Below, piece after piece: positions 1 through 35,163 of a DNA stretch of 35,163 nucleotides. Within the stretch, counting starts at the first letter, position 1; every line of letters begins with the position of its first letter. The notes under the pieces were generated by a model. That model searched no databases and had not been told where the DNA came from. It worked only from the letters and a program-made list of their open reading frames with translations. The position numbers and the translations under genes were made by a program. The DNA comes from a virus, in IMG/VR virus record IMGVR_UViG_3300020203_000005, positions 1-35,163 of that record. One strand, 5' to 3'.

Positions 1-60
1 GTCCCACCTCCACCTGTCCCACCTCCACCTCCACCTGTCCCACCTCCACCTGTCCCACCT
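1..60. repeat. Tandem GTCCCACCTCCACCT repeats at the genome junction
   Basis: Short tandem units of GTCCCACCT and CCACCT encode the Gly/Thr linker of the minus-strand gene. Bases 1-24 are identical to 35140-35163, so this low-complexity tract is where the assembly was closed or broken. The true number of units is therefore uncertain. Confidence 0.85.
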
Positions 61-299
61 CCACTACTCGCAGTTGTAAACCCACTTAGGTCTCCTGTCT
101 TCTCCACCAACTTAGCTGGTTCTTTTGTCTCTGTCTCAGGGACGTACTTTAGCTTTAAGTGGTCTAGGATTAGGTCTAGCTTTACCTCAAGACTTTCTAC
201 TCGAAGATTTATTTCTCCAACAGCAAGATCATGTCTTTGACTGACGTAACTTCTGTGGGATTCAAGCTCTTCCTGCGTTACTTTTTTATTCCAAAACAT
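1..299 (-). CDS. Coiled-coil protein with Gly-Thr repeat linker (5' part)
   Basis: This is the N-terminal 99 codons of a gene that leaves the window at base 1 and re-enters at 35163. It starts at ATG 299 after the AT-rich context AAATAATATG and has no Shine-Dalgarno. Residues 1-60 are charged and heptad-like (MFWNKKVTQEELESH at the N-terminus), followed by a short Lys/Glu stretch and then a run of GGGT/GGT repeats. No family is recognised; a coiled-coil head with a flexible linker and basic tail could bind DNA or a partner protein. It is preceded by the probable ssDNA-binding gene in the same operon. Confidence 0.7.
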   Translation of the reverse strand, partial: MFWNKKVTQEELESHRSYVSQRHDLAVGEINLRVESLEVKLDLILDHLKLKYVPETETKEPAKLVEKTGDLSGFTTASSGGGTGGGGTGGGGGGTGGGG

Positions 300-304
300 A
301 TTAT

Positions 305-850
305 TTAGATAGTGTCGTCATCTTTTGGCTTAATCTTAGCTCCGTCTTTTTCTTCTACTGTAAGAGTTTTAAAGTCACCCTTAGCAACTAAGAACTTGTC
401 GATGTTTGAGTATGTCTTGTCTCCGTTTGTCTTATTGACTGTACCCACTCGACAATGCTTTCCAATAAATGCGTTCAGGTCTGCTCCAGTAATTCCTTCC
501 GCTTCTTGCTTTTGTGATAGTGGCTCACCTTGCAAGGCTTCGGTGATTTGAAACAGCTTGTTCTTACCCTTGGCAGAAATGTATAGGTAAGAGGGTACGA
601 AGTTCTGAAAGATGTTGCGACCACGTAGTTCTACGCCGCCGTCCATTCCTTCGAGTAGGACAAACTGAAAGTCTAGTACGGTTTCCATTTCTGGTGTCAG
701 TGACAAGTCCTTCTTACGCGCTTCCTTAGAATCGTAGGTTTCTACCTCCTTAGAGTTTACGTCTAACAACTCCACCGCGTACACATCTTCTGGGAACGGC
801 TTGTACTCTTTGGCTTCTTCTTTTGGTAGCTGCATATTTGGATTTAACAT
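305..850 (-). CDS. Probable single-stranded-DNA-binding / DUF669-like phage protein
   Basis: A 181-residue soluble protein. Residues about 60-155 show the pattern of phage ssDNA-binding-like proteins: a GGVELRGRNIFQNF strand, then GKNKLFQITEALQGEP, then LNAFIGKHCRVGTVNKTNG and YSNIDKFL. The C-terminus is acidic (DDDTI), as is common in SSB-type proteins for partner recruitment. It starts at ATG 850 (context AAAAGTAATATG, no Shine-Dalgarno) and lies in the leftward early operon next to the likely origin. The family assignment comes from remembered resemblance, not a search; an OB-fold role in replication or recombination is inferred. Confidence 0.5.
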   Translation of the reverse strand: MLNPNMQLPKEEAKEYKPFPEDVYAVELLDVNSKEVETYDSKEARKKDLSLTPEMETVLDFQFVLLEGMDGGVELRGRNIFQNFVPSYLYISAKGKNKLFQITEALQGEPLSQKQEAEGITGADLNAFIGKHCRVGTVNKTNGDKTYSNIDKFLVAKGDFKTLTVEEKDGAKIKPKDDDTI

Positions 851-907
851 ATTACTTTTATTATTTATTATTACAAGCGTTGTTACGGAGTCGCTCCCCT
901 CCGGGAA

Positions 908-1045
908 TTATTTTAGTGGGTCTTGTGACGCTTCGATAGTATCGAGCATGTCGGCTAATACGGCAGTCCAGTCGTTGTTGTAGATATCTCCTGCCTTTAC
1001 ATGAAAGTCACGGGTGACTCCGTTTAGTGTAAGTGTGAGTAGCAT
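908..1045 (-). CDS. Small hypothetical protein (45 aa)
   Basis: The reading frame runs from ATG 1043-1045 to TAA 908-910. The protein begins MLLTLTLNGVTRDFHV and ends acidic (TIEASQDPLK). The first half looks like a beta-hairpin, typical of small phage proteins with an N-terminal LTLNG strand. It is separated from the next gene downstream by about 57 bases containing AT-rich start context. No family is recognised. It is supported by frame continuity within a tightly packed operon. Confidence 0.6.
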   Translation of the reverse strand: MLLTLTLNGVTRDFHVKAGDIYNNDWTAVLADMLDTIEASQDPLK

Positions 1046-1047
1046 AC

Positions 1048-1236
1048 TTAGAAAACTTCACCTGATAATAACCAATCGTCATTCATTGCTTGCACGGGGT
1101 GAAAATGTTTGTTCCACTCTATCTGCTTTTTCTTGGTGTCAGACATGGCAAGGATTTTGTTTTTAATCTTACGCTCCTCTAGTATGATTCTATAGTTAAT
1201 GGCGTTCTCTTCGTTGATGGTGTCAGGGTCTTGCAT
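1048..1236 (-). CDS. Hypothetical protein (62 aa)
   Basis: The start is ATG 1236 in the context CTAAATAATATG. The protein is hydrophilic and helix-rich (NYRIILEERKIKNKILAM), with a WNKHFHPVQ segment that contains two His but no complete metal motif. It is packed between small genes with 2-base spacing on both sides. No known function; possibly an early host-interaction protein by position only. Confidence 0.6.
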   Translation of the reverse strand: MQDPDTINEENAINYRIILEERKIKNKILAMSDTKKKQIEWNKHFHPVQAMNDDWLLSGEVF

Positions 1237-1237
1237 A

Positions 1238-1432
1238 TTATTTAGTCATCTTTATTACCTCTTGTAAAATGGTGTTCTTGATGTGTCGTCCCCAGCCTTC
1301 TGAGTAAATTAGTAGGTCTGCGGTGTTTAGGTCTCCTAACCAGTTTTCAAAGAAGTCTGGCATGTCATCGTCTAAGACTTCGGTATGAAACTCAAAGCAA
1401 ATTTCTTCTAGGTACTCTTCAAATGTTTTCAT
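1238..1432 (-). CDS. Acidic hypothetical protein (64 aa)
   Basis: The start is ATG 1432 (context ACTAAATAATATG). The N-terminal half is strongly acidic (MKTFEEYLEEICFEFH, then LDDDMPDFFENWLGDL), which is the composition of DNA-mimic or partner-binding phage early proteins, though no family is recognised. It directly follows the 53-residue gene and precedes the 62-residue gene, with the same start context, so the three are probably co-translated from one transcript. Confidence 0.6.
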   Translation of the reverse strand: MKTFEEYLEEICFEFHTEVLDDDMPDFFENWLGDLNTADLLIYSEGWGRHIKNTILQEVIKMTK

Positions 1433-1437
1433 ATTAT

Positions 1438-1599
1438 TTAGTATCTGGCTTTTTCATCCAAGCCTTCTGATGGGTGTAACTCTGCTTCCTGATAATCTAG
1501 TTCGCGTTCTTCTTTGTCTGCTCGTACTTGGTCTTCTTCGTCTGTCTCGCGTTCTCCGGTGTTCATTTCTACTGCTAATGAATTGATATATTCTTCCAT
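1438..1599 (-). CDS. First gene of leftward early operon, acidic protein (53 aa)
   Basis: ATG 1597-1599 to TAA 1438-1440. The product is almost entirely charged (TGERETDEEDQVRADKEE), predicted helical and acidic. It is the promoter-proximal gene of the leftward early operon, with an untranslated leader of roughly 20-30 bases. There is no Shine-Dalgarno; the start sits in GATATTTTATG. No known family. Confidence 0.6.
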   Translation of the reverse strand: MEEYINSLAVEMNTGERETDEEDQVRADKEERELDYQEAELHPSEGLDEKARY

Positions 1600-1627
1600 A
1601 AAATATCTTACTTATTGATACACTTAC

Positions 1628-1655
1628 ACTATATACTATCGCCAGCCGTACACAA
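1628..1655 (-). promoter_or_regulatory. Leftward early promoter
   Basis: On the minus strand TTGTGT (1655-1650) and TATAGT (1633-1628) are separated by 16 bases and point into the 1-1600 operon. The promoter lies directly beside the DnaA-box cluster, so initiator binding could affect it. Confidence 0.6.
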
Positions 1656-1660
1656 GCGAG

Positions 1661-1707
1661 TTATCCACATACCTATATAGAATAAAGGTTATCCACAGTT
1701 ATACACA
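1661..1707 (+). other. Putative replication origin: three DnaA-box-like 9-mers
   Basis: TTATCCACA occurs at 1661-1669 and 1689-1697, and TTATACACA at 1699-1707, all in the same orientation in an AT-rich divergent intergenic region. These match the bacterial DnaA-box consensus TTATNCACA. No phage initiator, helicase or primase was recognised, so host DnaA loading at this site is the simplest reading. Further copies of the 9-mer lie in other intergenic regions (see findings). Confidence 0.65.
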
Positions 1708-1772
1708 GTATTGTATTGCCAGCCAAACCACATAATGCTACTATAAATAAGTTAGTAAGTAACACAATAAAT

Positions 1773-1916
1773 ATGAAAATGTTTGACATTAAGACACCAG
1801 TAAAAGGAAGCGGTTGGAAGACATTAAAAGTAACTAATCGAACTAAACGCACACTAAGTAACGGAGTAGTTATTCCAACTTGGAGTGCTATGCAGCGAGA
1901 GGCTAGTAAGATTTAA
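1773..1916 (+). CDS. Small basic hypothetical protein (47 aa)
   Basis: I place the start at ATG 1773 (context CACAATAAATATG), matching neighbouring genes; an upstream in-frame TTG near 1716 is less likely because it sits inside the control region. The protein is basic and beta-rich (VKGSGWKTLKVTNRTKRTL), resembling small nucleic-acid-binding proteins only in composition. It is the first gene right of the origin region, followed one base later by a possible ribbon-helix-helix protein. Confidence 0.55.
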   Translation: MKMFDIKTPVKGSGWKTLKVTNRTKRTLSNGVVIPTWSAMQREASKI

Positions 1917-1917
1917 T

Positions 1918-2061
1918 ATGCAGATTGTAAAACTATCCATAAGAACTAGCGCAGCTCAAAGACAAGACTTCAACCGCCTAGCCAAGAGACTAGACCTAAC
2001 ACAAGCAGAACTCTTTGCACATATGCTGCGAGTTTATCAAGAGCAGATTAAGGTTAAGTAA
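1918..2061 (+). CDS. Ribbon-helix-helix-like small DNA-binding protein (47 aa)
   Basis: ATG 1918-1920 follows the preceding stop by one base. The layout is a short beta strand (QIVKLSIRTS), then helix A (AAQRQDFNRLAKRLDL), a TQAE turn and helix B (LFAHMLRVYQEQIKVK). This is the order of Arc/MetJ-type ribbon-helix-helix repressors, and the length is right for them. A regulator encoded next to the divergent promoters and origin would fit, but the assignment rests on secondary-structure pattern only. Confidence 0.5.
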   Translation: MQIVKLSIRTSAAQRQDFNRLAKRLDLTQAELFAHMLRVYQEQIKVK

Positions 2062-2091
2062 CAACACCTTTATTAAAAATAAAAACTAACT

Positions 2092-3063
2092 ATGCAACAA
2101 GAAATAACCATAATCGACCAAGTAAAAGACATTATCAACACATCAGGCGTAGCCTTTGAGCTCAATATTGATGACCTGTTTAGCCTGTCGGAACGAGGCA
2201 AAGCCATCACTAGTGTAAACGATGAGAACTTTGTTGCCGTAAAGAAAGAGATGCAACAGAAGCGAAAGTATGTCACGGAATACTTTGAGGCAGCTCGTAA
2301 AGGATTCAACGAGAAGGCAAAGGGAGTGATTGATATTCAAAAGCTAGTATTAGCTGAGTTCACCCCGCAAGAAGACCGGCTAGTAGCCATGGATAAAGCC
2401 GAGAAGGAGCGCGTGGTTAAGGAGGCTCGGTTGGAAGCGTTACCTAGAAGGAAGGAACGGTTGGATGCGATTGGGGATGAAGTTTTAGACAGTCGAGAGG
2501 CAGACTTTGATGATTTCCTACTAGCTATGGAAGACGCTGACTTCGAGCTTTATATTGTAGGCAGACAGTCTGCTAAGAACGAAGCTGACCGTCTAGCACT
2601 AGCAGCCGAGCGTGAGGCAATGGAAGCTAAGGCTAAGGCGGCACAGGACGCGCTGGATGCTCAGAAAGCACAAGCTGATGCGATTGAGGCTGCTCGCAAG
2701 CAGGAACGCGAGTTAGCGGCGGAGAACCTACGGATAGCTGAACAGCGATTGGTAGATGAGCGTAAGGAGGCGGCTGACAAAAAAGCCTTGGATGAAGCTA
2801 GGGCAGAAGGACAGAGATTACAAGAAGTAGCCGATAAAATCCAACAGGAAAAGGATGATGCTGCACGGAAGGTACAAGCGGAAGCTGATGCAAGGGCAGC
2901 TCACGAAGCATCTGTAGCTGAGAAAGCTGCTGATGCAAAGTACCAGGCTTGGTTGGTTAAAATTGAATGTAATTCGCTTAGTGCAAACACTTTCAAGTTC
3001 ATCACCCTTCCTACAGGCAACGTGGAAGCTTACAAATTAGTAGGAACGTATGCAAAAGACTAA
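2092..3063 (+). CDS. DUF1351-like long coiled-coil phage protein
   Basis: A 323-residue protein. Residues 1-95 form a globular N-terminus with a basic region (QQKRKYVTEYFEAARKGF). About residues 95-290 are an almost continuous Ala/Glu/Lys/Arg-rich coiled coil, and a short C-terminal globular end follows from about residue 290 (CNSLSANTFKFITL). This architecture matches DUF1351-type proteins found beside phage single-strand annealing genes. The start ATG 2092 has context AAACTAACTATG with no Shine-Dalgarno. Partnering with the ssDNA-binding-like protein of the opposite operon is plausible but inferred. Confidence 0.45.
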   Translation: MQQEITIIDQVKDIINTSGVAFELNIDDLFSLSERGKAITSVNDENFVAVKKEMQQKRKYVTEYFEAARKGFNEKAKGVIDIQKLVLAEFTPQEDRLVAMDKAEKERVVKEARLEALPRRKERLDAIGDEVLDSREADFDDFLLAMEDADFELYIVGRQSAKNEADRLALAAEREAMEAKAKAAQDALDAQKAQADAIEAARKQERELAAENLRIAEQRLVDERKEAADKKALDEARAEGQRLQEVADKIQQEKDDAARKVQAEADARAAHEASVAEKAADAKYQAWLVKIECNSLSANTFKFITLPTGNVEAYKLVGTYAKD

Positions 3064-3325
3064 ACAATGTTATGAGGGAGTCGGTATGGAGTTACTAGAT
3101 ACAAAGCCCACCTCGATGAAGTATTGGGGAGACAGTAAGACAGAAATCGCCAGAATACTAAAACCACAAGGTAAAGCAATTTGTTTCGGTTGGACAAGTA
3201 TGGGGATTGGTCTTAATCGCAAGTTTACTATGAAAAGAATTCTGCTAGTACCGCACGGCGGAAGTAAAAATGACACCATTGTTACTGTAGAAACGAAAAA
3301 TAACCCACACATCAAACACCTATGA
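3050..3325 (+). CDS. C-terminal fragment of a SAM-dependent DNA methyltransferase-like protein
   Basis: The 91 residues include QCYEGVG, a central IARILKPQGKAICFGW strand and ILLVPHGGSKNDTIVTVE at the end. This pattern belongs to the C-terminal part of small phage methyltransferase-like proteins in which a DPPY-type catalytic motif normally precedes the CY segment. That motif is absent: the frame begins inside the end of the coiled-coil gene (14-base overlap). It is either a remnant or a stand-alone accessory fold. It starts at ATG 3050. Confidence 0.5.
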   Translation: MQKTKQCYEGVGMELLDTKPTSMKYWGDSKTEIARILKPQGKAICFGWTSMGIGLNRKFTMKRILLVPHGGSKNDTIVTVETKNNPHIKHL

Positions 3326-3366
3326 CAAACACACCAATCGTTATTAAAACTATATAAAAAAAGTAT

Positions 3367-3756
3367 ATGATGTACAAAGTAAAAATCACAGAGACACGCT
3401 ACAAGACTGTAGAGGTAGATGCCATAAATGAAGAAGCGGCGGTAATAATTATTTCTAATCAATACCGCTTAAAAGAAATAGAGCTACTAGACGGAGTTGA
3501 CATTGGTGACGTCGAGTTTGTTGCCGAGGCGTTAAGTTTAAGTAACATGAAAGACAACACCGCCGCCCTTACAAAAGTGGCTGCAATCCAGATGCGAAGT
3601 GATGCCGACTTTATTGCCAACTTCTGCGATGATGACGAGTATATAAAAGACAACGGTGATGTAGTTAAACACATGACCTGTGTAGTAGACTCAGAAACAT
3701 TTATAAGGTTCATGCACCAGAGGGAAGCACGTATTATTCAGGAGTTAACTAAATAA
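3367..3756 (+). CDS. DpnD/PcfM-like protein
   Basis: 129 residues. The N-terminal 50 residues (YKVKITETRYKTVEVDA, then EAAVIIISNQYR, then an acidic DIGDVEFV) fit the DpnD/PcfM family of small proteins encoded by phages and plasmids. The C-terminal 75 residues are of unknown type and rich in Asp (DADFIANFCDDDEYIKDNGD). The start ATG 3367 follows AAAAAGTAT; a second ATG is at 3370. The biochemical function of the family is not established. Confidence 0.5.
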   Translation: MMYKVKITETRYKTVEVDAINEEAAVIIISNQYRLKEIELLDGVDIGDVEFVAEALSLSNMKDNTAALTKVAAIQMRSDADFIANFCDDDEYIKDNGDVVKHMTCVVDSETFIRFMHQREARIIQELTK

Positions 3757-3757
3757 C

Positions 3758-4054
3758 ATGAACCCACATCATCAAGGATTTAACGAAAATCAAAAACGTA
3801 GATTTATTACCGCGGGAATAAGAAGTGAAGCGGTTTGCAACACGACAGAAGTACCAACTAAAACTTTCCTTGGCTCTACTGATAAAAAAGGTTACAAAGC
3901 TAAAACGGTGTGTAGCTACCTTGACGAGTATCAAATATCTTTTACCCACATAGAACCTTGGGACATGCCTCACGCTGAAAAGATAATAAAACAAGTTGAA
4001 GAAAACAGTAAATCAAAGTTTGCTGATGCACTTTATTTAAAATTATATAACTAA
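3758..4054 (+). CDS. Hypothetical protein (98 aa)
   Basis: It begins at ATG 3758, one base after the upstream stop. The product is mixed alpha/beta, with a basic N-terminus (NENQKRRFITAGIRSEAV) and a helical C-terminus (AEKIIKQVEENSKSKFADAL). There are no cysteine clusters or membrane segments. No family recognised. It belongs to the rightward early operon and shares its tight spacing. Confidence 0.6.
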   Translation: MNPHHQGFNENQKRRFITAGIRSEAVCNTTEVPTKTFLGSTDKKGYKAKTVCSYLDEYQISFTHIEPWDMPHAEKIIKQVEENSKSKFADALYLKLYN

Positions 4055-4059
4055 ATAAC

Positions 4060-4218
4060 ATGAAACACACAAACATCACCAACGAAATCACCGGAGAATA
4101 TTACAAGCGACCATTCTGGGACTTCTCTTTAAAGAACGACAAGTGGATGGTAGTCGGAGTAGCAGTAATGATAGCAGTGGCGGGGGTTATTTATTTAATA
4201 GCGAGCTTAATTAGTTAG
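4060..4218 (+). CDS. Small single-pass membrane protein (52 aa)
   Basis: ATG 4060-4062 (context CTAAATAACATG) to TAG 4216-4218. The N-terminal 30 residues are polar with aromatic residues (YYKRPFWDF), followed by a Lys-rich turn and one hydrophobic segment at about residues 31-51 (WMVVGVAVMIAVAGVIYLIA). The topology is probably N-in. An inner-membrane role early in infection is possible. The stop lies one base before the next ATG, so translational coupling is likely. Confidence 0.65.
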   Translation: MKHTNITNEITGEYYKRPFWDFSLKNDKWMVVGVAVMIAVAGVIYLIASLIS

Positions 4219-4219
4219 T

Positions 4220-4594
4220 ATGACAACATTGAAAAAAGACCAACTGATAAAAGATAGTGGTGGAGATGAATGCAGAGTTCTTGGAGTGTGCGGAGATGTG
4301 GTGCATGTTTCTTATTCAAAAGACCACTATTCAAATGACCACAATGCTCATAACTACACAAAAACCGAATCTCAACTAAAAGCAAGCGGCTACACCTGGG
4401 ACACACCAGCTTGGGAGCCTGCACTAAATGAAAAGTATTGGTATATCTATATCTATGGGACTCCGATTTCTGCATGTGATCGCTGGGAGAACTCCGATAT
4501 CGACAAGGAATGCCGAGACTTCTTAGGAATTTACGAAACCAAAGAACTATGTGAAGCAGCGTTATTAGAAATTCGACGTAAGTTGGGGAAGTAG
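4220..4594 (+). CDS. Hypothetical protein (124 aa)
   Basis: Starts at ATG 4220 immediately after the membrane-protein gene. The N-terminus resembles a short SH3-like or KOW-like strand set (DECRVLGVCGDVVHVSY), followed by an aromatic segment (NEKYWYIYIYGTPI) and a C-terminal helix (CEAALLEIRRKLGK). No family recognised. The stop lies one base before the next gene. Confidence 0.6.
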   Translation: MTTLKKDQLIKDSGGDECRVLGVCGDVVHVSYSKDHYSNDHNAHNYTKTESQLKASGYTWDTPAWEPALNEKYWYIYIYGTPISACDRWENSDIDKECRDFLGIYETKELCEAALLEIRRKLGK

Positions 4595-4595
4595 T

Positions 4596-4769
4596 ATGAC
4601 AGACAAACAATTTGATGAACAAGAATTTAGTATGTACACACTGATTGCTACACACGACAGCCAAGGATTGGAGAATATAATAGCTGTAAACTTTTACAAA
4701 CGCACAGTGACCACACCTTTTTATGGTGAGATTAAACATACCGACATTATTAGAATTCAAAATGACTAA
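4596..4769 (+). CDS. Hypothetical protein (57 aa)
   Basis: ATG 4596-4598 to TAA 4767-4769. The product has an acidic N-terminus (TDKQFDEQEF) and then alternating beta-like segments (MYTLIATHD, ENIIAVNFYKRTVTT). It is packed one base from both neighbours. Nothing in it identifies a function. Confidence 0.55.
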   Translation: MTDKQFDEQEFSMYTLIATHDSQGLENIIAVNFYKRTVTTPFYGEIKHTDIIRIQND

Positions 4770-4770
4770 C

Positions 4771-4869
4771 ATGCCAACACACCTAGAAGTAATCGGAGTC
4801 ACCGCCCAGGTCTTACTCACTCCTGAGAACATGTACACGACTTATAAGTTAATGATGTGCTTTTTATGA
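4771..4869 (+). CDS. Very small hypothetical protein (32 aa)
   Basis: ATG 4771 to TGA 4867-4869, one base after the preceding stop. The sequence starts MPTHLEVIGVTAQVLL. It overlaps by ATGA with a further 11-codon frame (4866-4901), so it may be a truncated gene or a coupling peptide. The following 50 bases hold the remnant described at 4871-4938. Confidence 0.35.
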   Translation: MPTHLEVIGVTAQVLLTPENMYTTYKLMMCFL

Positions 4870-4870
4870 A

Positions 4871-4938
4871 CGATAGAAATTTAGTAGAAATGAGATTATA
4901 GACCTCCTCTCCTCTCTAAACACACCTTTACCAGAGTA
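4871..4938 (+). pseudogene. Gene 3'-end remnant with LLSSLN tail
   Basis: A short frame without a start codon encodes NEIIDLLSSLNTPLPE and stops at TAA near 4938. The CTCCTCTCCTCTCTAAAC core is nearly the same DNA as the 3' ends of the genes ending at 5384 and 7320. This looks like the leftover tail of a deleted or recombined gene. Confidence 0.4.
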
Positions 4939-4949
4939 ACTGAATAGAT

Positions 4950-5384
4950 ATGAAAAAGAAAACAATAATATGTGGATTTGCTGGAGTAGGAAAAAGTTAT
5001 CTAGCAAAAAACGTAGCAGGTGTAGTAGACCTAGAAAGCACTCCATTCAAAAATAATTGGACAACTTATGTAGATGTTGCAACTCATATGCAAGATAATG
5101 GATATACGGTTTTACTTTCTTGCCATAAAGAACTCCGACAGGAATTAAAAAGAAGAAACAGGGATTATGTGGTAGTAATTCCAGCCAAAAAAGACAAGCA
5201 AAATTTCCTACACAGATACGAGTGTCGTGGAAATAATCAGGCGTTCATAGATTTATTTACTGAAAAATGGGACGATGTTCTTGATGAAATTTTGAAAGAA
5301 GAAAAAAATGTGATTGTATTAAATAATGGCACAATTAGCGACTTTCCCCTCTCCTCTCTAGACAAATTAACAAATAAAGAATAA
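4950..5384 (+). CDS. P-loop nucleoside/nucleotide kinase-like protein
   Basis: 144 residues with a clear Walker A at residues 9-16 (GFAGVGKS), followed by VVDLES, which could supply the acidic magnesium ligand. Further along are a SCHKELRQEL segment and a RYECRGNNQAFIDL segment typical of small phage P-loop kinases that act on nucleosides or nucleotides. The substrate cannot be told from sequence. The start ATG 4950 is in AATAGATATG. The C-terminus ends in PLSSLDK, a tail shared with another gene in this operon. Confidence 0.65.
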   Translation: MKKKTIICGFAGVGKSYLAKNVAGVVDLESTPFKNNWTTYVDVATHMQDNGYTVLLSCHKELRQELKRRNRDYVVVIPAKKDKQNFLHRYECRGNNQAFIDLFTEKWDDVLDEILKEEKNVIVLNNGTISDFPLSSLDKLTNKE

Positions 5385-5390
5385 AGATAT

Positions 5391-5624
5391 ATGAAATTAT
5401 ACCTAATATCACAAGAAGTAAACAACAAATATGACACATACGATGCATTCGTAGTATGTGCAGAGAATGAGGAAAAAGCAAAACTTATAAAAACACTAAA
5501 CACAGAAGGAGAAGATTATAGTGATTGGGTTAAAGATGTAAAAGATATAAAAGTAGAATATCTAGGTGAAGCAGATGAAGGTATAAAAAAAGGGGAGATA
5601 TTGGGAAGTTACAACGCAGGTTAA
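5391..5624 (+). CDS. Conserved phage protein of unknown function (77 aa)
   Basis: The start ATG 5391 follows AATAAAGATAT, the recurrent start context of this operon. The N-terminus YLISQEVNNKYDTYDAFVVCAENEEKAK and the end VEYLGEADEGIKKG then GSYNAG follow a pattern I recall from many siphophage and podophage genomes, but the family has no established function. It is probably a small alpha/beta fold. Confidence 0.6.
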   Translation: MKLYLISQEVNNKYDTYDAFVVCAENEEKAKLIKTLNTEGEDYSDWVKDVKDIKVEYLGEADEGIKKGEILGSYNAG

Positions 5625-5645
5625 TTTAACAAATAAAGAAGATAT

Positions 5646-5846
5646 ATGAAACTACACGAAATACCCAAGGGGAGTCGTATAAAGGCTGAGACAAATAATG
5701 AAAAAGGAAAGTTGGGTGACTTCATAATCTTCCACCACTTAGACGGTATGTACTCGTATTGCACGGTTGAAGGTACAGAAGAAGTGTGTCATCTTGGAAG
5801 GAATCAAGAGCTTAAAAAGACGGGCGATTATTACGAGTTAACTTAA
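5646..5846 (+). CDS. Small beta-rich hypothetical protein (66 aa)
   Basis: The start ATG 5646 follows AAAGAAGATAT. The opening HEIPKGSRIKAET and the alternating hydrophobic pattern with FIIFHHLDGMYSYCTVEG suggest a small SH3-like beta barrel. It has a single pair of adjacent His residues and no metal motif. Unknown function; it belongs to the rightward operon. Confidence 0.55.
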   Translation: MKLHEIPKGSRIKAETNNEKGKLGDFIIFHHLDGMYSYCTVEGTEEVCHLGRNQELKKTGDYYELT

Positions 5847-5853
5847 CAAACCT

Positions 5854-6111
5854 ATGACTAAGATACCAAACATCGAAAACAAAACAGTGACAGATTTCTT
5901 TACAGCGTGCAAGGTGCATTTAAAGTCAAACCCACATGGACGCTGTGCTGTTGAATACGCTTTATTTCAAGCCCTTGCTGCCGAACGTGAAGCAGGGGCT
6001 AGGGAGTACAAACAGTTCATTCTCAACGTCCTTGCCGGTATCGACATTGCAGACGGAGAGTGCAATACGAAAGCTATTAGGTTGGCTATTGCGAGTAGAA
6101 TAATTGAATAA
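5854..6111 (+). CDS. Hypothetical helical protein (85 aa)
   Basis: Starts at ATG 5854 (AACAAACCTATG). It shares the N-terminal pentapeptide MTKIP with the next gene, which suggests a local duplication of the 5' end. The rest is helical and Ala-rich (CAVEYALFQALAAEREAG, then FILNVLAGIDIADGE). No family recognised. Confidence 0.55.
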   Translation: MTKIPNIENKTVTDFFTACKVHLKSNPHGRCAVEYALFQALAAEREAGAREYKQFILNVLAGIDIADGECNTKAIRLAIASRIIE

Positions 6112-6116
6112 TAACT

Positions 6117-6425
6117 ATGACTAAGATACCAAGCGTAGAAGAAGTAGCAAAAGAATTACTGGTTAGGGCTAGTTACGTTACAAGCGAAAGTGTTTTTGAG
6201 GGAGCTGAAAGATTTGCTTACCAACAAGGTTTTCAGGACGCATTAGGAATGGTGTACATAGAATTGACTGGTACTCACAAATCAAAAGGTACCCTCACCG
6301 CCGACCGCACCGCCCTACTGACCGAGCTGAGGGAGTGGTCTGAGGAAGAACCAACGATAAACGGCATGATGTTAAAGGCACGATTATTAGCCCGCATTGA
6401 TGAACTTATTAACCCCACTGTATGA
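6117..6425 (+). CDS. Hypothetical protein (102 aa)
   Basis: Starts MTKIPSVEEVAKELL at ATG 6117; the MTKIP opening matches the preceding gene. The middle has FAYQQGFQDALGMVY and the C-terminal third is helical (TALLTELREWSEEEP). The stop TGA overlaps the next start as ATGA (6422-6425), which shows that TGA works as a stop in this genome and that the pair is translationally coupled. Confidence 0.6.
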   Translation: MTKIPSVEEVAKELLVRASYVTSESVFEGAERFAYQQGFQDALGMVYIELTGTHKSKGTLTADRTALLTELREWSEEEPTINGMMLKARLLARIDELINPTV

Positions 6426-6853
6426 CAGAACAACTTAAAGCCGAGGCGTATGTACGGTCACAGCGACCAGCCCTGATGGAGTTGACGTTCGGGTGTGATG
6501 TAATTGTTGCCGGAATCAAGGAAGACAATCCAGGCTGTGAATATGATGTGGTTGTCGATAGTAGAAAAGATGAACATGGTCGTATTGGACTGGGTTACTT
6601 TGGACACGTGCACCCCGATGCTTTAACGATCATCGGCCACCCTATTCTGTTGAATGACTGGCTTGCGGTGTTAGGCCACGTCTTCAGTGACGCAATGGAG
6701 TTTTACCCAGCCCAAGAGGAGACTGAAAATGAAGAAGCGTTTGACCTACGATGGAGAAATTTAGAAGGAGTAAAAATTGACTTCAACTTAACCACGGGCC
6801 AACCAGCGACCGAATTAGATTATAAATTATTCAACGATGCTGTAGGCATATGA
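6422..6853 (+). CDS. Hypothetical protein (143 aa)
   Basis: Overlaps both neighbours by four bases (ATGA). The protein is alpha/beta with a conserved-looking core (LTFGCDVIVAGIKED, then YFGHVHPDALTIIGHPI and LAVLGHVFSDAM). The His residues in GHVH and GHP could be coincidental. No catalytic motif or family is recognised. The base composition is somewhat richer in G and C than the flanking small genes. Confidence 0.6.
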   Translation: MTEQLKAEAYVRSQRPALMELTFGCDVIVAGIKEDNPGCEYDVVVDSRKDEHGRIGLGYFGHVHPDALTIIGHPILLNDWLAVLGHVFSDAMEFYPAQEETENEEAFDLRWRNLEGVKIDFNLTTGQPATELDYKLFNDAVGI

Positions 6854-7320
6854 CATCACTAACAGACAAGATGGAGGGGTTGAGGAGAGACACGCCCAAC
6901 GAGTTCGATATTGGGAGCGAGCGTTCCACTCCTAAGATAATAAGAGACAATGGTTTTAATCAAGGAGTAGACGCATCTATCGCACTAGCCAAAGCCGAAG
7001 AAGCGGTGGTGGATAATTGGGAGGTGGAATACGATACGAAGTTTGCCGATAAAGACATTGGTTACGCTACTGATTTTGGAGACTACCAGTCGTTTGAGTA
7101 TTCAGGAGTTTACGACGACGTTAAAGCCTACATCAACAATCTCCTCACCGCCAAGGATAGAGAGATAGAGGAAGCCGTAGCAGAAGAAAGGGCGAGGGTG
7201 GTGGGGTTAATTGAAGAGATACGAGGAATGCGAGAAGAGTCTAACGAAGCCCTTGATTATCTACAAGACAGAATTGAAAAAGGCCTCCTCTCCTCTCTAA
7301 ACAAATCATATAAGAAATAA
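6850..7320 (+). CDS. Hypothetical coiled-coil protein (156 aa) with AKDREIEEA motif
   Basis: The C-terminal half is a charged helix (LLTAKDREIEEAVAEERA) and the last residues are KGLLSSLNKSYKK. The tail DNA (CTCCTCTCCTCTCTAAAC) repeats at two other gene ends. The motif LLTAKDREIEE recurs as LLAAKDRDIAEAYAQ in the gene at 7551, so the two are likely paralogues or have swapped their C-terminal ends. The function is unknown. Confidence 0.6.
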   Translation: MTSLTDKMEGLRRDTPNEFDIGSERSTPKIIRDNGFNQGVDASIALAKAEEAVVDNWEVEYDTKFADKDIGYATDFGDYQSFEYSGVYDDVKAYINNLLTAKDREIEEAVAEERARVVGLIEEIRGMREESNEALDYLQDRIEKGLLSSLNKSYKK

Positions 7321-7324
7321 CTAT

Positions 7325-7525
7325 ATGTACAAAATTTCAGAAGAACAATTAAATAAAATACTAAAAATAAAGGAAGCGTGTCAAGTTATGAATGTAGACA
7401 CTTTAGAGGTGGCTTTTATGCCCGAACAGGTAAATAAAATAGCTCTTGGAATGGAGAAGCAGGTTATTTTTACAGAAATAGCTGGAATAAGAGTGTGTAA
7501 TTTAGTTGGTACAAATGAAGAGTAG
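7325..7525 (+). CDS. Hypothetical protein (66 aa)
   Basis: Starts at ATG 7325 (AAATAACTATATG). The sequence is helical at the N-terminus (ISEEQLNKILKIKEACQ) with a beta-like C-terminus (KQVIFTEIAGIRVCNLVG). No known family. It ends at TAG 7523-7525, followed by the recurring GACAAATTAAC spacer and AATAAAGATAT start context of the next gene. Confidence 0.55.
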   Translation: MYKISEEQLNKILKIKEACQVMNVDTLEVAFMPEQVNKIALGMEKQVIFTEIAGIRVCNLVGTNEE

Positions 7526-7550
7526 ACAAATTAACCGATAATAAAGATAT

Positions 7551-7913
7551 ATGAACAAAGAAAACATAGAGGCAAAAGTCGTCAGTCTTACAAGGAAAAT
7601 ACACCCCCAAGACTTAGGTGAAGAAACATCTAAGTTAGAAAACATACTACGCCAAGCACTAGAGGAGGCAGTAGCAGAAAAAAGAATAGAAAGTGGAAGC
7701 TCGATACTAAGTAAAACTACGTTTGGTTCCTCTTCACCAAATCAATTTAAAAAGTACCTCGAAGAGATACTAAATTCAAGCCCATTTACTGAAAACCGTG
7801 AATACTCTAATTACCTCCTCGCCGCCAAGGATAGAGATATAGCCGAAGCCTACGCCCAAGGTTGGAATGAAGGACAGATAGATTTAAGTGTAAGTGCTAG
7901 ATTAAAGATATGA
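7551..7913 (+). CDS. Hypothetical protein (120 aa), paralogue-like C-terminus
   Basis: Starts at ATG 7551 after AATAAAGATAT. The helical N-terminal half (VVSLTRKIHPQDLGEETSKL) is followed by a NYLLAAKDRDIAEAYAQG segment shared in form with the gene at 6850. The stop overlaps the next start as ATGA (7910-7913). Unknown function. Confidence 0.6.
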   Translation: MNKENIEAKVVSLTRKIHPQDLGEETSKLENILRQALEEAVAEKRIESGSSILSKTTFGSSSPNQFKKYLEEILNSSPFTENREYSNYLLAAKDRDIAEAYAQGWNEGQIDLSVSARLKI

Positions 7914-7987
7914 AAAACCAACCAAAGAAGCCCTGTTGTGACCGCTGTAAGGCTTATGATAAGAGAGTTATCAAGGGACGCGCGTAG
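7910..7987 (+). CDS. Zinc-knuckle-like micropeptide (25 aa)
   Basis: ATG 7910-7912 overlaps the upstream stop by four bases. The product is highly basic with a CCDRC cluster (MKNQPKKPCCDRCKAYDKRV). Three cysteines could bind metal as part of a dimer, but a full zinc site is not present. It is the last gene of the rightward operon before a new promoter at 7992. Confidence 0.5.
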   Translation: MKNQPKKPCCDRCKAYDKRVIKGRA

Positions 7988-7997
7988 GTGCTATAAT
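7968..7997 (+). promoter_or_regulatory. Promoter for small leaderless transcript
   Basis: A perfect TATAAT lies at 7992-7997 and a weak -35 TTATCA at 7968-7973 (18-base spacer). The predicted start point falls within one or two bases of ATG 8006, so the mRNA would be leaderless or nearly so. Confidence 0.55.
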
Positions 7998-8005
7998 TAC
8001 ACCCT

Positions 8006-8114
8006 ATGCACTCCACCAAGATAGGAGTACAATAAACAAGTAGCTTCTATTGCTATTAATTTTAGAGGAAAATCTATAGGTAAGGTAGTTCGTAAGACTG
8101 CTTTGCATAAGTAA
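8006..8114 (+). pseudogene. Small basic ORF needing a +1 shift at CAA-TAA-A
   Basis: ATG 8006 reads nine codons (MHSTKIGVQ) to TAA. The +1 frame is open from 8025 to TAA 8112-8114 and encodes the plausible basic stretch KQVASIAINFRGKSIGKVV. AGGAG lies just upstream of CAA TAA A, an arrangement that recalls the prfB +1 site. It is preceded by its own promoter and followed by a terminator. Either programmed +1 frameshifting, a one-base error, or a decayed gene would explain it. Confidence 0.35.
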
Positions 8115-8115
8115 G

Positions 8116-8138
8116 GCGGTCTGTGAGGCCGCTTTTCT
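8116..8138 (+). terminator. Intrinsic terminator
   Basis: The GCGGTC-TGTGA-GGCCGC hairpin is followed by TTTTCTT, two bases after the small ORF's stop codon. Confidence 0.7.
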
Positions 8139-8154
8139 TATATTAAAATAAACG

Positions 8155-8184
8155 AACCCCCACTATTACAGTAGGGGTTTTTTG
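8155..8184. terminator. Bidirectional terminator between convergent operons
   Basis: The ACCCCCACT-ATTAC-AGTAGGGGT hairpin is followed by TTTTTTG on the plus strand and a U-rich tail on the minus strand. It separates the rightward operon from the leftward 8.2-8.8 kb island. Confidence 0.75.
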
Positions 8185-8185
8185 T

Positions 8186-8440
8186 TTAGTTGCCGTTACA
8201 GTGCGGGCAGTTCGGGTTGTTGCATGGGCAGTAAACTGGTTTTTGCTCGTAGGGGTTAAGCGGGGTTAGTTCCTGCTGTAGCCCTTCCGCCAAGCGGTAT
8301 GCCTCATCGAGAGGCTTGCGCTGGTGAAAGAACGTGACGAATATTTTGTTGGAGTAGTGACCGCACTTCGGACAAATGAGGTGCTGGTCAGCCTTCTCAC
8401 TCATCGGGTGTCCACACTTCGGGCAACGGTAGATATTCAT
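8186..8440 (-). CDS. Zinc-ribbon protein (84 aa)
   Basis: Residues 1-30 hold a classic zinc ribbon: CPKCGHPM then 14 residues to CPKCGHYS. The C-terminus adds a second Cys/His cluster (CPCNNPNCPHCNG), so two metal sites are likely. Nucleic-acid binding or protein-adaptor roles are typical of such small phage ribbons. Its start (8440) lies inside the preceding gene's 3' end, implying coupling within a three-gene island. Confidence 0.65.
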   Translation of the reverse strand: MNIYRCPKCGHPMSEKADQHLICPKCGHYSNKIFVTFFHQRKPLDEAYRLAEGLQQELTPLNPYEQKPVYCPCNNPNCPHCNGN

Positions 8441-8615
8441 TTTGCTGCTCCTCGTCTTGGTTGTTGTGTCCTGCTAAGAGTCTTGCTATAGCAGCGTCCT
8501 CGGCTTTTTCTTCGCAACTTACACTACAGGTGCCATCTGTACCCCATAATCCGTAGTAAGTGAATATTGCCTTAGCACAAATCATGCAGCTCACTACAGG
8601 GCATATGCGAATCAT
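8397..8615 (-). CDS. Small Cys-rich protein (72 aa)
   Basis: The N-terminus has CPVVSCMICAKAIF and later CSVSCEEKAEDAA, giving a CxxC-CxxxC-type arrangement that resembles a treble-clef or zinc-ribbon fold. The C-terminal half is acidic. It overlaps the HNH-like gene upstream by four bases and the zinc-ribbon gene downstream by 44 bases. Confidence 0.6.
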   Translation of the reverse strand: MIRICPVVSCMICAKAIFTYYGLWGTDGTCSVSCEEKAEDAAIARLLAGHNNQDEEQQNEYLPLPEVWTPDE

Positions 8616-8833
8616 TGTTCCCTCCGAACGGCAACTAGGATGAAGTCCGGGTCAATCCATATTCGAGTTAGCAATGCAGCAATTTCGTCAGGCTGCATAT
8701 TACTGAATAATTGGTGATAGGCTACATGTAGATTCTTTGGCACCCGTGACAAGTTCCGTGTCTTTGAATTTCCACCGCGACTTCTAGCTTTCCGGTGATG
8801 CGTGTCGTACACAACTGGCTCGCGGGTTCTCAT
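8612..8833 (-). CDS. HNH-like small nuclease (73 aa)
   Basis: The motif THHRKARSRGGN, followed by NLSRVPKNLHVAYHQLF, matches a minimal HNH pattern (HH..RS.GG...N....H..YH). The length suits single-domain phage HNH proteins, which can be nicking or restriction-type nucleases. Unlike most genes here it has a good Shine-Dalgarno (GAGGAG, 8841-8846) eight bases before ATG 8833. This suggests that the island has a separate history. Confidence 0.6.
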   Translation of the reverse strand: MRTREPVVYDTHHRKARSRGGNSKTRNLSRVPKNLHVAYHQLFSNMQPDEIAALLTRIWIDPDFILVAVRREQ

Positions 8834-8866
8834 AGCACTTCTCCTCTTTGTACTAACCTGATTTAT

Positions 8867-8875
8867 ATTATACCA
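8867..8875 (-). promoter_or_regulatory. Extended -10 promoter for the 8.2-8.8 kb island
   Basis: On the minus strand TGGTATAAT reads as an extended -10 (TATAAT at 8872-8867), about 34 bases before ATG 8833. No good -35 is seen. Confidence 0.55.
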
Positions 8876-8894
8876 CCTGTTATGTACTCCCCTT

Positions 8895-8903
8895 TGTGGA
8901 TAA
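8895..8903 (-). other. DnaA-box-like TTATCCACA
   Basis: A perfect 9-mer on the minus strand, between the divergent promoters at 8870 and 8930. Confidence 0.5.
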
Positions 8904-8925
8904 ACAGGCTATTTTTTTTTGAACT

Positions 8926-8942
8926 TGTGCTATCATAATTGT
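8926..8942 (+). promoter_or_regulatory. Extended -10 promoter giving a leaderless mRNA
   Basis: TGCTATCAT (TATCAT at 8931-8936) is followed six bases later by ATG 8943. A start point at the usual distance coincides with the A of the ATG. Confidence 0.5.
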
Positions 8943-9125
8943 ATGACTATCTACGGAAATAACCTCTCTATTACAGAAATGAAAAACCTATTAAATGCTT
9001 ATAAAGATATCGTCCCCCGACTAAATGAACAATTAAAAAGTGCTTACCGACAAGGATATATAGACGGTAGACGGTATAGCGGGACTTTATTAAGTGATAT
9101 TCCCGATGAAGAACTGACCTTTTGA
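8943..9125 (+). CDS. Hypothetical helical protein (60 aa)
   Basis: I choose ATG 8943 (MTIYGNNLSITEMKNLL) over an upstream TTG because the promoter -10 occupies the upstream codons. The product is two helices with a polar YRQGYIDGRRYSG turn and an acidic end (DIPDEELTF). The stop TGA 9123-9125 lies inside the TTGACA of the next promoter. The 3' end of this gene is duplicated 360 bases downstream as part of a 28-bp direct repeat. Confidence 0.55.
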   Translation: MTIYGNNLSITEMKNLLNAYKDIVPRLNEQLKSAYRQGYIDGRRYSGTLLSDIPDEELTF

Positions 9126-9138
9126 CATAAGGCACAAA
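9111..9138 (+). repeat. 28-bp direct repeat, copy 1 (contains a -35)
   Basis: Identical to 9471-9498. It begins GAACTGACCTTTTGACATAA and includes the end of the upstream coding sequence plus TTGACA. The two copies flank the tRNA-Lys-like gene. Confidence 0.9.
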
Positions 9139-9151
9139 TGTGAGTTATAAT
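9122..9151 (+). promoter_or_regulatory. Strong sigma70-like promoter
   Basis: TTGACA 9122-9127, an 18-base spacer and TATAAT 9146-9151 are both perfect hexamers. The transcript would start near 9158 and run rightward through the long stem at 9168-9291, antisense to the tRNA-Lys-like gene, to the terminator at 9331. Confidence 0.75.
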
Positions 9152-9167
9152 AAAGTGGTAATTATTT

Positions 9168-9291
9168 GAGACGTAAGTAGAGAAAGTAATTAAGGTGGAC
9201 CTGACCAGTGCTGACCTGGCTCACCCGGCTTAAAAGGACGGTGTGCTACCGTTACACTACAGGCCCCATTTACTTCCTCTACCCACGTCTC
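9168..9291 (+). ncRNA. Long stem-closed RNA (antisense to tRNA-like core)
   Basis: Paired blocks are GAGACGT/ACGTCTC (9168/9285), GTAGAG/CTCTAC (9177/9277), AAGTAA/TTACTT (9184/9270) and CCTG/CAGG, giving about 25 base pairs that close a branched core. The strong promoter reads this strand. The stem is symmetric and could equally flank the minus-strand tRNA-like transcript. Either it is an independent structured phage RNA or the flank of a tRNA unit. Confidence 0.55.
9194..9266 (-). tRNA. tRNA-Lys(UUU)-like gene
   Basis: Read on the minus strand from 9266: acceptor GGGCCTG pairs with CAGGTCC (one G-U); then U8 A9; D arm GTGT-AACGGTA-GCAC with A14, GG and A21; anticodon arm CCGTC-CTTTTAA-GCCGG with U33, anticodon UUU and A37 (one mismatch, T30-C40); a four-base variable region; T arm GCCAG-GTCAGCA-CTGGT. 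The discriminator is A followed by CC. The T loop lacks TTCGA, so it may be degenerate or a tRNA mimic. No clear promoter is seen on its strand. Confidence 0.5.
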
Positions 9292-9330
9292 AAAAAGATA
9301 TGGGTTAAATTCTTGTGGAATTTATTTATT

Positions 9331-9366
9331 CAGAAACCTCATCCTTGGATGGGGTTTTCTGTTTTG
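9331..9366 (+). terminator. Intrinsic terminator
   Basis: CAGAAACCTCAT pairs with ATGGGGTTTTCTG around CCTTGG, followed by TTTTGG. It ends the rightward transcript from the 9122 promoter. Confidence 0.65.
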
Positions 9367-9470
9367 GTGCTGACTTCTTAACAGTAGAAATTGCAAAAGC
9401 AATCCAACTACCATTCCGGTGCTGACACCACATCAGGGCGCCAAGTGTTGCGATTATTTCTTGAACTTAG
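9367..9470 (+). other. Structured spacer between RNA units
   Basis: No open frame is convincing here. There is a hairpin with GTAG-ATTGC paired to GCAAT-CTAC (near 9390-9413) and GGTG-CTGA-CACC (near 9417-9428). The heptamer TGCTGAC occurs twice here and once in the loop of a hairpin in the preceding RNA. The function is unknown. Confidence 0.35.
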
Positions 9471-9498
9471 GAACTGACCTTTTGACATAAGGCACAAA
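9471..9498 (+). repeat. 28-bp direct repeat, copy 2
   Basis: Exact copy of 9111-9138, 360 bases downstream, again supplying TTGACA. Here it is followed by a weaker -10 (TATAAG, 9505-9510) that overlaps a TGTGTATAA DnaA-box-like site at 9501-9509. Confidence 0.9.
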
Positions 9499-9540
9499 AC
9501 TGTGTATAAGTCATAAAACAAATAAAATAATTGGTATAAT
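9482..9540 (+). promoter_or_regulatory. Tandem promoters for the second structured RNA
   Basis: TTGACA (9482) with TATAAG at a 17-base spacing, and a separate extended -10 TGGTATAAT at 9532-9540. A start seven bases after the latter falls at 9547-9548, exactly the first base of the RNA's closing stem. Confidence 0.65.
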
Positions 9541-9547
9541 TATAGGT

Positions 9548-9670
9548 AAGAGGTTGATAGAAAGGAGGGTGGGTTACGACCTAAGGGTAAGTCACACAGA
9601 TGTATACAGTCTGCCAATGTGGGGTTTGATTCCCTCGAAGTGATACCCTCCATTCTATTAACCTCTTTTT
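9548..9670 (+). ncRNA. Cloverleaf-like RNA with extended 21-bp closing stem
   Basis: AAGAGGTT, ATAGAA and GGAGGGT pair with AACCTCTT, TTCTAT and ACCCTCC (9548-9570 with 9645-9667). Inside are TTAC/GTAA; a GTCAC/GTGAT stem enclosing CAGAT-GTATACA-GTCTG (seven-base loop); and GGGG-TTTGATT-CCCT, whose loop resembles a tRNA T loop. The closing stem ends in TTTTT and can act as a terminator. It is not a standard tRNA because of the extra stem and the absence of canonical D-arm bases. The function is unknown. Confidence 0.6.
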
Positions 9671-9676
9671 AACACT

Positions 9677-9690
9677 CTGGCTTCGGCTAG
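9677..9690 (+). other. UUCG-capped hairpin before the lysozyme gene
   Basis: CTGGC-TTCG-GCTAG forms a five-base-pair stem with a very stable tetraloop, 39 bases before ATG 9729. It could protect the 5' end of the downstream mRNA or help terminate the preceding RNA. Confidence 0.45.
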
Positions 9691-9728
9691 AATTTAGCAA
9701 CTAAAACCAAAGGCTTATTTTAAAGTAT

Positions 9729-10037
9729 ATGAAAACAATCATCGGAGCATTAGTTCTGGTGGGAGTTATGTTCGGAGCCATCCACTTAATAGATGGTACT
9801 CCAAACGAATACGTTAGAGAGAATACTATGGAGGTAGTAGAGGAACCTAAAGAAGCATGGATGACAGACGAGGAAGCTGTGAAGGCCGCACAAGATGTGA
9901 TTAAGAGAAAGCAGTTAAAAACGGAGTTGACCATCTTAGATACAACTTTTGATTCATTGACAGCAAAGTATGAGGAAGATGTAAAAAACTACAAAGCTAA
10001 AAAGATTGAACTCGAAAAGGAATTAGGCACTTATTGA
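9729..10037 (+). CDS. Membrane anchor and coiled-coil part of a lysozyme, ending at in-frame TGA
   Basis: 102 residues starting at ATG 9729 (TTTTAAAGTATATG). Residues 3-22 are one hydrophobic segment (TIIGALVLVGVMFGAIHLI), an uncleaved anchor or signal peptide. Residues 45-102 are a charged coiled coil ending KELGTY before TGA 10035-10037. The same frame continues directly into a lysozyme-like domain. The product would be exported and membrane-bound; alone it has no enzymatic domain. Confidence 0.65.
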   Translation: MKTIIGALVLVGVMFGAIHLIDGTPNEYVRENTMEVVEEPKEAWMTDEEAVKAAQDVIKRKQLKTELTILDTTFDSLTAKYEEDVKNYKAKKIELEKELGTY

Positions 10038-10391
10038 AGTGACGAAGGGAATGTAAAGCGGCTGATTAGGGAAACATTCCCAGAAGACCCTGAGACTGCT
10101 ATCGCTGTGGCTATGGCTGAGTCGGGAATGAGGATGGTACAAAGCAATCACAACTACCCTAAAGACATGGAAGGACAGAAGTCGGGTAGCAGGGAAAGAA
10201 GCTTTTGTATCTACCAAATTCACGAACCAGCACACTCTGCTACAGCGACACGATTAGGACTTGAAAACTATAAAACCGACACTGAAGATTGTGTAAAAAT
10301 GGCAAGAGTAATATACGATCAAGCGGGTAAAAGTTTTACGCCTTGGACCGTGTATACAAAGAAGACGTATCTTGCGATGTTACACCGTTAA
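10038..10391 (+). CDS. Lysozyme/lytic transglycosylase-like domain (SLT-type)
   Basis: The frame follows TGA without any ATG; the first usable start is GTG 10107, which would cut the first helix (RLIRETFPEDPETAIAVA). The core AMAESG contains a candidate catalytic Glu, followed by SFCIYQIHEPAH (the usual GLFQI position), then TEDCVKMARVIYDQAG and FTPWTVY. This is the order of soluble lytic transglycosylase folds acting on peptidoglycan. It is probably translated as the C-terminal half of the 9729 gene by UGA readthrough, or was broken by a recent mutation. Confidence 0.6.
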   Translation, partial: SDEGNVKRLIRETFPEDPETAIAVAMAESGMRMVQSNHNYPKDMEGQKSGSRERSFCIYQIHEPAHSATATRLGLENYKTDTEDCVKMARVIYDQAGKSFTPWTVYTKKTYLAMLHR

Positions 10392-10400
10392 TTATCCACA
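10392..10400 (+). other. DnaA-box-like TTATCCACA
   Basis: A perfect 9-mer directly after the lysozyme stop codon and before a terminator. Confidence 0.5.
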
Positions 10401-10401
10401 G

Positions 10402-10429
10402 ACCACCTCTATACAAGGGGTGGTTTTTT
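10402..10429 (+). terminator. Intrinsic terminator after the lysozyme
   Basis: ACCACCTC pairs with GGGGTGGT around ATACAA, followed by TTTTTTG. Confidence 0.75.
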
Positions 10430-10478
10430 GGTATTGTGTATATACAAAGGGCGTCCTTAATAGAATAAGATAAACAAT

Positions 10479-10601
10479 ATGAGAAAGCTGGCACGAAGGG
10501 CAAAGCGTGAGAAGTATCACAAGGCACACCCAGAACGAGGGCGAAAAACCGCAGCCATTAAAGAAGCAAAGGGGATTAAGAGCAAGTTTAGCAAGGTTTA
10601 A
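10479..10601 (+). CDS. Very basic small protein (40 aa)
   Basis: ATG 10479 (context AGATAAACAATATG) to TAA 10599-10601. Arg and Lys dominate (RKLARRAKREKYHKAH, then IKEAKGIKSKFSKV), as in DNA- or RNA-condensing phage peptides. A possible -10 TAGAAT lies just upstream at about 10461, and a terminator follows immediately. It stands alone in its own transcription unit. Confidence 0.55.
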   Translation: MRKLARRAKREKYHKAHPERGRKTAAIKEAKGIKSKFSKV

Positions 10602-10619
10602 AGACTAGCGCCCTAAAGA

Positions 10620-10648
10620 AAAAGCCACCAATTGGTGGCTTTTTTTAA
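10620..10648. terminator. Bidirectional terminator
   Basis: The perfect palindromic hairpin AAGCCACCAATTGGTGGCTT has a T run on the plus side and A residues that become a U run on the minus side. It separates the convergent small genes. Confidence 0.8.
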
Positions 10649-10818
10649 TCCTGCTCCTTACTGTTATATTCATCTTCGACATAATCATCAGCGTTTTCTT
10701 CTTCCCAGATTTCTTCACCCTCCTCGTCTTCTTTCATTGTTCCGCCATGAGTGTCACTAAACATATCATCAAAAGGATTTGTATTTCCGCTTGCCTGAAA
10801 AGGTAAACCGTTTTTCAT
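10645..10818 (-). CDS. Acidic small protein (57 aa)
   Basis: I start at ATG 10818 (MKNGLPFQASGNTNPF); longer forms would run through the promoter. The second half is strongly acidic (KEDEEGEEIWEEENADDYVE). Upstream, TGTTATACT forms an extended -10 ten bases before the ATG, so the leader is only a few bases. Acidic composition suggests a DNA-mimic or protein-binding role, but no family is recognised. Confidence 0.5.
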   Translation of the reverse strand: MKNGLPFQASGNTNPFDDMFSDTHGGTMKEDEEGEEIWEEENADDYVEDEYNSKEQD

Positions 10819-10887
10819 TTGTACTATAAGTATAACATGACAGAATAGAAAAATAGCAAGGACTGGGGACAACGAAAGCGTTAGTCT

Positions 10888-10919
10888 ACCGGGAAATGGG
10901 CAAGGGAGTACTTCCCGGT
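10888..10919 (-). other. Hairpin ACCGGGAA/TTCCCGGT
   Basis: A perfect eight-base-pair stem around a 16-base loop, at the downstream end of the hairpin array. No U run follows on the minus strand, so it may be a stability element rather than a terminator. Confidence 0.5.
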
Positions 10920-10929
10920 AATATATAGA

Positions 10930-10983
10930 GACAACAAGAAACCACCCAGGTTCGCATTGTTAAGAGGCGTGGGTGGTGTTGAT
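10930..10983 (-). ncRNA. Putative small RNA unit 4
   Basis: The promoter -10 TATAAT lies at 10995-10990. The predicted transcript from about 10983 forms ACCACCCA/TGGGTGGT (10941-10948 with 10970-10977) followed by TTCTTGTTG. Its length is about 50 bases and it has no coding potential. Confidence 0.45.
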
Positions 10984-10989
10984 GTCTAC

Positions 10990-11039
10990 ATTATAACAGA
11001 AAGCCCCACCATGCCATAGCAGAGGGTGAGACCATATAG
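10990..11039 (-). ncRNA. Putative small RNA unit 3 ending in a terminator fused to a promoter
   Basis: It is transcribed from the -10 TATACT at 11051-11046. CTCACC pairs with GGTGGG around an inner TGC-TATG-GCA hairpin, then CTTTCTGTT as U-rich tail. The tail runs directly into TATAAT, the next -10 (extended TGTTATAAT). Confidence 0.5.
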
Positions 11040-11045
11040 TTTTAT

Positions 11046-11096
11046 AGTATAACAGAAAGCCGACCCATGCACAAGTGCGATGGGTCGGCGTTGGTA
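11046..11096 (-). ncRNA. Putative small RNA unit 2 ending in a terminator fused to a promoter
   Basis: The hairpin CCGACCCAT-GCAC / GTGC-ATGGGTCGG (11060-11088; 13 base pairs) is followed by CTTTCTGTTATACT. The last six bases are the next -10, and TTGTGC inside the hairpin loop is its -35 at a 17-base spacing. The -10 for this unit is TATACT at 11108-11103. Confidence 0.55.
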
Positions 11097-11102
11097 TTTT
11101 AT

Positions 11103-11253
11103 AGTATACGCTAGTCATTTGTAGATGTGATACTAGCGCACTGACGAATGGAGACGAAACTCCTTTAAGCAAGTTCTATGAGGTCAGACTCCTTCCTTGC
11201 TGAGCCATCGCAAAACTTACTACAATAAGTGGATGGCTTATGTATATATTATA
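11103..11253 (-). ncRNA. Putative RNA unit 1 of the array
   Basis: The -10 TATAAT (11253-11248) follows the late-operon terminator. The transcript region holds GCCATC/GATGGC and ends in the hairpin CGCTAGT/ACTAGCG (11109-11138), which directly abuts the next -10 TATACT. No convincing protein is encoded; the only short frames lack normal composition. Confidence 0.4.
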
Positions 11254-11285
11254 CACTAAAAAACCACACCTCTCCAAGTGTGGCT
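11248..11285 (-). terminator. Late-operon terminator fused to a promoter
   Basis: On the minus strand CCACAC/GTGTGG (11064-type design, here 11264-11283) is followed by TTTTTTAG and then TGTATAAT. TTGGAG in the hairpin loop is a possible -35 at an 18-base spacing. It ends the leftward late operon below the 54-residue membrane protein. Confidence 0.65.
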
Positions 11286-11326
11286 CTTTATGGTTAAGTA
11301 CCTTTTTAGAACTTATATAGTATACA

Positions 11327-11491
11327 CTACTTACGGAATCCAGACGGTGAGATACCCCCAGCTCGGTAACGTCCATACAACGTCACTACAGCTACAGCTA
11401 CAACTAAGATAGCGTTCACTACTGTTTCTGCGTTATCTACTCCTAAGTATGTTAGGACTGCGACTCCAACGTATGTTAATGAAAATGGCAT
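11327..11491 (-). CDS. Holin-like small membrane protein (54 aa)
   Basis: ATG 11489-11491 to TAG 11327-11329. Two hydrophobic stretches are visible, PFSLTYVGVAVLTYLGV at residues 2-18 and AILVVAVAVVTLYGRY at about 27-42, followed by a basic, Gly/Ser-rich tail (RAGGISPSGFRK). It is the last gene of the late operon, just downstream of the endolysin. A two-helix holin or pinholin is the likely role; there is also another membrane protein upstream at 12550. Confidence 0.6.
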   Translation of the reverse strand: MPFSLTYVGVAVLTYLGVDNAETVVNAILVVAVAVVTLYGRYRAGGISPSGFRK

Positions 11492-11500
11492 ATTATTTAT

Positions 11501-12547
11501 TTAATTAGTTTTGTAATGCTCCTGCGGGTCTACTGTTAATAACCTCCAGTTCTTCTCGTTGATAACGTCTAGTCTTACCTCATCTAACCAAATGTCTTGG
11601 TGTAAATGATGCCCTGTAGAAAGCCCTGTGTTGCCCGTAGAGGCGATTGTAGAGCCTTGTGTGTAACTTCCTAGCTCTGGCACTAAACTAAGGTGTAGAT
11701 AGCGTTCTGTGTATTTATTGCCGTTGTATACATATTGGTAATGACAATAGTTGCCAAGTGCTTTAGATGTACCGGCTGTAGTAATTTTACCATTAAAAGG
11801 AGCTTTTACTTTCGTGTTTGCTGGACAAGCGTAGTCGTTACCGATGTGATGTTTACTAGCTGGATACCACTTAGCATTAGGTACACCGTAGGCTTGAGAA
11901 ATCATGTCCTTGTACATCTCTACGGGGTGAGTCAGTTTAGTTATCTTTTTTTTTGTAAGACGTTCCCGCATTTGCTTGAGCAAACCAATAACTGTTCGCT
12001 GTGGTTTGTACAATGATAAGTCGTAGGTATCAAACGCTCCTGGAATGTTATGTTTAATAAAGTCCCAATCGTGAGTTAGGTCTACACCTTTAAAACGAGA
12101 AGCTCCGTGTGATACTTCATGGATAAAGATGCGCTCAAAGTCTGTCATCCCTGGATAGAGAGCGTGGTGTGCTATTGTCCTTTGGTCTGTCGCTTTGTTA
12201 CCAGCAAAGACAACACAATTAAAAATAGTGTCTTTTGTTTGAGTATCGTATACACCGTTATATACATTCTCAGCTCCTTTCTGTAAATCGTGGCCAAGTG
12301 CTCTTTCTTCATGCCATACGATCAAGTCATACTTTGTTTCAAAAGGCTTAGATAATGTTTCGTAAAACCAGTTCCAGTCAGGATAGTTAAAGCCATTAGT
12401 TTGCGGTACGAATGGAGCGAATACTTTAGGGGCTGGGACACGATCAATAGTAGCAAAGTCAAAACCTTTAGCACGGTTTAACTGTTTTAATATAAAAGGA
12501 AAGCTTTTCTCTGTCCACTTGTGATTGCTATATAGGAGTATTTTCAT
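11501..12547 (-). CDS. Endolysin with two metallopeptidase-like domains (M23 C-terminal)
   Basis: 348 residues. The C-terminal domain is an M23 (lysostaphin-type) peptidase: H234 and D238 in HHIGNDY, YLHLS around H285, and the HxH pair H314/H316 in GHHLHQD. The N-terminal domain (1-200) carries HEVSHG at residues 143-148, an HExxH zinc signature with D160 as possible third ligand. It has no signal peptide, so a holin is needed for access to peptidoglycan. It lies between two membrane-protein genes in the lysis cassette. Confidence 0.75.
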   Translation of the reverse strand: MKILLYSNHKWTEKSFPFILKQLNRAKGFDFATIDRVPAPKVFAPFVPQTNGFNYPDWNWFYETLSKPFETKYDLIVWHEERALGHDLQKGAENVYNGVYDTQTKDTIFNCVVFAGNKATDQRTIAHHALYPGMTDFERIFIHEVSHGASRFKGVDLTHDWDFIKHNIPGAFDTYDLSLYKPQRTVIGLLKQMRERLTKKKITKLTHPVEMYKDMISQAYGVPNAKWYPASKHHIGNDYACPANTKVKAPFNGKITTAGTSKALGNYCHYQYVYNGNKYTERYLHLSLVPELGSYTQGSTIASTGNTGLSTGHHLHQDIWLDEVRLDVINEKNWRLLTVDPQEHYKTN

Positions 12548-12549
12548 AA

Positions 12550-12852
12550 TTATTCTTTATTATTTACCACCTGATGCTCCACTGTTTGTTCAGTTACAGT
12601 TTGATTCTTAGCACCTTCTTGGATTACCAAAAGCGACTTCATAATGTTCTCATGGAAATGTATGTCTCGCCCATTGCGTTCTCTGAGGTAAGTGTCAGAT
12701 GACTTAGTGACTTCGGTATTAAGCTGTGTTACCACGACTATATTTTCTAAGACGGGCAGTATTTTAGTAAAGAGGAACTTAATCACCCACCCTAGAAGGG
12801 CAACACAAGCTGATACGATGGCTAGGGCGGCTAGTAATGCGGTGGTTTCCAT
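12550..12852 (-). CDS. Holin-like membrane protein (100 aa)
   Basis: One hydrophobic segment near residues 4-33 (LLAALAIVSACVALLGWVI) is followed by a soluble helix and a Gln/Val/Glu-rich tail. The size, single N-terminal membrane span and position directly upstream of the endolysin fit a class III holin or an anchor protein. The start ATG 12852 overlaps no other gene; the stop is three bases before the endolysin ATG. Confidence 0.6.
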   Translation of the reverse strand: METTALLAALAIVSACVALLGWVIKFLFTKILPVLENIVVVTQLNTEVTKSSDTYLRERNGRDIHFHENIMKSLLVIQEGAKNQTVTEQTVEHQVVNNKE

Positions 12853-12857
12853 ATCCT

Positions 12858-13019
12858 CTATACCTTAACCGCTACAATATCCGCCTTAACTTGCAGATTA
12901 AATCCATGCTTCTTGCACACTTCATTTATTTCAATAGAAAAAGCTTCGCGTGCCTTCTGTTCATCAGCTATAAGTAAAGCTCGAGCTTCTTCTAATGGGT
13001 CTTTTTTTGTTTCCGCCAT
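12858..13019 (-). CDS. Small helical hypothetical protein (53 aa)
   Basis: ATG 13017-13019 to TAG 12858-12860. The sequence opens AETKKDPLEEARALL and contains AFSIEINEVCKKHGF, typical of short coiled-coil phage proteins encoded near lysis genes. No membrane segment. No function recognised. Confidence 0.6.
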   Translation of the reverse strand: MAETKKDPLEEARALLIADEQKAREAFSIEINEVCKKHGFNLQVKADIVAVKV

Positions 13020-13028
13020 AAAATATAT

Positions 13029-13263
13029 TTAAAGTTTAACTTCAGGTTCAGGAGTTGGTTCAGGTTCAGGCTTCACTCCATCAATACCAAGTTTAGCACA
13101 CTCAGCTAACAGATTTACCACTTCTGCGACATTAGCTTCGGCTACTTCTATTTCCTTTGAGTGTCTTGCTACTAAGTTGGCTAGATCAGTTTCAACTGCT
13201 ACTTTTTGCTTCACTAAGAAGTCAAAGTCGTAGGTAATTTTTTCTTAAATCTTTTTTATTCAT
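13029..13263 (-). CDS. Coiled-coil protein with Pro-Glu tail, frame broken at an A6 run
   Basis: ATG 13263 reads MNKKDLRK and then stops after 13 codons. The +1 frame, entered at the six-A run (13238-13243), continues as ITYDFDFLVKQKVAVETD to the end at 13029. Removing one A gives an uninterrupted protein of 77 residues with a helical core and a PEPEPTPEPE tail. If the break is real, translation would have to begin near the GTG/AAG at 13214. A homopolymer error is the simplest explanation. Confidence 0.55.
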
Positions 13264-13269
13264 ATCTAA

Positions 13270-14148
13270 CTAATATAACATACAGCGACGATGGGCGATG
13301 GCTGGGTGTAGGGGACGGAAGGACACGCCACGACCTGTACTTGTAGGTAGAGTACCTGGGTTAGTATATTTAGTACCAAAACCAGCAGACCAAGGGTAAG
13401 CTGTGACAAAGGGGGATGAATCGTGTGCTACCGCAATATCGTTACCATTGGGAGAGAAGGACACGCCACGACCTATACCTGTAGGTAGAGTACCTGGGTT
13501 AGTGTACTTTGCACCAAAACCACTACTCCACGGGTAAGCAGTGATGAAAGGAGAGGTAGAGTGCGCTACACCAATATCGTTACCACTTGGAGAGAAGGAC
13601 ACGCCAATACCTGTACCTGTAGGTAGAGTACCTGGGTCAGTATATTTAGCACCAAAACCAGCAGACCAAGGGTAAGCTGTAATGAAAGGAGAGGTAGAGT
13701 GCGCTACAGCAATATCGTTACCACTTGGAGAGAAGGACACACTGTTTCCGCTATTAGGAGGCAATGTACCTGGGTTAGTATATTTAGTACCAAAACCAGC
13801 AGACCAAGGGTAAGCTGTAATGAAAGGAGAGGTAGAGTGCGCTACAGCAATATCGTTACCACTTGGAGAGAAGGATACATCATATCCAATACTAGCAGGT
13901 AGAGTACCTGGGTTAGTGTACTTTGCACCAAAACCACTACTCCACGGGTAAGCAGTGATGCAAGGAGAGGTAGAGTGCGCTACAGCAATATCGTTACCAT
14001 TGGGAGAGAAGGACACGCCACGACCTGTACTTGTAGGTAGAGTACCTGGGTCAGTATATTTAGCACCAAAACCAGCAGACCAAGGGTAAGCTGTAATGAA
14101 AGGAGAGGTAGGGTGCGCTACAGCAATATCGTTACCACTTGGAGGGTG
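13270..14148 (-). CDS. Beta-propeller adhesin of six near-identical 46-residue repeats
   Basis: Each unit has the form SFSPSGNDIAVAHSTSPFI then TAYPWS, GFG.KYTNPGTLP. Repeat starts are spaced exactly 138 bases apart (14143, 14005, 13867, 13729, 13591, 13453), with a partial closing unit at 13315. The pattern is of WD40/YVTN-like propeller blades found in phage structural proteins. The frame is open from 14148 with no ATG; the upstream gene overlaps it in a different frame. A virion surface or receptor-binding role is likely. Confidence 0.6.
   Translation of the reverse strand, partial: HPPSGNDIAVAHPTSPFITAYPWSAGFGAKYTDPGTLPTSTGRGVSFSPNGNDIAVAHSTSPCITAYPWSSGFGAKYTNPGTLPASIGYDVSFSPSGNDIAVAHSTSPFITAYPWSAGFGTKYTNPGTLPPNSGNSVSFSPSGNDIAVAHSTSPFITAYPWSAGFGAKYTDPGTLPTGTGIGVSFSPSGNDIGVAHSTSPFITAYPWSSGFGAKYTNPGTLPTGIGRGVSFSPNGNDIAVAHDSSPFVTAYPWSAGFGTKYTNPGTLPTSTGRGVSFRPLHPAIAHRRCMLY
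13312..14146 (-). repeat. 138-bp tandem repeats
   Basis: Six tandem copies, nearly identical in DNA, differ mainly in the GFG(T/A)KY and LP(T/A)... positions. High DNA identity implies recent expansion or gene conversion, and makes short-read assembly of the copy number unreliable. Confidence 0.9.
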
Positions 14149-14446
14149 TTACCGCTTCTTCTTTAGCTTTTAGTCTAGCCATCACAACAGGAACGTCAAT
14201 CCCTTTTGGTAGTTGTTTATCAAGAGCCGTAATAACTGAAGTTACTTCTACTAGTCGTGAGTCAATAACCAAGATTTCACTTTCTAGTTTTTTCCTAAAC
14301 TCATTATCTGCTGGTAGGCTATCAACAATATCTTGGAAACGCTCCTTGTTTAGATTGTGGATATACAAGTCCATCTCTTGTCCTTTTAGAGTTTGGATAA
14401 GCATGTCTTCTTTTTCTTCTGGTGTGATTGTGATTAGTGTACGCAT
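14132..14446 (-). CDS. Small helical protein fused in +1 frame to the propeller
   Basis: 104 residues from ATG 14446 (AACAATATG). It is helical (TPEEKEDMLIQTLKGQ, then ESEILVIDSRLVEVTSVITALDKQL), typical of short structural or chaperone proteins next to fibre genes. The last codons ACA CCC TCC AAG TGG TAA run into repeat DNA. A +1 slip at CCC-T (14146-14143) would join it to the propeller, making it an N-terminal attachment domain. Confidence 0.55.
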   Translation of the reverse strand: MRTLITITPEEKEDMLIQTLKGQEMDLYIHNLNKERFQDIVDSLPADNEFRKKLESEILVIDSRLVEVTSVITALDKQLPKGIDVPVVMARLKAKEEAVTPSKW

Positions 14447-14464
14447 ATTGTTTATATTATTTTA

Positions 14465-16273
14465 TTAAGCTTCATTGACATAACTGACCAATACCTTAGT
14501 CGCAGTTACTTTCTCCAGCACCATTGTCATTGTTTTTGAGAGAATGGTGGTAGTTGGTAACGCTAAGCCACTAAGACCAAAGTAGTGTGCGCCAAACGTA
14601 ATCGCTCTGGCAGTAGCGTTGTCCGTTAATTGTATCGCCACCACCTCCCCAATGTCCATAGTGGGGTTGCTAATAGTGATAGCGGCTGATTGTGCGGTGC
14701 GGATATAACGATCAAAGTCTACTTTAGTTGGAGTGATGTCTCCTGACGCACTAGAGCTGACACGGGGTTGGTTACGCTTGTTGGTAAACGTGCTGGTACT
14801 TGAGATAGTCGGGACAGCCACACCTTCGACAGCAAGGACACCAGCGGCACTTCTTGAAAGTGTAGTATCAGTAGCGTGTCCGAGTTCAACTGTTCCTAGA
14901 CCAAGGGCTGCTGAGGTTGAGTTCACTAGTCCTGATATTGGTAGACCAGTGGCATTCGTTAGAGTTACTGATGTTGGTGTACCTAAGACTGGAGTTACAA
15001 GGGCTTGTGAGTTTGGTAGTACTACTGTGCCAGTGAAAGTAGGCGAAGCAAGTGGAGCTTTAAGGTCGAGTGCAGATTGTAACCCGCTTGTCTTAGCGAT
15101 AGAAAGCGCAGCATCAGCAATGGCTGTAGCGTTCCCAGTGGAAGTTACTACTCCTGTTAGGTTAGCGTTGGTTGTTACGTTTCCTGCCGTTAGACCTGAT
15201 GCAGTACCTGTGAGGTTTGTAGCAGTTCCCGATGAGGGAGTACCGAGTGCACCTCCTGAAACAAGGTTGCCTGATGCAGTTCCTGTGACGTTACCTACTA
15301 GGTTTGCGGTGACGGTGGTTGCAGTAATGAGTGTTGTAGCGAGCGTGTCGGTTGTAGTATCAAATGTGAGTGCTGTATCGCCTTCAAGAGTACCATCGCC
15401 TGTCCATACACCTACCTGATTGTTGACTGGTGTGCCTACTTTAGCAACGTATCCACTTCCTGCGGGAGTAGCGAATGAAGGTGCAGAGGAAGCACCGTTA
15501 GACTTCAAGAATGTACCATCAGCTCCTAGTGCTAACTCGGTAACGTCACCTGAGCCGTTTGAGTAGAAGACACGATGTGCTGTTTGGTCTACAAATGAAG
15601 TGAGGTTTGTGTAGCCCCCACCGCCACTACCTGCTCCCCATGTTTTTGTAGTGCTGTTATATGTAAGAACTTGACCGTTTGTTACGCCCGCAATGCTCAC
15701 ATCTAAAATTTGGTCTAGCCTACGTGCGATGATAGCAGTAGTGTGTCCACGTTCTTCTGCTTGTCGTTTGTCAAGTTCTTCTCGGAGGTCTTGAATGGAG
15801 TCGATTGACTGTTTTTCTCCATCGGGGAGGGATTCTAGTGCGTTGCGGATATTCTCTCCACTTATGAGTTCAGAGATTTTAGCAAGTAGTTCGGTATGTT
15901 CTTCTAATGATTTCTGTATCTCTGTAGCGTCAAACTCGTCTGGCATTATAGGCATTGACTCCTCAAGACGTTTTACCTCTTGTGCTACAAGTCTTCGAAG
16001 GGTAGCTGTTTCAGTAGTTGAGTTTTCTTTAGCGTCCTTTATAAGACTTTGAATGTCTCTATGGGCTTGAGCAATTTCAGCCTTTAGAGATGTAATAGAG
16101 CGCATGCTCGTCTCACTGGTGTCCTTGATTTGGCTTAGGAAAAGCTTCTCTGAGTGCTTGATAATAACCATCACAGCTTCCATTGCCTCTATAAGCTCAT
16201 TAGGCTGTACTGCACCACTGTCAAAAGCAGAGAGGAGTGTTTCAAGGCGTTTTTGGTTCTTATCGTTGAGCAT
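14465..16273 (-). CDS. Tail fibre protein with N-terminal coiled coil (602 aa)
   Basis: Residues 1-205 are helical and coiled-coil-like (SEKLFLSQIKDTSETSM; LRRLVAQEVKRLEES). Residues 205-240 form a NGQVLTYNSTTKTWGAGSGGGG fibre motif. About 290-480 are Thr/Gly/Ala repeats of the kind NLTGVVTSTGNATAI and APLASPTFTGTVVLP, common in trimeric fibres. The C-terminal 120 residues form a separate beta domain (ITISNPTMDIGEVVAIQL). It is likely a virion-attached receptor-binding fibre. Confidence 0.7.
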   Translation of the reverse strand: MLNDKNQKRLETLLSAFDSGAVQPNELIEAMEAVMVIIKHSEKLFLSQIKDTSETSMRSITSLKAEIAQAHRDIQSLIKDAKENSTTETATLRRLVAQEVKRLEESMPIMPDEFDATEIQKSLEEHTELLAKISELISGENIRNALESLPDGEKQSIDSIQDLREELDKRQAEERGHTTAIIARRLDQILDVSIAGVTNGQVLTYNSTTKTWGAGSGGGGYTNLTSFVDQTAHRVFYSNGSGDVTELALGADGTFLKSNGASSAPSFATPAGSGYVAKVGTPVNNQVGVWTGDGTLEGDTALTFDTTTDTLATTLITATTVTANLVGNVTGTASGNLVSGGALGTPSSGTATNLTGTASGLTAGNVTTNANLTGVVTSTGNATAIADAALSIAKTSGLQSALDLKAPLASPTFTGTVVLPNSQALVTPVLGTPTSVTLTNATGLPISGLVNSTSAALGLGTVELGHATDTTLSRSAAGVLAVEGVAVPTISSTSTFTNKRNQPRVSSSASGDITPTKVDFDRYIRTAQSAAITISNPTMDIGEVVAIQLTDNATARAITFGAHYFGLSGLALPTTTILSKTMTMVLEKVTATKVLVSYVNEA

Positions 16274-16291
16274 ATTTTAATTATAACGTAT

Positions 16292-16300
16292 TGTGGATAA
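16292..16300 (-). other. DnaA-box-like TTATCCACA
   Basis: A perfect 9-mer on the minus strand in the 160-base gap between the fibre and internal virion protein genes. Confidence 0.5.
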
Positions 16301-16305
16301 ATTGG

Positions 16306-16333
16306 TTGACTTTTGGTGGTTTAGGCGTATAAC
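16306..16333 (+). promoter_or_regulatory. Rightward promoter inside the late region
   Basis: TTGACT (16306-16311), a 16-base spacer and TATAAC (16328-16333). The start point falls within about two bases of ATG 16342, so the small mRNA would be leaderless or nearly so. It opposes all surrounding late genes. Confidence 0.55.
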
Positions 16334-16341
16334 GGTTGTAT

Positions 16342-16446
16342 ATGGGACACATAATTTTCCTTATCTGTGCAATATGGCTTGCTATACTGTTTCCTTGGTT
16401 GTGGCTTGTGTATATTGCACTGTTTGCCGTTAGTGCTAGTCGATAG
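16342..16446 (+). CDS. Single-span membrane micropeptide on the opposite strand (34 aa)
   Basis: ATG 16342-16344 to TAG 16444-16446. The product is almost entirely hydrophobic (IIFLICAIWLAILFPWLWLV, then YIALFAVSASR). It has its own promoter and overlaps the end of the convergent internal virion gene by 11 bases. It is the only rightward gene between 10.6 kb and the end of the late region. Possible roles are antiholin, superinfection exclusion or a toxin-like membrane peptide; none is proven. Confidence 0.5.
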   Translation: MGHIIFLICAIWLAILFPWLWLVYIALFAVSASR

Positions 16447-18184
16447 CCTCTAATAAAGCTCTTAGTGCTTTACGTTGGTCTGTTGTGTCTGCCTTTCCAG
16501 CCTCCATTATTGCACCTGCAATATCTGACAATCCAGCTCGTATACCACCTTGGAACCCTGCCTTTGGTACCTTCTCAGGATATAACGCTCTTATTTCCTC
16601 CGCAAATGCAGCTACTTCTTTAGGTGATGCGCCCTCGTAGCCGAGTTGTCGTGAGATGGTGTCCATTTCGTCTGCAATCGCTTCGTATACTGGCGAGCTT
16701 TGAGCTTCACCAAAGATGCGACGTAAGTTTACCTTTGCAAACTCAGACGGGTCAGTGTTTTTAGTTATCTCAAAGTTTGGTGTTTTAAAAATACTATTTT
16801 CGATATCTTCTAAAAGTGTTGCTACGTTTCGATACTGTGAGTTCAGCTTCTTAATCTCTGGTGATAGTACGTCTAACTCGTTTGAGTAAACATCTCTGAA
16901 AGCCCTGAACAGGTCTGTGGTTTGTCCATCGGCGGTGGTAAAGATTACATCTTGAACAGCGTCAGAGCGTGACTCTCGCTGTATAGCTGAAAACAACTGG
17001 TCTTTCTCTCGGATTTGTAGTGGGGATAAAGCATTACCTCCTTCTGTTGCTTTTTCGTATAGGTCTACCACTACTGTTCTTTGTTTTTGTGTAAGTTTTG
17101 ATTTACTAAAATTTAATTTAAAACCTTTTTCAGTAATATCTTTGACTACGCCGATATCCTCCAAAACACTATCAAGTTGAGAATACGCTCCTGTCATGTT
17201 TATATTCTCTATCTTACCGAGTTTAGCTGTTTCTACATTCATAGCTTCACCAATCCTTTTTCTTTGTGCTTCGATAACATCATACTGTTGAGACGCACGA
17301 TTTCCACCTACAACTGCTGGATTTGTCTTTTGTCCCAGTGTAGTTTTAGGTGTGTCGGCAATGTCTAGCACTTCTTTAAATGCTTGCTTGGTTACAGGAT
17401 TAGCGTTTCTTATAGGGTCGATTAACGGGTCGGGTAGACCTGACTTGATTGCTTGTTGTACAACTGGTGGTGCTGTCTTAATACGTTCAGCTCTTACTCC
17501 AGCTTCTTTTGCTTTTTCTGATACTTTACCAATGAAACGTGGCACTCTGTCGCCTAGATCGGATGCAGTTTGTTTTATACCTGATAGTGTTTGTGAATCC
17601 GGTATTGCGTTTGATATAGCTCGCCCAGCATCTCTGACAACTGGTGTAGCTTTGTTCTTTAACGCACCAATCCCTGCCGCTGCCCCTCTGATTGCTACTG
17701 GTGCAACACCTCCAATTAAAGTTCCTAATCCTGGAGTTGCAACTTCTTTTGCTGACTTCTTATCAACTAGGTCTTGACCAACATCGTAAGCATAGCCAAT
17801 GCTAGCTCCAACTGCCGCTTGTCCGAGTACAGACGTACCTCCAGTTAATGCAAATCCAGCAGGGATAGTTGCTGTTTGTAAGGCGGCTCCAGCAACCTGA
17901 CCACGTGTAGGTTTTTCAATAAATTCTTGTGTAACTTCTTTTGGTGTGTCAGTTCCAATACCTTGTCGTGCAAGAAGACTTCCAAAAACATCTGTAGCAC
18001 CCCCTAGACCTAAAGTGTCAGTAATTCTGTTTGAAAGAGGTTTTTTAGGAGCTTCTGCTTGAGATGCCTGATTAGGCTGTGACTGTGTCTCTCTATGTCT
18101 TGATAGAGCCGTCATTATTTCATTTGGATTTTTGCCATTAGTCTTTCCAAACTCTACAATTTGCCTTTCTGTTGCTGATAACAT
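16436..18184 (-). CDS. Internal virion / ejection protein (582 aa)
   Basis: A long Gly/Ala-rich protein with a hydrophobic glycine-rich region at about 95-175 (GAALQTATIPAGFALTGG; GTLIGGVAPVAIRGAA) that could insert into membrane, followed by a charged helical C-terminal half (QREKDQLFSAIQRESRS). Podovirus ejection proteins have this composition. It is located between the fibre and a second large internal protein. The first residues MLSATERQIVEFGKTNGKNP resemble a short helical domain. The assignment is by composition and gene order. Confidence 0.5.
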   Translation of the reverse strand: MLSATERQIVEFGKTNGKNPNEIMTALSRHRETQSQPNQASQAEAPKKPLSNRITDTLGLGGATDVFGSLLARQGIGTDTPKEVTQEFIEKPTRGQVAGAALQTATIPAGFALTGGTSVLGQAAVGASIGYAYDVGQDLVDKKSAKEVATPGLGTLIGGVAPVAIRGAAAGIGALKNKATPVVRDAGRAISNAIPDSQTLSGIKQTASDLGDRVPRFIGKVSEKAKEAGVRAERIKTAPPVVQQAIKSGLPDPLIDPIRNANPVTKQAFKEVLDIADTPKTTLGQKTNPAVVGGNRASQQYDVIEAQRKRIGEAMNVETAKLGKIENINMTGAYSQLDSVLEDIGVVKDITEKGFKLNFSKSKLTQKQRTVVVDLYEKATEGGNALSPLQIREKDQLFSAIQRESRSDAVQDVIFTTADGQTTDLFRAFRDVYSNELDVLSPEIKKLNSQYRNVATLLEDIENSIFKTPNFEITKNTDPSEFAKVNLRRIFGEAQSSPVYEAIADEMDTISRQLGYEGASPKEVAAFAEEIRALYPEKVPKAGFQGGIRAGLSDIAGAIMEAGKADTTDQRKALRALLEAID

Positions 18185-18186
18185 AT

Positions 18187-19911
18187 TTATTGATACAAGT
18201 TAGTAATATATTGAGAGCCTGTTGCTGTTTGTACTGAGTTTGGAAGAGCAATATCTACACCCATACCATTTATTTCGTCTAAGTCCTCTGGCACGAACGC
18301 AGACCATGTAATTGCGTTTGATTGTGCACCAACACCTAACCTAGCCTCGGCAGCTGCCTTTTGACTCTCTGTCTGAGTAATAAAGGTGTCTAATTGAGTT
18401 ACTAACTTGCTCGCTCTACGTCCTGTGATGTTTGTGAGTGGGTTAAAAGTACTAGTCGGTTCTTCTCCTAAGATTTGTTCCATTAAAGTCAATACCCCAA
18501 CATCAAGTGTGCCAAGTGTAGCGGCTTTTTTATACTCTGCGGTCATCAAAGCTCGTAAAGAACTTATCTTCCCTAGTTTTTCAGGACTACCACCAATAGT
18601 ATTAGTGAAGCCACTTGTTTTAATAATACCCCTATACTCATTAGCAAGGTTTATTAGTGAATCTTGTGAACTTACAGCGTCTTCTAGCTGTCGTCTTACT
18701 GTTTTATCCACTTCAATTTTTCCGCTAGTACCAGCTCCAAATGTTTTAATTACCTCTCCTGTTTGTGAGTTGACTAGCACCTTACTTCCATCTGCTTGTT
18801 CAATAACTTGGGTATCAAGTTTTGATGCTGACGGGCGGTTTGCTCTGTTTGCTGCGGCTAACTGTGCTTGCTGTACCTGTCGTCCAAGTACATCCCCGTT
18901 GTATACTCCTGCTGCGAGGATTACTCCGTTCTTATCTGTGGCACTCTTTATTGCGTTGTATATAGAAGCTGGTGCTCCTTGTCCGAGAGCGTTAGAGAGA
19001 GCACTTGCTTGTACTTTGAGGAAGTCTTGTTTTTCTTGGTAGATTCGTTCGTTCTTTGCGTTTAGTTCGTCAATTTTCTTGAACTCAATCCCTACAGCAA
19101 AGTCTCTGACGCTGGTGAGTAGGTCTTTCTGTCTGTTGTATTTGTTTGTAGCGTCATTCATTAGGATAGACCCCCATGTGTTTATGTGGGCTTCTGCCAG
19201 AGCAACGTTACCTTGAGCATGAGCGAGTTGTGCTTGTACAGGGAGCGCTTGAATAGCCGCCTCTCTATTGATGCGTGCTTGTTCACCACCAATAAATCCT
19301 GTTGTTTGACCACGACCTTGTCCTTCGAGTGCGAGTTGTGATGCGTCACGATTATTTTGAATAGTATTTATCTGCGAAGCAAAGTTGTTCTCCTGCTGAC
19401 GTAAGTTCTTTATGCCTGTTTCTTTTTCTAATTTGCGCTGTATATCAGCACCCGATGGTGTGGCAAGGTTATATATTTCATCATTCTTTTCCTTGAAAGC
19501 GGCTAATACAGAACTAAATGTTTCCTTTTCGGGTTCTGGTGCTGGTGTTTGTGCAAGTACTCCACCTGATTGTGTGAGGCTCGATTCTCCTCCAGTAAAA
19601 CCAATGTTGTTTGCAACGAAATCAGGGACTTGGGATACCTTTTCTGTAGGGACAGGTGTAGTAGTAACAGGCTTGATTGAATCCGAAGTTATAATGTTTC
19701 CTGTTGCATCTCTTTGTGAGAGTGGCGCACCTTTTGAAGTAGTGCCTTTCCCCTCAAAGGAATCATTGTAACCGGGGGCATCTTTTGCAGAACGATAGTA
19801 GGTAGTTACTCCTTTTCGGTTGGTCGTAGAATACCTAGCGTTGTTATTACTAAGACTTTTCGCCTGTGTTACTTTCTTATTTTCGCCACTTCTTAATGAG
19901 ATTTTCGCCAT
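18187..19911 (-). CDS. Internal virion protein, coiled-coil rich (574 aa)
   Basis: The N-terminal 150 residues are low-complexity and polar (SLRSGENKKVTQAKSL). Residues 150-330 are long helices (LRQQENNFASQINTIQ; REAAIQALPVQAQLAHAQGN) with a transglycosylase-free core. The C-terminus has a helical bundle (YKKAATLGTLDVGVLTLMEQ). Size and location beside the other internal protein and the nozzle gene suggest an ejectosome component. No enzymatic motif was found. Confidence 0.5.
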   Translation of the reverse strand: MAKISLRSGENKKVTQAKSLSNNNARYSTTNRKGVTTYYRSAKDAPGYNDSFEGKGTTSKGAPLSQRDATGNIITSDSIKPVTTTPVPTEKVSQVPDFVANNIGFTGGESSLTQSGGVLAQTPAPEPEKETFSSVLAAFKEKNDEIYNLATPSGADIQRKLEKETGIKNLRQQENNFASQINTIQNNRDASQLALEGQGRGQTTGFIGGEQARINREAAIQALPVQAQLAHAQGNVALAEAHINTWGSILMNDATNKYNRQKDLLTSVRDFAVGIEFKKIDELNAKNERIYQEKQDFLKVQASALSNALGQGAPASIYNAIKSATDKNGVILAAGVYNGDVLGRQVQQAQLAAANRANRPSASKLDTQVIEQADGSKVLVNSQTGEVIKTFGAGTSGKIEVDKTVRRQLEDAVSSQDSLINLANEYRGIIKTSGFTNTIGGSPEKLGKISSLRALMTAEYKKAATLGTLDVGVLTLMEQILGEEPTSTFNPLTNITGRRASKLVTQLDTFITQTESQKAAAEARLGVGAQSNAITWSAFVPEDLDEINGMGVDIALPNSVQTATGSQYITNLYQ

Positions 19912-19937
19912 GTTATTTAATAATTATATCAGTTATT

Positions 19938-20198
19938 TTATGTTTGGGTACCAACCAATGTCCAATTATTTGCAGATGTACAGACGTACAGTTTCCCGTT
20001 GGTTGCATTTGCATATACATCCCCAATAGAAGCTACAGTTGGTGCTGTTGCAAAGACAGGGACTCGGAGTCTTGTGTTAAAACGTGAGTGCTTGTTAAAG
20101 TCTTGAGACGCAGTAAAGTTGTTGGTGTAATACTCAGAATTCAACGCCTCTATGTCTGAGCGTAGTTGGTCTATTTGTTTTTGAATGTCTTGTGGCAT
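19938..20198 (-). CDS. Small tail protein with coiled-coil N-terminus (86 aa)
   Basis: I choose ATG 20196-20198 (MPQDIQKQIDQLRSDIEAL; context CCATAATATG) rather than the ATG 15 bases upstream that overlaps the preceding stop. Residues 1-25 form a coiled coil. The C-terminal half (FATAPTVASIGDVYAN then GKLYVCTSANNWTLVG) has a pattern seen in phage tail fibre and adaptor proteins. It is probably a small trimeric tail accessory. Confidence 0.6.
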   Translation of the reverse strand: MPQDIQKQIDQLRSDIEALNSEYYTNNFTASQDFNKHSRFNTRLRVPVFATAPTVASIGDVYANATNGKLYVCTSANNWTLVGTQT

Positions 20199-20199
20199 A

Positions 20200-21690
20200 T
20201 TATGGAACGTCATTTATACGAGCCTTCGCTTTAAATCCAGTAATTTCAAGACCACCAGTGCTGAGGAGTTGGAATTCATACTCCTTACCTGACGCAAATG
20301 CGTCCCCTGTAGCCTCAATATTAAGGAAGGTGCGTGATAGTTCGCCTGTAGTGGTGAATGTACCGATAGTAGTCCATGCAGTAGCCCCATCAACTCGGTA
20401 TTTTGCGGTGAGACTTTCACCCGATGCAAGTTTTCTAAAATACACACAGAGTGATTGAAGTGTTTTGTCAGCATCTTGGTCACCAAAGTTAAATACCTGT
20501 GACTCATAGACACTTGAAAATGTGTAGACAGCTACATCGTTTGTCTTATCAATAGAGCCGTCACCTGAATGTGATATGAAAAAGTAGTTTGCGGCTGAGC
20601 CGATAGCTTGAATGCCACTTGTATTTATATTCTCATCAATGACATCAAGTGTGAGTGCAAATGGGTACAGTGAGTTTTTACGCCCGAATGACCAGACACC
20701 CTCGTTGTATGTAGTTCCCGCAGTGTTAGTCATTATCTTGCCCGCCCAGAATAGACGGTTGTTCTTTACCGCTTTTTGAAGTGGGATTGACTTGTTTGTG
20801 AGAGCTTGTGTAAATACCTCTTTGATTACTTGTGGTGTACCACCTGAATACATTTGTATAATCATTGAACCACGCCCTGCACCTGTAGCGTTATTAAGGT
20901 AGCGGTCTGTTACCCCTACCAAGTATCCTTCAATCGTTTCAAGTATGCGCAGCTCCCCTTCTCCCCAGTCAATCTTCTCCTGTACGTCTGTTGATGTGCC
21001 GTCCCATAGAAATACCTTTGATTGTCCGTTAAATGTTGAAATAGGTGCAATAGCAATAGCTATATATTTCCCCCACGCTGTCATTGAGGTGATTTTTACG
21101 TTGGTTGGCAAGACAAGAAAACCATCGGAGAATGTAGTTGCGTCTGTTGCCCTCCAAATCCTGTTGTTGTATGCAAGATATAAATAGTCGTTAAATACAA
21201 GACCGTTTGCTACTGAGGTAATGGTAGCTCCCGTAGTGCTTGCTGAGTTTGCAATGGTGTTTGTAGCTATTGTCCACTTCCATATTTGGTTTGTACCCTG
21301 AAAGCCCCACAAGATGTCCTTGTATTCTAGAAAACAGCCGTTCTTTACTGCTCCGTTGCCTTCTGATGTTGCAGGGAGTGACCAGTTGCCTGTAGTTGCA
21401 TCGGCTTTTTGTACAATTTTAGTTAATCCTGCCCCTGTTTGCCCTAGTCCAAAGAGTTTTGCCGATGCTGAGTGATACAGGTAGTCTTGGACAAAGTATT
21501 GCTTCATACCTGTAGCGGTAGAGCCATCATTAGTATCAGCTTCTAGGCTTCTGTATGGGATTAGTCTAGCAGGGTCGGTAAACGTATCAAAATGCTTCGT
21601 AATTTGGTATTTACTAGCGTTGTCTTCTCGTGGGGAGTCACTAATACCTGATGCGAAGTTGTTTATTTTGATTTCGACTAGTTTAGCCAT
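20200..21690 (-). CDS. Tail nozzle / tubular tail-like protein (496 aa)
   Basis: A beta-rich protein beginning LVEIKINNFASGISDSPRE, with repeated blade-like segments (FQGTNQIWKWTIATN; NDYLYLAYNNRIWRATDA; GEGELRILETIEGYLVG) and a C-terminal jelly-roll-like end (SLTAKYRVDGATAWTTIG). Propeller-like nozzle proteins of short-tailed phages have this length and layout. It lies between adhesin and internal-protein genes. The start ATG 21690 is in CTCATAACATG. Confidence 0.55.
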   Translation of the reverse strand: MAKLVEIKINNFASGISDSPREDNASKYQITKHFDTFTDPARLIPYRSLEADTNDGSTATGMKQYFVQDYLYHSASAKLFGLGQTGAGLTKIVQKADATTGNWSLPATSEGNGAVKNGCFLEYKDILWGFQGTNQIWKWTIATNTIANSASTTGATITSVANGLVFNDYLYLAYNNRIWRATDATTFSDGFLVLPTNVKITSMTAWGKYIAIAIAPISTFNGQSKVFLWDGTSTDVQEKIDWGEGELRILETIEGYLVGVTDRYLNNATGAGRGSMIIQMYSGGTPQVIKEVFTQALTNKSIPLQKAVKNNRLFWAGKIMTNTAGTTYNEGVWSFGRKNSLYPFALTLDVIDENINTSGIQAIGSAANYFFISHSGDGSIDKTNDVAVYTFSSVYESQVFNFGDQDADKTLQSLCVYFRKLASGESLTAKYRVDGATAWTTIGTFTTTGELSRTFLNIEATGDAFASGKEYEFQLLSTGGLEITGFKAKARINDVP

Positions 21691-21691
21691 G

Positions 21692-22597
21692 TTATGAGTA
21701 GTATTCAGTTACGATTACGATGCCAGCGCCTCCTGCGCCTCCTGTGCCCATTGTGCCACTGTCTTCTGCACCTCCACCGCCTCCGCCTCCGCCATAGTTT
21801 TTACCTGCTACGCCATTACGCTTACTTACGTTTGTCCCAGACCCAGACCTTCCGCCAGCCCCAAAGAAAGAACTGCCTCCAATTCCGGCAAGGGTAGGAG
21901 TTGCTGATTCCTCTTGTCCATTACCTCCATCTCCACCACCAACATTAACATCACCGCCTGAACCAACACCGCCAGCTCCGCCAGTATTACTAGATGCATC
22001 GGCTCCATGTGTTGCAGAACATAATGAACCAAAAGATGATGACGCTGCTACGCCAATAGTGACTGTTTCTGTAGCTCCTAGTGCAGAAGCCAAGATTAGT
22101 TCTTTAGTATAACCACCAGCACCACCTCCACCGCCTGGTGTTCCTGTAGCACCGTTGTCTACTCCCGCAGCACCAGCACCGCCTACCGCTTGAACTTCCA
22201 CTACAACATATTTAAGCCCAGCATCTTTTGTCCAAGTACCTGATGTTGTAAAGGTTACTACTTGTGGTGCTGAGAGACCAATTAAAGTAGCGGGTGTAAC
22301 CACTAAAGACGCTCCGGTAGCTCCAGTAGCTGTTCCAGCGTCTACTTCTGCCTGAGTTGCTACCTCTACAATACCTCTTGTGGTTGTTGTGGCGTTCACG
22401 TTACCGCCTGTGTCTACATACGCCTTAACTGCCTTCTGTGAAGCAATCTTTAAGTCACTGTTAGCTGCTAGAGCGGTATCGGTATCAAGAGTAGACGTTT
22501 CAATCTTGTCTGTATTCAAATTACTAAAGTTAGTATTTATGACAGTGCGAGACGATGTAATTGTATCCGCACCAAGTAGTGTAGTTATTGTACTCAT
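21692..22597 (-). CDS. Tail fibre tip with polyglycine C-terminal domain (301 aa)
   Basis: Residues 1-110 are fibre-like (DLKIASQKAVKAYVDTGG; TRGIVEVATQAEVDAGTA). From about 145 onward Gly-rich runs dominate (TPGGGGGAGGYTKEL; AGGVGSGGDVNVGGGDGG), ending GGAGGAGIVIVTEYYS. This is the polyglycine-sandwich type used by phage adhesins to bind receptors; the glycine segments often vary between related phages. The overlap with the next gene is four bases. Confidence 0.7.
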   Translation of the reverse strand: MSTITTLLGADTITSSRTVINTNFSNLNTDKIETSTLDTDTALAANSDLKIASQKAVKAYVDTGGNVNATTTTRGIVEVATQAEVDAGTATGATGASLVVTPATLIGLSAPQVVTFTTSGTWTKDAGLKYVVVEVQAVGGAGAAGVDNGATGTPGGGGGAGGYTKELILASALGATETVTIGVAASSSFGSLCSATHGADASSNTGGAGGVGSGGDVNVGGGDGGNGQEESATPTLAGIGGSSFFGAGGRSGSGTNVSKRNGVAGKNYGGGGGGGGAEDSGTMGTGGAGGAGIVIVTEYYS

Positions 22598-22785
22598 ACA
22601 GGTTTTGCGCTATTAGTAATACTTGTTGTTGGTTTGCTTGGATTGATAAACAGGGAGCCTGTAGCGTCCCATGTGCGGGTTTCTGAGTCATATGTAGTTA
22701 CAATCGTAGACCACAATTCAGCGAAAGACACCTTAGTGGTGTTCGTGAGTGTGGTTGTCGGTTTTGATACGTTTGTAAGTGCCAT
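22594..22785 (-). CDS. Short repeat protein (63 aa)
   Basis: Starts at ATG 22785. The ends are an imperfect repeat: VSKPTTTLTNTTKV near the N-terminus and NPSKPTTSITNSAKPV at the C-terminus, flanking a FAELWSTIVTTYDSETRTW core. Small proteins of this type occur beside head-tail connector genes and may be virion components. It overlaps the fibre gene start by four bases. Confidence 0.6.
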   Translation of the reverse strand: MALTNVSKPTTTLTNTTKVSFAELWSTIVTTYDSETRTWDATGSLFINPSKPTTSITNSAKPV

Positions 22786-22786
22786 A

Positions 22787-23512
22787 TCAGATAGAGTTTA
22801 TTGCAGGGGTAGTAAGTACAGGGATTTCATCTGTATTTCTGTTTCTAAAGTATGTTTCCATTTTGATACGTTCTTTCTCCATTTCTACTGAAACAGCTTG
22901 TAGGTTGGCAGAGCCTATTCCTGCTAGAAGCGCATCATATACAGAAGCGATGATGAAGCCTCTGTGGAGTAGTGGTGGTACACCAGGGGATTTCGTTGTG
23001 TCTGCTACTGTAAAGTATGAGCCTGTTCGTTGGAAGTAGAACTTAAGTCCTGCGGTGACGCTAGAAACAGGCTTGGGGGTCAGTCTGATGATGTTGTCGG
23101 CTATCTTGTCGTACTCGGTTGGTAGTCCTGCTGTAGTAAGGAGCGTATCTTCTGCGAGGTCATTATCTGCCATGTCTCGTACGTCTAGTTTTCGGTAGAG
23201 TCCATTCGAGTCAAGAATATCTATGCGGGTTAAGTTAAGAATTGCATTACCCTGTTCATCTGTAAGGAATGAGTAGTCTGATTGGTTTGCTACTAGGTTA
23301 GTTGTGCCGATAGGAAGCTTCGTGTGGTTTGTATCATCCCATTGGAAGCGTCTATCTGCTCCGATAGCGTAACCAGTAACAGTATCAAGCCAGTTGTTGT
23401 ATGAATTGACTACACGAACAGTAGGGTACTGTGTTGCATCTACACGCAACATGTTTCGTACTTGTTGGAGTCCTCCTGTGAGGTTTACTGTGTCACTAAA
23501 TGATATGCTCAT
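22787..23512 (-). CDS. Head-tail connector / neck protein (241 aa)
   Basis: I choose ATG 23512 (MSISFSDTVNLTGGLQQV, context AAAAAAATATG) rather than an ATG 24 bases upstream that lies in a hairpin. The sequence DATQYPTVRVVNSYNNWLD, then FLTDEQGNAILNLTRIDI and the C-terminal helix (SVEMEKERIKMETYFRNRN) fits tail adaptor proteins between capsid and nozzle. The position between the head decoration-like gene and tail genes supports this. Confidence 0.55.
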   Translation of the reverse strand: MSISFSDTVNLTGGLQQVRNMLRVDATQYPTVRVVNSYNNWLDTVTGYAIGADRRFQWDDTNHTKLPIGTTNLVANQSDYSFLTDEQGNAILNLTRIDILDSNGLYRKLDVRDMADNDLAEDTLLTTAGLPTEYDKIADNIIRLTPKPVSSVTAGLKFYFQRTGSYFTVADTTKSPGVPPLLHRGFIIASVYDALLAGIGSANLQAVSVEMEKERIKMETYFRNRNTDEIPVLTTPAINSI

Positions 23513-23522
23513 ATTTTTTTTA

Positions 23523-23563
23523 ATGGCTATATCCATTCCCCCACGAATGAGGGAATGAGATAG
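23523..23563 (-). other. Intergenic stem-loop before the connector gene
   Basis: GGCTAT and TCATTCCC pair with GGGGAATGGA and ATAGCC across a nine-base loop, giving about 15 base pairs with one mismatch and one bulge. No U run follows on the minus strand. It may be an RNase III-type processing site or partial attenuator between capsid and connector expression. Confidence 0.55.
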
Positions 23564-23566
23564 CCG

Positions 23567-24037
23567 TTAAGAGGTTGCGAACGGAGTAACTACTACTCCT
23601 GTTGCTAGGGTTGTACCTGTTACTTGCCACTTTGTGCTTGTCACCTTTGTCACAACAATTCTGTCTCCGATAAGACCACCTGATGTAGTCCCATTGAGAG
23701 TGAAAGAAATATTGCTTGTAGCTACGAGTGACTTCCACGATGCTAGAGCATCACTAGAGTCAGTGTCAGTATTGATGATATTTCCTACCATCAATTCTGT
23801 TGCTGCTCCTGTGATTACTTTTAGCCCGACTGAGGTTACTGTAGTTCCGATAACAAACTCAAAGAATGTTCCGTTATCACAAGCTGCTGGAAGTGTTGTG
23901 GTAAATCCTGCTGCTGCGTTAAAGACAACTACTGCTCCTGACTCGTCTGCCCGTAGTGTACGAGCAGCGTCTAGGGTAATAATAGGTCTTCGTGACGGAG
24001 TGTTGAGTGTTGGGATAGTTCCGTTATTGTTAGCCAT
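23567..24037 (-). CDS. Head decoration-like protein (156 aa)
   Basis: A beta-rich protein: RPIITLDAARTLRADESGAV, then GFTTTLPAACDNGTFFEFVI, and a C-terminal IVVTKVTSTKWQVTGTTLA. Small proteins of this type next to major capsid genes often decorate the head. It starts at ATG 24037 (AACAAACATG). No catalytic motif. The role is inferred from position and fold impression. Confidence 0.5.
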   Translation of the reverse strand: MANNNGTIPTLNTPSRRPIITLDAARTLRADESGAVVVFNAAAGFTTTLPAACDNGTFFEFVIGTTVTSVGLKVITGAATELMVGNIINTDTDSSDALASWKSLVATSNISFTLNGTTSGGLIGDRIVVTKVTSTKWQVTGTTLATGVVVTPFATS

Positions 24038-24077
24038 GTTTGTTATTAATTAGCTGATAAAGTATCTTCTAATTAAG

Positions 24078-24947
24078 TTACGCTACAAGAAAATCAAAGA
24101 GGATCGGTGTGACTTTGTTCCATGCCTTGAATTTAAGGTCAACGCGTGATTCAAGTCCTACTCCTGAGATTTGAGCTGAGGATACTACTGGATTGATGAT
24201 AGTCTTCATCTTTCCGTATGTAGACTTTACGATTCCTACTTGGAATGCCTTCTTTACTCCTCCAAATACGTGTCCTGCTACGTTCTTAGAAGTTGAGTAG
24301 TGTTCTACACCAAGGTATTTGAAGCCTTGCTTGATACCGTTCTTGAGAACGTCATCTGCTGTGTTGAATCCTTCGCTTGAAGCCATGAGTTCTACGAGGT
24401 CGTAGTCAGCTTCTCGCCACTGGATGAAAGCACCGTTTCGGTTCATCATCTCAGCACCTCCAGCTTCTCGAATTTCTCGCTTCATTGCTGAGATGATGTT
24501 CTTGACGTTAGAGATAGCAACAGTGATGTTTCCAGCACCGCCTCCGATTGTAGCGTTGTCAAAGTTTGTCCACTGTGCGTGTTCTAGGAGCATCATAGTC
24601 TCAACCTTTTCGTTAAGCATGACACCCATGTTGTCTGCAATCTCCATAAAGTCGGAGAATGTCTTTTGTGCGAGGTCTGCATCGTCAATATGCTGTGCAG
24701 AATAAACGTAATCTGAGATAGTTACTGTTTCGTCTGTAGTTGCTACTGCTGTTGAAGTGTAGCCTGTTCCACGTGTTCCTGTACCGACTGTTGAATCAGT
24801 AAGGTATGGGTTTCTTAGGATACCTGAGTTTGTGTACTTTACATTAAGGATTTCTTTCCACACCATTGGTGCGTCTAGTCGTTCTTGTAGTTGAGTCTCG
24901 TACTCTATTGTGGGTATGATTGCAATAAAGTTGTTGGCTAGTATTAT
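24078..24947 (-). CDS. Major capsid protein (no canonical start codon)
   Basis: The first ATG in frame is at 24866, but the frame stays open upstream to TAA 24957-24959 and encodes LANNFIAIIPTIEYETQL and QERLDAP, which matches the usual capsid N-terminal pattern (F.P.I....L...L.....W). There is no ATG, GTG or TTG there; ATA at 24947 or 24944 is the best candidate. The body has NPYLTDSTVG, TISDYVYSAQHIDDADLAQ and GVEHYSTSKNVAGH. An HK97-type fold is inferred. Confidence 0.7.
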   Translation of the reverse strand: MILANNFIAIIPTIEYETQLQERLDAPMVWKEILNVKYTNSGILRNPYLTDSTVGTGTRGTGYTSTAVATTDETVTISDYVYSAQHIDDADLAQKTFSDFMEIADNMGVMLNEKVETMMLLEHAQWTNFDNATIGGGAGNITVAISNVKNIISAMKREIREAGGAEMMNRNGAFIQWREADYDLVELMASSEGFNTADDVLKNGIKQGFKYLGVEHYSTSKNVAGHVFGGVKKAFQVGIVKSTYGKMKTIINPVVSSAQISGVGLESRVDLKFKAWNKVTPILFDFLVA

Positions 24948-25018
24948 ATCTTCAAATTAATTGTGAAGAACTTCTACCGCCCGATTAAATTTTAATAATT
25001 TAATCAGACAACTTTGGT
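24948..25018 (-). other. Capsid leader with hairpin
   Basis: Between scaffold stop and capsid frame the minus strand has GATTAAATT-AATTTAATC as a hairpin, followed by GAAGTTCTTC. There is no terminator-type U run. It could set the scaffold-to-capsid expression ratio. Confidence 0.4.
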
Positions 25019-25537
25019 CTAGGAGTTGTAGAATTTGCCTTGGCTATTTTCTTGCTTTAGCTTTGCGTTCACCACTTCTCGGCGCATATTTGCTGGTACG
25101 TCCTCTATGGGTTTTGCTAACCAGTAGTCTACGCTTCCTGTAGCTACTCCACCTGAACGTTTGCCTGTTGGGACAGCGTCTTTAGTTTTTGTAGCTTCTC
25201 GGTGTTTCTCAAGCTTTGCTTTGAAATAGTCATTTTCCAATAAGGAATCTATGTCTGTTTCACCTGATGCTTTCATCTCGGCTTTTACAAAGTCAAATTC
25301 TGTTGATGCGATACCTGATGCTTTCAAGTATCCCTTTACGTCTAGTCCAAAGTCGTCTGATTTTTTTGGTTCTTTTTGGAGTTTGTTCTTGTTTCGTTCG
25401 AGAATAGCTTTGTTCTTTAAAGCTTCCGCTTTCCAATATTCAACTCCTTGTTCTTCCTCTTGTTCTTGTTCTTGTTCGACTTCTTCTGACGTTATTTCAA
25501 GGTCGTCTTCCTGCTTCTCAATTTCATCGTTTATCAT
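25019..25537 (-). CDS. Head scaffolding protein (172 aa)
   Basis: The N-terminus is very acidic (EKQEDDLEITSEEVEQEQEQ), followed by a helix (KNKAILERNKNKLQKEPKK). The C-terminal half has TKTKDAVPTGKRSGGVATGS and a WLAKPIEDVPANMR tail. This charge pattern and the position directly upstream of the capsid gene in the transcript are typical of phage scaffolds, which line the procapsid interior and leave before DNA packaging. Confidence 0.7.
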   Translation of the reverse strand: MINDEIEKQEDDLEITSEEVEQEQEQEEEQGVEYWKAEALKNKAILERNKNKLQKEPKKSDDFGLDVKGYLKASGIASTEFDFVKAEMKASGETDIDSLLENDYFKAKLEKHREATKTKDAVPTGKRSGGVATGSVDYWLAKPIEDVPANMRREVVNAKLKQENSQGKFYNS

Positions 25538-25592
25538 AGTGATGATCTAGTTAATGCGCTGTTTTGCAAAGTTGCGCTTCTTGTTACTTGTA

Positions 25593-25621
25593 ATTATATC
25601 AACGTTCTGTGCTGTACGCAA
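25593..25621 (-). promoter_or_regulatory. Internal late promoter for scaffold and capsid
   Basis: On the minus strand TTGCGT (25621-25616), a 17-base spacer and TATAAT (25598-25593), about 55 bases before the scaffold ATG. An internal promoter here would boost capsid supply. Confidence 0.6.
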
Positions 25622-25744
25622 CTACACTACTTCTTTTGAACTGCACACGTTGCAGAAGCGTCCACTGTCTTCACAGTTAGAGCACACTTTATTTTCTACT
25701 ACCACTTCTACCACTTCTTCTACAATTATTTTTTTCTTTGCCAT
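25622..25744 (-). CDS. Zinc-finger-like small protein (40 aa)
   Basis: ATG 25742-25744 (GTTTAATATG) to TAG 25622-25624. The N-terminus is Lys- then Val/Glu-rich (AKKKIIVEEVVEVVVEN), followed by CSNCEDSGRFCNVC, two CxxC knuckles seven residues apart that would bind one zinc. It sits within the head gene cluster. Small four-cysteine proteins of this sort occur in many phages without known function. Confidence 0.65.
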   Translation of the reverse strand: MAKKKIIVEEVVEVVVENKVCSNCEDSGRFCNVCSSKEVV

Positions 25745-25763
25745 ATTAAACATATTAAATATA

Positions 25764-27227
25764 TTAGTAAGTATCATATCCTAGAGTAACGTTAGCTGTA
25801 CCTCCTACTGTTACATAGATTCCACGGGTTACATCAAGTCCTCCAAAGTCTATGAATCGTTCTCCTGTGGTTGCTACTACGCTAAAGGTGATGGTGTCAA
25901 TCAAGACACTTCCTGTTGCTCCTGCTCCTGAACCCATAACAAGTGCTGTGAAAGCATAGTTAGCCATAGTTTCAGTTGTAGCGATAGAGTTACCTGCTGT
26001 ACCTGTATTCTTTGCGTTGAATACCTGTGTTGTGTCGGTATTGGTTGTAGCTACTACTGTTGGGTGTGCTGTTGTGCCTGTTCCATAAGTAGTCCCCATC
26101 ACTCCTGAGAGGTTAATGGTTGATTTCACGTTATCCAAGAATACTGCCTCCGATGTTACCCAAAGGATTTGATTAGGTACTGCTGTTAGTCCTAGAGTTT
26201 CAGCAAGTACGATTACTCCTGTGTACGTTGTAGTGTCTAGTGTGAATGTTGCCGCATCTGTAGTTACCGCACCTGACATTGTTGCACCAGTCCAGCCTGT
26301 GTTAGCCATGGTCTCGGTGGTTGCAATAGCGTTTAATGCAGTTGTTTGTGCTGCTGTTCCGATAGTTCGTGTTCGGACAATAAGAGTTGTTGTAGTAAGT
26401 GTCGTGCCTACAATATCTGGGTGAGCAACAGTTCCCGTTGAGTAGTCTGTACCTGCTACACCTGTAGCGTTTACTGCTTTCTTTAAGTTAGCCAAATATG
26501 TTGCTTCACTTGCTCCTCTTAGAACTTGATACGCTACTGCTGGTGCTCCATAAGTCTCAGACAAGGCATCTACTTGAGTGTAGACTGTTGTTCCAATAGT
26601 TACGGTAGCTGCACCTGTAGTTATACCTGCATCAGAAGCTCCTGTGCCTCCTCCAAGTGTTGTATCCTCCCATACTGTCCGTAGTGCTGTTCCTGTAGTC
26701 GCAACTGTGTTTAGCGATGTTCCAGGAACTATTCCTCTTACTGTGAGAGTAGTTGCATCAGATGCTACTGCTCGTACTTGTGTGTTTACTACTGTTCCAA
26801 AACCATACGTCACACCCAACATACCTACACCTGCTGTTGCGTTGATAGCGTTCTTTGCGTTAACCAAGGTTGCTGTGAGAGTTGTGCCAACCAAGATTTC
26901 ATCTGCTGCACCTGTTAGTTCTGCCACGAATGTATATGTTCTTGTTCCGATAACCATTACGTTAGTTGTAACGATAGCGTCACCAGTCAAGACTGATACT
27001 GCGTGAGTTGACGCAGCGCTGTTACCTGTTGAGGTAAGTGTTGATGTACCGTAGTTTGCTGGTGCACAAGCACCTGCACTTGTAAGAGTTGTTGTTGCTA
27101 CTACTCCTGTCTCTGTTCCGTCAAAGACCTTAACTGTTCCTGATGTGTGACTGTTGATAATGAGATTGTTTAGTTTCCCATGACCTATTTGGACAATTCC
27201 ACTTTCTGTTATATTTTTACTTAACAT
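25764..27227 (-). CDS. Repetitive Thr-rich structural protein (487 aa)
   Basis: It contains three related modules at about residues 90-197, 207-318 and 327-430. Each holds a (V/F)T(I/L)(G/D)T..YT strand, an LSET-type turn, a helical L.N.K.AIN segment, TGT(V/T)AHP and IATTETMAN..(W/F). The C-terminal 45 residues are a distinct beta domain (DFGGLDVTRGIYVTVGG). The composition is low in charge and rich in Thr, Ala and Gly. It is a likely head fibre or capsid decoration. The start ATG 27227 has AGAATAATATG. Confidence 0.6.
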   Translation of the reverse strand: MLSKNITESGIVQIGHGKLNNLIINSHTSGTVKVFDGTETGVVATTTLTSAGACAPANYGTSTLTSTGNSAASTHAVSVLTGDAIVTTNVMVIGTRTYTFVAELTGAADEILVGTTLTATLVNAKNAINATAGVGMLGVTYGFGTVVNTQVRAVASDATTLTVRGIVPGTSLNTVATTGTALRTVWEDTTLGGGTGASDAGITTGAATVTIGTTVYTQVDALSETYGAPAVAYQVLRGASEATYLANLKKAVNATGVAGTDYSTGTVAHPDIVGTTLTTTTLIVRTRTIGTAAQTTALNAIATTETMANTGWTGATMSGAVTTDAATFTLDTTTYTGVIVLAETLGLTAVPNQILWVTSEAVFLDNVKSTINLSGVMGTTYGTGTTAHPTVVATTNTDTTQVFNAKNTGTAGNSIATTETMANYAFTALVMGSGAGATGSVLIDTITFSVVATTGERFIDFGGLDVTRGIYVTVGGTANVTLGYDTY

Positions 27228-27228
27228 A

Positions 27229-27552
27229 TTATTCTGCGATATTAACGTTTGTCTTTATAAGTTCTGGTTTTTCACTCTTGATGCTTTCTAGCTTGTCGAA
27301 TCCGTTCTTGAGGATGTTCACTCCTGACCACATACCTCGAATGTGCGCACCTAGTTGTTCGTCTGGCACTGGATTGTCCATTGCTAACGATACAAGGTTA
27401 AAAGCTCCATTGATTAGCGGGTTGTGTTCCTTGCCTTCTACAACTCCATGAGAGTAAAGGCTTGCTAAGAGCACACACCGTACTGCTTCGTACATCTCTC
27501 TGTCTGCACAGAAGGCTTCTATCTTTACTTTTTGTAAGTCTGTTAGTTCCAT
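27229..27552 (-). CDS. Hypothetical helical protein (107 aa)
   Basis: The sequence is helical with DLQKVKIEAFCADREMYEAV, then a hydrophobic LINGAFNLVSLAMDNPVP and a basic C-terminal helix (GVNILKNGFDKLESIKSEK). It is positioned directly downstream of the portal and separated from it by two bases, so it may be a portal-associated or head completion factor. No family recognised. Confidence 0.5.
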   Translation of the reverse strand: MELTDLQKVKIEAFCADREMYEAVRCVLLASLYSHGVVEGKEHNPLINGAFNLVSLAMDNPVPDEQLGAHIRGMWSGVNILKNGFDKLESIKSEKPELIKTNVNIAE

Positions 27553-27554
27553 AT

Positions 27555-29297
27555 TTATGCGGTTACTTGTTCTTGTTGTTCTGGTAATTCAGTGAACTGT
27601 GCAAAATTGATTGGTGACATTCCACTTTCCTCTAAGAGTTCGTTAAATGCTTTTCCAACTCCAGGTATCTGCTGGAATGCTTGGGGGTTTGCAATAATCT
27701 CTCTCAGTACGTTAGTGATTTTGTCAGCGTTCTCTGCCATTTTTCGTTGCTTGCCTTTGATGTTCACAAACACGTCAAGAGGTAAATCATCGAGTTCCCC
27801 CTTAATAGTTTCAAAGAAGCCTCTCGTGCCTCGCTTCATAATCTCTCCTTTCTTGAGCTTTACGAGTTCGTCTATAATTTCTTGCGTCACTTCTTCTTCT
27901 GCAAGTACTAGTTTAAGTTTTTGTTCCTCTCCAAAACGCATAGACATAGTGTCTGCAATCTCTTGTAACTCATCGAGTGTTAAATCCTCGGAGAACTTTT
28001 TACCGCCGTTCATGTCCTTGACGATATAACCGAGTATCCAGTCACGGTAGAGCACATCAGCAAAGAATGTAGCAATCTTGCCTTGTCTGTATTCATGTAT
28101 ACCTTGTCCTTCTTGTACGATGAGGTTTTGAAGAGCAAACGGTGTGCCTGACGTTGGGTTTACACCAAGTGCACCCTCTGATGCAGAGCCGAGCATTCGA
28201 GCGTTACTTCCCATTTCTGCTTGATAGTTTGAAAATGCAGGGAGGTTTTGTAGTGTTCCATCAAGTTTAGTTATAGGTCGGTCTGGTTCATGTTTGAGGA
28301 CGGTGTTTGTTTTTAAGTCAGAGAGCTTCTGGTTTCCAAATTGGTCACTTGACGACTGGAACACGGTGAGGGCCGAGTCAAGAAGGTCTTTGATTTTGAT
28401 ACCTGCATAGTTATTCCATACTTGCGGTTCAAAAAGTGTCTCTACAATGGAACGTCCACACGCACGACCCTTAGAGCGTACTTGGTCAATTTTAAGAGCT
28501 TTAAAGTTATCTTTTAGTGGCTTGTCTTTACCTTCAAAGAGGGTGATGCCCGTCTTTGCTCCTGAGCTGTTAGTGTAGTAGCAGACGATGTGCATCTGTG
28601 GGGTATAGCTGTATTCCTCAGCCTCTTTATCAATCCATACCTCTGGTAAGTCTCCACGAAGTTCAAACACTTCTATGTACTTTGCATGGGTCTTTACCAC
28701 TTGGTCTTCGGCAATAGCTATTTTCTTTTCTGCTGTCGCTTGCGTAATAGCCATGTCAATAGCTTCATCATCCCATTTTCCTCTAAAGGCATTAAGTTCT
28801 GCGGTGGTGTACTGGTGTTTTATACAAATAGGAGCTGCGAGTACATCTGATTGGTCACAAAATGCAAGGGTAGTTAAATCAACTACTTCTGGGCGTACGT
28901 TATTTATATTCTTAACAAGAACAAGGTCGTAGATAATTGAGGTTTCAACTACTTCGTCAATGAATGTGTCGAGTTCGTGTTTACGTGCCCACTGTGGGTG
29001 GTATTTCTTTACAAGAAACGACTTGTAGTAGTTCTGTGCATCGTTTACAAACGGTACAATGTCCTTTACATCAAAGCCTTCCGAACGGAACGCTACGTTG
29101 ATAATAGGTGTGACAATATCGTTGTATGGTCGCATCCCGTCATTCTTACCTTGGTGATACCATGCGTTTGATACGTTCTTGCAACGCTGAATATGCTCGT
29201 ACATATTCCAGTCTTTTGAGTTAGTTATAGGGATACGAGCGGTACGCCAGTTGTTTGATTCAGCAGTTATGTACGAGAATACATCTTGGTGTTCCAT
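27555..29297 (-). CDS. Portal protein (580 aa)
   Basis: The size and layout fit a podovirus portal: an N-terminal region with GKNDGMRPYNDIVTPIINVA, a central beta region (HAKYIEVFELRGDLPEVWID) and a long helical C-terminus (RFGEEQKLKLVLAEEEVTQ). The GMRPYNDIVTP segment recalls portal wing regions. It lies between the terminase genes and head genes, as expected for the dodecameric DNA channel. The start ATG 29297 is in AAATAAACATG. Confidence 0.75.
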   Translation of the reverse strand: MEHQDVFSYITAESNNWRTARIPITNSKDWNMYEHIQRCKNVSNAWYHQGKNDGMRPYNDIVTPIINVAFRSEGFDVKDIVPFVNDAQNYYKSFLVKKYHPQWARKHELDTFIDEVVETSIIYDLVLVKNINNVRPEVVDLTTLAFCDQSDVLAAPICIKHQYTTAELNAFRGKWDDEAIDMAITQATAEKKIAIAEDQVVKTHAKYIEVFELRGDLPEVWIDKEAEEYSYTPQMHIVCYYTNSSGAKTGITLFEGKDKPLKDNFKALKIDQVRSKGRACGRSIVETLFEPQVWNNYAGIKIKDLLDSALTVFQSSSDQFGNQKLSDLKTNTVLKHEPDRPITKLDGTLQNLPAFSNYQAEMGSNARMLGSASEGALGVNPTSGTPFALQNLIVQEGQGIHEYRQGKIATFFADVLYRDWILGYIVKDMNGGKKFSEDLTLDELQEIADTMSMRFGEEQKLKLVLAEEEVTQEIIDELVKLKKGEIMKRGTRGFFETIKGELDDLPLDVFVNIKGKQRKMAENADKITNVLREIIANPQAFQQIPGVGKAFNELLEESGMSPINFAQFTELPEQQEQVTA

Positions 29298-29299
29298 GT

Positions 29300-29557
29300 T
29301 TATTTAAGAAGTAGATTATTTATAAATATCTGTCGGAACATAGCATCGTTAAAGAGTTTCCGTGATTGTATGAGGTTAAGTTTTCGTTCTGATGTTGCTT
29401 TTCCTTTCGTAGCGGTGACGTATGTTTCTATATATACCATTTCAGGTTTTAATTCTTGTATGGCTTCGTCTAAATCATTTGTGGTGCGCGTAAAAATCTC
29501 ACCGTTTATCTTCATCTCTAATTTGTATGCAGGAGTTTTTTTAGTAGCGGTTGCCAT
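29300..29557 (-). CDS. Small conserved-looking protein between terminase and portal (85 aa)
   Basis: I choose ATG 29557 (MATATKKTPAYKLEMKIN) over an earlier TTG. The N-terminus is beta-rich with INGEIFTRTTNDLDEAIQEL and the C-terminal third is a basic helix (SERKLNLIQSRKLFNDAM). It has the feel of a small head or terminase accessory protein. TATAATG just upstream could be a weak internal promoter element. Confidence 0.55.
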   Translation of the reverse strand: MATATKKTPAYKLEMKINGEIFTRTTNDLDEAIQELKPEMVYIETYVTATKGKATSERKLNLIQSRKLFNDAMFRQIFINNLLLK

Positions 29558-29576
29558 GTCAGATAATTGTATCACA

Positions 29577-31049
29577 TTATATTGCAATGTTCATCACACT
29601 CTCTTCATCTCGAAGTGATAGCGGTGGTCGGAATGGAGCGCGAGCGTGAGGTAATTGCATTGAGAGGGAATCGATGCAATCATCATGTTGTCCATTAGGA
29701 AAGACTCGCATCTCGTCTAGTAATTCTAAGTTATCACCTACTAAAAAGATAGAACGATTCTCCCAGCGGGGTATAAGTCCTCTAATGCGTGTCTCTTTGT
29801 TTATGCCTCGATGTTTAACAGGTGTTACAGAAAAGAATAAACTGCGCTTTCGCATTTCTTCTTCTAAGAATGGTTGAATAGCCATTGTAAACGTAGTCTC
29901 CTCTAGTCCTATGAATGTAGGGTTGTATTCTTTCTTTAGATAAAACAGGTGGTCAATCAAATCCTTGCTGTTGACCTTTAGTCTGTATGTCTTTATGTAC
30001 CATTTGTTCTCTGTGGATATTCTGTTGATAGTAACTCCTGTGTAGTCAGCACTCTCTTTTTCGCTCACCGCACTGTCAATGGTGATATAGCATGAGGTAT
30101 CACGCTGTTTAAGTTGTTCTTCTGTCTCAAACGCAACAAATCCTTTTTTAAACTCTGCGAGCATTTCGTCAACAGGGTTGTTCATCATCTCGTATGAGAA
30201 CGCAAGTGGGCCGAGTTGTCGTTGCTTGTCTTCAATAGATACCTTTCCTTCTTCTTTTGCTTGTATGTCGGTAAGCGCATACTTAGAAGGCCATGTGGGT
30301 ACGTTGTCTATCATTACAGGAATGTTGCGAATGCGTATACCTGTATCGTTTTTAGCTCTGTCTATAAGCCACTGTACGTTCCCGTATTCAGTAAGGTAGT
30401 TAGCGGTATAGAGAATTGATGCAGATGGAGCCATTCCTCCCATAGCAGAGGACATATTGTTTTTTATAGTCTGTGTGACCTTTGAACTGTCCTTTGTGTC
30501 CATCGTTTCAAAGTCATCTAGCCATCGGTAGTCGGGGCGATATTCAAAGTGTTTTCTTCCTCGAACGTCTATCTGTGTGGTGCTTGCTTCAACACGGATG
30601 TTATTTGAGGTAGTGAAGTTGTCTATCTTGTTTTGCTTCATCTCGTTTAACTTGCGTTCCTTTGAGTACAAGTTTCCAAAGTCTGCTATAAGACGTTGAT
30701 TGTTTAAAAGCTGAAAGGCTACATCAAAGAGTGAGCGTTCAGAGTTGTTACCACTGTATGCGTCTACGTTTATATACTTCTTACGGTCATAGCAAATAAG
30801 CCAAATAAGTGCTAGTTGTGCGAAAGTAGTCTTGGAACTTTCTCTGAAACCTACCCATACAACCTCGCGTATCGTATTGTCTGCTAAGTCTTGTACGTCC
30901 TGTATAAAATCGTAATGGTACGGTGCTAGGGGATATTTAAAATAGTCTTGGAAGTAGTATATGCAAAACAAACCAAATGATTCACCACAAAGGTATACGC
31001 GTTCTTGCTTTGTACCGTTAATTACTCTATTGAGTGCTTCCGAGGTCAT
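29577..31049 (-). CDS. terL: Terminase large subunit
   Basis: 490 residues with all expected motifs. The Walker A-like VGFRESSKTT is at about 66-75, Walker B RWLDD at 175-179, and a TAN coupling motif at 215-217. The nuclease acidic residues are D325 in TIDSA, E383 in GLEET and D456/D457 with D460 in HDDCIDS. The protein is the ATPase motor and nuclease that packages DNA into the prohead. It overlaps the small subunit's end by 23 bases, implying coupling. Confidence 0.9.
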   Translation of the reverse strand: MTSEALNRVINGTKQERVYLCGESFGLFCIYYFQDYFKYPLAPYHYDFIQDVQDLADNTIREVVWVGFRESSKTTFAQLALIWLICYDRKKYINVDAYSGNNSERSLFDVAFQLLNNQRLIADFGNLYSKERKLNEMKQNKIDNFTTSNNIRVEASTTQIDVRGRKHFEYRPDYRWLDDFETMDTKDSSKVTQTIKNNMSSAMGGMAPSASILYTANYLTEYGNVQWLIDRAKNDTGIRIRNIPVMIDNVPTWPSKYALTDIQAKEEGKVSIEDKQRQLGPLAFSYEMMNNPVDEMLAEFKKGFVAFETEEQLKQRDTSCYITIDSAVSEKESADYTGVTINRISTENKWYIKTYRLKVNSKDLIDHLFYLKKEYNPTFIGLEETTFTMAIQPFLEEEMRKRSLFFSVTPVKHRGINKETRIRGLIPRWENRSIFLVGDNLELLDEMRVFPNGQHDDCIDSLSMQLPHARAPFRPPLSLRDEESVMNIAI

Positions 31050-31410
31050 GTATTAAAAGTGATGAAAGATGTTTTTTGTCTTCTTCTGTAAGGGTTTGTA
31101 CTAGTAAGTCTATCTTACCCTCTATCTTACCCTCTGTCTTCTCTACCATCTTTCCTCTTAGTTTAAATGCTAACTCTAGTTCAGCTTTGCGATTACCCTC
31201 CTTCTTTTCTATATCATCAGAAAGAGCACCAAGAAGCATGTCATCAGGTAAGTAAGCCTCCATAAGCTCTAGCCAGGCATCGCTCTTAGTTAAATTGTCG
31301 GGGTTATTAACAGTCGTTTCGGCGTAGCCAGCGTCACGCATTGCTTTAGTTACGTTCCCACCGTTTTCCACGACGTTGTCAATAGCTTTCTTTTGTCTTA
31401 ATGTGGCCAT
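31027..31410 (-). CDS. terS: Terminase small subunit
   Basis: 127 residues. Residues 1-45 contain a helix-turn-helix of terminase type (RQKKAIDNVVENGGNVTKAM then AGYAETTVNNPDNL). A charged oligomerisation helix follows (GNRKAELELAFKLRGKMV), and a short tandem (EKTEGKIEGKIDLL) lies before the C-terminus. It recognises the packaging site and directs the large subunit. The context upstream of ATG 31410 (AAATAAGAATG) has no Shine-Dalgarno; the leader contains a tRNA-like element. Confidence 0.8.
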   Translation of the reverse strand: MATLRQKKAIDNVVENGGNVTKAMRDAGYAETTVNNPDNLTKSDAWLELMEAYLPDDMLLGALSDDIEKKEGNRKAELELAFKLRGKMVEKTEGKIEGKIDLLVQTLTEEDKKHLSSLLIHDLGSTQ

Positions 31411-31425
31411 TCTTATTTAAATTTA

Positions 31426-31485
31426 TGTCCCCGAAATGAATCGAACATTTCCTAATTGTCTACGTTTACTATTCTTACCGGGAAC
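31426..31485 (-). tRNA. Truncated tRNA-like element in the terS leader
   Basis: Minus strand: acceptor GTTCCCG (31485-31479) pairs with CGGGGAC (31433-31427) over seven bases with one G-U. The T arm is AAATG-TTCGATT-CATTT, with canonical T loop, joined without linker to the acceptor as in real tRNAs, and discriminator A. Only 28 bases lie between acceptor and T arm instead of about 41, so either the D or the anticodon arm is missing. It may be a tRNA remnant, an attachment-site relic or a regulatory mimic. Confidence 0.4.
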
Positions 31486-31576
31486 GTAAGAGGAGCTATC
31501 AATATCAAACAAATATGACGTAGACGAGAGAGACCGACTGGGGGCGTGATACTACCATCTCTGATAGTGACCACTG
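31486..31576 (-). other. Structured leader upstream of terS
   Basis: No gene is seen between 31411 and 31582. GTCTACGT and ACGTAGAC (near 31458 and 31533) form an eight-base-pair long-range stem, and TATC-AGAGAT-GGTA is a small hairpin. This transcript leader could include the packaging recognition site, since terS lies directly downstream. Confidence 0.4.
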
Positions 31577-31581
31577 TCTGT

Positions 31582-31611
31582 ATTATACCGTGTTTGGTGG
31601 GGTTTTGTCTA
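31582..31611 (-). promoter_or_regulatory. Promoter for the terminase-headed late operon
   Basis: TAGACA (31611-31606), an 18-base spacer and TATAAT (31587-31582). It points leftward into the long terS leader and overlaps the end of the preceding gene. Confidence 0.6.
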
Positions 31612-31897
31612 GGGCTTTAAGAGCTTCGTCGTACATAAACTTTGTTGTATCTACTCCCTCTTGAAACGAAGCCATCATAAGCTCTCGTGTAGTCTTGTCT
31701 ATTTTCTCGCCGACAGCTTTAACCCACTTCTCCCTCTCCTCCGCCAGCACTGTGTCTATGGTGTCTTGCAGCATTTTAGTTACATGCTCATCTTGTTTTT
31801 TATCCAGGTCGGGGGCTAATTCGCCTGAAATTTTCCAAAACTTTACTCTAAACTCAGCCACCTTCTCGTCTATCAGCTCCTGGTGTTTGTTGTTCAT
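31583..31897 (-). CDS. Hypothetical helical protein (104 aa)
   Basis: Almost all helix (HQELIDEKVAEFRVKFW; VLAEEREKWVKAVGEKIDK), with an acidic-basic alternation that suggests a coiled-coil dimer. It is located between the nuclease region and the terminase. There is a GAGG-like stretch near ATG 31897 (AGAGGATATG), one of the few starts with a possible Shine-Dalgarno. No family recognised. Confidence 0.6.
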   Translation of the reverse strand: MNNKHQELIDEKVAEFRVKFWKISGELAPDLDKKQDEHVTKMLQDTIDTVLAEEREKWVKAVGEKIDKTTRELMMASFQEGVDTTKFMYDEALKALDKTPPNTV

Positions 31898-31960
31898 ATC
31901 CTCTCACTATACACCTCTAGGGTTGGAATGGTAGGGAGTTATCAACAGTTTGGTTATCCT

Positions 31961-32188
31961 TTAAAAGACCAGATACCAGACTTCTTCAAACTTCTTATAC
32001 CAGCCGTGGTCTGACACTTCTCCTTTGTATCTTCTTAGCTTTTGGTTGGCTTGCTTTCGGTAGATTTTGGCATTGTAACCGTTGCCGTAGTGGAACCATG
32101 TTTTGTATTTGATTCCTAACTCATTAACTCGATAATCTTTCCGAGGATAATACCTTCGGTATAAGAATTTTGCTTTTTCATAGACCAT
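31961..32188 (-). CDS. Basic aromatic small protein (75 aa)
   Basis: It is rich in Lys, Arg, Tyr and Trp (KAKFLYRRYYPRKDYRV; YKTWFHYGNGYNAKIYRK), a composition suited to nucleic-acid binding. Its 5' leader contains a hairpin with ACTACC/GGTAGT and GCAA/TTGC pairing directly before ATG 32188. The family is not recognised. It follows the NinG-like gene and probably has its own extended -10 promoter at 32246-32254. Confidence 0.55.
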   Translation of the reverse strand: MVYEKAKFLYRRYYPRKDYRVNELGIKYKTWFHYGNGYNAKIYRKQANQKLRRYKGEVSDHGWYKKFEEVWYLVF

Positions 32189-32254
32189 TGTAAACTACCG
32201 CAAGTGTCTTAATTGTTTGCTCTTGGTAGTTACATATTACCTATAATTATAACA
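32189..32254 (-). promoter_or_regulatory. Extended -10 promoter and leader hairpin
   Basis: TGTTATAAT on the minus strand (TATAAT 32251-32246) overlaps the end of the NinG-like gene. The leader ends in a ten-base-pair hairpin (ACTACC...GCAA / TTGC...GGTAGT) that places the ATG immediately 3' of the stem, which could gate translation. Confidence 0.5.
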
Positions 32255-32786
32255 CTATTTGCTTATATTCAGCAAGTAAGTTCTCTAAAAAGATGGTAGC
32301 GTCTTTACCTCCTAAGTCGGCCTCTTTTCTTATCTGCCAGTAGCCGTCTATAAAGCGGCAAGATTCTTCAAGAAACTTTAAACCTTCTTCTTCTTGCTCT
32401 AGTTTTGCTATAAAAACGTCTGATTGTCCTCCGAGGTTAATATTAGCGTGAAAACTCTGCGGTCTGAGGTTTCGCAGGTCGTACTTGTAGCGGATTGGTA
32501 GTTCGCCTTTGCTTTTGCCATGTCCAGTATGCCAGTTGGCTCCTGTTAGATTCATGGCTCCTGAGGTGTAGCAAGTGTTGGGGTATCTTAGTCTGATTAT
32601 TCGCTTACATTCCTCCCATAGCATCTTCTCTAGTTTCTGCCTCGTGGTGCGCTTCTTCTTTGACTTACTACCCCTCTTAGCTTTAAAACCAGTGGCGGGG
32701 CTTGTAGACGCTCTCAGGGCTATCTTAGCTGCTTGCTTGGTGCGTACTTCTTCTATGCTCTGTTGTCTAAAGCCTGATCTCCTCAC
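32247..32786 (-). CDS. ninG: NinG/Rap-like recombination nuclease
   Basis: 179 residues with a basic N-terminus (KAKRGSKSKKKRTTRQKLEK) and a central NCYTSGA segment, then NWHTGHGKSKGELPIRY, DLRNLRPQS and HANINLGGQ. This fits the phage lambda NinG (Rap) family, an HNH-related nuclease that resolves recombination intermediates. Only one Cys of the usual zinc set is clear. It starts at GTG 32786, overlapping the preceding TGA, so the pair is coupled. Confidence 0.7.
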   Translation of the reverse strand: MRRSGFRQQSIEEVRTKQAAKIALRASTSPATGFKAKRGSKSKKKRTTRQKLEKMLWEECKRIIRLRYPNTCYTSGAMNLTGANWHTGHGKSKGELPIRYKYDLRNLRPQSFHANINLGGQSDVFIAKLEQEEEGLKFLEESCRFIDGYWQIRKEADLGGKDATIFLENLLAEYKQIVL

Positions 32787-32905
32787 AGTCTTATCATTTT
32801 ACTTACCTTTGGGTTCTTTACTCTTTCGATCGTGGCGTAGGCTTTGGTCAGCATTACTACTCGCCAGTCTTTACCTTCTCGTTTTAGGATGTCGTCTATT
32901 TTCAT
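32783..32905 (-). CDS. Small basic protein (40 aa)
   Basis: ATG 32903-32905 to TGA 32783-32785, overlapping the NinG-like start. The sequence (IDDILKREGKDWRVVML then TKAYATIERVKNPKVSKM) is a helix-strand-helix with a basic end. The promoter -10 TATAAT ends eight bases before the ATG, so the message may be leaderless. No family recognised. Confidence 0.55.
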   Translation of the reverse strand: MKIDDILKREGKDWRVVMLTKAYATIERVKNPKVSKMIRL

Positions 32906-32912
32906 TGCCTTT

Positions 32913-32921
32913 ATTATAACA
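32913..32921 (-). promoter_or_regulatory. Extended -10 promoter, leaderless type
   Basis: TGTTATAAT (TATAAT 32918-32913) is followed by AAAGGCA and ATG 32905. A start at the normal distance falls on or next to the ATG. Confidence 0.5.
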
Positions 32922-32928
32922 CTAGGGG

Positions 32929-33273
32929 TTACTGTTTGTTGTAATAATCGTACAACATTTGCTTTTCAATACTCGGCCAGTCAAAGGACTCTTTTGTTAT
33001 TGATGTCCATAGCTCAGCAAACTCAGGCTGGATGTTCTTAATGTCGGTGGTGGTCTGTTGTGAGGTGCTGGTCTTTCCTGTCTTGGCTTTAAGGATTGCT
33101 CGCCAGGTAGACTTTACAAACTCAGCGTCTACTTCTGGTCGGTGTTGCTTTATCATTTCCATAGACATAGCCATATCAATACCATGAGCTACACAGTGGT
33201 CGGCTATCTGTTGGAATAGCTTGTGGTAGCTTTTCTCTTGTTGTCTTGATTTAGTTTTCTCTATGGGTTCCAT
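32929..33273 (-). CDS. Conserved phage recombination-region protein (114 aa)
   Basis: The layout KTKSRQQEKSYHKLFQQIAD, then HGIDMAMSMEMIKQHRPEVD, FVKSTWRAILKAKTGKTSTS and a final WPSIEK matches a protein type found near NinG/NinB genes in many phages (S..Q...H..F....E.L...G.D, then W.pi.kA...K.STT). The role is probably DNA recombination or replication accessory, remembered by pattern only. It starts at ATG 33273 after a structured leader. Confidence 0.5.
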   Translation of the reverse strand: MEPIEKTKSRQQEKSYHKLFQQIADHCVAHGIDMAMSMEMIKQHRPEVDAEFVKSTWRAILKAKTGKTSTSQQTTTDIKNIQPEFAELWTSITKESFDWPSIEKQMLYDYYNKQ

Positions 33274-33410
33274 AGGGTGTTAGTCTTTTATATATTAAGG
33301 TTCTGATGTGCTTTTGGGGAGGTGTGTACACTTTTACAGGTCTGGGCAAAAGTCTTTCAACTTAAGCTCAATTCTAACTCCCCCAAGAACACACCAGCTT
33401 CTCTACAAAC
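33274..33410 (-). other. Structured 5' leader of the 32929-33273 gene
   Basis: About 130 bases lie between the promoter at 33411 and ATG 33273. GTGTGTTCTTGGGGGAG pairs with CTCCCCAAAAGCACA over about 15 base pairs, enclosing a CTTTT/AAAAG hairpin and a CTTAAG palindrome. No open frame is present. It could be a regulatory leader, but no known riboswitch class is recognised. Confidence 0.45.
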
Positions 33411-33438
33411 ACTATACACCTTTAACCCCTGTTGTCAT
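33411..33438 (-). promoter_or_regulatory. Leftward promoter
   Basis: ATGACA (33438-33433), a 16-base spacer and TATAGT (33416-33411), the same -10 as the early promoter at 1628. A DnaA-box-like 9-mer lies just upstream. Confidence 0.55.
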
Positions 33439-33443
33439 TTGGT

Positions 33444-33452
33444 TTATCCACA
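33444..33452 (+). other. DnaA-box-like TTATCCACA
   Basis: A perfect 9-mer directly upstream of the leftward promoter. Confidence 0.5.
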
Positions 33453-33633
33453 GGTTTCTTTTCTAGCTACAGCCCACCTTTTACCTAAAGAGGGATAACG
33501 GTACTCGCTATTAAGTTGTTGGTTACTATCTATCCCTTTAGCTCCACAGTTAAGGTTGATATAGATGTAGTTACTTCGATACTAATCAGACGGCAGGGAC
33601 AGAGGTGGCAACTGTTTTTCCCTGCTTTCGCAT
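33444..33633 (-). pseudogene. Possible decayed ORF in a structured intergenic region
   Basis: ATG 33633 reads MRKQGKTVATSVPAV to TGA 33586-33588. The +1 frame is then open from 33581 to 33444 and includes LNSEYRYPSLGKRWAVARKE, which looks coding. The DNA also folds (GCAGGG/CCCTGC; GTAAC...ATCTAT with ATAGATAGT). It could be a broken gene or a non-coding RNA; no family was recognised. The rest of 33634-33711 shows nothing further. Confidence 0.35.
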
Positions 33634-33711
33634 TAGAACCTAAATAACTACTTTATTGTTTTAAGAAGACGTGGTTTTAAATCGAGTGGCCTTATCCGAT
33701 TTTCGTAACAA

Positions 33712-34251
33712 TTAGTTCGTTCTTGCTGCCATTTGCAGTCCAGTTATGAGGCTGTCTATTGCTTCATCGGCTGTATAAGACTCTGTAGACCAGTTAGGTA
33801 AGTTAGGAATACGGCACGTAAGTCCATATCCTGCTACCCAAGTTTTGTTTGATGCTTTGTATTTTATAGTAAGCCCGCAAATTTGATCTTCAAACTCTAT
33901 TGCTGTTGGTAGCGCGTTTATCTTTGTTAGATAGTCACCTTTTAGAAAAGGATGTATCGGTTGTCTATGCGCTTGTTTGTGTTCAAAAGAGTTACCATAA
34001 GTGGGTGTTTTTCTATGACAACCAGAACATAAAGTCCGACCATTGTCTAAGTCAAACATTAGCTCTGGGTAAAGCATAAAAGGTTTAATGTGGTCAACTT
34101 CCAACCTAATGCCCTTAGCTTTTGAACCCCTCTTTTTGCACATCTTACATTTTCTATCATCGCGAAGTATTACTAATCTACGCCACTCTCTGTATTCAGA
34201 CGAATTACGAATCTTAGCTGCCTTCTCTCTGATTTCTTCAACGTATGACAT
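33712..34251 (-). CDS. HNH endonuclease with unknown C-terminal domain (179 aa)
   Basis: I start at ATG 34251 (MSYVEEIREKAAKIRNSSEY); a longer GTG form would run into the terminator. The HNH domain is at about residues 25-85: LRDDRKCKMCKKRG with CxxC, RLEVDHIKPF, then NGRTLCSGCHRK with the second CxxC and terminal His. This is a zinc-supported HNH nuclease. The C-terminal half (LTIKYKASNKTWVAGYG) resembles an AP2-like or SHOCT-less DNA-binding module, as in homing endonucleases. A free-standing homing enzyme is plausible. Confidence 0.7.
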   Translation of the reverse strand: MSYVEEIREKAAKIRNSSEYREWRRLVILRDDRKCKMCKKRGSKAKGIRLEVDHIKPFMLYPELMFDLDNGRTLCSGCHRKTPTYGNSFEHKQAHRQPIHPFLKGDYLTKINALPTAIEFEDQICGLTIKYKASNKTWVAGYGLTCRIPNLPNWSTESYTADEAIDSLITGLQMAARTN

Positions 34252-34257
34252 GACACA

Positions 34258-34283
34258 CAAAAACACGCCGATTAGGCGTGTCT
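34258..34283 (-). terminator. Intrinsic terminator
   Basis: On the minus strand ACACGCC-TAATC-GGCGTGT is followed by TTTTGTG, ending the non-coding RNA just before the HNH gene. Confidence 0.8.
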
Positions 34284-34385
34284 CTTAAAGTCTTTGTGGT
34301 AAGAGCAAGCGATGCTACTCACGCAAGTATAAACACTTGCACTTACTCGTACCACAAAATATTCAATTGTCGTTACGAGCAGCAT
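34258..34385 (-). ncRNA. Promoter-driven structured RNA with nine-base-pair closing stem
   Basis: TTTGTGGTA and TACCACAAA (34293-34301 with 34350-34358) close a core with hairpins GCAAGT-GTTTAT-ACTTGC and GAG-AGC/GCT-CTC. It has its own promoter upstream and terminator downstream, giving an RNA of about 125 bases with no open frame. It is cloverleaf-like in outline but lacks tRNA consensus bases. Confidence 0.6.
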
Positions 34386-34391
34386 GTATAT

Positions 34392-34420
34392 ATTATACTA
34401 GCTAATCAAAATACGTGCAA
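34392..34420 (-). promoter_or_regulatory. Promoter of the structured RNA
   Basis: TTGCAC (34420-34415), a 17-base spacer and TATAAT (34397-34392) on the minus strand. Confidence 0.6.
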
Positions 34421-34428
34421 CCGTACTA

Positions 34429-34728
34429 TCAAGCCGTAACAGGGGATAAGTTATCCACAGTTTTCTTCTTCGGACAATTCATATACCACCAGAGGCTATA
34501 AAAGTTCTTGGCTTGCTCACACTGTTTGTAGTGAGCATGTAGGTCTTCTACTTCTTTTATATGTGACATCTTACTAGCGTAAAAGCCAGGGGTAAGGGGT
34601 TTGTAGCCGCTTTGTGTTCGGCTGTGATTTAACTTAGTCACGAACGGCTCGATAGCGGCACTTCTGGCACTAGTAGCCTTACTCTTAGGCTTCTGGTAAC
34701 GCTTTATATCAAATAGTGAGCTGTCCAT
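34429..34728 (-). CDS. Basic hypothetical protein (99 aa)
   Basis: It starts at ATG 34728, one base after the stop of the winged-helix gene. The N-terminus is basic (DIKRYQKPKSKATSARS). The second half (KPLTPGFYASKMSHIKEVED then CEQAKNFYSLWWYMNC) has the form of the C-terminal domain of some phage replication or DnaD-like helper proteins, but this is an impression from pattern only. Its position after a DNA-binding gene in the early operon would suit a replication accessory. Confidence 0.45.
   Translation of the reverse strand: MDSSLFDIKRYQKPKSKATSARSAAIEPFVTKLNHSRTQSGYKPLTPGFYASKMSHIKEVEDLHAHYKQCEQAKNFYSLWWYMNCPKKKTVDNLSPVTA
34451..34459 (+). other. DnaA-box-like TTATCCACA
   Basis: A perfect 9-mer inside the 3' end of the 34429-34728 gene, the only strict copy found within a coding sequence. 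Confidence 0.45.
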
Positions 34729-34729
34729 A

Positions 34730-35014
34730 CTAGCCCGTTACCGCTTCTAAGTACTGCACTACTACACCATTCTCTACCCTGTAGCGGGGCTTCAGTGACG
34801 TTGTCGGGGTATACCAGTAGAACACTGTACCTTTTACCACGTCACGTTCTAGCTTGCCGTCTTCGTGTAGTTCTCTTAATCTTCGACTGGAATTACTGGC
34901 CTTGTACGTGGTGCTGGCGGCTACTAGACGTTCTATCTCGCCCCCACTAATGTGTACACCTGGGTGCTTTTGATAATAGGCTAGTATTCTTTCAGATAAT
35001 GATTGCTTTTTCAT
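34730..35014 (-). CDS. Winged-helix DNA-binding protein (94 aa)
   Basis: I start at ATG 35014 (MKKQSLSERILAYYQKHPGV). The order helix (SERILAYYQKH), HISGGEIERLV, recognition-type helix (KASNSSRRLRELHEDGKL) and a wing (ERDVVKGTVFYWY) is a typical small winged helix. It probably acts as a phage transcription regulator. The -10 TATAAT ends six bases before the ATG, so the message is predicted leaderless. A terminator lies directly upstream. Confidence 0.65.
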   Translation of the reverse strand: MKKQSLSERILAYYQKHPGVHISGGEIERLVAASTTYKASNSSRRLRELHEDGKLERDVVKGTVFYWYTPTTSLKPRYRVENGVVVQYLEAVTG

Positions 35015-35020
35015 ACTTGT

Positions 35021-35054
35021 ATTATACAAACAAAAAAGCCCCGAATGGGCTTTG
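35021..35054 (-). terminator. Terminator fused to the winged-helix promoter
   Basis: On the minus strand AAAGCCC-ATTC-GGGGCTTT is followed by TTTGTTTG and then TATAAT (35026-35021). The U-rich tail of the terminator merges into the -10 of the next gene, as in the 10.9-11.3 kb array. Confidence 0.65.
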
Positions 35055-35069
35055 ATGTGTGTATAACTT

Positions 35070-35163
35070 TTACTTCTTCTTTGGTCTGCCTTTCTTTTTG
35101 GGTTTGGTAGTGACTGGAAAAGTTGTCGGATAATAGCCTGTCCCACCTCCACCTGTCCCACCT
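35070..35163 (-). CDS. Coiled-coil protein with Gly-Thr linker (3' part)
   Basis: This is the C-terminal continuation of the gene at 1-299. Across the junction the frame reads on through GGGT repeats into YYPTTFPVTTKPKKKGRPKKK and stops at TAA 35070-35072. The KKGRPKKK tail resembles an AT-hook or nuclear-type basic tail and should bind nucleic acid. The unbroken frame is direct evidence that the ends are contiguous. Confidence 0.7.
   Translation of the reverse strand, partial: GGTGGGGTGYYPTTFPVTTKPKKKGRPKKK

Follow-up and report, generated by a model that had tools for sequence, protein, structure and literature searches.

A series of putative small-RNA units behind the lysis genes

We analysed a 35,163-nt stretch of the IMG/VR record IMGVR_UViG_3300020203_000005, which we call the window; it comes from a tailed phage for which we found no DNA similarity to cultured phages. 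Downstream of an endolysin-like gene (M23-like peptidase, with PHROG endolysin matches) and of a 54-aa hydrophobic ORF, the minus strand carries five TATA[AC]T boxes arranged serially over 11324-10990, at 11324, 11253, 11108, 11051 and 10995. The last four each have a stable hairpin at most 14 nt ahead, whereas the first has none. The features of this region are as follows, with folding energies and z-scores where calculated.

11327..11491, minus strand: small hydrophobic ORF of 54 aa that closes the lysis region (an unrelated 54-aa ORF lies at the equivalent place in the related phage G003)
11319..11324, minus strand: unit 1 promoter, -10 box TATACT within GTGTATACTATA, no hairpin ahead
11257..11289, minus strand: hairpin 1, strong intrinsic terminator, CCACAC/GTGTGG followed by TTTTTT (-20.2 kcal/mol, z -4.5)
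11248..11253, minus strand: unit 2 -10 box TATAAT, immediately 3' of the U-tail of hairpin 1; predicted start ~11241
11106..11139, minus strand: hairpin 2, GCGCTAGT/ACTAGCGT, without U-tail, abutting the unit 3 -10 box (-18.3 kcal/mol, z -2.3)
11103..11108, minus strand: unit 3 -10 box TATACT; predicted start ~11096
11059..11089, minus strand: hairpin 3, GCCGACCCAT..ATGGGTCGGC, weak tail TTTCTGTT, no Rfam family (-23.3 kcal/mol, z -5.6)
11046..11054, minus strand: unit 4 extended -10 box TGTTATACT; predicted start ~11039
11002..11033, minus strand: hairpin 4, GGTCTCACC..GGTGGGGCT, weak tail TTTCTGTT (-17.3 kcal/mol, z -1.9)
10990..10998, minus strand: unit 5 (abiF RNA) extended -10 box TGTTATAAT, kept in G003 (TGTTATACT) and L043 (TGTTATAGT); predicted start ~10983
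10941..10976, minus strand: orphan abiF RNA hairpin, RF03085 (-16.8 kcal/mol, z -3.4)
10887..10920, minus strand: another stable hairpin 3' of the abiF RNA, TACCGGGAA..TTCCCGGTA, without U-tail (by folding)
10645..10818, minus strand: 57-aa acidic ORF, preceded by TGTTATACT at 10837-10829 (matched in position by a short acidic ORF in G003)

Two further ORFs, of 66 aa (11176-11376) and 70 aa (10960-11172), extend across the array; as both cross hairpins and promoters, we took them as chance frames.

An earlier note on this DNA had described hairpins in series, each running into a -10 element. All the sequences that it quoted are present, namely TTTTTTAGTGTATAAT at 11263-11248, CGCTAGT/ACTAGCG abutting TATACT (11108-11103), and the 14-mer GGCTTTCTGTTATA at 11061-11048 (followed by CT) and again at 11005-10992 (followed by AT). 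The serial arrangement itself holds for four hairpin-backed boxes and is unlikely to be fortuitous. None of 2000 dinucleotide shuffles of 10860-11340 contained more than two hairpin-backed boxes, against four observed, and none reproduced the 14-mer repeat. Ranked by the stability of the upstream hairpin, the four boxes of the array come 1st, 2nd, 5th and 8th among the 50 TATA[AC]T boxes of the window. The base rate over 1.86 Mb of fetched loci is 6% (237 of 3877 boxes), and in these loci no phage outside this species has four hairpin-backed boxes in series. Together, the shuffles, the ranks and the base rate indicate that the array is real.

The reading of these hairpins as terminators stands for hairpin 1, with its strong U-tract, but not for all the others: hairpins 3 and 4 have weak tails (UUUCUGUUAU) and hairpin 2 has no U-tail. 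Hairpin 2 (11139-11106) is not a terminator but an operator-like element or the 3' stem of an RNA. As for the -35 hexamers, they are poor (TTGTGC at 17 nt spacing and ATGGCA at 16 nt), and there is no general excess of sigma-70-like pairs across the array region, in which TGTTATA[AC]T is present twice. Given the poor -35 hexamers, these two boxes would act as extended -10 promoters. At the level of sequence, there is good support for short RNA units in series, with a putative -10 box for every unit right after the preceding hairpin.

Other features were observed elsewhere in the genome. A 28-bp direct repeat containing TTGACA lies on the plus strand at 9111-9138 and 9471-9498, and its first copy is part of a perfect TTGACA-18-TATAAT promoter (9122-9151, plus strand), probably an early promoter. 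The window (9196-9266, minus strand) and the related phage L022 (2882-2978, minus strand) each harbour a tRNA-like gene that scores ~42 bits with Rfam and is not called by ARAGORN; these are possibly odd or interrupted tRNAs. Finally, tandem repeats of ~138 bp encoding SFSPNGNDIAVAHSTSPFITAYPWS units (13312-14144, minus strand) vary among close relatives.

The last unit encodes an orphan abiF RNA

A cmscan analysis of the whole window identified 10976-10941 as an abiF RNA (Rfam RF03085; 42.5 bits, E 1.1e-4). The match covers the full length of the model (1-37), and the curated gathering cut-off of the family is 37 bits. The family loop, GCCUCUUAACAAUGC, is intact. Aligned with other viral copies, the hairpin shows the same asymmetric shape with compensatory changes in the stem (98% paired, covariation 0.842). 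The last unit thus belongs to a known RNA family with a likely function, an identity that had been missed in the earlier note. We also scored the other hairpins of the array with our model R1, filters off. They reached at most 10.8 bits, the score of a plain terminator stem, and were rejected as abiF-like; hairpin 3 (11089-11059) scores 6.3 bits.

The abiF RNAs characterised so far are antitoxins of AbiF. This HEPN RNase is regarded as ancestral to Cas13 (PMC12737573). RCd22, an abiF RNA, neutralises it in trans through direct binding, for which the stem is required (PMC12373285). RCd22 carries two motifs and the RNA of the window only one. The structure of PbAbiF with its RNA has been solved (PDB 8VZ6), and the complex contains one RNA per AbiF monomer (PMC12737573); by analogy, a single motif is plausible in the window. 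AbiF toxin-antitoxin modules have an Abi_2/AbiF gene directly downstream of the RNA. The window has none there, and no Abi_2 gene was found in this phage's record or in those of its relatives G003 and G001. The RNA is therefore an orphan antitoxin RNA within a phage genome, in the manner of the pseudo-ToxI mimic.

Conservation of the hairpin/-10 junction in related phages

The phage G003 (IMGVR_UViG_3300020201_000279) has a 99% identical terminase and a different endolysin region. By blastn, its similarity to the array region is limited to 81 bases, which contain TGTTATACT, CATCAACACC and the abiF hairpin. The stem has changed from CCACCC/GGGTGG to CCCGCC/GGCGGG, which replaces A-U by C-G and C-G by G-C and is thus compensatory, and a strong hairpin again stands immediately ahead of TGTTATACT. 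In the distant relative L438, recognizable by colinear weak protein similarity, a terminator, TTTTGTTATAGT and an abiF hairpin follow one another at another genome position. These two cases indicate that the abiF RNA and its hairpin/-10 junction move as one, in an array that is otherwise variable. The whole four-unit array was found only in the identical phage G001, G003 retaining only the last junction, and a search for further relatives via the tail protein yielded no others than G001 and G003 with this region in common.

The earlier note had gone further and proposed a relay, in which stopping one transcript exposes the start of the next. A causal effect of this kind, in which an ordered chain of RNAs arises because termination at each hairpin favours initiation at the following -10 box, seems to us very unlikely. 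It is true that four hairpin/-10 junctions in series are improbable by chance, that one junction is retained in G003 and one in L438, and that L200 also has two units serially, with a tRNA cluster ~230 bp beyond the second. Moreover, relatives that keep a hairpin and lose the -10 box, named beforehand as evidence against the relay, are not what we found, as G003 retains, at one junction, the hairpin, TGTTATACT and the next hairpin. However, among the four junction hairpins, numbers 3 and 4 would terminate only weakly and hairpin 2 is no terminator at all, the junction kept in G003 is a single one, and hairpins over the -35 element are not enriched at strong promoters (2/35, versus 360/3622 control sites). 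Since sigma-70 promoters on double-stranded DNA need no upstream termination, a relay is unnecessary; adjoining terminators and promoters suffice, and the proposal is not supported.

In three groups of unrelated phages (L173, L164 and L193), TTGACC or TTGACA sits in a hairpin loop and TGTTATA[AC]T directly follows the CTTTC tail. We considered whether promoters that hold their -35 element in a terminator loop form a general class and rejected the idea, as there was no enrichment over control sites outside the loci picked by pattern. The fused terminator-promoter does recur (L173, L164, L193 and L200), but its layout suggests mere packing.

Orphan abiF RNAs in viruses and bacterial chromosomes

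Two loop-pattern scans of viral contigs yielded 56 loci and at least 120 loci (80 of these examined), with ~100 distinct stem-bearing abiF sequences among the viral matches listed; the conservation of the loop is partly built in by the search pattern. The stems covary in both sets. The 28 distinct hairpins of the first set have 98% paired cells and a covariation of 0.842, versus 0.171 in shuffles, and the 48 distinct hairpins among the matches listed in the second set reach 0.469, versus 0.119. Of 37 viral records in the first set, only G037, where the module is canonical with two motifs, has an Abi_2 gene, and among the matches listed in the second set one record in 50 has it, bearing in mind that many viral records are fragments and that the Abi_2 model could miss diverged toxins.

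Named phages gave the same picture. Using blast with two abiF hairpins followed by Rfam scoring of whole records, we identified nine, and none has an Abi_2 gene: Acj61 (58 bits), Wanda (39.7 bits), SNW-1 (33.3 bits), phiSHEF4 (31.1 bits), Javan129 (30.1 bits), SBSphiJ2 and BSP18 (~25 bits, under the cut-off), and P59 and SA11 (weak scores). Members of Nitunavirus and Silviavirus are among these phages. In the chromosomal control, which covered one loop subtype and was sorted with an AbiF profile of our own making and a basic check of the stem, AbiF is adjacent at ~20 of 45 usable loci. The contrast between viruses and chromosomes suggests that it is the RNA as such that phages retain. Nevertheless, the other ~25 of the 45 chromosomal loci are orphans too, some of them decayed, and orphan status alone is thus no proof of a decoy role.

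Such chromosomal orphans, some with broken stems (Peptoniphilus loci), lend some credit to the idea that the RNA of the window is decaying cargo, the remnant of a complete abiF module that lost its toxin gene. We regard this as improbable, because the phages have intact stems that covary across many lineages, the promoter is retained with the hairpin, and the toxin gene is absent from named phages of many genera.

A more serious alternative, although still an unlikely one in our judgement, is that the locus is an ordinary compact intergenic region, with lysis-operon and short-leader terminators followed by promoters of downstream genes such as that of the 57-aa acidic ORF. The abiF hairpin would then be a convenient terminator or a stable 3' end, without action on AbiF. 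Hairpin 1 is indeed a textbook terminator, and phages usually place a promoter after a terminator; this phage has a second fused pair at 35021-35028 (minus strand), where the terminator GCCCATTCGGGGCTTTTTTG runs straight into TTTGTATAAT. Likewise, the abiF hairpin of Acj61 lies between the end of a gene, which it directly follows, and the late-promoter-like box TTTTGTATAAATA. However, a mere terminator would not retain the GCCUCUNAACNAUGC loop and the asymmetric inner stem while its outer stem drifts in a compensatory manner. In addition, many copies are devoid of U-rich tails, and many are found within tRNA clusters.

Since HEPN nucleases such as Cas13a cleave tRNAs (PMC12373285), it is a reasonable inference that islands of non-coding RNAs and tRNAs have a common role against tRNA-cleaving defences. 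The many orphan copies inside phage tRNA clusters could also mean that the target inhibited by the abiF RNA is not AbiF but another HEPN RNase, such as an F13 or Cas13e-like protein or a further toxin that cleaves tRNAs. Cas13e derives from AbiF and retains antitoxin-like control by its RNA (PMC12737573). Yet the loop is the one typical of abiF RNAs, and we give this possibility very little weight.

Several viral and bacterial loci deserve mention in their own right. In the Bacillus phages P59 and BSP18, the abiF RNA adjoins or is near a skipping-rope RNA and tRNA clusters; skipping-rope, abiF or tRNA features lie at 1423-1492 and 1501-1534 in L229 and at 1501-1524 and 2408-2478 in L231. Near the abiF RNA of L031 lies a borderline DUF3800-IX RNA. 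Such islands may be collections of several antitoxin-like RNAs. Two Candidatus Moranbacteria contigs (L089 and L131) harbour orphan abiF RNAs with a promoter and a terminator; in these Patescibacteria genomes, no Abi_2 gene was found. In L121, the abiF RNA is beside an AbiF gene on the opposite strand. Lastly, a region of the lactococcal phage sk1 is reported to protect phage 712 from AbiF, in work cited in PMC12737573; sk1 was ruled out as an experimental precedent, as it has no abiF RNA.

A putative decoy antitoxin

The RNA of the window shares its hairpin architecture, a conserved loop with an outer and an inner stem, with RF03085, with RCd22 of the Clostridioides difficile phi027 prophage (PMC12373285) and with PbAbiF-AbiFr (PDB 8VZ6). 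Like RCd22, which acts in trans on AbiF (PMC12373285), it is predicted to be a short promoter-proximal sRNA. It differs from RCd22 in that it has no toxin gene and one motif instead of two, and its promoter is fused to the upstream hairpin. An abiF sRNA has been found by Rfam search in a lytic phage, the cyanophage S-CREM1; the authors described an sRNA whose role was unconfirmed and did not present it as a mimic of an orphan antitoxin, and it is not part of an array (PMC9964418).

There are two precedents for RNA mimicry. Phage-encoded ToxI mimics defeat ToxIN, and the pseudo-ToxI of phage PhiTE is likewise a phage-borne mimic of a host antitoxin RNA without its toxin, proposed to hold the toxin off in infection (PMC3475682). 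In our case the toxin would be the HEPN protein AbiF and not ToxN, and the RNAs are single hairpins and not repeat arrays (compare PMC3475682). Racr RNA anti-CRISPRs likewise reproduce a host defence RNA as single copies in viruses, in many cases right behind a promoter (PMC10651486). Racrs mimic CRISPR repeats and misassemble Cas proteins (PMC10651486), whereas the RNA of the window would mimic an antitoxin.

We propose that the region behind the lysis genes encodes four to five small-RNA units placed head to tail, each transcribed from its own sigma-70-type promoter, whose fusion to the 3' hairpin of the preceding unit would save space. The last unit, with its predicted start at ~10983, would yield an orphan abiF RNA of ~50 nt. 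During infection, this RNA would bind host AbiF, a HEPN RNase that belongs to a type III-like toxin-antitoxin defence made up of RNA and protein. By replacing or supplementing the host antitoxin RNA, it would keep the toxin off and prevent abortive infection, and expression from a phage promoter would keep AbiF occupied once host transcription shuts down. To judge from family membership, conservation and gene context, we consider that the abiF unit probably is such a decoy antitoxin, although with considerable room for doubt. Units 1-4 look like short transcripts and might be leaders, terminators or decoys for other systems.

More generally, orphan abiF RNAs might represent a widespread, so far unrecognised RNA counter-defence of many unrelated phages that neutralises AbiF-type HEPN RNases, a proposal to which we give an even chance. 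They would occur singly or in islands of non-coding RNAs and tRNAs, and in this phage family the decoy gene would share its place behind hairpin-fused promoters with further small RNAs, themselves possibly decoys for different RNA-controlled toxins. If this is true, a tiny AbiF antidote is common to T4-like Acinetobacter phages and to phages of Bacillus, Staphylococcus, Enterococcus and mycobacteria, which would explain the presence of the RNA without the toxin and supply natural AbiF inhibitors. The defence target of AbiF would become directly testable with laboratory phages, and the RNA mimicry exemplified by pseudo-ToxI and Racr would extend to another defence family.
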